A stretch of DNA of 64,000 bases from an uncultured Pseudomonadota bacterium (lineage in GTDB: Bacteria; Pseudomonadota; Gammaproteobacteria; Burkholderiales; SG8-39): NCBI GenBank assembly GCA_903834835.1, contig CAILKO010000052.1:22653-86652 (forward strand), read 5' to 3'. The number at the start of each line of letters is the position of its first letter. The first letter of the stretch is position 1. Under the pieces are notes generated by a model, which was not told the DNA's origin, searched no databases, and saw only the letters and a program-made list of their open reading frames with translations. The position numbers and the translations under genes were made by a program. Shown here piece by piece: positions 1 to 64,000 of the stretch.

Positions 1-385
1 TGATGCGCAGGCTCGGGATGCCGAACAGCGCGCCGACCAGCGCGGCGCAGACCCCGGCGAGCAGCAGCACGAGCAGGAAATTCATGCCCGGCACGCGCAC
101 CGCGAGGTTGTAGGCGGCATAGGCGCCCACCGCCATGAAGGCCGCGTGCCCGAGCGAGATCTGCCCGCAGTAGCCGACCAGCAGATTGAGCCCGATGGCG
201 GCGAGCGACAGGATCAGGAAGGGCAGGATGATCGCGCGCAGCAGGTAGTCGGAGGCGACCCAGGGCACGACCAGATAGGCCACGACGAGCAGCCCCGCCA
301 TGAGGAGGCGGTCCTGGCGGATCGGCAGGATCTGCTGATCCGCCCGGTAGCTGGTCTTGAACTGTCCGTTTTCCCGATAGAACAT
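1..385 (-). CDS. livM: Branched-chain amino acid ABC transporter permease LivM, N-terminal part (runs off the left edge)
   Basis: Minus-strand translation MFYRENGQFKTSYRADQQILPIRQDRLL...LVGYCGQISLGHAAFMAVGAYAAY; the GQISLGHAAF motif is typical of LivM. Start codon at 383-385. Confidence 0.9.
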   Translation of the reverse strand, partial: MFYRENGQFKTSYRADQQILPIRQDRLLMAGLLVVAYLVVPWVASDYLLRAIILPFLILSLAAIGLNLLVGYCGQISLGHAAFMAVGAYAAYNLAVRVPGMNFLLVLLLAGVCAALVGALFGIPSLRI

Positions 386-415
386 GGCGTCAGCGTTTCA
401 GTGTGCGGGTTGTCA

Positions 416-1417
416 TCAGACGCGGTCGATGTGGCGCTCGCCGAACAGGCCCTCGGGCCGCACCAGCAGGAAGATGAGCGCGAGCATGTAGGCAAACCAG
501 TTCTCGATGCCGCCGCCTGCGAGATCGAAGGCCTTCACGAGCACCGGGCCGAAGAACACCTCGGCCATCTTCTCGCCCACGCCGATGATCAGCCCGCCCG
601 CGATCGCGCCGGGCACCGAGGTGAAGCCGCCGAGGATCACCACCGGCAGCGCCTTCAGCGCCACCTGCTGCAGCGAGAACTGCACGCCGAGCTTGCTGCC
701 CCAGACCATGCCGGCCACCAGCGCCACCACGCCCGCCACCGACCAGACGATGACCCAGATGTGGTTCAGCGGGATGCCGATCGACTGCGCGGCCTGGTGA
801 TCGTCGGCCACCGCCCGCAGCGCGCGCCCGGTGGCGGTCTTCTGGAAGAACACCGCGAGGAAGGCGACCAGCGCCGCGGCGATCACCGTCGCGACGAGGT
901 CCTCCTTGCTGATCAGGATGCCGCCCTGGAACACGCTCTCGAGGATGATGGTCGGGTCCTTGGAGATGCCGAGATCGATCTTGTAGATGTCGCTGCCCCA
1001 GAGCGACTGCCCGAAGCCGTCGAGAAAATACGAAATGCCGAGCGTGGCCATCAGCAGCGTCACGCCTTCCTGGTTCACCAGCGCACGCAGCACGAGGCGC
1101 TCGACCAGCCACGCGAACACCACCATGATGAGGGCCGAGAGCGCGAAGGCCGCCCAGAGCGGCATCGCCTCCGACAGGCGCGCAAGCGAGAGCGCCGCGA
1201 ACAGCACCATCGCGCCCTGCGCGAAGTTGAATACCCCCGAGGCCTTGAAGATCAGCGCGAAGCCGAGCGCCACCAACGAGTACAGCACGCCCGCCATCAG
1301 CCCGCCGATCAGCACCTCGAGCCAGAAGCCCGGGGCGGCAGCACCGCTTGCAAGCGGCGCGATGAGGCCTGCGGCGAGCAGCGCACCGAGCGTATAGACG
1401 GGCCAGTTCTTCTTCAT
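416..1417 (-). CDS. livH: Branched-chain amino acid ABC transporter permease LivH
   Basis: ORF track 333 aa; LIGGLMAGVLYSLVALGFALIFKASGVFNFAQGAMVLF is typical of LivH. Confidence 0.93.
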   Translation of the reverse strand: MKKNWPVYTLGALLAAGLIAPLASGAAAPGFWLEVLIGGLMAGVLYSLVALGFALIFKASGVFNFAQGAMVLFAALSLARLSEAMPLWAAFALSALIMVVFAWLVERLVLRALVNQEGVTLLMATLGISYFLDGFGQSLWGSDIYKIDLGISKDPTIILESVFQGGILISKEDLVATVIAAALVAFLAVFFQKTATGRALRAVADDHQAAQSIGIPLNHIWVIVWSVAGVVALVAGMVWGSKLGVQFSLQQVALKALPVVILGGFTSVPGAIAGGLIIGVGEKMAEVFFGPVLVKAFDLAGGGIENWFAYMLALIFLLVRPEGLFGERHIDRV

Positions 1418-1442
1418 GATGGGTCCCCGGTCTCCCGCGCCT

Positions 1443-2255
1443 TCAGTGGGCCACGCCCAGATAGGCGCGGATCACATCCTCGTTGCCGCGCACTTCGTCC
1501 GGCGCGCCGTCGCCGATCTTGCGGCCGTAGTCGAGCACCACGACGCGATCGGAGATATCCATCACCACGCCCATGTCGTGCTCGATCAGCACGATGGTGG
1601 TGCCGAATTCGTTGTTCACGTCGAGCACGAAGCGGCACATGTCCTGTTTCTCCTCGACGTTCATGCCGGCCATCGGCTCGTCGAGCAGCAGCACCGCGGG
1701 CTCCATCGCGAGCGCGCGCCCGAGATCGACGCGCTTCTGCAGACCGTAGGGCAGCCGCCCCACCGGGGTCTTGCGCCAGGCCTGGATCTCCAGGAAGTCG
1801 ATGATCTCTTCGGCGCGCTCGCGGTGCGCGATCTCCTCGCGCTCGGCGGCGCCTAAGCGCAGGGCCTGCTGCAGCAGGTTGGACTTCATGCGCAGATTGC
1901 GGCCGGTCATGATGTTGTCGAGCACGCTCATGCCCTTGAACAGCGCGAGGTTCTGGAAGGTGCGCGCGATGCCCATGCGCGCCACCTGCCAGGGCTCCAT
2001 GTGCGAGAACGTCTGCCCGCGGAAGGTGATGCGGCCCTGCTGCGGTTTGTAGATGCCGTTGATGACATTCAGCATCGAGCTCTTGCCCGCGCCGTTCGGC
2101 CCGATGATCGCGCGGATCTCGTGCTCGCGCACGTCGAAGGAAATATCCTGCAGCGCCTGCACCCCGCCGAACGCAAGCGAGATGCCCTCGAGCTGCAGGA
2201 TCGGCGCGCCGATATGCGCCTGGTGGACGGCCTGCAGGGAGGCTCCGGGGTTCAT
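1443..2255 (-). CDS. livG: Branched-chain amino acid ABC transporter ATPase LivG
   Basis: From internal Met (MNPGASLQ...) of the 793-aa ORF; Walker A GPNGAGKSS, Walker B VLLLDEPMAGMN. Confidence 0.93.
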   Translation of the reverse strand: MNPGASLQAVHQAHIGAPILQLEGISLAFGGVQALQDISFDVREHEIRAIIGPNGAGKSSMLNVINGIYKPQQGRITFRGQTFSHMEPWQVARMGIARTFQNLALFKGMSVLDNIMTGRNLRMKSNLLQQALRLGAAEREEIAHRERAEEIIDFLEIQAWRKTPVGRLPYGLQKRVDLGRALAMEPAVLLLDEPMAGMNVEEKQDMCRFVLDVNNEFGTTIVLIEHDMGVVMDISDRVVVLDYGRKIGDGAPDEVRGNEDVIRAYLGVAH

Positions 2256-4243
2256 CAGGCGGCCTTTCTCGCCGCATCGGGCGCCGCGATCGCGGCATCG
2301 GCGATGCGCAGCGTGGCGCTGATCCGGCCGCTGCGTCCGTCCTCGAAGCGCACCTCGGACTCGATGTAGCACTGCGGCGCGCCGTCGAACATCGCCTCGA
2401 CGAGCGGCTGGTAGCGCTGGCCGATGAAGCGCCGGCGCACCTTGCGCGTGCGGGTGAGCTCCTCGTCGTCCGCATCGAGTTCCTTGTGCAGGATCAGGAA
2501 GCGGTGGATCTGCGCATTGCACAGCACCGGGTCGGCGGCGAGGTCGCGGTTCACGCGTTCCACGCACTCGCGGATCAGGTCGTAGACCGGCGCCTGCTGG
2601 GCGAGATCGGCATAGCCCGCGTAGGGCAGGTTGCGGCGCTCGGCCCAGTTGCCGACCGCCTCCATGTCGATGTTGACGAACGCGCAGACGCGCTCGCGCC
2701 CGTCGCCGAAGGCCACCGCCTCCTTGATATAGGGGAAGAACTTCAGCTTGTTCTCGATGTACTTGGGCGCGAACAGCGTGCCGTCGGCGAGTTTGCCGAC
2801 GTCCTTCGCGCGATCGATGATGCGCAGGTGTCCGCCCGCGTCCAGATAGCCGGCGTCGCCCGTATGGAACCAGCCCTCGGCATCGCGCGCCTCGGCCGTC
2901 GCTTCCGGGTTGCGGAAGTACTCGCGAAACAGGCCCGGGCTGCGGATCAGGATCTCGCCCGCATCGGTGATGCGCAGCTCGACGCCCTTCACCGGCGGGC
3001 CGACGGTATCGGCGCGCACCTCGCCGTCGGGCTGCACGCAGGCGAACACCGCCGTCTCGGTGGAGCCGTAGAGCTGCTTCAGGTTCACGCCGATCGAGCG
3101 GTAGAACACGAAGAGATCCGGCCCGATCGCTTCGCCCGCGGTATAGGCCACGCGGACGCGGCTCATGCCGAGCACATTGCGCAGCGGCCCGTAGACCAGC
3201 AGGTCGCCGATGCGGTAGCGCAGCCGCTCCATGAACGCGACCGGCTCGCGGCCGTCGAGCAGGCGCGCGCCGACGCGCCGCGCGACCTCCATGAAATACC
3301 CGAACATGCGCCGCTTCAGCCAGCCCGCATCCTCCATGCGGATCGTGACCTGGGTGAGCAGGCCTTCCAGCACGCGCGGCGGCGCGAAGTAGTAGGTCGG
3401 GCCGATCTCGCGCATGTCGGCCGTGACCGTATCCGGCGATTCCGGGCAGGAGACGCAGAAGCCGACCACATAGCCCTGGGTATAGGAGAAGATGTTCTGG
3501 CCGATCCACGCGATGGGCAGGTAGGCGAGCACTTCCTCGTCCGGCGTGAGGCCCTCCATCTCCGCGCCGCTGCGACCGGCATGGATCAGCGCCGCATGGG
3601 TGTGCACCACGCCCTTGGGATGGCCGGTGGTCCCCGAGGTGTAGAACATCGCGGCGATGTCCTCGGTGCTGCCGGCGGCGATTTCGTCGAGGAAGTACTC
3701 GGGGTTGCGCTCGGCGAATTCGGCCCCGAGCGAGCGCAGGATCGCGAGACTCATCAGCTCGGGCTGGGCGTAGTGGCGCAGGCCGCGCGGGTCGTCGAAA
3801 CAGATGTGCTTCAGCTTCGGGCACTGCGGCAGGATCTCGAGCAGCTTGTCGACCTGCTCCTGGTCCTCGACCACCGCGAATTCGATCTCGGCGTCCTGCA
3901 GCACGTAGACGAGTTCGGCGGCCACCGCGTCCTCGTACAGCGGTACCGGTATGCCGCCGAGCGCCTGCGCCGCCACCATCGACCAGTACAGGCGCGGACG
4001 ATTCTGGCCGATGATCGCGAGATGCTGGCCGCGGCGGAAGCCCTGCGCCGCGAGGCCGCAGGCGATCCTGCGCACTTCCTCCGCCACCTGGCCCCAGTTC
4101 CAGGTCTGCCAGATGCCGAGATCCTTCTCGCGTATGGCGGGATGCGCCGGGCGCGCTGCGGCATGGTGCAGCAGCAGCCGCGGAAACGTGTCCGCCTTGC
4201 CGGTGTCTATCACAGCCGCACCCGCGGCCGTCGGGGACTGCAT
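2255..4243 (-). CDS. AMP-dependent long-chain acyl-CoA synthetase/ligase
   Basis: MQSPTAAG... start with GAGGAG RBS; AMP-binding motif YTSGTTGHPKGV; overlaps the livG start. Confidence 0.92.
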   Translation of the reverse strand: MQSPTAAGAAVIDTGKADTFPRLLLHHAAARPAHPAIREKDLGIWQTWNWGQVAEEVRRIACGLAAQGFRRGQHLAIIGQNRPRLYWSMVAAQALGGIPVPLYEDAVAAELVYVLQDAEIEFAVVEDQEQVDKLLEILPQCPKLKHICFDDPRGLRHYAQPELMSLAILRSLGAEFAERNPEYFLDEIAAGSTEDIAAMFYTSGTTGHPKGVVHTHAALIHAGRSGAEMEGLTPDEEVLAYLPIAWIGQNIFSYTQGYVVGFCVSCPESPDTVTADMREIGPTYYFAPPRVLEGLLTQVTIRMEDAGWLKRRMFGYFMEVARRVGARLLDGREPVAFMERLRYRIGDLLVYGPLRNVLGMSRVRVAYTAGEAIGPDLFVFYRSIGVNLKQLYGSTETAVFACVQPDGEVRADTVGPPVKGVELRITDAGEILIRSPGLFREYFRNPEATAEARDAEGWFHTGDAGYLDAGGHLRIIDRAKDVGKLADGTLFAPKYIENKLKFFPYIKEAVAFGDGRERVCAFVNIDMEAVGNWAERRNLPYAGYADLAQQAPVYDLIRECVERVNRDLAADPVLCNAQIHRFLILHKELDADDEELTRTRKVRRRFIGQRYQPLVEAMFDGAPQCYIESEVRFEDGRSGRISATLRIADAAIAAPDAARKAA

Positions 4244-4473
4244 GGGGTGCTCCTCCTCATTCCGCCGCGACGCGCTTCGCATGCTGCGCGTCGTCGGCCC
4301 TCCTCGCTTCCTGCGCAGTCTATTGGAAACTGCTGGCGCAGAGTGTCATTCCGTTGGCAATCCGGGCACGATCTCGACCTGGCAGGCATCGCAGATCAAG
4401 TCCGCGCAAATAGCGTAGCGCATCAGTACGCGGACCGGAACCCGCCGCCCGCAGCGAATACACTACGCCCCCC

Positions 4474-5646
4474 ATGCCAGCCGCCCTGCCCGCCGCATTG
4501 CCTGCACTCCTCGCCGCCTTCATCGTCTCCGCCTGCGGGCATGCGCTCTACAACGGCAGCCGCATGATCGTCTCGCTGATGGCGATCACGCTGGAGGCGG
4601 GGCCGGCGACGCTCGGCGCGCTCGGGGCGCTCGGCGGGCTGCTGCCGACGCTCTTCGGCGTGCCGCTCGGACGGCTGATCGACCGCGTCGGCGTGGCGCG
4701 GCCGGTGATGGGCAGTCTCGTGCTGGCCGCGCTCGGCATCCTCGCGCCGGGGCTGTGGCCCTCGTACTGGACGCTCGCGCTCGCGAGTCTCCTCGCGGGG
4801 CTTGCCTTCATGATGGGCATCATCGGCGCGAACAAGGCGGTGGCGATGCTCACCTCGCCCGAGCGCCGCGCGGGCCAGCTCGGCTGGCTCTCGGCCACGA
4901 GTTCGATCGGCGGCTCGGCCGCGCTGATGGCGCTTGGCTATGCGGTGGACCACTACGGGCATCGCGCGAGCTTCATGCTCACCGCCCTCGTGCCGGCGGT
5001 TTCCTGCCTCGCGCTCGCCACGCTCGGGCGCAGCCTGCCCCGGCGCGGGCCGGACGCGCCCGCGCAGCGGACCGGCTCCACGATGGATCTGTGGCGCGAT
5101 GCGCCGCTGCGCCGCATGCTGCTGCTCTCGGCGGTGGTGCCGGTGGCGAACGACACCTTCAGCTTCCTGATGCCGATCATCGCCTCCAACCTCGGCTGGT
5201 CGGCCACCCTGACCGGCATCGTGATGGGCAGCGCGCTCGGCGCGGCGATGCTGGCGCGCGCGCTGCTCCCCTGGACGACGCGCGTGATGCGGCCCTGGAC
5301 GCTGCTCGCCGTATCCTTCGTCGCGATCAGCGGGGCCTATCTGCTGATGCCGGTGGTCGAGCACCCGCTCCTGATGGCAGTACTCGCGCTCACGATGGGG
5401 CTCGGCACCGGCATGGCCCCGCCCGTGCTCTCGGCCCTGCTCTACGAGGATTCCCCGCCCGGGCGCCAGGGCGAGGTGTTCGGGATGCGCGGCTCGCTGC
5501 AGTTCGCGCTCGCGGCCGGCGCGCCGCTCGCGGTGGGCGCGCTCGGCACCTTTGTCGGCCTGTCGCCGATGATCTGGGCCATGGGTTTCGCGATGAGCTG
5601 GGCGGCGCGCGTCTCCTTCCGCGAACGCGCACGCCGCGCGGGCTGA
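4474..5646 (+). CDS. MFS transporter (subfamily B; MFS1)
   Basis: 390 aa, 12-TM-like; GGLLPTLFGVPLGRLIDRVG; PPGRQGEVFGMR motif shared with the 11836-12981 protein. Confidence 0.88.
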   Translation: MPAALPAALPALLAAFIVSACGHALYNGSRMIVSLMAITLEAGPATLGALGALGGLLPTLFGVPLGRLIDRVGVARPVMGSLVLAALGILAPGLWPSYWTLALASLLAGLAFMMGIIGANKAVAMLTSPERRAGQLGWLSATSSIGGSAALMALGYAVDHYGHRASFMLTALVPAVSCLALATLGRSLPRRGPDAPAQRTGSTMDLWRDAPLRRMLLLSAVVPVANDTFSFLMPIIASNLGWSATLTGIVMGSALGAAMLARALLPWTTRVMRPWTLLAVSFVAISGAYLLMPVVEHPLLMAVLALTMGLGTGMAPPVLSALLYEDSPPGRQGEVFGMRGSLQFALAAGAPLAVGALGTFVGLSPMIWAMGFAMSWAARVSFRERARRAG

Positions 5647-5679
5647 ATACCGGCAGTAAAAAACGCCCTGTGATGCCAT

Positions 5680-5703
5680 GATAGTAACGTATTTGTTACT
5701 ATC
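5680..5703 (+). promoter_or_regulatory. Palindromic element, site A: GATAGTAAC-GTATTT-GTTACTATC
   Basis: Perfect 9-bp inverted repeat with 6-bp spacer; one of five copies; lies between convergent MFS genes. Confidence 0.8.
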
Positions 5704-5709
5704 TATCTT

Positions 5710-6888
5710 CTACACCCGCCCCGGCTTCCTCCCCACCCAGGCGCCGGCCATCCCCATCAGCGCCGCACCCGCCACGAACACGCCGGCGAGCCCGATCGCG
5801 GCTGCGAGCGCGCCGAAAGCGGGCGGGGTCAGCACGCGCAGCGCCGCGTTGCCGGTGTTGCGCACCGCGAGGAACTGGCTCGCCGCCGCGGGCGGCAGGC
5901 GCGCATAGGCAAGCGTCGAGGTGATCGGGTTCGCCGCATAGCAGGCGTAGCCATAGATGAAGCTCGAGGCGACCAGCACCGCCGCGCCGCTGCCCGCCAG
6001 CAGCAGCACGAGCGAGACGCCCATCAGCACCAGACATAGGCCGAGCACGCGCTCCTCGCCCAGCCAGATGGAAAGCCGCGGCAGCGTGAGCGGCAGCACG
6101 ATCATGCCGATCGCGGACACCGACACCGTCGCACCGATCACCGAGGCCGAGAGCCCCGCCGCATGACCGAAGAGTGGCAGCAGGAAGGGATAGAGCTCGA
6201 AACCCACGCAGCAGATGCTGCTCATCGCGACCAGCCGCCAGACCTCGCGATGGCGGAGCGTCTCCTTCAGCCCGCCTGCGGCGGACTTCGCGCCCACCGG
6301 CGCGGGCAGGCTCTGCCCCCAGACGAGCAGCAGCACCAGCATCGCGAGCGCGAAGGGCAGGTAGACGAGCATCGCGCTCTGCTGCCCGACCGCGTCGATC
6401 GCGATGCCCGAGGCGAAGGGACCGATGAACGCGGTGAAGGAGGAGATGAAGGCGTAGCGGCTGAAATTGCGCGATAGCGTGGCCGGCGTGGAGAGTAGCC
6501 CGACCACCGTCTGTGTGGGCTGGAAGGCGAGCGTGTTCGCTGCGCCGAAGAGCAGCGCCGCCGCGTACACCGAGGCAATCGTCGGCACAAAGAAGGGCAG
6601 CACCGCCCCGGTAACGCTGCAGCAGGCGCTCGCATAGAGGAGCGGCCGCGCGCCCCAGCGATCGAGCGCCATCGACACCGGTATCGAGATGAAGAGCATC
6701 GGGATCTGGCTGCCGGCGGCGATCACGCCGACCTCGAAGGACCCCGCGCCGAGTTCCAGCGCGAACAGCGACAGCGCCACGCGTGCGCCGATCATCGGCA
6801 CGAAGGCGAGCGTGAGCAGTGCAAGGATGAGCTTCAGGCCGGTGCTCATCGGGCTGCGCGCGGATTCCGGGGAGGCGCGGGTAGCCAT
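5710..6888 (-). CDS. MFS transporter (subfamily A; MFS2)
   Basis: 392 aa, hydrophobic; PFLLPLFGHAAGLSASVIG motif. Confidence 0.88.
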   Translation of the reverse strand: MATRASPESARSPMSTGLKLILALLTLAFVPMIGARVALSLFALELGAGSFEVGVIAAGSQIPMLFISIPVSMALDRWGARPLLYASACCSVTGAVLPFFVPTIASVYAAALLFGAANTLAFQPTQTVVGLLSTPATLSRNFSRYAFISSFTAFIGPFASGIAIDAVGQQSAMLVYLPFALAMLVLLLVWGQSLPAPVGAKSAAGGLKETLRHREVWRLVAMSSICCVGFELYPFLLPLFGHAAGLSASVIGATVSVSAIGMIVLPLTLPRLSIWLGEERVLGLCLVLMGVSLVLLLAGSGAAVLVASSFIYGYACYAANPITSTLAYARLPPAAASQFLAVRNTGNAALRVLTPPAFGALAAAIGLAGVFVAGAALMGMAGAWVGRKPGRV

Positions 6889-6897
6889 CGGCCGATG

Positions 6898-8073
6898 CTA
6901 GCGGCTCGCCGCGACATCGGGCGGCACGGCGGCGAAACGCCGGCGCGCGCCTACCCACAGGCCCGAGGCGCCCATGATGGCGGCGCTCACCGCGATGCCC
7001 GCGGCGAGGCCGAGCCCGGCGGCGAGCGCGCCGAAGACGGGCGCGATCACCACGCGCAGCGCCGCATTGCCGGTGTTGCGCACCGCGAGAAAGCGCGCCG
7101 CCACCCCGGGCGGCAGATGCGCCCAGGCAAGCGTGGAGGTAAGCGGGTTCGCCGCATAGCAGGCCAGCCCGTAGAGGAAGGAAGCGGCGACCAGCAGCGG
7201 CACATTGCCCGGCGGCAGCAGCATCAGGAAGGCGATGCCCATCACGCCCAGGCAGGCCGCCATCACGCGCTCCTCGCCGCAGGTGCGCGCCAGAAAGGGC
7301 AGCAGCACCGGCAGCAGGATCATGCCGATCGCCGCCACCGACACGGTCGCGCCGATCACCGAGGCCGAGAGCCCGGCCGCATGGCCGTAAAGCGGCACGA
7401 AGAACGGAAAGAGATCCAGCCCGATGCCGGAGAGGCCGCTGATCGCGATCAGCCGCCAGACCTTGCGGTTGCGCAGCGTCTCGGCGAGCCCTCCCCCTCC
7501 CGTGTGTGCGCGCGCCTTCCTCGCGGCCGGCAGCACGCGCCCGACCGCGAGCACCAGCGCGAGCGCGGAGAGTTCGAAGGCGAGGAAGACGAGAAAGCCG
7601 CTGCGGTGGCCGGCCGCATCGATCGCGAGCCCCGAGGCGACGGGACCGAAGAGCGCAGAGAGCGAGGAGAAAAAGGCGTACACGCTGAAATCGCGCGCGA
7701 GCGTCTCCGGCCTGCCGAGCAGGCCGACCAGGGTCTGGCCCGGCTGGAAGGCGAGCACGTTCGAGGTGCCGAACAGAAAGGACGCGATGACGAGCGCGCT
7801 CACGTCCGGCCAGGCCCAGGGCAGCAGCGTGCCCGCGATGCCGCAGAGCGCGCTCGCTGCGAGCGTGACGCGCGGCCCGCAGCGCTCGAGCATCGCGGCC
7901 ACCGGCAGCGAGAAGAGCAGCATCGGAATCTGGCTCGCCGCCCCGATCACGCCGACCTCGAAGGCGCCCGCGCCGAGATCGAGCGCATAGAGCGAGAGCG
8001 CAATCCGCACCCCCATCACCGGGATGAACACGAGGAGCGAGAACACCAGCACGAACACGAACCCGCGCCGCAT
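6898..8073 (-). CDS. MFS transporter (subfamily A; MFS3)
   Basis: Start MRRGFVFVLVF at 8071-8073; PFFVPLYGHAAGLSASVIG motif. Confidence 0.87.
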   Translation of the reverse strand: MRRGFVFVLVFSLLVFIPVMGVRIALSLYALDLGAGAFEVGVIGAASQIPMLLFSLPVAAMLERCGPRVTLAASALCGIAGTLLPWAWPDVSALVIASFLFGTSNVLAFQPGQTLVGLLGRPETLARDFSVYAFFSSLSALFGPVASGLAIDAAGHRSGFLVFLAFELSALALVLAVGRVLPAARKARAHTGGGGLAETLRNRKVWRLIAISGLSGIGLDLFPFFVPLYGHAAGLSASVIGATVSVAAIGMILLPVLLPFLARTCGEERVMAACLGVMGIAFLMLLPPGNVPLLVAASFLYGLACYAANPLTSTLAWAHLPPGVAARFLAVRNTGNAALRVVIAPVFGALAAGLGLAAGIAVSAAIMGASGLWVGARRRFAAVPPDVAASR

Positions 8074-8075
8074 GC

Positions 8076-9263
8076 TCAGCCCTCCGCCTCCGCACGACCG
8101 GGGCGCTTTGCCTGCCATCCCGCCACGCCCATCACCGCAGCGAGCAGCACGAACACCGCGGGCAGGCCGAGGAAGCCCGCGAGCGCGCCGAACACCGGGG
8201 AGACCACCACGCGCACCGCGGCGTTGCCGGTATTGCGCAGCGCGAGGAACTGCCCGGCGCGCAGCGGCGGCAGATGCCGGTAGGCGAGCATCGCGGTGAC
8301 CGGGCTGCAGGCGCAGGTGGCAAAGCCGTAGAGAAAGGCCGAGGCGCCGAGCACCCAGACGTTCGTTCCCGCCGCGAGCATCAGGAAGGAGAGCCCGACG
8401 AAACCGAGGCAGAGCGCCATCACGCGGTGCTCACCCAGCTTGCGCACCGACCAGGCGAGCACCAGCGGCAGCAGCATCGCCCCGATCGAGATCACCGCCA
8501 CCAGCGCACCGATCACCGAGGCCGAATAGCCCGCCGCATGGCCGTGCAGCGGCAGGAAGAGCGGATAGAGCTCGAGCGCGAGCGCGACGCTGTTGCTCAT
8601 CGCGATGAAGCCCCAGACGCGCCGGTCGCGCAGCGTCTCGCGCAGTGCCCCTACGCCTGCGGCCTCCTTCGTCGGCGCGGGGCCGGGCAGCATGCGCCCG
8701 CCGAAGGCAAGCATCGCGAGCGCGGCGAGTTCCAGCGGCAGCATCACCAGCATGCCGCGCGCGGGGCCGAAGGCATCGATCGCGAGCCCGCCCGCGAAGG
8801 GCCCGATCACGCCCGCGATCGCGCCGACAAAGGAATACACGCTGAAGTTGCGCGCGAGCGTGCTCTGGTCGCTGAAGGCGCCGATGAGCTTCTGCAAGGG
8901 CTGCGAGCCGAGCACGTTCGAGAGACCGAAGAAGATGGACGAGGCCAGCACCGCCGGCATCACCGGAAATGCGAAGGGCAGCAGCACCGCGACCAGGCCG
9001 CAGCATGCCGAGGCCCAGAGCACCGAGCGCGCACCGTAGCGGTCCATCGCGAGCGCCACCGGCACCGACAGGAACAGCATCGGCAGCTGGGTGGAGGCCG
9101 ACACGACGCCCACCTCGAAGGCGCCCGCACCGAGCGAGAGCGCGAACAGCGACAGCATCACGCGCGCGCCGATCAGCGAGCTGAACACGCACATCATCCA
9201 GATGTTGGTGTAGCGCAGGCCGGCGCGCTGGGTGTCGGCTGACATCGTCGGGGGCTGTGACAT
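8076..9263 (-). CDS. MFS transporter (subfamily A; MFS4)
   Basis: 395 aa; LFLPLHGHAAGYSASVIG; 2-nt gap to MFS3. Confidence 0.87.
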   Translation of the reverse strand: MSQPPTMSADTQRAGLRYTNIWMMCVFSSLIGARVMLSLFALSLGAGAFEVGVVSASTQLPMLFLSVPVALAMDRYGARSVLWASACCGLVAVLLPFAFPVMPAVLASSIFFGLSNVLGSQPLQKLIGAFSDQSTLARNFSVYSFVGAIAGVIGPFAGGLAIDAFGPARGMLVMLPLELAALAMLAFGGRMLPGPAPTKEAAGVGALRETLRDRRVWGFIAMSNSVALALELYPLFLPLHGHAAGYSASVIGALVAVISIGAMLLPLVLAWSVRKLGEHRVMALCLGFVGLSFLMLAAGTNVWVLGASAFLYGFATCACSPVTAMLAYRHLPPLRAGQFLALRNTGNAAVRVVVSPVFGALAGFLGLPAVFVLLAAVMGVAGWQAKRPGRAEAEG

Positions 9264-9321
9264 CGAAACTACGGGTGTCGGGAGGCCGCGCCCCGGATGG
9301 CGCGCGGCACTCGCCCCGAGA

Positions 9322-10434
9322 TCAGACCTTCCTCGGAAACCGGATATCCATCATCGCGCGCTTGTTGTGCAGCGGCGATCCGAGATAGGGATAGAGCGCG
9401 TGCGCGAGCACGCTGTGCGCCATCAGCGGATGCCGGTAGTCGGTGCCGGGGCCCGCGAACACCATGTGCGACTGGTTGCAGCCCTGGAAATAGCCTTCGC
9501 TCGCGACCGCCTTGCACTGGCGCGCGGCGGCGCGCGCGTCCTGCCCGGTGTCGAGCTTCCAGAGCGTCTCCCAGGTGATCCAGCGCGTCGCATCGAGATG
9601 ATTCAGGATCTCGATGCAGTTGTCCTGCACGCGCTGGTAGCGGCCGATCGGCTGGCCGTAGACGATGCGCTCGCTCGTGTAGGCGTTGGTGAATTCGGAG
9701 ATCTCCTGAAGCGCGCCGGTGATGAAGGCGCCGAGTATCGGCAGCGCGCGCGTGAGCGCATCTTCCACGGTATTCCAGTCGCCGAACACATCGGCCGGGT
9801 CCACCGCCGCGCGCTCGAAGCGCACTTCGGAAGCCCCGATCAGGAAGCCCTGCTGGTGACACACGCTGACGCCGGGCGCATTGCGCGCGATGCAGGCAAG
9901 CGCAATCCGACCGTCATCGCGCCGCGCGGCGACGAGGAAGTGGGTGGCGGCGCCGCCATCCTGCACATAGCGCTTGCTGCCCTCGAGCACGAATCCCGCG
10001 CCGGCCTTCTCGAGCCTGGTCGTCACCGATTCGGCGCCAAAGCGGTTCGACGGATCCGCGAGCGCGGGGACGACGATCGCGCTGCCATCGCCGATGGCGG
10101 GCAGCAGGCGCTGCTTCAGCGCTTCGGGTGCGCCCGCGAGCAGAATCTCCGCGGCCAGCACACCGGACGAAAAATACGCGCCCGGCAGCGGTCCGCGGCC
10201 GAGTTCCTCGAACACGACGCCGCAGTCGAAGGCGCCCATGCCCGCGCCGCCATAGGCCTCCGGCAGGCGCATGCCGAGCCAGCCCAGGCCCGCGGCCTTC
10301 TCCCAGATCTCAGGCAGGTGGAAGGTCTTCTGCTCGTACCAGATGGTGATCTGGTCGGAGCGCGCCTCGGTCTTCATGAAATCGCGCGCCGCATCCTGCA
10401 GCATGCGCTGGTCGTCGGTCAGCCGGAAGTCCAT
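9322..10434 (-). CDS. Acyl-CoA dehydrogenase
   Basis: 370 aa; MDFRLTDDQRMLQDAARDFMK, LGMRLPEAYGGAGMG. Confidence 0.9.
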   Translation of the reverse strand: MDFRLTDDQRMLQDAARDFMKTEARSDQITIWYEQKTFHLPEIWEKAAGLGWLGMRLPEAYGGAGMGAFDCGVVFEELGRGPLPGAYFSSGVLAAEILLAGAPEALKQRLLPAIGDGSAIVVPALADPSNRFGAESVTTRLEKAGAGFVLEGSKRYVQDGGAATHFLVAARRDDGRIALACIARNAPGVSVCHQQGFLIGASEVRFERAAVDPADVFGDWNTVEDALTRALPILGAFITGALQEISEFTNAYTSERIVYGQPIGRYQRVQDNCIEILNHLDATRWITWETLWKLDTGQDARAAARQCKAVASEGYFQGCNQSHMVFAGPGTDYRHPLMAHSVLAHALYPYLGSPLHNKRAMMDIRFPRKV

Positions 10435-10443
10435 CGCCCTCTC

Positions 10444-11658
10444 CTATCCCTTGGCCTGGCGCTTGCCCTCGACATTGCGTCCGAGGCCGAGGCAGCGCGA
10501 AATGATGATGCGATCGGTATGCAGCGTGCCGCCGCCGTGCATCATCCCCGGACCGTAGCGCACGTTGTATTCGAAATCGCCGAGCTCGTCGTAGCGCTCC
10601 TCGGGCACCAGCGCGTCGTAGCCGAGCATCTTCTGCAGGCGCTCGGCGTTCCTGAGGCGCACCATGCGCTGGAAGAAGAAGTACTGCGGGCCGGCATAGC
10701 GGTGCGGCGTCTTCTCGTTGTAATGCCAGTAGTTGCGCATGCCCCAGAGCCGCTCGGTGTCGACATCCAGCATCATGTCGGCGAGCTGGTCGCGCACGTC
10801 CGGGTCGTCGATGAGGCGCGTGCCGTCGGGCTGCACTTCCTCGCAGCGTGCGACCACATTCCGCAGCAGCGTCGACTCGCCGAGGCTGCCCCCGCCGCCC
10901 TGCTCGAGCACGAGGTAGGCGCTCGCGACCTTCCAGCCGTTGTTCTCGCCGCCCACCAGGTATTTCGCCGGCACGCGCACGTTGTCGAGATAGACCGCGT
11001 TCTTCACGCCCATCATCAGGTTGAGGTGGGTGTACGAAATGCCGGGCAGGTCGGCCGGAATGTAGAACCAGGAGAGGTTCTCGTGGCGCTTGCCCTCCGG
11101 CGCGGTATTGGTCAGCACCATCAGCCAGTCGGCCTTGGTGTGATGGCCGACCATGATCTTCTGTCCGTTGATGACGTAGTCATCGCCCTCGCGGATCGCG
11201 CGTGTGCGGCAGGTTGCGATATCGCTGCCGCCGTGCGGCTCGGTGAGGAGCTGCCACACCGCGACATCGCCGCGCATCATCGGCGGCAGGAACTCGCGCT
11301 TCTGTTCGTCGGTCCCGAACATCGTCACCGCCGGCACCACGAGCTCGGCGCGCGTGTAGAACACATTGCCGAGCGGCAGTCCGCGCCGGTCGAGCTCCAC
11401 TTCCAGCACGTTGCGATGCGCGGTAGTGAGCCCCCCGCCGCCATGTTCCTTCGCGTAGGTGGGGAAGAGCCAGCCCTTCCTGCCGAGCTTTTCCGCGAGC
11501 CGGCGGCGGAACAGGTACTCGGCATCGTCGTGCACCGTGGACCAGATGCCGGTGAGGCGGATGTGCTCGCCCTCCTTCATGTTCGCGTCCAGCCAGTCGC
11601 TCACTTCCTTGCGGAAGGCGGCGATCTCGGGTGTGTCGGCCTGCAGATTGAAATCCAT
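10444..11658 (-). CDS. Acyl-CoA dehydrogenase
   Basis: 404 aa; LTEPHGGSDIATCRTRAIREGDDYVINGQKIMVG. Confidence 0.92.
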   Translation of the reverse strand: MDFNLQADTPEIAAFRKEVSDWLDANMKEGEHIRLTGIWSTVHDDAEYLFRRRLAEKLGRKGWLFPTYAKEHGGGGLTTAHRNVLEVELDRRGLPLGNVFYTRAELVVPAVTMFGTDEQKREFLPPMMRGDVAVWQLLTEPHGGSDIATCRTRAIREGDDYVINGQKIMVGHHTKADWLMVLTNTAPEGKRHENLSWFYIPADLPGISYTHLNLMMGVKNAVYLDNVRVPAKYLVGGENNGWKVASAYLVLEQGGGGSLGESTLLRNVVARCEEVQPDGTRLIDDPDVRDQLADMMLDVDTERLWGMRNYWHYNEKTPHRYAGPQYFFFQRMVRLRNAERLQKMLGYDALVPEERYDELGDFEYNVRYGPGMMHGGGTLHTDRIIISRCLGLGRNVEGKRQAKG

Positions 11659-11835
11659 GCTGCGCTCCCTGGCGTCCGTGTATGCCGGCAGCAGTCTAGG
11701 TGCTTAGTCCCCGCCCGCGAAGGCCCGGGAGCGAAACAGGCACCGGTCGCGCCGGTCGCGCCCGGCCTGCGTGCTAGCATCGGCGCGCATTTTTCTCGCC
11801 TTCCCTGCCCCCACCGTCCGGCCCGCTTTTCTCCG

Positions 11836-12981
11836 ATGCAGCTACTGGCAGTCTTCTTCTTCGGCGCCTGCGGCCACGCGATGTTCAACAACGGCCGCCT
11901 GCTGATCTCGCTCTCGTCCCTCGGTCTGGGCGCGAACGCGGTCGGCGTCGGCGTGCTGATCGCGCTCTACGGTCTGATGCCGGTGCTCCTCGGCGTGACG
12001 CTCGGTCGCGTGGTGGACCGCGTGGGCGTGCGCCTGCCGATGATGCTCAGCGCCGGGCTGCTGATCATCTCCATGCTCGTGCCGCTGGCCTGGCTCTCCT
12101 TTGCGACGCTCGCGTTCTCGAGTCTTTCCACCGGACTCGCATTCATGGTGACCCTGGTCTGCACCAACAAGACCGTGGCCGCGCTGTCCAGTCCGGAGCA
12201 GCGCGCGGGCCGGCTCGGGTGGCTCGCCGCTGCGGCCTCCGCGGGCGGCGCGATCGGCCCGGTGATCGCCGGCTTCTCGATCGACCACGCCGGTCACCAG
12301 CTCACCTTCGGGGTGATCGCGCTGATTCCGCTCGCCGCGCTCGCGAGCGTGTTCGTCTGGGGACGCGGCTACCCCGGCGGCGCGCCCGCAGCGAGCACCG
12401 CGGCGCGCGGCGCGATGCGTGATCTGTGGCGCGACCGGCGGCTGCGCCGCATGCTGCTGCTCGCCACCGTGGTGCCGATGGCGCTCGACACCTACCTTTT
12501 CTTCGTGCCGCTGATCGCGGCCGAACGCGGCTGGTCGGCTTCGGTGACCGGCCTCATCCTCGGCTTCTCGGTCGGGGCGGTGGTGGTGGCGCGCGTGCTG
12601 CTGCCCTTCGCCAACCGGCTGATGGGGCCCTGGGGACTGCTTGCGGCCTCCTATGTCGCGATCGGCATCGGCTTTTTCACGCTGCCCCTGATCGAGCAGC
12701 CGCTCACCATGCTCGTCGTGGCGGCCTTCGTGGGCGTGGGCACCGGGGTCGCGCCGCCGGTGCTGACATCGCTCGTCTACGCGGCCTCACCGCCCGGGCG
12801 CCAGGGCGAAGTGATCGGCCTGCGCACCTCGATGCAGTTCGGCATGGGAGCGGTCACGCCGATGATCGCGGGCGCTCTCGGTGCACTCGTCGGCATGTCC
12901 TGGGTATTCGTCGGCATCGGTGTGCTCCTCGCCGGCGCCTCGCGGCTTTGCTACCTGCGCCAGCGCGACGCGCCTGCCTGA
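11836..12981 (+). CDS. MFS transporter (subfamily B; MFS5)
   Basis: Internal start MQLLAVFFFGACGHAMFNNGRL in the 1249-aa ORF; ASPPGRQGEVIGLR motif shared with MFS1. Confidence 0.88.
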   Translation: MQLLAVFFFGACGHAMFNNGRLLISLSSLGLGANAVGVGVLIALYGLMPVLLGVTLGRVVDRVGVRLPMMLSAGLLIISMLVPLAWLSFATLAFSSLSTGLAFMVTLVCTNKTVAALSSPEQRAGRLGWLAAAASAGGAIGPVIAGFSIDHAGHQLTFGVIALIPLAALASVFVWGRGYPGGAPAASTAARGAMRDLWRDRRLRRMLLLATVVPMALDTYLFFVPLIAAERGWSASVTGLILGFSVGAVVVARVLLPFANRLMGPWGLLAASYVAIGIGFFTLPLIEQPLTMLVVAAFVGVGTGVAPPVLTSLVYAASPPGRQGEVIGLRTSMQFGMGAVTPMIAGALGALVGMSWVFVGIGVLLAGASRLCYLRQRDAPA

Positions 12982-12999
12982 CCCGCGAGGACAGGCTGC

Positions 13000-14139
13000 C
13001 TAGCCGCGCGGCTTGCGTGCCTGCCAGACACTCGCCACCCCCATCGAGGCGGCCGCGATCCAGAACACCAGCGCGAGTCCGCCCACGGCCGCGATGCCGC
13101 CGAATACGGGCGGCGCGAGCACGCGCGTGACGCCGTTGCCGAGGTTGCGCAGCCCGAGAAAGTGATTCGCCTTCACCTGCGAGAGCATGCCGAAGGCCAT
13201 CATCGCGGTGACGGGGATGCTGGAGGCGATGCCCACGCCGTAGAGAAAGGACAGGAACCCGAGCACCCAGGGATTCACGGTGAAGGGCGTTAGCGCGAAC
13301 ACGATGCCGCAGAGCGCGAGGCAGGCCGCCATCACGCGCTCCTCGCCCGCACGGCGCACGAGCTGCGGCAGCACCAGCGGCAGCGACAGGCTGCCGAAGG
13401 CCGCTGCGGAGATGATCGCGCCGATGGTGGAGGCGGAGAGCCCCGCCGCATGGCCGTAGAGCGGCAGGAAGAAGGGATAGAGCTCGAAGGCCATCGCCGA
13501 CACGCTGCTTACCGCGATCAGCTTCCAGACCACCGGGTCGGCCAGCGTCTCGCGCATCTTCGGCGTGTGCTCAGGCGCCTTGTCGCGCACCGCGAGCGAT
13601 TTGCCGCGCAGCACGAGAAGCGCGATCGCCACCAGCGGCAGCGGCAGGAACACGAGCAGCGCCGGCACGTGACCGATCGCGTCGATCGACACCCCGGCGA
13701 TGAAGGGCCCGAACAGGATGGTCGTGCCGGCGACGAAAGCATAGGTGCTGAAGTTGCGCGCGCGGTCCTCGGGCCGGCTGAAGGCGCCCACCAGCTTCTG
13801 CGTCGGCTGGAAGGTGAGCACGTTCCACATGCCGAAGAGGAGGGCCGAGCACATCACCACGGGGAGCGAGGTGAAGAACACGGGCAGCACGAGACTGGTC
13901 GCGCCGCAGATCGCGCCGGTGATCAGCAGCGCGCGCACACCCCAGCGCTCGGACGCGGCGATGACCGGTATGGAAAACAGCACCAGCGCCACCTGCATGC
14001 CGCCGGTGATGATGCCCACTTCGAGCGAACCCGCGCCGAGCTCGAGCGCAAGCAGCGTATAGATGACGCGCGCACCGGTGACGGTGGTGTAAGTGAGGAA
14101 ATTGAAAACGTTGATCAGTACGATCCTGCGGTCCGCCAT
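13000..14139 (-). CDS. MFS transporter (subfamily A; MFS6)
   Basis: 379 aa; PFFLPLYGHAAGLSASTIG. Confidence 0.88.
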   Translation of the reverse strand: MADRRIVLINVFNFLTYTTVTGARVIYTLLALELGAGSLEVGIITGGMQVALVLFSIPVIAASERWGVRALLITGAICGATSLVLPVFFTSLPVVMCSALLFGMWNVLTFQPTQKLVGAFSRPEDRARNFSTYAFVAGTTILFGPFIAGVSIDAIGHVPALLVFLPLPLVAIALLVLRGKSLAVRDKAPEHTPKMRETLADPVVWKLIAVSSVSAMAFELYPFFLPLYGHAAGLSASTIGAIISAAAFGSLSLPLVLPQLVRRAGEERVMAACLALCGIVFALTPFTVNPWVLGFLSFLYGVGIASSIPVTAMMAFGMLSQVKANHFLGLRNLGNGVTRVLAPPVFGGIAAVGGLALVFWIAAASMGVASVWQARKPRG

Positions 14140-14190
14140 CGGGACATCCTTTCGTTGCGCCGCGCGAGCGCAGCATCCATCACGCGGGCC

Positions 14191-15324
14191 TCAGCGCAGC
14201 ATTCTGCGCGCGAGCGCGCCGCCCGCGACCATCAGCGCCGCGCTCAGCAGGTAAACCGGAAAGAGCCCGATCGCCGCGGCAAGCGCGCCGAACACCGGCG
14301 GGCCGGCGCTGCGCATGCCCGCATTGGCCGAATTGCGCAGCCCGAGAAACTGGTTGGCGCGCGCCTCCGAGAGCCGCGCATAGGCGAGCAGCACGCTCAG
14401 GGGGTTGCCCGCGGCGCAGGCGAAGCCGTAGAGGAAGGAGGCTGCCGAGAGCACCCATGGGTTCGTGCTGAAGGGCACGATCGCGAAGGCAACGCCGATC
14501 AGCATCATGCCGATGGAAAGCACGCCCGCCTCGCCGATCCGTCGCACGAGGCGCGTGAGCACGAGGGGCAGCGCGAGCTGACCAAGCGCCGAAGCGGAGA
14601 CGATGCTGCCGATCACCGAGGCGGAGAGCCCCGCCGCGTGACCGTAGAGCGGCATGAAGAACGGGAAGAGTTCCATCGAGGCCGAGATCATGCTCGTCAC
14701 CACGATGAGCCGGCGCACCGCCGGATCGCGCAGCGATTCGGCGAGCGCGGGCGCGGGTTCCCCCCGGGGCGCCTGGCGGCGCAGCAGCGCCGCGCCGAGC
14801 ACGGGCAACAGCACGCAGGCCGCGGCGAAGGGCAGCAGCGCGAGACCCGCGGCCGCCGCGCCCAGCCAGTCCACCGCCACGCCGCCGATCAGCGGTCCCA
14901 CAAGCAGGCTGCTCGCGGCGAAGAACGCGTAGACGGACATGCTGCGCGCGCGCCTGTCGATGCCTGAGAGTTCGGCGACGAGCTTCTGCGTGGGCTGGAA
15001 GGCGAGCACGTTCCACAGACCGAACAACAGCGCGCCGGCGTAGAGCACAGGCAGGCTCGGCCACAGCCAGGGCAGCAGAAAGCCTGCGACCCCGAGCACG
15101 CCACCCGCGATCAGGAGCGGCCGGCTGCCCCAGCGCTCGAGCGCCGTGGCGACCGGAATCGACAGGAGCAGCATCGGAAACTGCATGCCGGCGATGATGA
15201 GCCCTACATCGAGCGCATCCGCGCCGAGGTCGAGCGCGAGCAGCGAGTACACCACGCGCGAGCCGACGATCGGGACATAGGCGAGCGTCATCCACGCCAC
15301 GACGAAGCGGATCTCGCGGTTCAT
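14191..15324 (-). CDS. MFS transporter (subfamily A; MFS7)
   Basis: Start MNREIRFVVAWMTLAYVPIVG; PFFMPLYGHAAGLSASVIG. Confidence 0.87.
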   Translation of the reverse strand: MNREIRFVVAWMTLAYVPIVGSRVVYSLLALDLGADALDVGLIIAGMQFPMLLLSIPVATALERWGSRPLLIAGGVLGVAGFLLPWLWPSLPVLYAGALLFGLWNVLAFQPTQKLVAELSGIDRRARSMSVYAFFAASSLLVGPLIGGVAVDWLGAAAAGLALLPFAAACVLLPVLGAALLRRQAPRGEPAPALAESLRDPAVRRLIVVTSMISASMELFPFFMPLYGHAAGLSASVIGSIVSASALGQLALPLVLTRLVRRIGEAGVLSIGMMLIGVAFAIVPFSTNPWVLSAASFLYGFACAAGNPLSVLLAYARLSEARANQFLGLRNSANAGMRSAGPPVFGALAAAIGLFPVYLLSAALMVAGGALARRMLR

Positions 15325-15466
15325 CGCGCGGCTATTCGGATGGCGGCTGCGCACACGGGCGCGCTGTGCAACGGCAGGGGCATGCTCCGATGGTAGCCCG
15401 CCACCGTGCCGCGCGGCGCGCTCGCTCGCGCAGCGAAACGTGACGCGCGCGGCTTGCGCGGACCGC

Positions 15467-15498
15467 GAAAAAAAATGCCGCACCCGGAGGTGCGGCAT
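15467..15498 (-). terminator. Rho-independent terminator downstream of dctP1
   Basis: Stem TGCCGCACC/GGTGCGGCA with loop CGGA; A-tract on + strand (U-tract on - transcript). Confidence 0.85.
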
Positions 15499-15528
15499 TC
15501 TTCCGGCGCGCCGGTCGGCGCGCGCGGC

Positions 15529-16545
15529 TTACTTGCGGTACTTGCGCGCGGTGGCGACGATCGCTTCGTAGTCTTCCTTCAGCTTCGGATCGGCCGCGAA
15601 CATCGGCGGCAGCACCGAGGTGGCTTCCGCGATATAGCGCTTCGTCTCCGCGGGCGACATGCGGATGATCTCGCCGCCATTCGAGCGCCAGAGCGCGCGC
15701 ACGCGCTCGAGATCGGGCAATGCGCCGGTGGTGTAGACCTCCTCGGCCCTGCGCGCCTCAGCCCTCACCATGGCGTCGAGCTCCGGCCCGTAGGAGGCGA
15801 GCGTCTTCGGGTTGGTGATCACGGCGGATACGAGGAAGCTCCCCGGCAGTTCGGTCACCGGCTTGGCGATGTCCCAGTACTTGAACGCGGTCATGATGCT
15901 GAAGCCGGACATCATGCCGTCCACGCCCTTGTTCTGCATCGCGGGCAGCACTTCGTTCAGCGGCATCGTGAGCGGCGAGGCACCGAGCTTCTTGAACGGC
16001 TCGATATGCATCGGCGCACCGCCCGGTGCGCGCAGGCGCTTGCCCTTCAAATCATCCACCGTACGGATCGCCTGATGCGAGAGCAGCATCAGCGGACCGT
16101 TCACGAACGTGAACAGCGCCTCCAGATTCTTCGCCTGGCCCATGGTGGAGATGCGCTTGCGCAGATCCGGGTCGCGCAGCGTGGCGAATGCATGCGGCAC
16201 GTCATCGAACAGACCCGGCGCGTCGAACACGACGAAGCGCGGATCCAGCCCGACCAGAAAGCCCATGGCCGGCTGGTCGAGATCGACCGTGCCGAGGGTC
16301 ACGCCCTCGACCGTGCGCGGCAGCGGTCCGAGCTGTCCCGCCGGGAAGATGTCGACCTTGATGCGGCCGTTCGAGCGCGCCTCGATGCCGGCCTTGAACA
16401 CCTTGAACCATTCGTGGTTGATGTCGTTCAGGCTGACGGTCGAGGCCTTCATGGTGATGACCTTCTGCTGGGCCTGCGCGATGCCGGCACCGAAGGCGAG
16501 CGCGACGGCGAGCGCGCCGGCGGCAATTCGTTTCACTCTGGTCAT
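15529..16545 (-). CDS. TRAP transporter solute-binding protein, DctP family (paralog 1)
   Basis: 338 aa with signal peptide; GKRLRAPGGAPMHIEPFKKLGASPLTMPLNEVLPAMQNKGVDGMMSG. Confidence 0.92.
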   Translation of the reverse strand: MTRVKRIAAGALAVALAFGAGIAQAQQKVITMKASTVSLNDINHEWFKVFKAGIEARSNGRIKVDIFPAGQLGPLPRTVEGVTLGTVDLDQPAMGFLVGLDPRFVVFDAPGLFDDVPHAFATLRDPDLRKRISTMGQAKNLEALFTFVNGPLMLLSHQAIRTVDDLKGKRLRAPGGAPMHIEPFKKLGASPLTMPLNEVLPAMQNKGVDGMMSGFSIMTAFKYWDIAKPVTELPGSFLVSAVITNPKTLASYGPELDAMVRAEARRAEEVYTTGALPDLERVRALWRSNGGEIIRMSPAETKRYIAEATSVLPPMFAADPKLKEDYEAIVATARKYRK

Positions 16546-16597
16546 GCTCCCTCCTCAGGGATTTTGTCGAGCGCGTAAGTTACCCGATGTACCGCAC

Positions 16598-16626
16598 AAA
16601 AAAAAGCCGCGCCCGAGGGCGCGGCT
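16598..16626 (-). terminator. Rho-independent terminator downstream of dctP2
   Basis: Stem GCCGCGCCC/GGGCGCGGC flanked by an A8 tract. Confidence 0.85.
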
Positions 16627-16646
16627 CTTCATACGCCCGCAAGGGC

Positions 16647-17666
16647 CTACTTGCGGTACTTCTTCGCGGTGGCCACGAAGGACTCGTAGTCGTCCCTAAG
16701 CTGCGGATCGGCCGCCATCAGCGCGGGCAGCACCGAGGAGGCCTCGGTCACATAGCGCCTCGATTCCGTGGCGGACATACGGATGATCTCGCCGCCGTTC
16801 GTGCGCCAGACGTTGCGCACCTTCTCCAGTTCGGCCAGGCCGGTGTTGGTGTAGATGTCCTCGGCCTTGCGCAGCTCGGCGCGCACCATGCCCTCGAGCT
16901 CGGGCCCGTAGGAGGCGAGCGTCTTCGGGTTGGTGATCACCGCGCCCACCAGGAAGCTGCCCGGGAGCTCCGTCACCGTCTTGGCGATGTCCCAGTACTT
17001 GAACGCGGTCATGATGCTGAAGCCCGACATCAGGCCGTCGATACCCTTGTTCTGCATCGCAGGCATGGCTTCATTCAGCGGCATGGTGAGCGGCAGGGCG
17101 CCCAGCTTCTTGAACGGCTCGATATGCATCGGCGCGCCGCCCGGGGCGCGCAGGCGCTTGCCCTTCAGGTCGTCGACCGTACGGATTGCCTGGTGCGAGA
17201 GCAGCATCAGCGGGCCGTTCACGAGGATGTAGGTCGCCTCCAGGTTCTTGGAGGCGCCCATGGTCGAGATGCGCTTGCGCAGCGTCTCGTCCTTCAGGCT
17301 CGCGACCGCGTGCGGCTGGTCGTCGAACATGCCCGGCGCATCGAACACGACGAAGCGCTTGTCCAGGCCGACGAGGAAGCCGATCGCGGGCTGGTCGAGA
17401 TCGATGGTGCCGAGCGTCACGCCCTCGATGGTGCGCGGCAGCGGCCCCAGCTGGCTGGCCGGGAAGATGTCGACCTTGATGCGGCCGTTCGATTTCGCCT
17501 CGATGCCTGCCTTGAAGAGCTTGAAGTACTCGTGGTTGATGTCATTCAGGCCGACCGACGAGGCCTTCATCGTGATGACCTTCTGCTGCGCCTGGGCGGC
17601 GGTGAAACCGGCCGCGAGCGCCAGCGCGAGCACACCGCGCGCTGCCGTTTTCAGGTTGAATTTCAT
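16647..17666 (-). CDS. TRAP transporter solute-binding protein, DctP family (paralog 2)
   Basis: Start MKFNLKTAARGVLALALAAGF; strongly similar to the neighbouring paralogs. Confidence 0.92.
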   Translation of the reverse strand: MKFNLKTAARGVLALALAAGFTAAQAQQKVITMKASSVGLNDINHEYFKLFKAGIEAKSNGRIKVDIFPASQLGPLPRTIEGVTLGTIDLDQPAIGFLVGLDKRFVVFDAPGMFDDQPHAVASLKDETLRKRISTMGASKNLEATYILVNGPLMLLSHQAIRTVDDLKGKRLRAPGGAPMHIEPFKKLGALPLTMPLNEAMPAMQNKGIDGLMSGFSIMTAFKYWDIAKTVTELPGSFLVGAVITNPKTLASYGPELEGMVRAELRKAEDIYTNTGLAELEKVRNVWRTNGGEIIRMSATESRRYVTEASSVLPALMAADPQLRDDYESFVATAKKYRK

Positions 17667-17688
17667 GGGATCTCCTGGTTGATGAATG

Positions 17689-17721
17689 CTGCTTGTCGGC
17701 TGCTTGCCGGCCGCTTGTCCG
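17689..17721 (-). repeat. Three imperfect 11-bp direct repeats upstream of dctP2
   Basis: + strand CTGCTTGTCGG-CTGCTTGCCGG-CCGCTTGTCCG, 23-55 nt upstream of the dctP2 start. Confidence 0.6.
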
Positions 17722-17792
17722 CCTTCTGCCGACCGTGGCGCACGCGATGTTACTTGATGCGCCGCCCTGTGGGTACCGGACTGATACCGGTG

Positions 17793-17817
17793 AAAAAAAA
17801 CCGCGCCTGAGGCGCGG
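17793..17817 (-). terminator. Rho-independent terminator downstream of dctP3
   Basis: Stem CCGCGCC/GGCGCGG, loop TGA, A8 tract on + strand. Confidence 0.82.
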
Positions 17818-17844
17818 CTTTTCCCCGCCGGATCGGGCCCTGCT

Positions 17845-18867
17845 CTATTTCCGCTGCCTGCGGGCCGCGGCAACGATCACGTCGTAGTCTTCCTTCAGCC
17901 TCGGGTCGGCCGCGAGCATCGCAGGCAGCACCGAGGTCGCCTCGCCGACGTAACGCTTCTGCTCGGCGGGCGCGAGGCGGATCACTTCGCCGCCGTTCTG
18001 GCGCCAGAGGCTGTAGTGCTTCTCGAGATCGGTCACGCCGTAGGTGGTGTAGACCGTCTCCAGACGGCGGACTTCGCCGCGCACCAGGGCTTCCAGCTCC
18101 GGACCGAAGGACTTGAAGGTGTTGCGGTTGATGATGTTCGCGCCGACCAGGTAGGACCCCGGCACTTCGGTGACGGGCTTCGCGATATCCCAGTACTTGA
18201 ACGCGGTGATGATGTTGAAGCCGGACATCATGCCGTCCAGACCCTTGTTCTGCATCGCGGGCAGGACTTCATTCAGCGGCATGGTGAGCGGCGAGGCGCC
18301 GAGCTTGCGCAGCGGCTCGATGTGCATCGGCGCGCCGCCCGGCGCGCGCAGGCGCTTGCCCTTGAAGTCATCCACGGTGCGCACCGCGTTGTGCGAGAGC
18401 AGCATCAGCGGACCGCTGAAGGTGACGAAGATTGCCTCGAAGTTCTTGGCCGCGCCCATGGTCTCGATGCGCTTGCGCACCTCGGGATCGCGCAGGGTCG
18501 CCCAGCCGTGCTCCACGCTGTCGAAGAGGCCGGGCGCATCGAACACGATGAAGCGCGGATCCAGACCGACGAGGAAGCCGATCGCAGGCTGGTCCATGTC
18601 GATGGTGCCGAGCGTGACGCCCTCGATGGTGCGCGGCAGCGGCCCGAGCTGGGCGGCCGGGAAGATGTCGGCCTTGATGCGGCCGTTCGATTTCGATTCC
18701 AGCCCGGCCTTCAGCTGGCGGTAGAACTCGTGGTTGGTGTCGTTAAGCGCCGGCGTGGAGAACTTCAGCGTGAACACCTTCTGCTGCGCCTGGATGCCGG
18801 TGGAAAATCCCGCCGCCAGGGCCAGGGCGAGAACACCGCGCGCGGCGGTCCGCAGGTTGAATTTCAT
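17845..18867 (-). CDS. TRAP transporter solute-binding protein, DctP family (paralog 3)
   Basis: Start MKFNLRTAARGVLALALAAGF, nearly the same signal peptide as paralog 2. Confidence 0.92.
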   Translation of the reverse strand: MKFNLRTAARGVLALALAAGFSTGIQAQQKVFTLKFSTPALNDTNHEFYRQLKAGLESKSNGRIKADIFPAAQLGPLPRTIEGVTLGTIDMDQPAIGFLVGLDPRFIVFDAPGLFDSVEHGWATLRDPEVRKRIETMGAAKNFEAIFVTFSGPLMLLSHNAVRTVDDFKGKRLRAPGGAPMHIEPLRKLGASPLTMPLNEVLPAMQNKGLDGMMSGFNIITAFKYWDIAKPVTEVPGSYLVGANIINRNTFKSFGPELEALVRGEVRRLETVYTTYGVTDLEKHYSLWRQNGGEVIRLAPAEQKRYVGEATSVLPAMLAADPRLKEDYDVIVAAARRQRK

Positions 18868-18945
18868 GAAAGTTCCTTTCGAGGATCGTGTTTGCAAGTA
18901 ACGCGCGATGCGCATGCAAGGTTTACGTCAGCCCGGAAATCCCGG

Positions 18946-20220
18946 TCAGAACAGCAGGCGCACGCCGACCAGTGCAATATCGGGCACGTAGGTGATCAGG
19001 ATAAGCGCGACCAGGTAGATCGCGAGGAAGGGCATGATCCCGCGGATGATCGTGTTCAGCGGGAACTTCAGCACCGCCTGGGCGACGAAGATGTTGATGC
19101 CGAAGGGCGGATGGAACATGCCGATCGCGAGGTTCACCGTCACGACGATGCCGAAATGCACCGTGTCCACGCCTGCCGCCTTGATGATCGGCACGAGCAG
19201 CGGCGTGAGCATCACGATCGCCGAGAGCGGATCGACGAAACAGCCGACCGCCAGCAGCAGCACGTTGATGAAGGCGAGCACCGCGAACTTTCCGAGCTCC
19301 ATCGACTGCATCCAGTCGACGATCGCCGCGGGCACCTGGTTAACGGTGAGCAGCCACGAGAACACGTTCGCGCAGGTCACGATGATGAACACCTGTGCCG
19401 TGAGCCGCGCGGTACGCGAGGCGGCTTCCAGCACCTCGCCCCAGCCGATATCCTTGTAGATGAGGCGCGTGACGATGACCGCGTAGACGCAGGCGACCGA
19501 GGCGGATTCGGTCGGCGAGAAGATGCCGCCGTAGACGCCCCCGAGGATCACGATAGGCGCGCCGAGCGCCCAGATGCCGCGCACCGCGCCCGCCCACAGC
19601 GCCTTGCCGTCGAAGGGCGCGCCGCGGTCGATGTTGCGCGACCAGCCGTAGTACATCACGTACAGGCCGAGCATCACCGCGATCAGCAGGCCCGGTCCGA
19701 GGCCGGCAGCGTAGAGCTTGGGCACCGACTCCTGTGCCGTGGCCCCGTACAGGATCATGACGATGGAAGGCGGAATGATCGAATCGATCGCCCCCACCGA
19801 GCAGATGAGGCCGGCGATGAAGTGCTCCGGGTATTTCTTCGCCCGCATCGGCGGCACCATGATCTGACCGATGGTCGCGACCGTGGCGGTGCTTGCCCCG
19901 GATATCGCGCCGAAGAAGGTGGAGGCTGCGACCGACGTCACGCCCAGGCTTCCCGGGACGCGCCCGATCGCCGCCTGCATCGGCACCACGAGACGCTGCG
20001 CCATCGAGCCGCGCCCCATGATTTCGCCCGCATAGAGGAAGAACGGCACCGCAAGCAGCGTGAATGCGTCGACCGCGCCGTACATGTTCTGGTGCAGCGC
20101 CGCGAACGGCAGGTTCATGTAGAAGACGAGGCACACTGTCACCGAGGTGAGCAGGACGACAAAGATCGGGAAACCGAGCAGCAGCAGGATGACCGGGAGT
20201 ATGCCAAGGGCGAAGCTCAT
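18946..20220 (-). CDS. dctM: TRAP transporter large permease DctM
   Basis: 424 aa; LLAVPFFLYAGEIMGRGSMAQRLV, SVGAIDSIIPPSIVMILYG. Confidence 0.94.
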   Translation of the reverse strand: MSFALGILPVILLLLGFPIFVVLLTSVTVCLVFYMNLPFAALHQNMYGAVDAFTLLAVPFFLYAGEIMGRGSMAQRLVVPMQAAIGRVPGSLGVTSVAASTFFGAISGASTATVATIGQIMVPPMRAKKYPEHFIAGLICSVGAIDSIIPPSIVMILYGATAQESVPKLYAAGLGPGLLIAVMLGLYVMYYGWSRNIDRGAPFDGKALWAGAVRGIWALGAPIVILGGVYGGIFSPTESASVACVYAVIVTRLIYKDIGWGEVLEAASRTARLTAQVFIIVTCANVFSWLLTVNQVPAAIVDWMQSMELGKFAVLAFINVLLLAVGCFVDPLSAIVMLTPLLVPIIKAAGVDTVHFGIVVTVNLAIGMFHPPFGINIFVAQAVLKFPLNTIIRGIMPFLAIYLVALILITYVPDIALVGVRLLF

Positions 20221-20711
20221 GGCTTGCCTCCGCGCAGCGCGTGACGAATCAGGATGATCATGATCAGCACGTAGCCGACCGCGACCGAGGAATGCGGAAT
20301 CACCATCGGAATCTGGCCTACGGTGCTGCTCGTACCGAGCTGGCTGAGTGCGTAGTTGGACGACACCCAGATCACGAAGCTCGTGAGACCGATCATGAGC
20401 AGCAACTCGATCCAGCGCAGCGTGCCCACCAGCCAGGCCGGGAACACTTTGACAAGCGCGTCCATGCGCAGGTTCTCGCCGCGCAGCATGACCGCGGACG
20501 CACCGAGAAAGGTCATCCAGACCATGGTGAATATCTGCACTTCATAGGCGCCGAGCATGGTCTTCGAGAATACGAAGCGCCCGACCACGTTGATGAAGTT
20601 CAGACAGACGATGAAGATGAGCGCTGCACCGAGCACCTTCTCCAGCACCGAGATAGCCCTGTGGACGAACGCGTCCATGCCGTCCAGGGCGGACTTGCTG
20701 TTCTCACTCAC
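20217..20711 (-). CDS. dctQ: TRAP transporter small permease DctQ
   Basis: GTG start at 20711 preceded by a GAGGAGG RBS; VSENSKSALDGMDAFVHRAISVLEKVLG...FTMVWMTFLGASAVMLRGENLRMD. Confidence 0.85.
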   Translation of the reverse strand: MSENSKSALDGMDAFVHRAISVLEKVLGAALIFIVCLNFINVVGRFVFSKTMLGAYEVQIFTMVWMTFLGASAVMLRGENLRMDALVKVFPAWLVGTLRWIELLLMIGLTSFVIWVSSNYALSQLGTSSTVGQIPMVIPHSSVAVGYVLIMIILIRHALRGGKP

Positions 20712-20976
20712 TCGTCTTCCTCCTCGCGCGGACGCGGCCGGCACCCCTGCCGCCGCAGTCCCGCACTGATGAACCGGCTCTTTTGAAGTCTTCTTATCGT
20801 GTTGTTGTGGTGACTGATTCGCGCCCGCAGTCAGCCGACGCGGGCGGGAGAATACACCTAACGGGAGCCCGCCGGGACCGGCAACGCTGTGCCGGGTCCC
20901 TGTTGCGTCATGCACCGACTTGCCCGGCACCCCAGGCACCATTTACGTGCAGCGGGCACGACGAGGGCGATCCGCA

Positions 20977-22107
20977 CTAGCCGGACTTCCAGCGCCAGCC
21001 GAGCGCAGCCATCAGCGCGCCGATGCCGAGCAGCACCGGCGCGATCCCCAGGGCGCTCGCGGCCGGGCCGAGCAGCGCGGGCGCTGCAACCTTGGTCAGG
21101 CTGCTGGCGAGGAGCCTCAGGCCCATGGCCGCGCCTTCCGCGCCCTTCTGCGCGCGCCGGAAGGTGAGCATCGTGGTGAGCGGCTGGCCGCCTCCGATAC
21201 CCAGGCCGTAGAGCACCGACACGGCGAGGATCGTCCAGAAGCCCTGGAAGGCAGGCAGCAGCGCGAAGCTGGCCCCGGTCAGCAGCAGGGACGCGGCGAG
21301 CAGTCGCGCCTCGCCGTAACGCGCCACCAGTCGCGGCAGCACGAAGCAGACCCCGATCGCGGAAACCGAGGCCACCGATACCAGGATGCCGATCTCGGAG
21401 GGCGAGAAGCCGAGCCCGTGGCCGTAGATCGGCAGGAAGAAACCGTACATGTCGAGTCCGACCTGCAGCACGCCGGTCGCCAGCAGCACGCCGAGCATGC
21501 GCGGCACGGCGAGGGTCGCGCGCAGCCCCGGACGCGGGCCCTCGGTGCGCGGAAGCTCCGGGACGAATCGTTTCCAGAGCCCGAGGAGGCAAAGCGTGGC
21601 GAGCGCGGCAATGCCGAAGAGCAGGAATGCGCCCGCGTAGCCCGCGCCTTCGATGCCATAGCCCGCGAGCAACGGCCCGAGAAATCCGGTGAGCCAGGCG
21701 AGTATGTTGTAGAGGCTGAAATTGCGCGCCACATCGGTCGGCTCGCTCAGCATCCCGACCAGGCTCTGTGTGGGCGGCAACACGCAGAGCGTCCAGGTGC
21801 CGCTCAGGAGCGCCGCGAGATAGAGCATGCCGATGCCTGGAAAGAACCAGGGCAGCAGCATGCTCAGCCCGCCTGCGATCGCGCCGAGCGCCATCACGCG
21901 CCGGTAACCGAATCGCGCCTGGATCACGCCGACGTTGTAGGAGGCGAGCGTGGGCATATGGTTCACCGCCGAGATCAGGCCCGCGTCGAGCGCGCTGCCT
22001 CCCAGTTCGAGCACGTAGAGCGGAAACGCCACGCGCGAAGCCATGATGCCGATAAATGGAACGAACAACAGGCTGCTGATGTAGAGCACGCGCGGCGAGA
22101 TGCGCAT
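20977..22107 (-). CDS. MFS transporter (subfamily A; MFS8)
   Basis: Start MRISPRVLYISSLLFVPFIG with RBS GGAGG; GFFLPIYGHGLGFSPSEIG. Confidence 0.86.
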   Translation of the reverse strand: MRISPRVLYISSLLFVPFIGIMASRVAFPLYVLELGGSALDAGLISAVNHMPTLASYNVGVIQARFGYRRVMALGAIAGGLSMLLPWFFPGIGMLYLAALLSGTWTLCVLPPTQSLVGMLSEPTDVARNFSLYNILAWLTGFLGPLLAGYGIEGAGYAGAFLLFGIAALATLCLLGLWKRFVPELPRTEGPRPGLRATLAVPRMLGVLLATGVLQVGLDMYGFFLPIYGHGLGFSPSEIGILVSVASVSAIGVCFVLPRLVARYGEARLLAASLLLTGASFALLPAFQGFWTILAVSVLYGLGIGGGQPLTTMLTFRRAQKGAEGAAMGLRLLASSLTKVAAPALLGPAASALGIAPVLLGIGALMAALGWRWKSG

Positions 22108-22122
22108 CGCGGTCCTCCGCCA

Positions 22123-22131
22123 GGGGGGGGG
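22123..22131 (-). repeat. Homopolymer G9/C9 tract in the 5' leader of MFS8
   Basis: cagggggggggtcggg, about 16 nt upstream of the start codon and just beyond the RBS. Confidence 0.8.
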
Positions 22132-22232
22132 TCGGGTCGCCAGGGTGCCACGGCGACAGTCGCGCACGGCGGCCGGGAGTGTCGCACGACCGCCGGCCGG
22201 CACGGGGACGGTTTCACGGCCGACCGGAATTG

Positions 22233-22254
22233 ATAGTAACGTATATGTTACTAT
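22233..22254 (+). promoter_or_regulatory. Palindromic element, site B: ATAGTAAC-GTATAT-GTTACTAT
   Basis: Perfect 8-bp arms, 6-bp spacer; in the divergent gap between MFS8 and the VOC dioxygenase gene. Confidence 0.82.
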
Positions 22255-22501
22255 TGTCGCAGAATATCCGCCATTTCCTTCCTCCGCTTCCGGCCGTCTC
22301 CTTGCCGACCTTTGATCTGCATCAAGCCCCTGTGGCCGGCCGGCCAGTACAAAGGAACCCACGGCGCACCGATGCCTGCTTCCGCGAGCGGAAGGGGGAA
22401 AGGCAGACAGCCGGAGCAGGACGGGAGCAGGGTTGCTCGGCCGATGGAAACGGCGAGACCCCGCGCACTGGCAAGGCAACGCAGGCACTCTGGAGAACAC
22501 T

Positions 22502-23428
22502 ATGCATCGACACCTGAAGCTCGGCTACCTCGCACTCAACGTGACGAATATGGAAGCCTCGAAGAAGTTCTACGAATCCATGGTCGGCCTGAACCTCACG
22601 GAGATCGGTGCGAACGGCGAGCATTTCTTCCGCTGCAGCGACGACCATCACAACATCGTGCTCTACAAGAAGGACCAGGCCAGCCTGAAGCGCATCGGCT
22701 GGGAGCTGGAGAGCGAGTCCGACATGAACCAGCTCTACAGCGCGCTCGAGCGCAGCAAGGTCAAGGTCCGCGAGGTGGATGCCGCGGAGCGCGCCTTCCT
22801 GCACCAGGGCCGCACCATCCGCTTCGAGGATCCGTTCAGCGGCGCGGTGCACGAGTACTACACCGACCAGCGGCGCCTTGGCGGCACGCCCTTCGAGCCG
22901 ACGGTCGCCAAGATCCAGAAGCTCGGCCACGTCGTGCTGAAAACCCCGCGCTACGAAGACGCGCTCGCCTTCTACATGGACGTGCTCAACTTCCGTTCCT
23001 CGGATTTCGTCGAAGGCATGATCACCTTCATGCGCGCCTTCCCGATCCCCTACCACCACTCCTTCGGCCTCGCGAAAAGCGACAAGGGCGCGATGCACCA
23101 CCTGAACTTCATGGTGTCCGAGGTGGACGACATCGGCAAGGGGATGTGGCGCTACAAGAAGAATGACGTCGTCGTGGTGCGCGGACCGGGTCGTCACCCC
23201 CCCTCGGGCGCGATGTTCCTGTACGCGCTCGACCCGGACGGCCACACGGTGGAATACAGCTTCGGCATGGAAGAGTTCCCGGAAGTGAGCCCGCGCAAGC
23301 CGCGCCAGCTTCCGCCGCTTCCGGAGTCGATCGATTTCTGGGGTGCTCCGACAGACCCGCGCATGGGCGCCACCGGCAACATCGAAAAGGCCGAGGCTGC
23401 CCCGGCGAAGAAGCTGCAGCCCGCCTGA
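22502..23428 (+). CDS. VOC-family extradiol ring-cleavage dioxygenase-like protein
   Basis: Two glyoxalase-fold modules: HLKLGYLALNVTNMEASKKFYESMVGLN and KLGHVVLKTPRYEDALAFYMDVLNF; ALDPDGHTVEYSF near the C-terminus. Confidence 0.85.
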   Translation: MHRHLKLGYLALNVTNMEASKKFYESMVGLNLTEIGANGEHFFRCSDDHHNIVLYKKDQASLKRIGWELESESDMNQLYSALERSKVKVREVDAAERAFLHQGRTIRFEDPFSGAVHEYYTDQRRLGGTPFEPTVAKIQKLGHVVLKTPRYEDALAFYMDVLNFRSSDFVEGMITFMRAFPIPYHHSFGLAKSDKGAMHHLNFMVSEVDDIGKGMWRYKKNDVVVVRGPGRHPPSGAMFLYALDPDGHTVEYSFGMEEFPEVSPRKPRQLPPLPESIDFWGAPTDPRMGATGNIEKAEAAPAKKLQPA

Positions 23429-23520
23429 CCGGCTCAGGGCGGCGGGGGCGCGAGCCCTCACCGCCCGCCGTTGTGCCGCGCTACCTCCCCCTCCGGCGCG
23501 GCACGACGGCACCCTACAGA

Positions 23521-23544
23521 GGCCCGCCCCGGCGCGGGCCTTTT
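23521..23544 (+). terminator. Rho-independent terminator after the VOC gene
   Basis: GGCCCGC-CCCGGC-GCGGGCC-TTTT. Confidence 0.85.
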
Positions 23545-23599
23545 CATTTGCGCTCTTCCGGCCCGCGCGCGCAGCTGCAGCCTCTATACTCGCGGCCCC

Positions 23600-24265
23600 A
23601 TGCCGCTGCCCGCAGGACTCCCCCTCACCATCTCGCGCGAGCAGCTGCTCGAGTTGCCGGTATGCCGCTATGAAGGCCCGGTGGTGCTGGTCGAGACGCA
23701 GGCGACGCTTGCCCGGGCCCTGGAGGCCATCCGAGCCGAGACCGCGACCGGCTTCGATACCGAGACGCGTCCTGCCTTCCGGCCGGGCGAGCGCTATCTT
23801 CCCTGCCTTGCACAGATCGCGACCGCGCATGCGGTGTGGCTGTTTCCGCTGGAGCGACTGGACTGTTCGGCCGTGCTGGCTGAATTCCTCGGCGCGCGCG
23901 AGATCGTCAAGGCGGGCGTCGCGCTCGCCGATGATCTGCGCCAGCTGAAGGAACGATTCCCCTTCAGCGAACACGGGATACGTGACCTAGGCGCGATCGC
24001 GCGGCGCCACGGGCTGAAACAGTCCGGGGTGCGCAATCTGGCCGCCCTCTTCCTCGGGGTGCGCATCACCAAGGGCACCAAGACCTCCAACTGGGCGGCA
24101 CGGCAGCTCAGCCCCCAGCAGGTGAGCTATGCCGCGACCGACGCCTGGATCTGCCGCGAGCTCTGGCTGCGCTTCGAAGCGCTCGGGCTCACCGCGCACG
24201 CGGATGCCGCACCAACGCCCGCCGCGGCTTCCAGAACGGCGCCGCTGGACCTCCCGCAGCAGTAA
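23600..24265 (+). CDS. 3'-5' exonuclease domain protein (RNase D-like)
   Basis: GFDTETRPAF, VKAGVALADDLRQL, SNWAARQLSPQQVSYAATDAWICRELW (DEDDy-type exonuclease motifs). Confidence 0.85.
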   Translation: MPLPAGLPLTISREQLLELPVCRYEGPVVLVETQATLARALEAIRAETATGFDTETRPAFRPGERYLPCLAQIATAHAVWLFPLERLDCSAVLAEFLGAREIVKAGVALADDLRQLKERFPFSEHGIRDLGAIARRHGLKQSGVRNLAALFLGVRITKGTKTSNWAARQLSPQQVSYAATDAWICRELWLRFEALGLTAHADAAPTPAAASRTAPLDLPQQ

Positions 24266-24300
24266 GATCGCGCCTGCCCGCCATCGACCAGGAGTCCCCC

Positions 24301-25095
24301 ATGCAGATCACGGCACGCCCCCCGAAGGAAATCATCGACATGCAGCTGCGCGGCTGGCGCAACCTGGTCTGGGGCTATTACGGCAAGCTGATCGAACTCT
24401 ACGACGGCCCGCAAGGCTTTCTGGTGGACCTGCCCGAACCCGGCGCGACGGTGGAGCCGCATTTCCATGACGTGGACCAGTTCCAGGTCATCGTGCGCGG
24501 CGAGGGGCGCTTCGGCAAGGACCGCGTGAGCGAGTTCTGCTTCCATTACGCGGATGCCTACACGCCCTACGGCCCGATCGTCGGGCCAGCCGAGGGCATC
24601 TCCTTTTTCACGCTGCGCGGCGCCTGCGCAGGTGGCCATTTCTCGATGCCCGGTTCGCGCCACCTGATGAAAACGCGCGCCGGGCGCAACACGGGCGGGC
24701 GCTTCGTGGTGAACCAGCCGCTGCCCCCGGCCGGCGAGACGCGCCGCGAAGTGCTGCTTGCCGATGCGCGCGACGGCATGCAGGCCGTGGGACTCGCCCT
24801 CGGACCGGGCGCGCAGGCCGAGGGACTCGCCGTGGATGCGGGCGCGCAGTACTACGTGGTCTGCACCGGCACGCTTGCCCACGAAGGCCGCGACTACGGC
24901 CGGCTGTCGCTCGTCTATGTCGAACCGGGCGAGGCCACGCCGGTATTTCGGGCCGGGCCGCAGGGCGCGGAAGTCCTCGCGCTGCAACTGCCGCGCGCGT
25001 CCGAACGCATCGGCTCCAGGCCCGAACCGATTGCCGAGCGCACGGGCACGAACTACACGCTGCCGGAAGGCACCGTCGTGCAGCGTACCCAGTGA
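24301..25095 (+). CDS. Cupin-like protein of unknown function
   Basis: 264 aa; [22 protein letters not shown] resembles a cupin motif. Confidence 0.6.
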
Positions 25096-25129
25096 CCGGG
25101 GCCGGCACCGACACGACAGACAGGAAACG

Positions 25130-27544
<2,415 letters not shown>

Positions 27545-27714
27545 ACTGCGGCCCGGGCGACCCGTCACCCGGACGATCTTGCGGCGTGCCCGGAGAGCAC
27601 CCGATCCAAATTAGAGGAGAACCAGCACATCATGCGCAACATCGATTCCGACGCCCACCGCATCGCAGGGCGCCTGCGACACCTGGACGAACACGGCTGC
27701 AACGGGTTCGCGTC

Positions 27715-28491
27715 ATGAACGCCCTCTTCGCTCTGGAGGGAAAACGGGCGCTCGTGGCGGGCGGCGGACTCGGCATCGGCCGCGCGAGCGCGCGCCTGCT
27801 CGCGCAGTGCGGTGCGGCGGTGGCGGTCGCGGATCTGGACGGCGCACGCGCGAACGAAACGGCCGCAGAACTGCGCGCCGCCGGCGGTATCGCCACCGGC
27901 ATCGCGGCCGACCTGCGCGAAGCGGCACAGGCCGAGCGCGTGGTCGCCGAGGCCGTGCAGGGACTCGGCGGTCTCGACATTCTCGTCAACATCATCGGCC
28001 AGACGGGCGAGCGCGGCGCGCTCGCCGACATGCCGCCCGAGCGTCTGGAGAACGCGCTCTCGGTGAACCTGCGCCATCACGTCTACACCTGTGCGGCCTT
28101 CATCCGCCATCTGCGGGCCGCGAAATCCGGCGGCGCGATCGTGATGACGGGCTCGCTCGCGGGGGTGCTCGGCGCGCCGGGACTCGCGTCCTACGGCGCC
28201 TCCAAGGCGGCGCTCATCTCGCTCACGCGTACGCTCGCCGTCGAGTGCGGCCCGCTCGGCATCCGCGTGAACTGCGTCGTGCCCGGCATGATCAACACCG
28301 ACCGCAGCCGCAAACGCCCCGAAGTCGTGGAGAAGGCGCGCGCCGTGATTCCGCTCGGCCGCGTGGGCGAGCAGGAGGAAGTCGCGAAGGCAATCCTCTT
28401 CCTCGCCTCGGATCTCGCAAGCTATGTCTCCGGCCAGATTCTGGTCACCGACGGCGGGCAGACGGTGCTCGGGGCCTTCGACAACCTCTGA
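27715..28491 (+). CDS. Short-chain dehydrogenase/reductase
   Basis: GGGLGIGRASA Rossmann motif; YGASKAAL active site. Confidence 0.92.
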   Translation: MNALFALEGKRALVAGGGLGIGRASARLLAQCGAAVAVADLDGARANETAAELRAAGGIATGIAADLREAAQAERVVAEAVQGLGGLDILVNIIGQTGERGALADMPPERLENALSVNLRHHVYTCAAFIRHLRAAKSGGAIVMTGSLAGVLGAPGLASYGASKAALISLTRTLAVECGPLGIRVNCVVPGMINTDRSRKRPEVVEKARAVIPLGRVGEQEEVAKAILFLASDLASYVSGQILVTDGGQTVLGAFDNL

Positions 28492-28562
28492 CACTTTCCT
28501 TCGCCTCTTCTGCTGCCTTGGCGCCATTGCATCGACTGAACGCCTCCACCCACGGGAACCCC

Positions 28563-29543
28563 ATGCACACCATTAAAGCGGTCTACCACCCGAACCCGAG
28601 ACTTCTCCCCATGACCGAAGGCGCGGTCGGTGTCGAGGGCTATCGCATCGATCTCAGTTTCGGCGGCGCGGCCGAGATGCATGGCCGCCATCTGAAGGAA
28701 AACGCCTTCGACGTGTTCGAGTTCTCGATCTCCAACCTGTTCATCACCAAGGACATGCCCGAGCGCGCGCACCTGCGCTGGCAGGCGATCCCCATCCACC
28801 TGATGCGCTGCGACTTCTTCTACGACCTGCACGTGCACCAGGGCTCGGGCATCCGCAGCTTCGCCGATCTGAAGGGCAAGACGGTCGGGATCCCCGACTT
28901 CCAGATGACCGCCGGGGTGTGGCTGCGCATCATCCTGCGCAAGCTCTACGGCATCCAGGCGCAGGATATTTCGTGGGTGAACGGCCGTCCGGCGAGCCAG
29001 ACCCATGGCGAGGGTGTCGCGCAGGATCTCGCGCCCGGCATCCGGCTGCGCCGCCTGCAGGAGCACGAGCGCCTCGACGACCTGCTGCACCGGGGCGAGA
29101 TAGACGCCGCGTTCGCGGATGCGATCAGCTGCCGCCTCACGACGGGCAACGGCGTCGAGCGCGTGCCGCTCGCGGTGACGCGCCAGATGTGCGCCGAGCT
29201 CTACGCGAAGACGGGTCTGCGCCCCGTGAACCACGTGCTGCTTATCCAGCAGGCGCTCGCCGATGCCCACCCCGCGCTGCCGATGCAGCTCTTTGACGCG
29301 ATGGAGAAGTCCAAGCAGATCGCCTACCGGCGCATGCGCGAGAGCGCCGATACCTTCCTCATGTTCCCCGAGCTCTACCTCGCCGACAACGAAGCCGCGT
29401 TCGGCGCCGATCCCTATCCTTCCGGTCTGAAGGCGAACCGCCCGGTCATCGAGGCGATCCGCGAGGAACTGCTGCTCGAACGCCTGATCCGCAATCCGGT
29501 GGGCATCGACGGCCTGTTCCACCCGTCCACGCTGGGAACCTGA
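28563..29543 (+). CDS. 4,5-dihydroxyphthalate decarboxylase-like / ABC substrate-binding-fold protein
   Basis: IRSFADLKGKTVGIPDFQMTAGVWLRIILRKLYGIQAQDISWVNG resembles this family. Confidence 0.7.
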   Translation: MHTIKAVYHPNPRLLPMTEGAVGVEGYRIDLSFGGAAEMHGRHLKENAFDVFEFSISNLFITKDMPERAHLRWQAIPIHLMRCDFFYDLHVHQGSGIRSFADLKGKTVGIPDFQMTAGVWLRIILRKLYGIQAQDISWVNGRPASQTHGEGVAQDLAPGIRLRRLQEHERLDDLLHRGEIDAAFADAISCRLTTGNGVERVPLAVTRQMCAELYAKTGLRPVNHVLLIQQALADAHPALPMQLFDAMEKSKQIAYRRMRESADTFLMFPELYLADNEAAFGADPYPSGLKANRPVIEAIREELLLERLIRNPVGIDGLFHPSTLGT

Positions 29544-29590
29544 AAAGCGGCGCGAGCGCGCGCATGCCCGCGCCCGGCTATCATTGGCGC

Positions 29591-30436
29591 ATGCCCACTA
29601 GCACACCTCCCGCCGCGCCGCGCCGCGCCTACAAGCTGGATGCCCACGACACCCTGCGCGGGCTGGGCGAGCTCGGCAGCGGCGTGATGAACGAGGCCAC
29701 CGGCTGGTGGCGGGCGCTGCTGTTCAGCGCGAACCTGCTCGTCACCGGCCTCTCGCCGTCCGCCTACGATGCGCGCGCCCGCACGGTGGCTGCGCAGCAG
29801 ATCCGCTTCTCCGCCTGGCAGGTTCTGGGCAGTTTCACGCTCGCCTGCGCGCTGCTCTCCTATGTCCTCGTGCGGATCACGATCCGCGCCGCGGCCGACT
29901 ATGGCGTCGCCGAATACGCCCAGCAGCTCGTCATGAGCGTGCTCGTGCTGGAACTCGTGCCGCTTGCAGCGGCGCTCTTCGTCGCTCTGCGTTCGGGCGC
30001 CGCGATTGCGACCGAGGTTGCCATGTTCCATATCGGCGGCGAGCTCGACCGGCTGGTCGAGGACGGGGCGGACCCGCTGCGCCACGAGCTCATGCCGCGC
30101 GTGATGGGCACCATGGTCGCGGTGATGGCGCTCGCCTTCGCGAACGGCGCGCTCGCGATGGCGATGCTCTACGTGGAGTCCTACGGTTTCTCGCCCTGGG
30201 GCGCGCAGGAATTCCTGCGCACCAGCGGCGCGGTCTACGGCCCGGCTGTCGTGTTCGGTTGCGTGCTGAAGACGCTGCTGTTCGGCGCAGCGGTCGCGGC
30301 CATCCCGATCAGCGAGGCGCTCGCCGCACCGCGCGACATGCGCCAAGTGCCGGTGGCGGTGCTGCGCGCGATGGTGCGCGTCATGCTCGCGATCGCGCTG
30401 ATCGAGGGTCTGTTCCTGGCGGCCATCTATGCCTGA
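29591..30436 (+). CDS. MlaE-like ABC permease (divergent)
   Basis: Multi-TM protein with ...AAALFVALRSGAAIATEVAMFHIGGELDRLVEDGADPL... resembling MlaE; overlaps the mlaD-like gene. Confidence 0.65.
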   Translation: MPTSTPPAAPRRAYKLDAHDTLRGLGELGSGVMNEATGWWRALLFSANLLVTGLSPSAYDARARTVAAQQIRFSAWQVLGSFTLACALLSYVLVRITIRAAADYGVAEYAQQLVMSVLVLELVPLAAALFVALRSGAAIATEVAMFHIGGELDRLVEDGADPLRHELMPRVMGTMVAVMALAFANGALAMAMLYVESYGFSPWGAQEFLRTSGAVYGPAVVFGCVLKTLLFGAAVAAIPISEALAAPRDMRQVPVAVLRAMVRVMLAIALIEGLFLAAIYA

Positions 30437-31427
30437 TCCGGCGCAGGCGATCGACGAGGCGCGCGGCAGCACATTCAGGGCGAAGCTGCTGCTCGCGCTG
30501 CTCGTGCTGCTGATCGGCGGATTCATCGGCTATGTGATGCTTGCGCGCGGCGTGTTCGAGTCGACGCAGAAGCTCGTGCTGATGGTGGAGAACGCCGAAG
30601 GTCTCTCGGTCGGTGCGGATCTCACCTACTCGGGCTTCGCGATCGGCCGGGTGCAGAAGATCGAGCTCGCCTCCGACGGGCGGGCGCGCGCCGAGGTGTC
30701 GGTGCCGAAGAGTCAGGCGCACTGGCTCACGGCGACGAGCGTGTTCACGCTCGAGCGCGGCCTGGTGGGCGCGGCGCGGCTGCGCGCCTTCACCGGCGAT
30801 CGCAGCGCCCCGCCGCTGCCCGACGGGGCCGAGCGCACCCTGCTGCGCGGCGATGCTGCCGAGGAAATCCCCATCGTGCTGAACGGCGTGAAAAGCATCG
30901 TGCAGAACATCGAGCGCATGACTTCGGCCGATTCCGATATCAGCGCGAGCATCGCCGCGCTGCGCGCGCTCGGCGAGAAGATGAACGGTCGCAACGGCGT
31001 GGTCGGCGCCCTCGTGGGCGACCGGCGCAACGCCGAGAAGGTCATGGAGGCGATCGCGAACGCCAACCGGCTGCTCGATTCGCTGAACGGCCTGTCGCAG
31101 AAGCTCGGCGGCACGCTCTCCACCGCCGAGCAGGCACTCAATCGCCTGGACCAGCGCCTGCTCAGCCCGGGGGGCGCCATGGACGAGGCGCAGAAGACGC
31201 TCGTCGAACTGAATGGCGCGATCGCCGAGGCGCGCACGAGCCTCAGGCGCGTGGACGGCGTGCTCGCCGACGCTCAGAAGATTTCCGCCAACGCCGCCGT
31301 GGCAAGCCAGGACCTCGACCTGCTGCGCGCCGAGGTTGAAAACAACCTCAGGAAGATCGGGTCCCTCGTGAACGAGATCAATCGCAAGTGGCCGTTCGCG
31401 CGCGAGACGGAGACACCGCTGCCGTGA
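30429..31427 (+). CDS. MlaD/MCE domain protein
   Basis: N-terminal TM then VLMVENAEGLSVGADLTYSGFAIGRVQKIEL (MCE domain); long helical C-terminus. Confidence 0.85.
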   Translation: MPDPAQAIDEARGSTFRAKLLLALLVLLIGGFIGYVMLARGVFESTQKLVLMVENAEGLSVGADLTYSGFAIGRVQKIELASDGRARAEVSVPKSQAHWLTATSVFTLERGLVGAARLRAFTGDRSAPPLPDGAERTLLRGDAAEEIPIVLNGVKSIVQNIERMTSADSDISASIAALRALGEKMNGRNGVVGALVGDRRNAEKVMEAIANANRLLDSLNGLSQKLGGTLSTAEQALNRLDQRLLSPGGAMDEAQKTLVELNGAIAEARTSLRRVDGVLADAQKISANAAVASQDLDLLRAEVENNLRKIGSLVNEINRKWPFARETETPLP

Positions 31428-32080
31428 GACGCGCCGCCCTGCCCGGCTGTCTGATCGTCGCCTGCCTCCAGTTCGCCGGTTGCGCGGCTACGCCGCCGGC
31501 CGACTGGCAGCTCGGCGCGCGCGACGGCCTTGCGAGCTACCAGAGCGCCTACTTCGGCGGCAGTTCGCGCGCCGCGGCGGGTGCGCTGCAACTCGCCCGA
31601 CGGGAGCTCTCCGCAACCGGCAGACCGGCGCTCGTCGCCCATGCCGAACTCTATGCCTGCGCGCTGCGCGTGGCCGCGCTCGATTTCGACGAGTGCCCGG
31701 GCTTCCTCGCGCTCGCGGCCGATGCGGCGCCCGCTGAACGCGACTATGCGCGCTACCTCGCCGGCGACTGGCGGGACCTGCAAACCGCGGCACTGCCTGG
31801 CACGGCGCAGGCCGCGATCCAGGGCGGCAGCGCGGCGCTTGCCGGCATCGCCGACCCGGTGTCGCGCCTGGTCGCCGCCGGCGCGCTGCTGCGCGCAGGG
31901 CGCATGACGCCCGAGGGCATCACCCTCGCCATCGACACCGCCTCGGCCCGGGGCTGGCGCCGGCCGCTCCTCGCCTGGCTCGGCGTGGCCCTCGCGCGCG
32001 CCGAAGCCGCCGGCGACGGACCAGCGGCCGCGCAACTGAAACGTCGCATCGCACTGGCCGCCGAATCCGCATTGCAATGA
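31424..32080 (+). CDS. Putative lipoprotein in the MCE locus
   Basis: GTG start overlapping the mlaD-like stop (GTGA); lipobox-like LQFAGC. Confidence 0.6.
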   Translation: MRRAALPGCLIVACLQFAGCAATPPADWQLGARDGLASYQSAYFGGSSRAAAGALQLARRELSATGRPALVAHAELYACALRVAALDFDECPGFLALAADAAPAERDYARYLAGDWRDLQTAALPGTAQAAIQGGSAALAGIADPVSRLVAAGALLRAGRMTPEGITLAIDTASARGWRRPLLAWLGVALARAEAAGDGPAAAQLKRRIALAAESALQ

Positions 32081-32105
32081 ATCCATCACCACAGCTTGAA
32101 CAGCC

Positions 32106-33101
32106 ATGATCCAGGGGGGAGCAGCGCGCGTGGAACTGACAATGAACGAATTCATGGTGCCGGCGCAGGATGCCGGCATCGCGCTCTACCTGCGCAACAA
32201 GCACCCGCGCGGAACGGAGAATTTCGAGAGCACGAAGATTCTGCTGATGGTTCACGGGGCCACCTACCCCGCCTCGACCAGCTACGACCTCGCGCTGAAC
32301 GGCGTCTCGTGGATGGACCATGTCGCGCGCCAGGGCTACGACGTCTATTGTCTGGACCTGCGCGGCTTCGGCCGCTCCACGCGCCCGCCCGAAATGTCGC
32401 AACCTGCGGCAGACAATCCGCCGGTCGTGCGCACCGAGACGGCGGCGCGCGATGTCGCGGCGGCAGTCGATTTCATCCTCGCGCGCCGCGGCGTGGCGAA
32501 GCTCAACCTGCTCGGCTGGTCCTGGGGTACCGCGGTGACCGGGCTCTATGCCACGCGCCACAACGACAAGCTGGAGAAGCTCGTGCTGTACGCACCAGCC
32601 TGGGTGCGCACCGTGACCTCGCCGGTCGATCCGGGCTCGAAGCTCGGCGCCTATCGCATCGTCGAACGCGCGAGCGCTAAGAAGCGCTGGCTGAACGGGG
32701 TGGCCGAGGCACAGCAGGCCAGCCTGCTGCCCGCGGCCTGGTACCAGGCCTGGGAGGACGCAACCTTCGCGACCGACCCGGTGGGTGCGACGCTGACGCC
32801 GCCCGGATTGCGCGCGCCGAACGGCTCGGTGCAGGACCTGCGCGAATACTGGCTCTCGGGCCGACCCGTGTACGAACCATCGGAAATACGCGTGCCGGTG
32901 CTCCTCACGCACGCAGAATGGGATGTGGACCTGCCGAGCGCGCTGATGCACGCGTACTTCGCGCAGCTCGTCAATGCGCCCTACCGGCGCAGCGTCGAGA
33001 TCGGCGAAGGCACCCACATGGTGATGCTGGAGAAGAACCGCATGCAGCTCTTCCAGGCGGTGCAGCAGTTCCTGGACGAGCGCTATACCCCGGAATCCTG
33101 A
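32106..33101 (+). CDS. Alpha/beta hydrolase
   Basis: LMVHGATYPAS, LDLRGFGRS, LLGWSWGT nucleophile elbow, EGTHMVMLE. Confidence 0.9.
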   Translation: MIQGGAARVELTMNEFMVPAQDAGIALYLRNKHPRGTENFESTKILLMVHGATYPASTSYDLALNGVSWMDHVARQGYDVYCLDLRGFGRSTRPPEMSQPAADNPPVVRTETAARDVAAAVDFILARRGVAKLNLLGWSWGTAVTGLYATRHNDKLEKLVLYAPAWVRTVTSPVDPGSKLGAYRIVERASAKKRWLNGVAEAQQASLLPAAWYQAWEDATFATDPVGATLTPPGLRAPNGSVQDLREYWLSGRPVYEPSEIRVPVLLTHAEWDVDLPSALMHAYFAQLVNAPYRRSVEIGEGTHMVMLEKNRMQLFQAVQQFLDERYTPES

Positions 33102-33158
33102 GGCCGCAGCGCGGGCGGGAATTCCTGCCCCGCCCGCACGGCACCCCTCGCTTCCAAC

Positions 33159-33665
33159 TCAGGCGTTGTTCAGGAAGTGCCGCTTGCCGATTTCCACGCC
33201 CATATGACGGACGATGTTGTAGGCCGTCGTCACGTGGAAGTAGAAGTTCGGCATCGAGCGGTTCTGCACCAGCTCAAGACCAGTGAAAGGAACTTCCTTG
33301 TCGCGCATTTTCACCATGATGGTCCTCGCCTCGGCCGCGTCGATGTCGGCCTGCTTCGCCGCGTTCACCGCCGCCAGCGCCTTGTCGACCCGGGCGATGA
33401 GATCCGCGAGACTCTTCTCGCTGCTGCCGAGGTCCACAGGCTGCGTGCCCGAGAGCAGCGCGACGCAGTTCTTGGCGTGATCGGTGGCGATGCGCACCTG
33501 CATGGTGAAATCCAGCATGTCGGGGAAGAGGCGAAACCCCAGCAGCGTGGTCTCGTCGTACTTCTTCTCGGCGTAGTGCGTCTGCGCAAGCTGCAGAACG
33601 GCCTTCAGGCCGCCCAGCTGGCGCGCGAATACGGGAACGGAAATCTGGTACAGGGAAATCGACAT
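33159..33665 (-). CDS. DUF1993 family protein
   Basis: MSISLYQISVPVFARQLGGLKAVLQLAQTHY...NFYFHVTTAYNIVRHMGVEIGKRHFL. Confidence 0.85.
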   Translation of the reverse strand: MSISLYQISVPVFARQLGGLKAVLQLAQTHYAEKKYDETTLLGFRLFPDMLDFTMQVRIATDHAKNCVALLSGTQPVDLGSSEKSLADLIARVDKALAAVNAAKQADIDAAEARTIMVKMRDKEVPFTGLELVQNRSMPNFYFHVTTAYNIVRHMGVEIGKRHFLNNA

Positions 33666-33753
33666 CGTGGTTCCTCCTCGCTGAATGGGTCTGCCGGATC
33701 CGGCAGACCGGGGCGAAATTGAACCACAGATCCCAAGCCGGCAGCGCGCCCCG

Positions 33754-34572
33754 ATGAGCCATCCGCTGCTCACTGCCGAGACGCTCGGCGCGCTGCGCGA
33801 GGCCTTCGATACGGGCGCGCCGACCCTCGTCTGCTCGCTTGACCTGGAGCGCACGCGCGCCGCGGTGGCAGTCGATGCTGCGGGGTTCTCCTGGCAGGAT
33901 CGCCGCTATCCCTGGCCTGAGGTGCTCCGCCCGCGCACGGTGTATTACTGGACCGGCGCGGCTTTCGAGCCGATCGCGCGCTACGCCGGCGCGCTCATCA
34001 AGCTGGTCCCCACCGAGTGGGGCGCCCCCACCTTCGAGATCGACGGCATCAAGATGCTGCCCACCGCTAGCGTTTCGCCCTACGAAGACGCCAGGCGCAA
34101 GGTGGCCCTGATCCGGCCGCGTGGCAAACGGGTGCTCGACACCTGCGGCGGGCTGGGCTACTTCGCGGCCTGGTGCCTGGCGGGCGCCGTCGCGGAAGTT
34201 CTGTCCTTCGAAAAGAGCGCGGAGGTGCTCTGGCTGCGCACGCTGAACCCCTGGTCACCGCCTCCCGATGTGCGCCTGAGCCTGAAGCACGCCGACGTAG
34301 CGGCGGAAATCCGTGCGCTGCCCGAGGGTTCCGTGGACGCGATCCTGCACGACCCTCCGCGCTTCGGGATCGCCGGGGAACTCTATTCGCAGGCTTTCTA
34401 CGATCAACTCGCTCGCGTGCTGAAGCGCCGAGGAACGCTGTTTCACTACACCGGCACACCGAACAGACTCACTAGCGGGCGCGATGTTCCGCAGGAAGTC
34501 GCCACCCGTTTGAAGCGCGCGGGTTTCGACACGAGTCCGCGGGGCGACGGGCTGCTCGCAATCCGGCGCTAG
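33754..34572 (+). CDS. SAM-dependent methyltransferase
   Basis: VLDTCGGLGYFAAWCLAGAVAEVLSFEKS; DAILHDPPRFGIAGELYSQAFYDQLARVLKRRG. Confidence 0.85.
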   Translation: MSHPLLTAETLGALREAFDTGAPTLVCSLDLERTRAAVAVDAAGFSWQDRRYPWPEVLRPRTVYYWTGAAFEPIARYAGALIKLVPTEWGAPTFEIDGIKMLPTASVSPYEDARRKVALIRPRGKRVLDTCGGLGYFAAWCLAGAVAEVLSFEKSAEVLWLRTLNPWSPPPDVRLSLKHADVAAEIRALPEGSVDAILHDPPRFGIAGELYSQAFYDQLARVLKRRGTLFHYTGTPNRLTSGRDVPQEVATRLKRAGFDTSPRGDGLLAIRR

Positions 34573-34641
34573 GCTGGCCGATTCGCTCCCGGCACCGGGT
34601 TTCCTCATCGGGCCTGTCCGGTTCTATGCCCCTGCAGTCCG

Positions 34642-34711
34642 GGCGAGGCCCGATCATCCGGTCCCGGCGAGGCCCGATCATCCGGTCCCGGCGAGGCCCG
34701 ATCATCCAGCC
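34642..34711. repeat. 24-bp tandem repeat, about 2.9 copies, spanning the recQ stop codon
   Basis: Unit GGCGAGGCCCGATCATCCGGTCCC at 34642, 34666 and 34690. Confidence 0.9.
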
Positions 34712-36516
34712 AGCAAGCCGAGGATCGCCTCGCCGTAGCGCTCGAGTTTCTTCTGCCCGATGCCGTCCAGCGTGCCGAGCGCCTCGAGGGTATCCGGCCG
34801 CAGCGCCGCGATCGCGGCCAGCGTGCGGTCATGGAAAATCACATACGCGGGCACGCCCTGACTGCGCGCTTCGCCGCCGCGCCAGGCCTTCAGCGCGTCG
34901 AGCAGCGCGGCATCGGCAGCGGGCAGATCCGTCGCCGGGCCGCGGCGCTTCGTGCCTGAACGCTTCTTCTGCGCAACGCGGCGCAGCTCCACGCCGGTTT
35001 CGCCCTTCAGCACCGGGCGGCTCGCCTCGGTAAGTGTGAGCGCCCCATAGGCCTCGTGGTCGGGCCGCAGGAAACCGAGCGCGGTCAGCTGGCGGAACAC
35101 GCTGCGCCATTCGGAGTCATCGAGGTCCGCGCCGATGCCGAATACCGAGAGCTGGTCGTGGTTCCAGCTTTTGACGCGGTCAGTCGCCTTGCCGCGCAGC
35201 ACGTCGATGAGGTGCACCGCGCCGAAACGCTGGCCGGTGCGATAGACCGTGGAGAGCGCCTTCCTCGCCGCCTCGCCCGCGTCCCAGGTCTCGGGCGGCT
35301 CGAGGCAGGTATCGCAGTTGCCGCAGGGCGTGCTCGTCTCGCCGAAGTAATCGAGCAGACGCACGCGACGGCAACCCGCGGTCTCGCACAGGCCGAGCAG
35401 CGCATCGAGCTTGGCGACCGACACGCGCTTGTAGTCCTCGCTGCCCTCGGACTGATCGATCATGCGGCGCTGCTGCACGACATCGCCCAGGCCGTAGCTC
35501 ATCCAGGCATCGGCCGGCTCGCCGTCGCGACCGGCGCGCCCGGTCTCCTGGTAATAGCCCTCGATGCTTTTCGGCAGATCGAGGTGAGCGACGAAACGTA
35601 CTTCGGCCTTGTCGATGCCCATGCCGAAGGCGATGGTCGCCACCATCACGATGCCCTCCTCGTCCTGGAAACGCGCCTGGTGGGCGCTGCGCGTTTCCGC
35701 GTCCAGACCGGCGTGATAGGGGAGCGCCTTGATCCCCTGTGCGGCCAGAAAGGCCGCGGTTTCGTCCACCTTGCGGCGCGACAGGCAGTACACGATGCCG
35801 GTGTGGCCGTAGTGCGCGCCGCGGATGAAGGCGAGCAGCTGCGCGCGCGGCTCGGCCTTGTCGACGATGGTGTAGCGGATGTTCGGCCGGTCGAAGCTCG
35901 ACACGAACACGCGCGCCTCATCGAGCGCGAGCCGCGCGATGATCTCGGCGCGCGTCTGGGGATCGGCGGTCGCGGTGAGCGCGATGCGCGGCACCTGCGG
36001 GAAGCGCTCGTGCAGGATGGAGAGCTGCAGATACTCGGGGCGGAAGTCGTGCCCCCACTGCGACACGCAGTGCGCCTCGTCGATGGCGAAGAGCGCAAGC
36101 TCGGCCTCCTCGAGGAGGGACAGCATGCGCGGCATCACCAGCCGCTCGGGCGCCACGTAGAGAAGATCGAGCCCCCCCGCGGCGAAGCTGCGTTCCACCG
36201 CAGCGGCCGCGCGCCCGTCTAGCGAGGAATTGAGAAAGGCGGCACGCACGCCAAGCTGCTCGAGCGCCGTGACCTGGTCGCGCATCAGTGCGATGAGCGG
36301 CGAGACCACGAGCGCCGTGCCCGGGCGCAGCAGCGCGGGCAGCTGATAGCAGAGCGACTTGCCCCCGCCCGTGGGCATGAGGACCAGCGCGTCGCCCCCG
36401 GAGACGAGGTGCGAGACGATCGCCTCCTGAGGCCCGCGGAAGGCAGGATGGCCGAAGGTGCCGCGCAACAGCTCGAGCGCGCCGCCCGCGGCGGCGGATG
36501 GTCCCTGCATCGCCAT
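34702..36516 (-). CDS. recQ: ATP-dependent DNA helicase RecQ
   Basis: [38 protein letters not shown], zinc-binding CxxC region, HRDC domain. Confidence 0.96.
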
Positions 36517-36968
36517 CAGGCCGCGCCTGCGCGCGCGAGCAGGCGGTCGAGCTGTCCGGCGAAACGCTTGCGATCCGCCTGGCTGAAGGCGGACGGGCCG
36601 CCCGTCTGCACGCCGCTGCCGCGCAGTTCGTCCATGAAATCGCGCATCACCAGCCGCTCGCGTATCGTCTCCGGCGAGACGAGTTCGCCGCGGGGATCGA
36701 GCACCGTCACCCCCTTGGCGATCGCGTCCGCCGCAAGCGGGATGTCTGCCGTGATGACGAGATCACCCGGCTCGGCCTCGGCGACGATGCGGTTGTCGGC
36801 CACATCGAAACCGCGCGGCACCTGCAGCGCGCGGATATAGATCGAGGGCGGCGTGCGCAGCGCCTGATTCGCGACCAGCGTCATGTGCACCTTCGCGCGC
36901 TCGGCCGCGCGGAACAGGATTTCCTTGATCGGCGCCGGGCAGGCGTCCGCATCGACCCAGATTTTCAT
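36516..36968 (-). CDS. YaiI/YqxD family protein (DUF188)
   Basis: [35 protein letters not shown]. Confidence 0.93.
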
Positions 36969-37021
36969 GACGCGAGTTTCGCACGCCGGGCGGGGAATCC
37001 CGCGGCCAGGGTCGAAGATAA

Positions 37022-37043
37022 ATAGTAACGCATATGTTACTAT
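37022..37043 (+). promoter_or_regulatory. Palindromic element, site C: ATAGTAAC-GCATAT-GTTACTAT
   Basis: Perfect 8-bp arms; overlaps the phrB stop codon (37040-37042), 54 nt upstream of the yaiI-like start. Confidence 0.8.
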
Positions 37044-38476
37044 GTACGCAGATTCCTGCTCTCGTCCTCCTTCTTCAGCAGCCCGTAGCGCGCAAGCGTG
37101 CGGCGGCGTGCTTCGGCGTGGTCCACCACCGGGGCGGGATAGTCACAGCCTGCCGCCTGCTGTTCGAGCGGGGCCATGCGCCAGGGCTCGTGGATCAGCG
37201 CGGCCGGCACGCGCGCGAGCTCGGGAACCCAGCGGCGGATGTAGCTGCCCTCGGGATCGAACTTGCGCGACTGGGTCACGGGATTGAAGATCCGGAACCA
37301 GGGCTGGGCGTCGCAGCCGGTGGACGCGCTCCACTGCCAGCCGCCGTTGTTCGCCGCGAGATCGTGATCGAGCAGCTGCGCGGCGAACCAGGCTTCGCCG
37401 CGGCGCCAGTCGAGACCGAGGTGTTTCACGAGAAAGGAGGCGACAAGCATGCGCAGCCGGTTGTGCATGAGCCCGGTCGCGGCGAGTTCGCGCATCGCCG
37501 CATCCACCAGTGGATAGCCGGTGCGGCCCTCGCACCAGGCACGGTAAAACGCGCCGTCCGCATCCGGCTCCCAGACGAGCGCATCGAACTGCGGCTTGAA
37601 CGCGCGCCTGACCACATCGGGTCGCCAGGCGAGTATCGCCTGATAGAAGTCGCGCCACACGAGTTCGGAGAGCCAGGCGGCCGATCCCTCTCCGGGCGCC
37701 GCGAGCGCGAAGCGCACGAGGGCGCGGATCGACACCGTGCCGAAACGCAGATGCGCTGACAGGCCCGAAGTCCCGTCGATCGCGGGAAAGTCGCGCCGCG
37801 CGGCGTAGTCGCGCAGACGCGGCACGAAGGCGCTGAGCCGGCGCGCGCCCGCCGCCATGCCGGGTTCGATTGCGCAAGCCGCAGGCCGGAAGCCGAGCTC
37901 GGCAAGCGTCGGCACGACCGCCTGCGCGGGCTCCGCCGGTGCAAGCCTCCCCGGATGAACGCGGGTGTCGCGCGACGCATGATCCTCCGGCGCGAGCTTC
38001 TCCAGCCAGGCGCGCTTGTAGGGCGTGAAGACCGAGAACGCCGTGCCACCGCGCGTGCGCACCTCGTCCAGCTCGAAGACCACCTGGTCCTTGCGCGTGC
38101 GCCAGTCGATGCCGCAGGCGGCAAGCGCCTCGGCGACCGCGGCATCGCGCCTGATCGCTGCGGGCTCGTAGTCGCGATTCGCATAGACCGCCGCCACGCC
38201 GAGCGCATGCGCGAGCTTCGGAATCTCCTCTTCGGCGCTGCCGCGCAGAATACGCAGCGCGCCACCGCGCGCCGCGAGCGCGTCGCCAAGTTCGACCACA
38301 CTGGCATGCAGAAAACCCACGCGCCGGTTGTCCGGCGCGAGCTGACCGAGGATGGCGCTGTCGAACACGAACACGCAGTGCACCTGCTCGTGCGCTGCTA
38401 GCGCTGCGGCGAGCGCCGCATGATCGTCATCGCGCAGATCGCGCCTGAACCAGACGAGGGCTGCCTCAGCGCTCAT
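37040..38476 (-). CDS. phrB: Deoxyribodipyrimidine photolyase
   Basis: [59 protein letters not shown]. Confidence 0.95.
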
Positions 38477-38488
38477 GATGGGCCGCGC

Positions 38489-39385
38489 TCAGGCAGGCTG
38501 CATGCTGCGCGCCGTGCGCCAGCGCAGGAGTTCTTCTTTCAACGCATCGAGACTGGCGATCCGTGAAACACCCGCGGGCGGGCGCTTCAGGTGACCGGCG
38601 CCGCCACCGCCGCACCACAGTGCCACTGCCTCGGGGAGCGCGGCACGCATGCGTCGAACCGTTCCTCGCATCGGCACCGCGCCGAAATTCTCCGAGTACG
38701 ACAGCGCGACCACGTCCGCGCCGTAGGCCTCGGCCGCGGCGAGCACCTGGCTTTCCGGCGTCTGGGTGCCGAGCGGAATGCAGGCCGCGCCTTCCAGGCG
38801 CAACATCGCCTGCGCGAGCAGCAGACCGAGGCCGTGCGGTTCGCCCGGCAGCGTCGCGAGCAGGATCTTGGGCGCGCTGCCGGGCGCCGGCAGCTGCCCC
38901 ATCGCCTCGTGCAGCACGCTCTGCAGCTGTTCCGAGTACAGATGCTCCTCGAAGATCTCGATCTCGCCGCGCACCCAGGCATTGCCGATCGCGACCAGCA
39001 TCGGAGAAACCGCGTCGGTCACGAACCGGGCGATGCCCTCGCGGGCGAGGCGCATGCGCAGTTCTTCGCGCAGGGCCGCCTCGTCGTGCCGCCTGAGCAG
39101 TTGCAGCAGGCCGGGGTCATCGCCTTCGGGCGTGGGCGGGCAGGCCCGCTCGCTACGCTCGTCCGGGCTCAGGCTGAAGACTTGGCCCGGACGCATGCCC
39201 TGGTCAAGCAGACGACGGACATCGCGCAGCTGGGCGACCTGCTCCGGCGGGTAGAGCCGCTCGCCCTTTGCGTCCCGGACCGGTTGCGGAAACCCGTAGC
39301 GACGCTCCCATATCCGAAGCGTGTCCTTACCTATCCCGGTTTCAAGCGCAAGGGCGGCAATGGAGATTCCTGACATGTCGCTCAT
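38489..39385 (-). CDS. litR: MerR-family regulator with B12-binding domain (LitR/CarH-like)
   Basis: MerR HTH (GIGKDTLRIWERRYGFPQPVRDAKGERLY); W-X9-EH motif (WVRGEIEIFEEH); ExHxxG (EPHGLG). Confidence 0.9.
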   Translation of the reverse strand: MSDMSGISIAALALETGIGKDTLRIWERRYGFPQPVRDAKGERLYPPEQVAQLRDVRRLLDQGMRPGQVFSLSPDERSERACPPTPEGDDPGLLQLLRRHDEAALREELRMRLAREGIARFVTDAVSPMLVAIGNAWVRGEIEIFEEHLYSEQLQSVLHEAMGQLPAPGSAPKILLATLPGEPHGLGLLLAQAMLRLEGAACIPLGTQTPESQVLAAAEAYGADVVALSYSENFGAVPMRGTVRRMRAALPEAVALWCGGGGAGHLKRPPAGVSRIASLDALKEELLRWRTARSMQPA

Positions 39386-39395
39386 TTATTTCTCA

Positions 39396-39410
39396 TTTGT
39401 CCAAGACAAA
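39396..39410. promoter_or_regulatory. Putative LitR operator O1: TTTGTC-CAA-GACAAA
   Basis: Perfect 6-bp inverted repeat in the litR-folE2 gap, next to the -35 box. Confidence 0.75.
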
Positions 39411-39413
39411 CTG

Positions 39414-39443
39414 TTGACAAGGCGTTTCCATGAGCCCTATTAT
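39414..39443 (+). promoter_or_regulatory. Sigma70-type promoter for folE2: TTGACA-N18-TATTAT
   Basis: Consensus -35 and near-consensus -10, between the two operator-like palindromes. Confidence 0.75.
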
Positions 39444-39459
39444 CCGCACACCCCATCAC

Positions 39460-39474
39460 TTTGTCTAGGACAAA
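39460..39474. promoter_or_regulatory. Putative LitR operator O2: TTTGTC-TAG-GACAAA
   Basis: Same arms as O1; ends 2 nt before the folE2 ATG. Confidence 0.75.
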
Positions 39475-39476
39475 CA

Positions 39477-40310
39477 ATGAATGCGACCGAAAGAATGTTC
39501 CTCGTAGACGTCCAGGCCAGCCAGGATGCCCGCAACGTTGCGATCGAGCATGTCGGCGTGCGCGGCCTGCGTTATCCCCTCCCCGTGCAGGGCCGGAATG
39601 GCGTCCAGCACACGGTGGCCGAGGCCGAGATGACCGTGGCGCTCGATCCGTCGGTCAAGGGCACCCACATGTCGCGCTTCGTCGAAACCCTTGAGTCCTG
39701 GGACAGCGCCGTGGGTCCGGCGGATCTGGTCCAGCGCCTGACGGGCATGCTCGAGCGCCTGGACGCGAAGGCCGGCAGGATCGGGCTGCGTTTCCCCTAC
39801 TTCATCCGCAAGCGCGCGCCGGTGAGCGGCGTAGAGAGCATGCTCGACTATCAGGCCGGCATGCGCGCCGAGGTGGTCGCAGATGCACCCGCCAGCCTGA
39901 GTCTGACACTGACCGCGCCGGTCACCAGCCTGTGCCCCTGCTCGAAGGAGATCTCGGAGTACGGTGCCCACAACCAGCGCTCGCATGTCACGCTGGACGT
40001 GGAACTGATCGAACCCGGCGCGCTCGATTTCGAATCGCTGGCCGAGATCGCCGAGGCTGCCGCCTCCTGCGAGATCTACGGTCTGCTCAAGCGCCCCGAC
40101 GAGAAGTACGTGACCGAGCGCGCCTACGACAACCCGAAGTTCGTCGAGGACCTGGTGCGCGATCTCGCCCTCGCGCTGGAGAACCACCCGGCGATCCGCC
40201 GCTACATGGTGGAAGTCGAGAATTTCGAGTCGATCCACAATCACTCTGCCTACGCTCGTCTGACAGGCGGGCGTGATGCAGTCTCCCCCGTGACGGACGC
40301 ACGCGCGTGA
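39477..40310 (+). CDS. folE2: GTP cyclohydrolase FolE2
   Basis: GVRGLRYPLPVQGRNGVQHTVAEAEMTVALDPSVKGTHMSRFVETL; SLCPCSKEISEYGAHNQRSHV. Confidence 0.95.
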   Translation: MNATERMFLVDVQASQDARNVAIEHVGVRGLRYPLPVQGRNGVQHTVAEAEMTVALDPSVKGTHMSRFVETLESWDSAVGPADLVQRLTGMLERLDAKAGRIGLRFPYFIRKRAPVSGVESMLDYQAGMRAEVVADAPASLSLTLTAPVTSLCPCSKEISEYGAHNQRSHVTLDVELIEPGALDFESLAEIAEAAASCEIYGLLKRPDEKYVTERAYDNPKFVEDLVRDLALALENHPAIRRYMVEVENFESIHNHSAYARLTGGRDAVSPVTDARA

Positions 40311-41440
40311 ACGCTCCCGAGCACAACCGCATCGCACGCGCCGGTCCGGGTGCAGCGCAAGCCGCGGGGCGCGGCCTGCGCGCGGCCGAGGAGGGCTGGC
40401 TCCCGGATATGCTGATCCGCGCCGGCATCCGGCGTCTGCTGCGCGAGCGGCTCGATGAGATCGACGAGAACGACCCGGAGGCCGGCGCCGCCGCCTCGAC
40501 CCGTTTCGCCCGCGTGATGCGGGCGGCCGAAGTCGCGCCCCTGCCCGCAGTCGCGAACGCGCAGCACTACGAAGTTCCAGCCGGCTTCTTCGGGCTCGTG
40601 CTCGGCCGGCACCGCAAGTACAGCAGCTGCTACTGGGACCGCGACACCCGTACGCTGGACGAGGCGGAAACGGCGGCCCTCGCGATCACCTGCGAACGCG
40701 CGGGGCTGGAGGACGGCCAGCGCATCCTCGAACTCGGCTGCGGCTGGGGTTCGCTCTCCCTCTGGATGGCTGCGGCCTATCCGCGCGCGCAGATCACCGC
40801 GGTGTCCAACTCGCACTCGCAGCGCAGTTACATCGAGACCACCGCCCGGGCGCGCGGCCTCGCCAATCTGCAGGTGATCACCACTGACATGAACACTTTC
40901 GAGGCCCCCGGCCGCTACGACCGCGTGGTCTCCGTCGAAATGTTCGAACACATGCGCAACTGGCCGGAGCTCTTCCGCCGCATCAGCCAATGGCTCGAAC
41001 CGGGCGGACGGTTCTTCATGCATGTCTTCGTGCACCGCTCCACGCCCTATGCCTTTGTCGACCAGGGCCCCGGAGACTGGATGAGCCGCCACTTCTTTTC
41101 CGGCGGCATCATGCCGAGCGACGATCTTGCCCTGCAGTTCCAGGATCACCTCCGGCTGCGCGAGCGCTGGCGCTGGAACGGCACGCACTACCAGCGCACG
41201 GCCGACGCCTGGCTCGCACAGCTCGACGCAAACCGCGCGATCGCGATGCCCCTCCTCGCCGACATCTACGGCGAAGGCCATGCCCGAGTCTGGCTGCAGC
41301 GCTGGCGCATCTTCTTCATGTCCTGCTCCGAACTCTTCGGCTACCGCGGTGGCAACGAATGGTGGGTCAGCCATTACCTGTTCGAACGGCCCGGATCGGG
41401 CGACAACGCGCCCGGCCCGGATGATCGGCCGGCCCGATGA
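40307..41440 (+). CDS. Cyclopropane-fatty-acid-synthase-like SAM methyltransferase
   Basis: YEVPAGFFGLVLGRHRKYSSCYWD; ILELGCGWGSLSLWMAAAYP. Confidence 0.88.
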   Translation: MNAPEHNRIARAGPGAAQAAGRGLRAAEEGWLPDMLIRAGIRRLLRERLDEIDENDPEAGAAASTRFARVMRAAEVAPLPAVANAQHYEVPAGFFGLVLGRHRKYSSCYWDRDTRTLDEAETAALAITCERAGLEDGQRILELGCGWGSLSLWMAAAYPRAQITAVSNSHSQRSYIETTARARGLANLQVITTDMNTFEAPGRYDRVVSVEMFEHMRNWPELFRRISQWLEPGGRFFMHVFVHRSTPYAFVDQGPGDWMSRHFFSGGIMPSDDLALQFQDHLRLRERWRWNGTHYQRTADAWLAQLDANRAIAMPLLADIYGEGHARVWLQRWRIFFMSCSELFGYRGGNEWWVSHYLFERPGSGDNAPGPDDRPAR

Positions 41441-41703
41441 TGACCCCTGTCACCCGGCCGCCGCGGAGGAGACGATGGGCAGGACTGGTCGATGTCGATA
41501 TCGCATCGATCGGCACGGGGCGACGCGTACTGGGCATCGGCGCGCTGATGCTTCCGGCCGCCGTGCTCGCCTGGCTGATCCTCGGCCTGCTGGACGTCGC
41601 GCCGCCGATGATCGAGATATTCGGCGAGGCGGGATTGCGCGCCCCGGCCGGCGCGGCCGTCGCCGGACTGCTGATTGCCGCCGCCGCGTTCTGGAATGTC
41701 TGA
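41437..41703 (+). CDS. Small membrane protein, unknown function
   Basis: 88 aa, two hydrophobic segments; ATGA overlap with the upstream methyltransferase gene. Confidence 0.6.
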   Translation: MMTPVTRPPRRRRWAGLVDVDIASIGTGRRVLGIGALMLPAAVLAWLILGLLDVAPPMIEIFGEAGLRAPAGAAVAGLLIAAAAFWNV

Positions 41704-41769
41704 GCGCAACCGCCGCGCTCTGGAAACATCGAGTCGCACACCCCCTCAACCAACCCGAGGAAAGCTGTC

Positions 41770-41958
41770 ATGTTCAAGCTGTCTGATGTGTTCATCCTGA
41801 TCGCGGTCGCGATCTCGTTCGTCGTATCGGCGTACCTGTGGTTCAACGGCTACCCGCAGCACGGAATCTTCACCGCCATCTGGGTGCCGTCGATACTCGG
41901 ATTCGGCATCTATTTCAGACTGGCCAGTCTCGCTTCCTCCCTGGAGAAAAACCGATGA
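41770..41958 (+). CDS. Small membrane protein, unknown function
   Basis: 62 aa, MFKLSDVFILIAVAISFVVSAYLWFNGYPQHGIFTAIWVPSILGFGIYFRLA; RBS-like GAGGAAAG. Confidence 0.6.
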   Translation: MFKLSDVFILIAVAISFVVSAYLWFNGYPQHGIFTAIWVPSILGFGIYFRLASLASSLEKNR

Positions 41959-42074
41959 ACGCGCCCGACCTTCTGATACCGGCCATCGGCGCATTCGTCA
42001 CGATGATCATCGGTCTGGTGCTTACCGTCGTGGAGTTCCGGCGCATGCAGCGCAACAGGAAGGACGGTGACTGA
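41955..42074 (+). CDS. 39-aa single-TM protein, unknown function
   Basis: MNAPDLLIPAIGAFVTMIIGLVLTVVEFRRMQRNRKDGD; ATGA overlap with the previous ORF. Confidence 0.5.
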   Translation: MNAPDLLIPAIGAFVTMIIGLVLTVVEFRRMQRNRKDGD

Positions 42075-42077
42075 CGC

Positions 42078-42869
42078 ATGACCGGACTCACGAGCTGGCT
42101 CTGGGCGCTGCCGGTGCTGCTGGCGCTCGCCATCCCGGCCTGGGCGCTTTGCACCGCGCGGCGCAATGCCGGGCTCGTGGACATATTCTGGTCGGTGTTC
42201 TTTCTTGCCGCCTGCGTGCCGTATGCGCTCGCTGCGGAAACCCTGTCGGGCACGGCGCTCGCCGTGCTCGCCGTCGTCGCTGTCTGGGCGCTGCGGCTCT
42301 CGGGCCACCTCGCGCGACGCAACTGGTATGCGCCGGAAGACCCGCGCTACCGCGCGATTCGCGCGCGCAACGAGCCCGGCTTCTGGTGGAAGAGCCTCTA
42401 CCTCGTATTCGGATTTCAGGCGGTTCTGGCCTGGCTGGTCTCGGCGCCGCTTGCCGGCGCGATCACCTCGGGCCAGCCGCTCGGCGCGATCGAGTGGCTC
42501 GGGATTGCGATCGCGCTCTTCGGCCTTGTCTGGGAATCGGTTGCCGATGCGCAACTGACGCGCTTCAGGTCCGAACCGGCGAACGCCCGGCGGGTGATGG
42601 ACAGCGGCCTGTGGCGCTATTCGCGTCATCCGAACTATTTCGGCGAATTCTGCGTCTGGTGGGGCCTGTACGTTGTCGCGGCCGGCGCGGGCGCCGCGTA
42701 CACCGTCTTTGCGCCGATCCTCATGTCGGTGCTGCTCCTCAGGGTTTCAGGCGTCCCCCTGCTGGAAAAGGACATCGGCGAACGCCGCCCCGGATACCAC
42801 GACTATGTCGCGCGCACGAATACCTTCTTTCCGGGCCCGCGCAAGGAGAGCCCATGCACGCAAAGCTGA
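42078..42869 (+). CDS. DUF1295 family membrane protein (steroid 5-alpha-reductase-like)
   Basis: VDIFWSVFFLAACVPYAL, SGLWRYSRHPNYFGEFCVWWGLYV. Confidence 0.9.
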   Translation: MTGLTSWLWALPVLLALAIPAWALCTARRNAGLVDIFWSVFFLAACVPYALAAETLSGTALAVLAVVAVWALRLSGHLARRNWYAPEDPRYRAIRARNEPGFWWKSLYLVFGFQAVLAWLVSAPLAGAITSGQPLGAIEWLGIAIALFGLVWESVADAQLTRFRSEPANARRVMDSGLWRYSRHPNYFGEFCVWWGLYVVAAGAGAAYTVFAPILMSVLLLRVSGVPLLEKDIGERRPGYHDYVARTNTFFPGPRKESPCTQS

Positions 42870-43423
42870 AGACACTCACCGCAAAGCTGAAAGCACTTGC
42901 CGCGATCCTGATGCTGTACGGATGCCAGACCGCACCACTGCCGCCGCTCTCGCAGGTTCCCCGCGTCGAACTCGAGCGCTTCATGGGGCCCTGGTATGTC
43001 ATCGCGAATATTCCGACCTTCATCGAGAAGGGCGCGCACAACGCGGTCGAAAACTACCGGCTGGACAAGGACGGCAGCATCGCCACCACGTTCACGTTTC
43101 GTGCAGGCGGATTCGACGGCCCTGAGAAGCGCTACGAGCCGCGCGGCTTCGTCGTGGACCGCGGATCGAACGCGGTCTGGGGCATGCAGTTCATCTGGCC
43201 GGTGAAGGCCGATTACCGGATTTCGTATCTCGCGCCGGACTACAGCATGACCGTCGTCGCACGCACGCGCCGCGATTACGTCTGGCTGATGGCGCGCACG
43301 CCGACGATATCCGAGGCGGACTACGCACGCATGCGCCAGTTCATTGCCGACCAGGGCTATGACGTCTCGAAGCTCGAGCGCGTGCCGCAGCGCTGGGACG
43401 CGAAGCCGGCAGCGGGAAACTGA
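42854..43423 (+). CDS. Lipocalin family lipoprotein (Blc-like)
   Basis: Lipobox LMLYGC; VELERFMGPWYVIANIPTFIEKGAHNAVENYRLDKDG. Confidence 0.92.
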   Translation: MHAKLKTLTAKLKALAAILMLYGCQTAPLPPLSQVPRVELERFMGPWYVIANIPTFIEKGAHNAVENYRLDKDGSIATTFTFRAGGFDGPEKRYEPRGFVVDRGSNAVWGMQFIWPVKADYRISYLAPDYSMTVVARTRRDYVWLMARTPTISEADYARMRQFIADQGYDVSKLERVPQRWDAKPAAGN

Positions 43424-43424
43424 G

Positions 43425-44377
<953 letters not shown>

Positions 44378-44381
<4 letters not shown>

Positions 44382-45649
44382 GAATCGCCGTCATTGGCAC
44401 CGGGATCGCGGGCAACACCGCGGCCGCCGCGCTGTGCCGCGAGCACGACATCTGCGTGTACGAACAGGCCGCCCACGTCGGCGGTCACACTCACACCCAC
44501 GACATCGACTTCGACGGCGAGCGCCTCGCCGTCGATACCGGCTTCATCGTGTTCAATCACCGCACCTACCCGCGTTTCAGCGCGATGCTCGAGGCCCTCG
44601 GCGTGGAAAGCCAGGAATCCTCGATGAGCTTCAGCGTGCGCAATGCGGCGAGCGGCCTGGAATACAACGGCACGGATCTGAACGGTCTGTTCGCGCAACG
44701 GCGCAACCTGCTGCGGCCGTCCTTCCTCGGCATGATCCGCGAGATCCTGCGTTTCAACCGCGAGGCGCCGGCGCTGGTGGACGCGCCCGGGGCTGCCGAA
44801 CCCTCGCTCGGCGATGTCCTTGCCGCGGGCCGCTACGGCCGCCGCTTCATCGAGGATTACCTGCTGCCGATGGGCGCCGCGATCTGGTCCACCGATCCGG
44901 CGCGCATGCTCGATTTCCCGGCGCGCTTCTTCGTGCGCTTCCTGCTCAACCACGGCATGCTAAGCATCGACGAGCGCCCGGTATGGCGCACCGTCCGGGG
45001 CGGGTCCGCGCGCTATGTTGAGCTGCTCATCCAACCCTTCCGGGAGCGGATCCGGTCCGCGACGCCGGTGGAGTGGATCCGGCGCCTGCCGGCGGGCGTG
45101 ATCGTGAAGGCGCGCGGCCATGCGCCCGAATCCTTCGACGCGGTGTTCGTCGCCTGCCACGCCGACCAGGCGCTCGCGCTGCTCGCCGACCCGAGCGAGA
45201 CGGAACGCGCAGTGCTCGGCGCGCTGCCCTATCAGGAGAACGAGGCCGTGCTGCACACCGACACCTCGCTCCTGCCCCGCTCGCGTCGCGCCTGGGCGGC
45301 CTGGAACTATCACGCCGGGGGCGACGGCGGACCGATGGCGCTCACCTACAACATGAACATCCTGCAGCGCCTCCCATCGCGCCACACCTGGTGCGTGACG
45401 CTCAACCGCAGCGATGCGATCGACCCGCGCCGCGTCGTGCGCCGCATCGTCTACCACCATCCGCTCTTCACGCCTGCGGGCGTCGCGGCCCAGGCCCGCC
45501 AGCGCGAGCTGAATGTCGCGCGCACCTACTACTGTGGCGCCTACTGGCGCTACGGCTTTCATGAAGACGGGCTGCAGAGCGCGGTCGATGCGCTCGCGCA
45601 TTTCTCGGAGAACATCGGTGCACAGCGCGATCTATCACGGGTGGCTTGA
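44378..45649 (+). CDS. FAD-dependent oxidoreductase (amine oxidase family)
   Basis: MRIAVIGTGIAGNTAAAAL dinucleotide-binding motif; GGHTHTHDIDFDGERLAVDTGFIVFNHRTYP. Confidence 0.92.
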
Positions 45650-46391
45650 CCACCGGCGGCAGACGCCGCGCGTGCACGCCTTCCGCTACCAGGTGATGCT
45701 CGCCTGGCTCGACCTGGCCGAGCTCGATACGGTATTTCTCGGCCGCTGGCTGTGGTCGACCCGGCGCGCGGCTCCGCTGCGCTTCGACCGACGCGACCAT
45801 CTGGGCGATCCGGCGCGTCCGCTCGCCGAGTGCGTGCGCGAGCTGGTGCGCGAACGGCTCGGCCACGCCCCGACCGGCGCAATCCGCCTGCTCACTCATC
45901 TGCGACACTTCGGCTACTGCTTCAATCCGGTGAGCTTCTACTACTGCTACGAGGGGTCCGGGACGGACGAACGCCTTGCGGCCATCGTCGCAGAGGTGAA
46001 CAACACGCCCTGGGGAGAACGCCATTGCTATGTCCTCGATGCCGCCCAGGCCGCGGCAGGCGAAGGATGGCGCTTCCGCTTCGACAAGGATTTCCATGTC
46101 TCGCCCTTCATGCCGATGGCACTCCTCTACGACTGGCGCTTCGGCGTTCCGGGCGCGCGCCTTGCGATCCACACCGCGCTCGTCGCCCCGGCGGCCGGGG
46201 CACGTCCCGAGGAGCGCGTGTTCGATGCAAACCTCGCGCTGCAGCGCCGGGAGATCACGTCCGCCAACCTCGCCCGCGAACTCCTCGCCTTTCCGTTCAT
46301 GACCGCGCGCGTGATCACCGCGATCTACTGGCAGGCGCTGCGACTGTGGCTGAAACGCATTCCCTTCCATCCGCATCCCTCCGGTCGCTGA
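45618..46391 (+). CDS. DUF1365 family protein
   Basis: GTG start VHSAIYHGWLDHRRQTPRVHAFRYQVMLAWLDLAEL; FNPVSFYYCYE. Confidence 0.92.
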   Translation: MHSAIYHGWLDHRRQTPRVHAFRYQVMLAWLDLAELDTVFLGRWLWSTRRAAPLRFDRRDHLGDPARPLAECVRELVRERLGHAPTGAIRLLTHLRHFGYCFNPVSFYYCYEGSGTDERLAAIVAEVNNTPWGERHCYVLDAAQAAAGEGWRFRFDKDFHVSPFMPMALLYDWRFGVPGARLAIHTALVAPAAGARPEERVFDANLALQRREITSANLARELLAFPFMTARVITAIYWQALRLWLKRIPFHPHPSGR

Positions 46392-46415
46392 CCGTCCCCG
46401 CAAGGAGCCATTGCC

Positions 46416-47687
46416 ATGCCGCCAGAATCCGAAGTCATCGCGCTACCCGGCCGTCCCGCACGCACGCCGAAGCCGCAGTTCCTTTCCGCCCTCGCCGAAC
46501 GCACCCTGCGCGCACGCCTCGAGCGGATCACGGACGGTGAACTGCTGATCGAGCACGAGGGTTCTATGGCGCGCTACGGACGTCCGGGCGCGGAACGACC
46601 CGTCAGCCTGCGCATACACGACCGGCGCTTCTGGACGGAAGTCGCCTTCGGCGGCTCGATCGGCGCGGGCGAGTCCTACATGCAGGGCGACTGGCGCACC
46701 GACGATCTCACCGGGCTCGTGCGCCTGATGCTGCGCAACCGGGACGTGCTGGACGGCGTGGACGGCAGTCTCTCCCGCATCACCGCGCCCGTTCAGAAGC
46801 TGCTGCACCTCGCCTCGCGCAATACGCGCAGCGGCAGCCGCCGCAACATCGCCGCCCATTACGACCTGGGCAACGACTTCTTCGCATTGTTCCTCGACCC
46901 GACGATGATGTATTCCAGCGCGCGCTTCGAGCATGACGCGATGACGCTCGAGGAAGCATCGCTCGCGAAGCTCGATCGCATCTGTCGCAGGCTGGATCTG
47001 CGGCCCGGCCAGCGCGTGCTCGAGATCGGAACCGGATGGGGCGGATTCGCGCTGCACGCTGCGCGCCACTACGGCTGTCACGTCACCACGACCACCCTGT
47101 CGCGCGAGCAGCATGAACTGGCCGCGGAGCGCATCGCGCGCGCGGGACTGTCCGAGCGCATCACGCTGCTGCTCGAAGACTATCGCGACCTCGCACTGCC
47201 GTCGGCCGGTGGCTACGACCGGCTGGTTTCCATCGAAATGATCGAGGCGGTCGGCCACCGCTATTACGACGAATACTTCGGCCGCTGTGCCGCGCTGCTC
47301 GCGCCCCACGGCATGATGCTGCTGCAGGCGATCACGATCGCAGACCAGCGCTACGAGCAGGCGCTGCGCTCGGTGGACTTCATCCAGCGTCACATCTTTC
47401 CCGGGAGCTGCATCCCGTCGGTCTCGGCGCTTGCCGCATCGGTCGCGCGCGCGACCGACATGAAGCTCTACCACATGGAGGACATCGGCCCGCACTATGC
47501 GCGCACGCTCGCCGCCTGGCGCGCGAACCTGCTCGCGAACCGGGAGCGCGTGCTGGCGCTCGGCTACAGCGAGACCTTCATCCGGATGTGGGAGTTCTAT
47601 TTCTGCTACTGCGAGGGCGGCTTTGCGGAGCGCGCGCTCGGCGACGTGCAGATGCTGCTGGTGAAGCCCGGGGCGCGGCCGACCTGA
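46416..47687 (+). CDS. Cyclopropane-fatty-acyl-phospholipid synthase family protein
   Basis: NIAAHYDLGNDFFALFLDPTMMYSSARF; VLEIGTGWGGFALHAARHYGCHVTTTTLSREQ. Confidence 0.93.
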   Translation: MPPESEVIALPGRPARTPKPQFLSALAERTLRARLERITDGELLIEHEGSMARYGRPGAERPVSLRIHDRRFWTEVAFGGSIGAGESYMQGDWRTDDLTGLVRLMLRNRDVLDGVDGSLSRITAPVQKLLHLASRNTRSGSRRNIAAHYDLGNDFFALFLDPTMMYSSARFEHDAMTLEEASLAKLDRICRRLDLRPGQRVLEIGTGWGGFALHAARHYGCHVTTTTLSREQHELAAERIARAGLSERITLLLEDYRDLALPSAGGYDRLVSIEMIEAVGHRYYDEYFGRCAALLAPHGMMLLQAITIADQRYEQALRSVDFIQRHIFPGSCIPSVSALAASVARATDMKLYHMEDIGPHYARTLAAWRANLLANRERVLALGYSETFIRMWEFYFCYCEGGFAERALGDVQMLLVKPGARPT

Positions 47688-47756
47688 GAACCGGCGCCCG
47701 CTGCGGGCAGTATCAGAGGGATTCCTGGAGGATCCTTGGCGGGATTCCTGCCTTAG

Positions 47757-47778
47757 TTAGTAACATTTACGTTACCAT
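47757..47778 (-). promoter_or_regulatory. Palindromic element, site D (imperfect): TTAGTAAC-ATTTAC-GTTACCAT
   Basis: Core GTAAC-N6-GTTAC kept; reverse complement ATGGTAAC-GTAAAT-GTTACTAA; touches the MFS9 stop codon. Confidence 0.72.
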
Positions 47779-48959
47779 CAAGTGCTGCGACCGCCCCCGG
47801 TGCCCCCTCGCTCGGGTCTGGGTGCCGGCGCGGGCGCATCCCTGAGCACCGCGAGCGCCGAGATCCACAGCAGCGCGCCGCAGGTCAGGAACACGGTGAA
47901 CAGACCGGCTGCGACCGACAGTGCCCCGTAGCCGGACGGCCCGGCGATGCGCACGATCGCATTGCCGGTCATGCGCAGACCCATCGACTGCCCGGCCGCG
48001 CCCTTGCCGGAGCGCTTGTACATGATGAGCGTCGTGACCGGCGCGCCGCTGGAGACGCCGATGCCGTAGAGCATCGCCGCGCAGACCAGCAGGAGGGGCG
48101 CATCCATGAACGGCATGACCATGAAGGCGAGTCCGGTCATGCCCATCGAGAACGCGAGCAGGCGCTCCTCGCCGAAGCGCGGCACCGTATGCGGCAGCGT
48201 GAAACGCATCGCGAACGAAGTCGCGGACCCGGAGGCCATGATCCAGCCGATCACAGCGGGCTCCAGCCCCAGCGCGTGGCCGTAGAGCGGCATGCAGAAG
48301 GGATAGAAATCGACCGCCATCTGCACCACCGCATTCATCCACATGATGCGCCAGAAGCCCGGGTCGCGCAGCGTATCCCCGAGCCGGGTCTGCGCGGCGC
48401 GCGCGCCCTGGCCGGGCGGCAGCCGGCTGCCGATCGCGAGCACCGACGCGGCCACGAGCACCGCCACCCCCGCGAGCGCGAGACAGGCGCGCTCGTGCCC
48501 GAGCAGCTGGATGGCATAGCCGCCGACGAGCGGCCCGGTCATCGCGGTGGCCGAGAGCACCAGCGCGAGGTTGCCGTAGGTGCGCGTCAGTTCGTCCGGA
48601 TGGCTGAGCTGCCCGACCACCACCTGGGAGAGCACCATGATCACCACGGAGAACACACCGAGCAGCGCCGCCCCGACAAAAAGGCTGGCGACGCCGGGCA
48701 GGGCATAGGGCAGGGCAAGACCGGCCGCGCCGGTGAGCGCCGCGCCGGCCATGAGCCAGCGTGCCCCGTAGCGATCGCAGAGCATGCCGACCGGCACCGA
48801 CAGGAAGAGCGAGGGGAGCTGGATCATCGCCGCAAGGAGTCCGGTACGGAACTCGCCCAGACCTGCATCCAGCGCATAGAGCGTCAGCACCATGCGCGCC
48901 GCGAAGGTCGCGGCGATCGCGAGGTACAGGATGCCGAATACGACGCGCCTGAGCGGCAT
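47778..48959 (-). CDS. MFS transporter (subfamily A; MFS9)
   Basis: Start MPLRRVVFGILYLAIAATFAARMVLTLYALDAGLGEF; PFCMPLYGHALGLEPAVIG. Confidence 0.85.
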   Translation of the reverse strand: MPLRRVVFGILYLAIAATFAARMVLTLYALDAGLGEFRTGLLAAMIQLPSLFLSVPVGMLCDRYGARWLMAGAALTGAAGLALPYALPGVASLFVGAALLGVFSVVIMVLSQVVVGQLSHPDELTRTYGNLALVLSATAMTGPLVGGYAIQLLGHERACLALAGVAVLVAASVLAIGSRLPPGQGARAAQTRLGDTLRDPGFWRIMWMNAVVQMAVDFYPFCMPLYGHALGLEPAVIGWIMASGSATSFAMRFTLPHTVPRFGEERLLAFSMGMTGLAFMVMPFMDAPLLLVCAAMLYGIGVSSGAPVTTLIMYKRSGKGAAGQSMGLRMTGNAIVRIAGPSGYGALSVAAGLFTVFLTCGALLWISALAVLRDAPAPAPRPERGGTGGGRST

Positions 48960-48976
48960 GCCGAGCACCGCGCGCC

Positions 48977-49336
48977 TCAGCGGCCGCGCAGTTCCCCGTT
49001 CTTCAGCATACGTTCCAGGTCCTCGGCGCCACCGATCAGCACGCCCTTCACGAACACCATCGGAAAAGTGCTCCAGCCGGACCACAGCTTCAGCGCAAGG
49101 CGCCGTCGCCACTGGCTGAAATAGCTGCCGTATTCGAGATAACAGTAGGCTATGCCGGCCGCATCGAGCAGGCGGCGCGCCTTCTTCGGAAACGGGTTCT
49201 GGCGCATGCCGACGATCACATAGTCGTTCGCCGCAAGCGCGGCACGCACCTCGTCCACAACCTCCAGTCCGTTCGCGGCGATGCGCTCGCGGATCGCGGG
49301 GTGGATGCGGTCTTCTTCCAGCACGGCACGCGCCAT
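48977..49336 (-). CDS. Glutaredoxin-fold-like protein without the usual active-site Cys
   Basis: YVIVGMRQNPFPKKARRLLDAAGIAYCYLEYG...TFPMVFVKGVLIGGAEDLERMLKNGEL resembles glutaredoxin. Confidence 0.6.
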   Translation of the reverse strand: MARAVLEEDRIHPAIRERIAANGLEVVDEVRAALAANDYVIVGMRQNPFPKKARRLLDAAGIAYCYLEYGSYFSQWRRRLALKLWSGWSTFPMVFVKGVLIGGAEDLERMLKNGELRGR

Positions 49337-49497
49337 GGTCTCTCCAGGGATGCGGTACGGAGCGCCGGTACGGGCCCCGCAAGCCCCGCATTCTGTCACG
49401 CGTTCCGGCATCGGCGCCTGCAGGTCCGGCGCAGGTGCGGCGGCTATAATCCCGCTCCTGCCGCGCGCCAGGCCGGCGCACTCTTTCAGGAGGAAGC

Positions 49498-50718
49498 GTG
49501 AACCCGTTCCACATCGCAAGCATTGGAAGTCTCTTCAGCACACGCCGCATCCAGGGCCTCGCGCTCGCGGGCGCGCTCGCCGCCTCCGCCCTGTCCGGCA
49601 TCGCGATCGGCGCCGACAAGGTGCGCGTCGGCATGGTCTCCACGCTGTCCGGCCCGCCGGGGGCGCTCGGCATCGACATGCGCGACGGCTTCAACCTCGC
49701 GCTGAAGCATCTGGGCGGCAAGCTGGGCGGCATCCCGGTCGAACTGCTGGTGGCTGACGACAACTTCAACCCCGAAACCGGCAAACAGGCCGTCGAGCGC
49801 TTCGTGAAGCGCGACAAGGTGGACTTCGTCACCGGCATCATCTACTCCAACATCATGCTCGCCGCGGGTCAGGCTGCGTTCGAATCCGGCACCCCCTACG
49901 TAAGCGCGAACGCCGGGCCCTCGCAATACGCCGGCAAGGACTGCAATCCGTGGTTCGTATCCGCCGCCTGGCAGAACGACAGCTTCCACGAGGCCGCCGG
50001 CCAGCACGCGACCAACAAGGGCTTCAAGACGGTCTACCTGATGGCGCCGAACTATCCGGCCGGCAAGGATGCACTCACCGGCTTCAAGCGCTATTACAAG
50101 GGCAAGGTCGCCGACGAAGTCTATGTGCGGCTCGGTCAGCTCGATTTCGCGGCCGAGCTCGCGCAGTTGCGCGCGGCAAAGCCCGAGGCGGTGTTCGTGT
50201 TCTTCCCGGGGGGCATGGGCGTGAACTTCATCAAGCAGTATGTCGCCGCCGGTCTCGCCAAGGACTCGACGCTGATCCTGCCGGGCTTCTCGGCTGACCA
50301 GGACATCATCTCCGCGGTGGGCGACTCCATGCTCGGCCTGTTCAACACCGCACACTGGTCCCCCGATCTCGACAACGCCGACAACAAGCGCTTCATGGCC
50401 GATTTCCAGACCGAATACAAGCGCATTCCCTCGGTCTACGCGGCCCAGGGCTACGACACCGCGATGCTGATGGACGCGGGTGTGCGCGGCGCCAAGGGCA
50501 AGGTCGAGAACCGCGCCGCACTGATGAAGGCGATGAAAACGGTGAAGGCGCGCTCGGTGCGCGGCGACTACAGGATTGGGGCGAACGGCTATCCGGTGCA
50601 GAACTACTACCTGCGCGTGATCGGCAAGGACGCACAGGGCCAGATCGTCAACAAGACCATGGGCACGATCTTCGCGAACCATGCCGACGCCTACGGCAAG
50701 GAATGCAAGCTGAAGTAG
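49498..50718 (+). CDS. Branched-chain amino acid-type ABC transporter substrate-binding protein
   Basis: Signal peptide; VRVGMVSTLSGPPGALGIDMRDGFNLALKHLGGKLGGIPVELLVADDNFNPETGKQAVERFV. Confidence 0.93.
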   Translation: MNPFHIASIGSLFSTRRIQGLALAGALAASALSGIAIGADKVRVGMVSTLSGPPGALGIDMRDGFNLALKHLGGKLGGIPVELLVADDNFNPETGKQAVERFVKRDKVDFVTGIIYSNIMLAAGQAAFESGTPYVSANAGPSQYAGKDCNPWFVSAAWQNDSFHEAAGQHATNKGFKTVYLMAPNYPAGKDALTGFKRYYKGKVADEVYVRLGQLDFAAELAQLRAAKPEAVFVFFPGGMGVNFIKQYVAAGLAKDSTLILPGFSADQDIISAVGDSMLGLFNTAHWSPDLDNADNKRFMADFQTEYKRIPSVYAAQGYDTAMLMDAGVRGAKGKVENRAALMKAMKTVKARSVRGDYRIGANGYPVQNYYLRVIGKDAQGQIVNKTMGTIFANHADAYGKECKLK

Positions 50719-50741
50719 GCTTGCGCGCACTGCGTCCATCC

Positions 50742-50770
50742 GGCCGGATCGCGCGCGATCCGGCCTTTTT
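50742..50770 (+). terminator. Intrinsic terminator/attenuator between the LIV binding-protein gene and livH
   Basis: Perfect palindrome GGCCGGATCGCGCGCGATCCGGCC followed by TTTTT. Confidence 0.85.
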
Positions 50771-50782
50771 CATTCCGAGACC

Positions 50783-51703
50783 ATGACCGGCATCCTGATC
50801 ATCGAACAGACGCTGAACGGGCTGCAGTTCGGTCTGATGCTGTTCCTGCTCGCCGCCGGGCTCACGCTCGTGTTCGGCATCATGGACATGATCAATCTCG
50901 CGCACGGCTCGCTCTACATGCTGGGCGCCTACCTGATGGCGAGTCTCGCCGCAGCGACCGGCTCCTTTCTCCTCGGACTGGTCCTTGCCGTGCTCGCCAC
51001 CGGCGCGATCGGCGCGGTGCTCGAATTCATGCTGTTGCGCCGGCTCTACGAGCGCGATCATCTGTCGCAGGTGCTGGCGACCTTCGCGCTGATCCTGATC
51101 GCCAATGAATCCGTGCGCATGCTCTGGGGTCCCCAGCAGATGATGCTGAACGCGCCGGCCGCACTTGCCGGACCCGTGGAGCTGTTGCCCGGCATGCCCT
51201 ACCCGGCCTACCGGCTCGCGGTGATCGCCGTCGGGCTTGTCGTGGCCGCCGCGCTGTACCTGCTCGTCACGCGCACGCGCATGGGCATGCGGGTGCGCGC
51301 AGGCGCCTCCAACCGCGAGATGGCGCAAGCGATGGGCGTGGACATCCGGCGCCTGTTCACCGTGGTGTTTGCGATCGGCGCGATGCTCTGCGCGGTGGCG
51401 GGCGCCATGCTCGGACCGCTGCTCGCGGTGCAGATCGGCATGGGCGAAGAGATACTGATCCTCGCCTTTGTCGTGATCGTGATCGGCGGCATCGGCTCGA
51501 TCCGCGGCGCACTGGTCGGAGCGCTGCTGGTCGGCATGGCCGACACGGCGGGGCGCGCCTTTCTGCCGATCCTCTTCCGCGCGTTCCTGCCGCCGGAATA
51601 CGCCTCTGGCATCGGCCCGGGCCTTGCCTCGATCATGATCTACCTCATCATGGCCGGGGTGCTGTTCTGGAAACCGCAGGGCCTGTTTCCCGCGCGCGGC
51701 TAG
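50783..51703 (+). CDS. livH: Branched-chain amino acid ABC transporter permease LivH
   Basis: LNGLQFGLMLFLLAAGLTLVFGIMDMINLAHGSLYMLGAYL. Confidence 0.94.
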   Translation: MTGILIIEQTLNGLQFGLMLFLLAAGLTLVFGIMDMINLAHGSLYMLGAYLMASLAAATGSFLLGLVLAVLATGAIGAVLEFMLLRRLYERDHLSQVLATFALILIANESVRMLWGPQQMMLNAPAALAGPVELLPGMPYPAYRLAVIAVGLVVAAALYLLVTRTRMGMRVRAGASNREMAQAMGVDIRRLFTVVFAIGAMLCAVAGAMLGPLLAVQIGMGEEILILAFVVIVIGGIGSIRGALVGALLVGMADTAGRAFLPILFRAFLPPEYASGIGPGLASIMIYLIMAGVLFWKPQGLFPARG

Positions 51704-51704
51704 C

Positions 51705-52700
51705 ATGGAAACTCAACCGACCGCAGCGCGCAGCGGCGCCGCCTTCGCGCCAAGAGCTGGTGTCGCGCTTGCGCTCTGGTCGCTCCTCGCGCTAAGCCTG
51801 CTGCCGCACGCGCTCGATGCGCTCGGCCAGGGCTTCTACATCGGCTTCGCGAGCCGGGTGCTCGTCTACGCGCTCGCCGCTTCGAGCCTCAACCTCGTGA
51901 TCGGCAACGCAGGCATGCTGAGCTTCGGCCATGCCGCGTTTCTCGGCACCGGCGCCTACTGTGCCGCGCTGCTGTGGACGGGCGGCACCACGAGCGCATG
52001 GATCCTGTGGCCGGCCGCAATGTGCGTGGCCGCGCTCGCCGCGCTCGTGATCGGCGCGATCTCGCTGCGCACACGCGGCGTGTACTTCATCATGATCACG
52101 CTCGCTTTCGCCCAGATGCTCTACTACGTTGTTGTTTCGCTGAAGGTCTGGGGCGGCGACGACGGCATCAACCTCGGGGCGCGACCCCGACTCGGGCTCG
52201 CCCCCGGCTTTGCGCTCGACCTGGCGGACGAATTCAACTGGTACTACCTCTGCCTCGGCATCCTCGCGCTCGCGCTGTGGCTCTCCGGTCGGCTCGCCGC
52301 CTCGCGCTTCGGCCGCGTGATCGCCGCACAGCGCGAAAACGAAATACGTGCCGAGGCGATCGGCTTTCCGGTCTACCGCTACAAGCTCATCCTGTTCGTG
52401 ATCGCCGGCGCGGCGGCCGGCCTCGCGGGCGCGCTGCTCGCCGCGCAGAACGGCTTCGTCAGCCCCAAGCTCATGCACTGGACGCAGTCGGGTTCGCTGA
52501 TGGTGATGGTGATCCTCGGCGGTGTCGGCCACCGCTACGCGGGCGTGCTCGGCGCCGGGCTGCTGCTCGGCCTCGAGGAAATCCTCTCGGCCTATACGCT
52601 GCACTGGGCTTTCTGGGTCGGACTCACCCTGCTTGGCGTCGTGCTGTTCGCGCCGCGCGGCATCGCCGGACTGTTCTCGCGCGAGGCGGCGGGCAGATGA
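51705..52700 (+). CDS. livM: Branched-chain amino acid ABC transporter permease LivM
   Basis: SSLNLVIGNAGMLSFGHAAFLGTGAYCAALL. Confidence 0.93.
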   Translation: METQPTAARSGAAFAPRAGVALALWSLLALSLLPHALDALGQGFYIGFASRVLVYALAASSLNLVIGNAGMLSFGHAAFLGTGAYCAALLWTGGTTSAWILWPAAMCVAALAALVIGAISLRTRGVYFIMITLAFAQMLYYVVVSLKVWGGDDGINLGARPRLGLAPGFALDLADEFNWYYLCLGILALALWLSGRLAASRFGRVIAAQRENEIRAEAIGFPVYRYKLILFVIAGAAAGLAGALLAAQNGFVSPKLMHWTQSGSLMVMVILGGVGHRYAGVLGAGLLLGLEEILSAYTLHWAFWVGLTLLGVVLFAPRGIAGLFSREAAGR

Positions 52701-53470
52701 GTGCCGCGCGCGGACCCGGGAATGCGCTGCTGGAACTGCAGGGCCTCGCCAAGCACTTCGGCGGCGTCGCCGCGACCGACGGCGTGAGTCTCGCCGTGCG
52801 AGCGGGCGAAATCCTTGCGCTGATCGGCCCGAACGGCGCGGGCAAGACCACGCTCGTCGCCCAGATCTCGGGCCTGTTGCGCCCCGATGACGGCCTGATC
52901 CGGTTCGAGGGCGCGGACATCACGCGCGCCGCCGTGCACATGCGCGTGCGCCTGGGCCTCGCGCGCGCCTTCCAGATCACGAGCATCTTTCGCGGCTTCA
53001 CCGTGCTGGAGAATCTCGCGCTCGCGGTGCAGGCGCGCAGCGGCACCAGCCTGTCGTTCTGGCGACCGGCGGCATCGGAAGCCGCGCTTCAGGACGAGGC
53101 CCGACACTACGCGCGGCTCGCCGGGCTCGCCGGAAGCGAGACGCGCATCGCCGGTGCGCTCGCGCACGGCGAGCAGCGCCAGCTCGAGGTCGGACTCGCG
53201 CTCGCCACGCGGCCGAAGCTCGTGCTGCTCGACGAACCGATGGCCGGTCTAGGTCCGGAGGAATCCGCGCGCATGATCGAACTCATCGAAAGCCTGCGCA
53301 CGCAGACCACGGTGCTGCTCGTCGAGCACGACATGGACGCGGTATTCCGCCTCGCCGACCGCATCGCCGTGCTGGTGCGCGGGCGCATCATCGCGGACGA
53401 CGTCCCCGCCGCCATACGCGCCCACACTGAGGTGATCCGGGCGTATCTGGGCGAGGAGGCGGCGTCATGA
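52697..53470 (+). CDS. livG: ABC transporter ATPase LivG
   Basis: MSAARGPGNALLELQGLAKHFGGVAATDGVSLAV; LIGPNGAGKTTL; VLLDEPMAGLGPEE. Confidence 0.94.
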   Translation: MSAARGPGNALLELQGLAKHFGGVAATDGVSLAVRAGEILALIGPNGAGKTTLVAQISGLLRPDDGLIRFEGADITRAAVHMRVRLGLARAFQITSIFRGFTVLENLALAVQARSGTSLSFWRPAASEAALQDEARHYARLAGLAGSETRIAGALAHGEQRQLEVGLALATRPKLVLLDEPMAGLGPEESARMIELIESLRTQTTVLLVEHDMDAVFRLADRIAVLVRGRIIADDVPAAIRAHTEVIRAYLGEEAAS

Positions 53471-53511
53471 CCCCGCCGCTCCTCCAGCTGGGCGAGGAGG
53501 CCGCCCCGTGA
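53467..53511 (+). CDS. Possible 14-aa micro-ORF MTPPLLQLGEEAAP coupling livG and livF
   Basis: ATGA overlap with the livG stop and GTGA overlap with the livF start; repeats the LGEEAA tail of LivG. Confidence 0.35.
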   Translation: MTPPLLQLGEEAAP

Positions 53512-54218
53512 CCGCGATCCTCGACATCGAAAACCTGGAGGCCGCCTATGGCGCGAGCCAGGTGCTGTTCGGCATCGGGTTCACGATGCACCGGGGCGAG
53601 GTGGCGACGCTCCTCGGACGCAACGGCATGGGCAAGACCACCACGGTGCGCGCCATCATGGGCCTCACGCCCGCGCGCGCGGGCAGCATCCGGTATCGCG
53701 GTGAGCGCATCGAGCGCTGGCGACCCGAGCGCATCGCGCGCGCCGGCATCGCGCTCGTCCCCGAAGGCCGGCAGATCTTTCCGAACCTGAGCGTGCGCGA
53801 GAACCTTGTCGCCTTCGCCGCCAACCGCAGTGCGTCCGCCGCGCCCTGGACACTCGCGCGGGTGTTCGATTTCTTTCCGCAGCTCGCCGCACGCGCGAAT
53901 GCAATGGGGGGCCAGCTCTCGGGCGGTGAGCAGCAGATGCTCGCGATCGGGCGCGCGCTGATGACCAACCCGAGCCTGCTGATCCTGGACGAAGCCACTG
54001 AAGGTCTCGCCCCGCTTGTGCGGGAAGAGATATGGCGCTGTCTTGCCGCGCTGAAGGCCGAGGGGGAGACCATCCTCGTGATCGACAAGTACGTCCGGCG
54101 TCTGCTCGCGATCGCCGACCGTCATTGCCTGATCGAGCGCGGCCGCGTGGTCTGGCAGGGGGATTCCGCCGCGCTCGGGGCGGATCCCGCGCTCTGGCAG
54201 CGCTATCTGGGCGTCTAG
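53508..54218 (+). CDS. livF: ABC transporter ATPase LivF
   Basis: GTG start; ILDIENLEAAYGASQVLFGIGFTMHRGEVATLLGRNGMGKTTT. Confidence 0.94.
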   Translation: MTAILDIENLEAAYGASQVLFGIGFTMHRGEVATLLGRNGMGKTTTVRAIMGLTPARAGSIRYRGERIERWRPERIARAGIALVPEGRQIFPNLSVRENLVAFAANRSASAAPWTLARVFDFFPQLAARANAMGGQLSGGEQQMLAIGRALMTNPSLLILDEATEGLAPLVREEIWRCLAALKAEGETILVIDKYVRRLLAIADRHCLIERGRVVWQGDSAALGADPALWQRYLGV

Positions 54219-54228
54219 CTCGCGACGC

Positions 54229-55380
54229 TCATTCGCGTCGCCCGATGCCCGGCGCGGCACGATCCCCGCGCATGATCGCCCAGCCCGAAGCACCCACCAG
54301 CACGGCGGTGAAGAGCGCGACGCCGAAGAGGTTCGTCATGCCGACCAGCGCGCCGAAGAGCGGTGGCACGCAGACCCGCGTCGCGCCGTTGGCCGTCATC
54401 CGCAGGCCGATGGCCGCCCCGGCGCGCTCCCGCGCCACGCCCCTGTAGACCAGCATGAGCACGAGCGGCCCCCCGAAGGCCATGCCGACGCCGAGCAGCA
54501 GGGCCACCGCGACCATCGCGCCCGCGCTCGAGGAAAACGGCAGCAGCGCGAAGGCCGCCGCGGCCACATAGAGCGCCGAGGAGAGCATGCGCTCCTCGCC
54601 GTAGCGCTTCACGATCCGCGGCAGGATGATGCGCACGGTGAGCGAGACCACGCTGGAACTCGAGATCGCGAAGCCGATCGCCGAGGCCGACATGCCGAGC
54701 GCGTGCCCGTGCAGCGTGACGTAGAAGGGAAAGAGTTCCATCGCAAGCTGCACCGCGCTGCTGATCAGCATGATCCGCACGAGGCTGCGGTCCAGAGGCG
54801 CCGCAGCCGTATCGCGCGCCGTGCCGCGCTGCGGCGCTCCGGGCAACAGGCGCAGGCCGGCCACCAGCAGGATGCCGATCAGCAGCAGCACAGGCAGCAG
54901 CGCGCCCACCGCCTGTGCATGGCCGAGATGCTCGATCGCATAGCCCGCCATGATCGGCCCGCTGATGCCCGATAGCGAATTCATCATCGCCTGGTTGCTG
55001 AAGTTTCGCGCCATCGATTCCCGGGTGCTCAGCAGTCCGACCAGACGCTGGATCAGCACCACGAGGAATGCCGACCAGATCCCGCCCAGCGCAGAGGCGA
55101 CGTAGAACACCGGTATCGTGCTGTGCGCGGCGGCGAGCGCAATGCCCAGCGCACCGCAGGCGAAGCCCGCGAGGAACAGTACCCGCGCGCTGAACCGGTC
55201 CGCCATCAGACCGATCAAGAAAGAAAAGAGCAGTGCCGGCGCCTGATTGGCCGCGGCGAGCGTACCCACCTCGAATTCGGTCGCGCCGAATTCGAGCGCG
55301 GTGAGCGAAAAGATCGTGCGCGAGCCCATCACCACCGTGAATGACAGGAACTGGATCAGCAGGATGTAGGGAATCTGCAT
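54229..55380 (-). CDS. MFS transporter (subfamily A; MFS10)
   Basis: Start MQIPYILLIQFLSFTVVMGSRTIFSL; PFYVTLHGHALGMSASAIG. Confidence 0.87.
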   Translation of the reverse strand: MQIPYILLIQFLSFTVVMGSRTIFSLTALEFGATEFEVGTLAAANQAPALLFSFLIGLMADRFSARVLFLAGFACGALGIALAAAHSTIPVFYVASALGGIWSAFLVVLIQRLVGLLSTRESMARNFSNQAMMNSLSGISGPIMAGYAIEHLGHAQAVGALLPVLLLIGILLVAGLRLLPGAPQRGTARDTAAAPLDRSLVRIMLISSAVQLAMELFPFYVTLHGHALGMSASAIGFAISSSSVVSLTVRIILPRIVKRYGEERMLSSALYVAAAAFALLPFSSSAGAMVAVALLLGVGMAFGGPLVLMLVYRGVARERAGAAIGLRMTANGATRVCVPPLFGALVGMTNLFGVALFTAVLVGASGWAIMRGDRAAPGIGRRE

Positions 55381-56549
55381 CAGTCCGCAACGCCTTCCGC
55401 CCTCGCCCGGTGCTTCTGGCGCGAGCCGATGAACAGCGCGACCGAGCCGAGTATCACCGCCGTCGTCACGAACACAACGGGCAGACCGGCCAGCGCGGCA
55501 AGCCCGCCCATGGCGGGCGGCGCCGAGACGCGCAGCAGTCCGTTGCCGGTTGCCCGCAGCCCCATCACCTCGCCTTCGCGCCCGGGCGGCGAATTGCGAT
55601 ACATCAGCATCGAGGTAAGCGGATGCCCGACTGCGATGCCCGCCCCGAACACCAGCGCCACGGCGACCAGCGCAGCGGGACTCGAAAACAGCGGCACGAT
55701 CGCCATCGCGCCGCCCGCGACCGCAAGACTCCAGGCGAGCAGGGGTTCCTCGCCCAGCCTCGTGATCAACGCCTGCAGCCAGATGCGCACCGCGAACGAC
55801 GCGCCATAGGCCGCGCCCACGACGATGCCGACGAAGGATGCGCTCAGCCCCACCGAATGACCGTAGATCGGCACGAAGAACGGGAACATGTCGCCGGCAA
55901 GCTGCACCGAACCGCCCAGCAGCAGCACCCACCAGAGCCTGCGGTCGGTCAGCAGGGAGCGCAGATCCCCGCGCGCCACCTGCTTGCGCTTCGCGCCCGG
56001 CAGTCCGCGCCCGAACAGCGCAAGCATCAGCGAGAAGCTGGCGAGCGGCACGAGCACCAGGAAGCCGAGTTCATGGCCGACCGCGTCGATCGCGAACCCT
56101 GCAAGCGGCCCGCCGACCAGAAAGCTGCAGGAGGACACGAGCGAAAAATTGCTGAAGGCCTGGGCCAGCGTTTCCTTCGTGCTGAACGCGCCGATCAGAC
56201 TCTGGGTCAGGATGAGGTTCACGACCGCCCAGATCCCGCACAGTGCCATGCCGAGAAACAGCATCGGCACCGAGGGCAGGAAATACGGGACGAGCAATCC
56301 CAGCACGCCGAGCACGGCGCTGCCGACGAGCGGCCAGCGCGCGCCATAGCGATCGCCCAGCATGCCCGCGGGGATCGCCACCACGAGCGAGAAGAACTGA
56401 TAGGTTGCCGCGAGCAGGCCGACCTGGAAGGCGCTCGCACCGAGCGAGAGCGCAAACAGCGAAAACATGATCCGCAGCCCGACGAGCGTGGTGAGACAGC
56501 TCGCCATGATGGAGAGCGTGTAGACCATGCCGAAGCGGCGCGACATCAT
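55380..56549 (-). CDS. MFS transporter (subfamily A; MFS11)
   Basis: Start MMSRRFGMVYTLSIMASCLTTLVGLRIMFSL; PFFVPIYGHSVGLSASFVG. Confidence 0.87.
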   Translation of the reverse strand: MMSRRFGMVYTLSIMASCLTTLVGLRIMFSLFALSLGASAFQVGLLAATYQFFSLVVAIPAGMLGDRYGARWPLVGSAVLGVLGLLVPYFLPSVPMLFLGMALCGIWAVVNLILTQSLIGAFSTKETLAQAFSNFSLVSSCSFLVGGPLAGFAIDAVGHELGFLVLVPLASFSLMLALFGRGLPGAKRKQVARGDLRSLLTDRRLWWVLLLGGSVQLAGDMFPFFVPIYGHSVGLSASFVGIVVGAAYGASFAVRIWLQALITRLGEEPLLAWSLAVAGGAMAIVPLFSSPAALVAVALVFGAGIAVGHPLTSMLMYRNSPPGREGEVMGLRATGNGLLRVSAPPAMGGLAALAGLPVVFVTTAVILGSVALFIGSRQKHRARAEGVAD

Positions 56550-57724
56550 GGCCGGGGCCGCGGCGCGCGCCGCAACATCAAGCGATTCGCGATCGCCACA
56601 CCGCCGATCAGGAGACCCGTGCAGAGGAACATCGAGGTCAGCCCGGCAAGCGTGGCGATACCGCCGAACACGCCGGGCGCCGCGGTGCGCATCGCGCCGT
56701 TCACCATGATGCGCACGCCGATGGTCTCGGCCTGACGCCCGGGAGGCGAGCTGCGGAACACCAGCGAGGTCGTGATCGGATGGCCGACCGAGCTGCCCGC
56801 GCCGAATACCAGCGACACCAGCACCAGCGCCGCAGGATGCGTGAAGAGCGGCACTGCAGCGAAACACGCCGCGCACACGACGAGCGAGGCGACAAGCAGG
56901 CGCTCCTCGCCGATGCGCTGCACGAGCGGCTGCATCAGCAGGCGCGCGACAAAGCTCGACACCGCAGCACCGGCCACCACGATGCCGATCATGCTCGCGC
57001 TGAGACCGTGCGCGTGCCCGTAGATCGGCATGAAGAACGGATACAGATCCGAGCACAGCTGCACCATGCCGCTCTGAATCAGGATCCAGACGAAACGCCG
57101 GTCGCGCAGCAGATGCGGACCTTTCTGCTGCACCGCTTCGCGCGCGCGGCCGCGCGGCAGGCGCTGCCAGTTGCGCGTCATCCAGGCGAGGTCGAACAGC
57201 ATGAAGGGCAGAATTACGAGCCAGGCGATCTCGACCCCGGCGCTGTCGATCGCGAACCCCGCGATGAGCGGACTGCTGAACAGTGCGACCGAGCCGAAGA
57301 TTGCGAGCGTGGTGTAGTTGCGGGTGATCTCCTCGGGTCGGCTGAGCTGCCCGACCAGGGTCTGCGTGAGCACCGCGAGGGCCACCGCCCACAATCCCAT
57401 CAGCGCGGCCGAGAAGTAGAGCGCGGTCATGCCCGGAAACAGAAACGGGAGCAGCAGCGCGAGCACCGCGACCAGCATGCCCGCGAGGAACAGCCCGCGC
57501 GAGCCGTGGCGGTCCGCGTAGGCGCCGAGCGGCACCGACAGCACGACCGAGAACATCTGGTTCACGGCCGCCATGATTCCGACTTCGAACGCACTCGCCC
57601 CGAGCGCAAGCGCGTTCAGCGACAGCACCACACGCGAAGCGAGCAGCGCGATGAACCCGGCGGAATTCATCAGCACCAGGGACTGCATGACGACCGGCGG
57701 GCGGGCGCCGGCGCGCGTGCTCAT
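56546..57724 (-). CDS. MFS transporter (subfamily A; MFS12)
   Basis: 392 aa; PFFMPIYGHAHGLSASMIG; 4-nt overlaps on both sides. Confidence 0.88.
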   Translation of the reverse strand: MSTRAGARPPVVMQSLVLMNSAGFIALLASRVVLSLNALALGASAFEVGIMAAVNQMFSVVLSVPLGAYADRHGSRGLFLAGMLVAVLALLLPFLFPGMTALYFSAALMGLWAVALAVLTQTLVGQLSRPEEITRNYTTLAIFGSVALFSSPLIAGFAIDSAGVEIAWLVILPFMLFDLAWMTRNWQRLPRGRAREAVQQKGPHLLRDRRFVWILIQSGMVQLCSDLYPFFMPIYGHAHGLSASMIGIVVAGAAVSSFVARLLMQPLVQRIGEERLLVASLVVCAACFAAVPLFTHPAALVLVSLVFGAGSSVGHPITTSLVFRSSPPGRQAETIGVRIMVNGAMRTAAPGVFGGIATLAGLTSMFLCTGLLIGGVAIANRLMLRRAPRPRP

Positions 57725-58863
57725 CGGCCCGCACCGTCCGGCGCACGCCGCCCGAGCACCAGCGCACTCGACACAAGCAGCGCTGCGACCGCGAGGAACA
57801 CGGGCAGCATGCCGAGCAGCGCCCCCGCAGCACCCCCGAGGCCCGGACCGAACAGGCGCAGAAAGCTGCTGCCGGTCGCCCGCAGGCCCGCCACCGGCGC
57901 GGAGGCACCCTTCGGCGAACGCTTGAACACCAGCATGACGGTAAGCGGGAATGCGCTTCCCACACCCATTCCGTAGAGCACCGCCACACCGGCAAGACCG
58001 ACAGGCGTGGCAAAGAGCGGGAACAGCGCGATTCCGAGCGCGGCCGTGACGAGCGAACCCCTGAGCAGGCGCTCCTCACCGAAGCGCTTCGCAATGCGCG
58101 GAAGCAATGCGCGCACGGTCAGCGTCGCGACCGCTGAACCCGCGAGCGTGAACCCGATTTCCGTCGCCGAAAAGCCCAGACTGTGACCGTATAGCGTGAC
58201 GAGAAAGGGCACGACCTCCATCGCGAACTCGAGCGCTGCGCACTGCCCGAGCGCCTGCCAGACGGCGCGGTCGGTCAGCATCGCGCGCACCGGCGCCCGC
58301 TCCGGATCCTGCGCGCGCGGCCCCGGCAGCGCCGCGCCCCGCAATGCGAGCAGCGCGCACAGTGCAAGGCCGATGCCCACCACCAGCAGACAGGCATTCG
58401 CATGGCCGAAGTGATCGATCACGGCGCCGGCGAGCAGCGGCGCGATCAGGTGCCCGATCGAACCGGACAGCGCGAAGTTCGCGAAATTGCGCGTCATGTC
58501 CTGAGGCGTGCTGAGCAGGCCGATCAGATTCTGCACGGTGACGAAGGTCGACGTGAACCACACGCCGATGAAGAAGGATGCGACATACAGCACCCAGATC
58601 TGACCGACCGCCCAGGCGAGCGCGAAGGCGCCCGTGCCGGCCAGGCATCCCGCCGCCATGAGGCGACGCGCGCCGAGACGCTCGACGGTCAGGCCCACGG
58701 GCAGCGCGAACAGCATCTGCCCGACGGAGAACAGCGCGATCATTACACCGACTTCGCCCGGGCCCGCGCCGAGCGCGAGCGCGTAGAGCGACACCACCAT
58801 GCGCGCGCTTGCCAGGGCGAGCAGCGCCCCGAACATCATGATCAGACTCAGAAGTATGGCCAT
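57721..58863 (-). CDS. MFS transporter (subfamily A; MFS13)
   Basis: Start MAILLSLIMMFGALLALASARMVVSLYAL; PFLVTLYGHSLGFSATEIG. Confidence 0.87.
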   Translation of the reverse strand: MAILLSLIMMFGALLALASARMVVSLYALALGAGPGEVGVMIALFSVGQMLFALPVGLTVERLGARRLMAAGCLAGTGAFALAWAVGQIWVLYVASFFIGVWFTSTFVTVQNLIGLLSTPQDMTRNFANFALSGSIGHLIAPLLAGAVIDHFGHANACLLVVGIGLALCALLALRGAALPGPRAQDPERAPVRAMLTDRAVWQALGQCAALEFAMEVVPFLVTLYGHSLGFSATEIGFTLAGSAVATLTVRALLPRIAKRFGEERLLRGSLVTAALGIALFPLFATPVGLAGVAVLYGMGVGSAFPLTVMLVFKRSPKGASAPVAGLRATGSSFLRLFGPGLGGAAGALLGMLPVFLAVAALLVSSALVLGRRAPDGAGR

Positions 58864-58921
58864 CGGGCGGCCGGGAGGAACGTGCTCAGGATACGGAGGA
58901 AGCGAAAAGCGGAACTGCCGG

Positions 58922-58959
58922 AAAAACAGAGGGCCCGGCCGCACTCGGCGCCCGGGCCC
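58922..58959 (-). terminator. Probable terminator after the dienelactone hydrolase gene
   Basis: Inverted repeat GGGCCCG...CGGGCCC; U-rich run (CTGTTTTTCC) on the minus transcript. Confidence 0.6.
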
Positions 58960-58986
58960 CTGTCGCCTGTCAGTGCAATGCCGGGT

Positions 58987-59658
58987 TCAGCCCAGATGCT
59001 GCCGGAAGAAAGCGAGGCTGCGCTCGCGCGCGAGTTTCGCGCTCTCGGCGTGATACGAAGGACGCTGGTCGCAGTTGAAGCCGTGATTCGCGCCCGGATA
59101 GAAGTGACCGGTGGCCGCCGGATTGGCCGCCAGCATCTGCTTGCCGATTTCCGGGCTCGGATTCTGGTCGAGTTCGCCGAAATGGAACATCAGCGCGCAC
59201 TTCGGTTTTTCCGCGATGAAGTTCTGTACGAAACCCGCATAGTAGGAAACGGCCGCCGACAGCCCGGTCACCTTGGCCGAGGCGAGAAAGGTCACCGTTC
59301 CGCCGCGGCAGTAGCCGACGATGCCGACCTTGCCCGCGTGCTTGACGTAATCCACCGCCGCCTGGACGTCGAGCATGGTGTTGTCCCAGGAAAGCTTCTG
59401 CATGACAGCGACGCCGGCCTGGATTTCAGGCTGCGTGTAGCCCGCTTCGTAGTTGCGCTCGCCGCGATCGAATTCCGCCGGCGCGATCGCGAGATAACCG
59501 TCCGCCGCGTAGCCGTCGGCCACCGACTTGATGTGGCTGTTCACGCCGAAGATCTCCTGCATCACGACGACCGCGCCGCGCGGCTTCCCGGCCGGCTCGG
59601 CCAGATAGGCGCCGAGCTTGAAGCCGTCGGACGCGGTAAGTTCAATCATCTTTCCCAT
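58987..59658 (-). CDS. Dienelactone hydrolase family protein
   Basis: GAVVVMQEIFGVNSHIKSVADGYAADGYLAIAP; VGIVGYCRGGTVTFLA. Confidence 0.93.
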   Translation of the reverse strand: MGKMIELTASDGFKLGAYLAEPAGKPRGAVVVMQEIFGVNSHIKSVADGYAADGYLAIAPAEFDRGERNYEAGYTQPEIQAGVAVMQKLSWDNTMLDVQAAVDYVKHAGKVGIVGYCRGGTVTFLASAKVTGLSAAVSYYAGFVQNFIAEKPKCALMFHFGELDQNPSPEIGKQMLAANPAATGHFYPGANHGFNCDQRPSYHAESAKLARERSLAFFRQHLG

Positions 59659-59899
59659 GTAATCCTCCTGATCGGTGAGTGTCTGAAAACTGGGCCTGCG
59701 CCCGGGGCATCGCGTTTCGCGGCGGTGCCGGGCCGGGTCCTGCGGGGTGTACGCGTCCGGCGCCTGACACGCGCCGCAGTCTGCGGAAGATCCGCGCCGG
59801 GACGGATCGATATTAGCGGAAAGGCACCCCTCGCCTGCCCGTGGCTGCGAAACGCCCCCGGCTGAACAGCGCGGAGTCCGGACGGCTGAATTTCGACTA

Positions 59900-59921
59900 T
59901 TAGTAACATATACGTTACTAT
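59900..59921 (-). promoter_or_regulatory. Palindromic element, site E: TTAGTAAC-ATATAC-GTTACTAT
   Basis: Reverse complement ATAGTAAC-GTATAT-GTTACTAA matches site B at 21 of 22 positions; between the DUF1643 stop and the dienelactone hydrolase start. Confidence 0.8.
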
Positions 59922-59941
59922 ATATCCACACCAGCGCCGGA

Positions 59942-60448
59942 TTACCCCTCCCAGGGCGTCGCCGCGAGACTGCCCGGCAGGTAGAGCGGATGCGCCGGCT
60001 CGCCATTCGCGTTCAGGCGCAACGCGTGCAGCGCCACGCCGGCCTCGCGCAACAGGCGGCGCACCGCAGCCGACCGCCCTTCAAGGAGCGCATGGTTGCC
60101 CCAGGCGCAGACCAGCAGATCCGACTGCGCGGCGGCGCGCAGAATCGCGCGGTCGTTGCCTGGCCCGACCGGATCGTCCACCTGCCTGAGCGCGGCAGGG
60201 TCGGTCGCCCGCCAGCCGAACACATTGGTGACGATGAGCGCGCCATAGCCCCAGCGCTCGGCATAGCGCCGCGCGCGCGTGCAGGTCGGATCGAGCACGC
60301 GTTCGTCCGCCGTACTCGGGTTGAGCATGAGGAAGTTTGCCACCGGCAGCGACGGATCCCAGCGCCGCCACAGCAGGTAGCGCCAGCGGCGGCAGCTCGA
60401 GAACTTCGCGCCGGCTTCGCCGACGATCAGGCTTTGCGTAGTGCGCAT
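59942..60448 (-). CDS. DUF1643 domain protein
   Basis: RRWRYLLWRRWDPSLPVANFLMLNPSTADERVLDPTCTRARRYAERWGYGALIVTNVFGWRATDP. Confidence 0.9.
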   Translation of the reverse strand: MRTTQSLIVGEAGAKFSSCRRWRYLLWRRWDPSLPVANFLMLNPSTADERVLDPTCTRARRYAERWGYGALIVTNVFGWRATDPAALRQVDDPVGPGNDRAILRAAAQSDLLVCAWGNHALLEGRSAAVRRLLREAGVALHALRLNANGEPAHPLYLPGSLAATPWEG

Positions 60449-60542
60449 GCTTGCAGGAATGCGGATCCGGGCGTGCTGCCCGCGGGAGCGCGATTGTAGG
60501 GCGCGCGCAACGCGCCGCAGGCCGTCGTTCATAATGCCGCCC

Positions 60543-61451
60543 ATGGAAAACTGGCTCTGGATCCCGATCACCATCTTCTCCGGCGCAACGCAGATCGTGC
60601 GCAACGCCAGTCAGAAGAGTCTCACGCGCACCGCGGGAACGCTGGGCGCAACCTTCGTGCGTTTCGCATTCGGTCTGCCCTTTACCGTGATCGGCCTGGC
60701 GATCGTGCTGGCGATCACCGCTCTGCCCCTGCCGCGCTTCGACGGCATGTTCTTCGCCTGGGTGGTCGGTGGCGGCATGGCGCAACTCGCCGCCACGGCA
60801 CTGCTGCTCGCCTCGATGGAGCATCGCAGCTTCATCGTGTCCATGGCCTATTCCAAGACCGAGGTGCTGCAGATCGCGGTGTTCTCGGCGCTCATCCTCG
60901 GCGAGTGGGTGTCGGTCTATACCGGCATCGCGATGGCGCTCGGCACGGCCGGTGTGCTCATGATGTCGCTGCGCCCGGGACAGCTGCGCTCCGGTTCGCC
61001 GCGCGACTGGTTCTCGACCGTGGCACTGCTCGGCATGGGATCGGGCGCGGGCTTCGCGTTGTCCGCCGTGTGCTTTCGCGGCGCCATACTCGAGACCGGC
61101 TCGCCCTCGCCCTGGTTAGGCGCCGCCTGCACTCTGCTCTGCGCACAGATCGTGCAGAGCCTGGTGCTGGGTGCCTGGCTCGTCGTACGCGACCGGCGCG
61201 CGCTGGTGGAGGTCGGCCGCAGCTGGAAGGTATCGCTGCTCGCCGGCATGGCCGGGTCGGTCTCCTCGCTCGGCTGGTTCACCGCCTTCGGCATGCGCAA
61301 CGCGGCCGATGTGCGCACGCTCGGCATGATCGAGATGGTGTTCGGCTATATCGTTTCGCACGTGTACTTCAAGGAGAAGACGACCTCGCGCGAGCTGACC
61401 GGCATCCTGCTGCTCGCCGCCGGCCTCGTGCTGCTCTGCCTGCAGTTCTAG
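60543..61451 (+). CDS. EamA/DMT-family transporter
   Basis: MENWLWIPITIFSGATQIVRNASQKSLT; 10-TM-like; MIEMVFGYIVSHVYFKEKTTSRELTGILLLAAGLVLL. Confidence 0.85.
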   Translation: MENWLWIPITIFSGATQIVRNASQKSLTRTAGTLGATFVRFAFGLPFTVIGLAIVLAITALPLPRFDGMFFAWVVGGGMAQLAATALLLASMEHRSFIVSMAYSKTEVLQIAVFSALILGEWVSVYTGIAMALGTAGVLMMSLRPGQLRSGSPRDWFSTVALLGMGSGAGFALSAVCFRGAILETGSPSPWLGAACTLLCAQIVQSLVLGAWLVVRDRRALVEVGRSWKVSLLAGMAGSVSSLGWFTAFGMRNAADVRTLGMIEMVFGYIVSHVYFKEKTTSRELTGILLLAAGLVLLCLQF

Positions 61452-61668
61452 GACGCGGCGTCCGGCACACGCTCGATCGCCGCAGGCAGCGCGCGCCCCA
61501 CACACCCGCTCGACGAAGAATGTGGCGCTGCAGCATTCATTCGGCTACAATGCACGCTTCTTAAAGCAGCACCCTCGTCTCCGACCCCCTTCAGGTCCCG
61601 TCGAATTCCTTCGTTTTTCGATCGGCACGCTGTTTCACCGGTTGGCGCCGATCACACGAAAGGTAATC

Positions 61669-62997
61669 ATGAGCTTCGATACGCTCGGGCTGGACCCGTC
61701 TTTGGTCGCAACACTCGCAACACTCGGCTACGAATCACCGAGCCCGGTACAGATCGCCGCGATTCCCGCCGCGCTCGCAGGCACCGATCTTCTGGTGTCC
61801 TCGCAGACCGGCAGCGGCAAAACCGCCGCATTCATGCTGCCCGCGCTGCAGCGCCTGCTTTCCAGCCCGCGCCCCGGCCCCACTGAAGCCGGCACGGCGC
61901 AAGCCGCGCCGATGCGCCGCTCGCGCGCCTTCAGCCCGCGTGTGCTGGTGCTTGCACCGACGCGCGAACTCGCGCTGCAGGTCCAGAAGGCAACCCACGG
62001 CTACGGCCAGGGCCAGCGCCTGCGCACTGCCTGCCTGGTGGGCGGCATGCCCTACGGCCTGCAGCTGAAGAACATCAGCCGCCCCTTCGATATCGCGATC
62101 GCGACGCCGGGTCGCCTCAAGGATCACCTCGAGCGCGGTTCGCTCGCGCTCGATCGCGTCGAGATCCTCGTGCTCGACGAAGCCGACCGCATGCTCGACA
62201 TGGGCTTCCAGGAAGACATCGATTTCATCGTCGGCAAGATTCCTGCCGCGCGCCAGACGCTGCTGTTCTCGGCGACACTGGACGGCGTGGTCGGCAAGCT
62301 CGCGCTGCGCGTCACGCGCAACGGCCAGCGCATCGACATCGCGCCGGAAGTGAAGCACACCGCCAAGATCGAGCAACGCGCCCTGTTCGCGGACAATTTC
62401 GCGCACAAGACACGCCTGCTCGACGCGCTGCTGCGCGACGTGGAGCTGCGTCAGGCGGTGATCTTCACCGCCACCAAGCGCGCGGCCGAGGATCTCTCGG
62501 AATCGCTGCAATCGCAGGGTTATGCGGTCGGCGCGCTGCACGGCGACATGCGTCAGCGCGAGCGCAATTTCACGCTGCAGCGCCTGCGCGACGGCAACAT
62601 GCGCATGCTGGTCGCGACCGACGTCGCGGCGCGCGGCATCGATGTGCCGGGCATCACGCACGTGATCAATTTCGACGCGCCGCGCCAGGCCGAGGACTAT
62701 GTACACCGCATCGGCCGCACCGGCCGCGCAGGTCGCACCGGCATCGCAGTCACCCTGCTCAACCAGGACGAGCGCGGACTGATGCGCACCATCGAGCGCT
62801 ACACCGGCAACCCGATCGAAGTGGCGACCATACCCGGCCTCGAACCGCGCCCGCGCACCGAGCGCCCGCGCACGGAAGCCCGTCGTCCCGCCGCGCGCAA
62901 GCCCGGCACAAGCGCCGGTTTCGGTTACGAGCGCCGCGCGGCCGAGAAGCGCACGCCCGCACGCGGTGCCGAGCGCGCGGCAAGCTTTCGCCGCTGA
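61669..62997 (+). CDS. DEAD-box RNA helicase (RhlE-like)
   Basis: MSFDTLGLDPSLVATLATLGYESPSPVQ; SQTGSGKTAAF; VLDEADRMLDMGF; HRIGRTGRAGRTG; basic tail. Confidence 0.94.
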   Translation: MSFDTLGLDPSLVATLATLGYESPSPVQIAAIPAALAGTDLLVSSQTGSGKTAAFMLPALQRLLSSPRPGPTEAGTAQAAPMRRSRAFSPRVLVLAPTRELALQVQKATHGYGQGQRLRTACLVGGMPYGLQLKNISRPFDIAIATPGRLKDHLERGSLALDRVEILVLDEADRMLDMGFQEDIDFIVGKIPAARQTLLFSATLDGVVGKLALRVTRNGQRIDIAPEVKHTAKIEQRALFADNFAHKTRLLDALLRDVELRQAVIFTATKRAAEDLSESLQSQGYAVGALHGDMRQRERNFTLQRLRDGNMRMLVATDVAARGIDVPGITHVINFDAPRQAEDYVHRIGRTGRAGRTGIAVTLLNQDERGLMRTIERYTGNPIEVATIPGLEPRPRTERPRTEARRPAARKPGTSAGFGYERRAAEKRTPARGAERAASFRR

Positions 62998-63020
62998 CTC
63001 GCTCCCTGCTAGCATCGCCG

Positions 63021-63053
63021 GGCCGGCGTTCCGCAAGGACGCCGGCCTTTGTT
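63021..63053 (+). terminator. Rho-independent terminator after the DEAD-box helicase gene
   Basis: GGCCGGCGT-TCCGCAAGG-ACGCCGGCC followed by TTTGTTTTTT. Confidence 0.85.
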
Positions 63054-63078
63054 TTTTGCGCGGCAGGAGGAGACGGCG

Positions 63079-63858
63079 ATGAGCGGATCCGGAACAGGCG
63101 GGCCTGACGCAGCAGTGCGTCCCTGGGAGATCGGACTGGAGAGCGTGGACTTCACCTTCGTGCATGTGCACGAAGGCCATGACGCGGCCTTCAACACCTG
63201 GTACGAGAACGATCACTTCTATTCGGGCGGCGTGCTCGGGCCGGGCGTGCTCGCCGGGCGACGCTGGTACTGCAGCCGCGCGCTGCGCGAATCGCGCTAC
63301 ACCGGCAGCCGGGCGCTGTTCCCGCAACCCGAGCTCGGCACCAATCTCGCAACCTACTTCTTCACCCACGGCGGTGGCGCCGCGTTCAAGCACTGGGTCG
63401 AGCCGCAACTCGACATCATGTGGAAAACAGGTCGGATGTTCGCGGAGCGCACGATCATGAATCTGTCGCTCTACAACTTCCGCCGGGCGCTTGCGTACGT
63501 CGGTGCGTCCACGGTGCCGCCTCATGTAGCGCTCGATCATCCGTTTCCGGGTCTGGTGGTCACGCTCTGCTCGGGCGCATGGCCGGGCGGACGCACGGGC
63601 GCCCCACCCAGGGGGTCCCTGACGCTCGCCTTCGAGCGCAAACCGGCCTACCTGCCGCTCAAGATGCCCGACCTGTCCCCTTTCGATCCCGTCACGCTCC
63701 TGCTTACCTTCATGCCACGGCCGCCGAAGCCCGATGTGGCGCGCATCGGCGCCATTGCGCGCGCGGTGGCGAAACTTGCCGGTGCGGAGCCGCTCTGGGC
63801 GAGCGGGTTTCTCCCGGTCGTGCCGGGCTCGACCCGGCATCTCGCGGAACTGCGCTAG
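63079..63858 (+). CDS. Conserved-looking protein of unknown function
   Basis: MSGSGTGGPDAAVRPWEIGLESVDFTFVHVHEGHDAAFNTWYENDHFYSGGVLGPGVLAGRRWYCSRAL; AGGAGG-like RBS. Confidence 0.75.
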   Translation: MSGSGTGGPDAAVRPWEIGLESVDFTFVHVHEGHDAAFNTWYENDHFYSGGVLGPGVLAGRRWYCSRALRESRYTGSRALFPQPELGTNLATYFFTHGGGAAFKHWVEPQLDIMWKTGRMFAERTIMNLSLYNFRRALAYVGASTVPPHVALDHPFPGLVVTLCSGAWPGGRTGAPPRGSLTLAFERKPAYLPLKMPDLSPFDPVTLLLTFMPRPPKPDVARIGAIARAVAKLAGAEPLWASGFLPVVPGSTRHLAELR

Positions 63859-64000
63859 GTGTTAAGTTGCAATAGGTTGTTCCCACCGAGGCGGGAAGCT
63901 GGAGGGCAGTAGCCTAATGCTGAGTGGGGCCTGCGGGTGTTGTAGTAGGCAAGGAATGCAGGTAGCCATGCAGTGCGCTGTGCACTGTTTTGCCAGATTC
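63855..64000 (-). mobile_element. IS481-family transposase, C-terminal part (runs off the right edge), with terminal inverted repeat
   Basis: Minus translation ...QRTAWLPAFLAYYNTRRPHSALGYCPPASRLGGNNLLQLNT*; IR start TGTTAAGTTGCAATAGGTTG at 63860 next to GCTAGG, an NCTAGN target. Confidence 0.92.

Follow-up and report, generated by a model that had tools for sequence, protein, structure and literature searches.

What a palindrome lying between the 3′ ends of two convergent genes might do is the question raised by one locus in the DNA analyzed here, a stretch of 64,000 nucleotides (hereafter the window) that corresponds to positions 22,653–86,652 of contig C52 in a 3.37-Mb draft genome made up of 74 contigs and 89% complete. 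Two genes encoding MFS transporters, MFS1 (4474..5646, plus strand; PF07690, E = 5e-36) and MFS2 (5710..6888, minus strand; PF07690, E = 3e-27), converge on the palindrome, named element A, with stops at 5646 and 5710. This arrangement, proposed in a preliminary description of the locus, was borne out, both products being assigned to Pfam MFS_1, and the outward-facing TACTAT reported in each arm was found to be present. The wording "perfect 24-bp palindrome" was loose: the 24-bp span (5680..5703; GATAGTAAC-GTATTT-GTTACTATC, core at 5684-5699) does contain perfect 9-bp arms, but its 6-nt centre is not self-complementary. Nor does the palindrome fill the 63-bp gap, as had been stated, although with its outer motifs the element reaches beyond both stop codons. 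The full modelled extent, comprising outer symmetric motifs, stem and core, is 92 bp (5646..5737; 47.5 bits with model R1, at C52:28298-28389) and extends into the MFS2 coding sequence at its 3′ end.

A second palindrome, site D, had been placed in a similar convergent gap, and its core (GTAACATTTACGTTAC, 47760..47775; 53.7 bits with R1) indeed lies inside the gap 47688-47777, which separates a cyclopropane-fatty-acid-synthase-like gene from an MFS gene (47778-49841, minus strand) whose stop is found 2 bp past the core. Exact GTAAC-N6-GTTAC sites occur five times in the window, at 5684, 22236, 37025, 47760 and 59903, two of the five being in convergent gaps. The three further cores, also scored with R1, are GTAACGTATATGTTAC (22236..22251; 60.6 bits), GTAACGCATATGTTAC (37025..37040; 54.7 bits) and GTAACATATACGTTAC (59903..59918; 55.1 bits). 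The TAG stop of a DNA photolyase gene (37040-38476, minus strand) overlaps the edge of the core at 37025..37040, and within 37025-37042 this stop codon is made at the element edge. As detailed below, sites A and D are members of a genome-wide, evenly spaced and lineage-specific family.

A genome-wide family of intact elements in a single genus

The recurrence of palindrome A is not due to chance. At the scale of the whole draft genome, TAGTAACN6GTTACTA with no more than one mismatch gave 173 matches on the forward strand, the five window sites among them, compared with none for the reversed pattern used as a control. A profile scan of 2.2 Mb returned 119 elements scoring above 31 bits and no decayed copies scoring 12–31 bits, the reversed control also giving none. 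Given this absence of intermediate scores, the copies seem either to be maintained or to have arisen very recently. In the DNA flanking the elements there was almost no homology between copies, so the copies did not arise by recent duplication of longer segments.

Searches of other genomes drew a sharp boundary around the family. With the same pattern and tolerance, the 97 other genomes of the taxonomic family gave zero or one weak match apiece; a looser pattern matched at background level in 60 relatives, and a covariance model built on the entire element had hits in its source genome but in none of the 96 remaining family genomes that were searched. The search of GTDB genomes, from which near relatives of the window were possibly left out, gave 13 scattered single stretches, in the flanks of which the full element was not recognized by eye, and five viral contigs carried one site each. 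Among the genomes searched, the element is unique to one genus, which is represented by one species. The idea of a family-wide system relying on a different palindrome was rejected, as no comparable AT-rich palindrome family emerged when 174 kb of one relative and 193 kb of another were scanned de novo. Separately, one contig of a Bacteroidales MAG was seen to carry two AT-rich palindromes with GTAAC-N6-GTTAC, at positions 3623 and 4907 and hence within 1.3 kb, which share a longer repeat and look unrelated to the element.

Anatomy of the element

Anatomy and genomic context were analyzed in 120 elements extracted from 2.23 Mb of the genome. The core, TAGTAAC-N6-GTTACTA, was almost invariant across the 120 copies. 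Outside the core, positions 3–13 (about 11 positions) form a stem in which bases differ between copies and are complementary within each copy, with z values mostly of about 3 to 5. Arms extended by at least 8 bp in 31 copies, whereas pairing arms across copies predicted 1.1. When 40 copies were counted independently, the covariation score reached 0.259, versus 0.134 ± 0.013 after shuffling, and in the same 40-copy count slid pairings scored 0.112 at most. Farther out, at positions 18–32 on both sides of the core, an outer motif of approximate sequence CCgnATTTTCYTCCCC was found, which showed no covariation. One copy was peculiar: the first 60 bp of contig C35 (C35:1-60) form a perfect palindrome built around an element core, with 22-bp arms beyond the core, which is either a genuine long hairpin or the result of the assembly folding back on itself.

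Even spacing along the chromosome

Spacing between neighbouring elements was assessed on nearly complete contigs amounting to 66% of the 74-contig draft. The 102 spacings had a mean of 18.8 kb and a coefficient of variation (CV) of 0.60. A null model in which an equal number of intergenic gaps was drawn with the observed gap-type weights, and which rests on home-made gene calls, gave a CV of 0.95 ± 0.09, and the genome was more extreme than every one of 5000 simulations. Short spacings were rare, with 2 below 3 kb where 15 were expected and 11 below 8 kb where 37 were expected. The spacing is even, not periodic. The REPs of E. coli showed a CV of 0.74 with 3 of 18 spacings very short, a sample of 18 that is too small to decide the comparison. 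GC skew placed the inferred origin near the right end of C35 and the inferred terminus near C23:40 kb; no match to an E. coli-type dif pattern was found. Elements flank the skew switches near C35:420-460 kb and C23:40 kb on both sides.

The reading that we tentatively favour, with somewhat less than even confidence, is that of an undescribed, evenly spaced DNA-level site, bound or extruded, with a chromosome-organizing role. A structural role was also the best among the options offered in the preliminary description. Against an organizing site, it must be said that an element with a core chromosome function would not be expected to be missing from the rest of the family, and that a plain duplex-binding protein would not need covarying stems.

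Gene context, insertion sequences and a possible mobile origin

The main rival account, rather unlikely in our judgement, sees in the elements a palindromic, REP-like repeat that is lineage-specific, of mobile origin and without host function. According to it, a short core unit would have invaded gene 3′ ends in recent times, perhaps landing in existing terminator hairpins whose stems turned into the variable arms, and the even spacing would stem from target immunity or from selection against close pairs. REP families occupy intergenic DNA, for the most part gaps between convergent or unidirectional genes (PMC3733652), and the gap preference observed here is alike. Genes were called with a simple, home-made codon-usage caller (2087 genes), and only 2 of the 120 elements fell inside predicted genes despite 90% of the sequence being coding; 41 were placed in convergent, 55 in tandem and 13 in divergent gaps, and 9 at contig edges. 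In tandem gaps the median distance was 39 nt to the stop versus 88 nt to the next start, with the stop being the nearer in 42 of the 55. TAG or TAA codons inside the element are used by 30 of 143 neighbouring gene ends, which also fits the insertion of a mobile unit, and the remaining ends lie mostly 30–60 nt from the element, forming the main peak. Confinement of the element to one genus counts as well in favour of such a repeat.

REPs are also targets of insertion sequences (PMC1525189), and so are the elements described here. The right end of an insertion sequence was found at 15 contig ends (C4, C15, C23, C24, C25, C36, C44, C45, C47, C48, C52, C54, C63, C64 and C66), in all 15 cases at 18–20 bp from an element core and in the same orientation. 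Its C-terminal peptide matched in tblastn searches proteins annotated as IS30 family transposases, and the 43-aa fragment was left unclassified by NCBIfam; because the interior of the insertion sequence is missing from the assembly, assignment to the IS30 family rests on these 43 residues. This IS30-family element breaks the assembly and, given the constant distance of its right end from the core, behaves as a site-specific insertion sequence. Since only 15 right-end junctions were seen, the palindromic element is the target of the insertion sequence, not its product. IS30 inserts into hot-spot sequences that are nearly palindromic (PMC9333248); similarly, the IS30-family element of this genome chooses a palindrome, but it inserts beside it, at a set distance and in a single orientation. 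A second repeat (ACCGGCATCCCGGCATCCGCCTGCTTCAGG...GGGGGGCAGGTCA), probably another insertion sequence, was observed at the starts of C12, C24, C71 and C74, and on C71 it lies about 50 bp from an element.

The likeness to the REP/BIME sequences of E. coli, Pseudomonas and others, which are short, dispersed intergenic palindromes with a bias for 3′ ends and convergent gaps, does not extend much further. In REPs, one end of the palindrome is by definition marked by the tetranucleotide GTAG or CGTC (PMC3733652), whereas in the elements, which are symmetric, no one-sided tag was seen and neither tetranucleotide was conserved at the stem foot (outward positions 12–17). Dimers or clusters were never found. 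No RAYT (Y1) transposase was detected, with zero PF01797 matches in the genome, 89% complete as it is, although RAYT genes of REP systems can be lost (PMC3733652). Also unlike REPs, the elements show no decayed copies and possess stems that differ from copy to copy yet covary within each copy, an outer motif that remains symmetric even in tandem gaps, and even spacing. Finally, recent spread leaves unexplained how copies with arms that diverge from one another can coexist with a complete lack of decayed copies.

The element probably acts at the DNA level

The location of the elements at gene 3′ ends, with the main peak of distances 30–60 nt past the stop, would suit a bidirectional transcription terminator or an mRNA 3′-end hairpin, an explanation that we nonetheless consider improbable. 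In its support, a simple scan reports site A as terminator-like, and pairing of stems was highest in convergent gaps (0.61, versus 0.48 in tandem and 0.39 in divergent gaps), a difference that may reflect weaker promoter constraint or a 3′-end role. However, a U-tract directly after the contiguous arm was generally absent, with 9% of sides having at least 5 T in 8. Analysis of mismatches in the stems of tandem gaps, read in the transcribed direction, gave 52 G-T mismatches versus 74 expected and 41 A-C mismatches versus 54.5 expected. The two classes were depleted equally, with no excess of G-U over A-C, so that G-U tolerance is absent. Polarity was lacking too, as the outer motif had equal strength upstream and downstream of the core in tandem gaps (P = 0.42). 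In addition, a terminator would account neither for the near-invariant core sequence nor for even spacing over tens of kb, and the majority of gene 3′ ends have no element. The terminator contemplated in the preliminary description is, as an intrinsic one, not supported, given the missing U-tract after the stem and the missing polarity in tandem gaps. The divergent antisense promoters that it also contemplated fared no better: no clear −35 box was found at promoter distance, the mean best match being 2.55/6 versus a background of 2.27/6.

Combined, the lack of wobble tolerance, the symmetry of the outer motif and the absence of U-tract and −35 box speak for an element that acts at the level of DNA, not RNA, and leave the terminator, antisense-promoter and operator readings unsupported. 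An RNA element was rejected, there being no credible Rfam match and no G-U tolerance. A DNA uptake signal was discarded as well, since TAGTAAC half-sites outside palindromes number just 11.

Inverted repeats of this shape are bound by dimeric helix-turn-helix repressors, and the 20-bp inverted repeat with a 6-nt spacer, several copies of which are in divergent or upstream gaps, could be imagined as the operator of a global transcription factor. We regard this as very improbable, in agreement with the initial suspicion that a repressor operator was unlikely at locus A: convergent gaps are over-represented (41 of 109 classified sites), divergent gaps hold fewer sites than their share (13 of the 109, although 281 of the 962 gaps of 60 bp or more are divergent), genes with element-proximal starts share no theme by eye, and covarying stems, outer motifs and even spacing are left unexplained. 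Short palindromes scattered over the chromosome might also suggest sites for partition or nucleoid occlusion like those of parS, Noc or SlmA, a reading just as improbable: six elements were located in C23:1-45 kb, around the terminus as inferred from GC skew, the genome's only ParB is matched by a near-canonical parS at the inferred origin (C35:442506), and no ParB/Noc paralogue was found in the genome. Identity with parS itself was rejected on the grounds that the element is unlike GTTTCACGTGAAAC, that it is genome-wide rather than clustered near the origin, and that the genome has its own parS-like site. The families searched (Y1 transposase, ParB/Noc) yielded no candidate for a protein binding the element.

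A putative chromosome-organizing site

If the element is the organizing site that we favour, it would work as DNA, and a dedicated, putative DNA-binding protein would read the core and perhaps also the outer motifs, with hairpin or cruciform extrusion of the stem possibly helping recognition. Bound, evenly spaced sites could then serve as anchors or domain markers in chromosome folding, supercoil control or segregation. The bias for 3′ ends would then mean that promoters and coding DNA are avoided, and perhaps that torsion-rich positions under convergent transcription are used. In its fullest form, which we propose with less confidence than the general one, about 173 evenly spaced, genus-specific DNA-level hairpin elements would divide the whole chromosome into domains of about 19 kb by means of a putative recognition protein.

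Two known systems offer partial parallels. The matS site, of 13 bp, is present in 23 copies confined to the 800-kb terminus domain (PMC3330122). Like MatP/matS of Enterobacteria and Vibrio, the element is a short, repeated palindromic site restricted to some lineages, and organization of DNA, established for matS (PMC3330122), is a putative role here; unlike matS, it occurs throughout the genome in about 173 copies, differs in sequence, and has outer motifs and a stem that covaries. In Sulfolobales, SegB sites are palindromes scattered across the chromosome, as the elements are, and the protein bound to them links organization and segregation (PMC12284271). However, the approximately 46 SegB sites are mainly intragenic and clustered near segAB, in contrast to the intergenic and evenly spread elements.

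If true, an entire bacterial chromosome spaced by sequence-defined sites would be out of the ordinary, since matS is limited to the terminus domain and REPs are tagged and associated with a transposase gene. In that case, the presence in a single genus of an intact element every 19 kb or so, with stems that covary and no copy decayed, would make domain formation directly testable. Should the elements be a mobile family instead, we would be dealing with palindromic repeats whose spacing is controlled although no RAYT is present, an informative case too.
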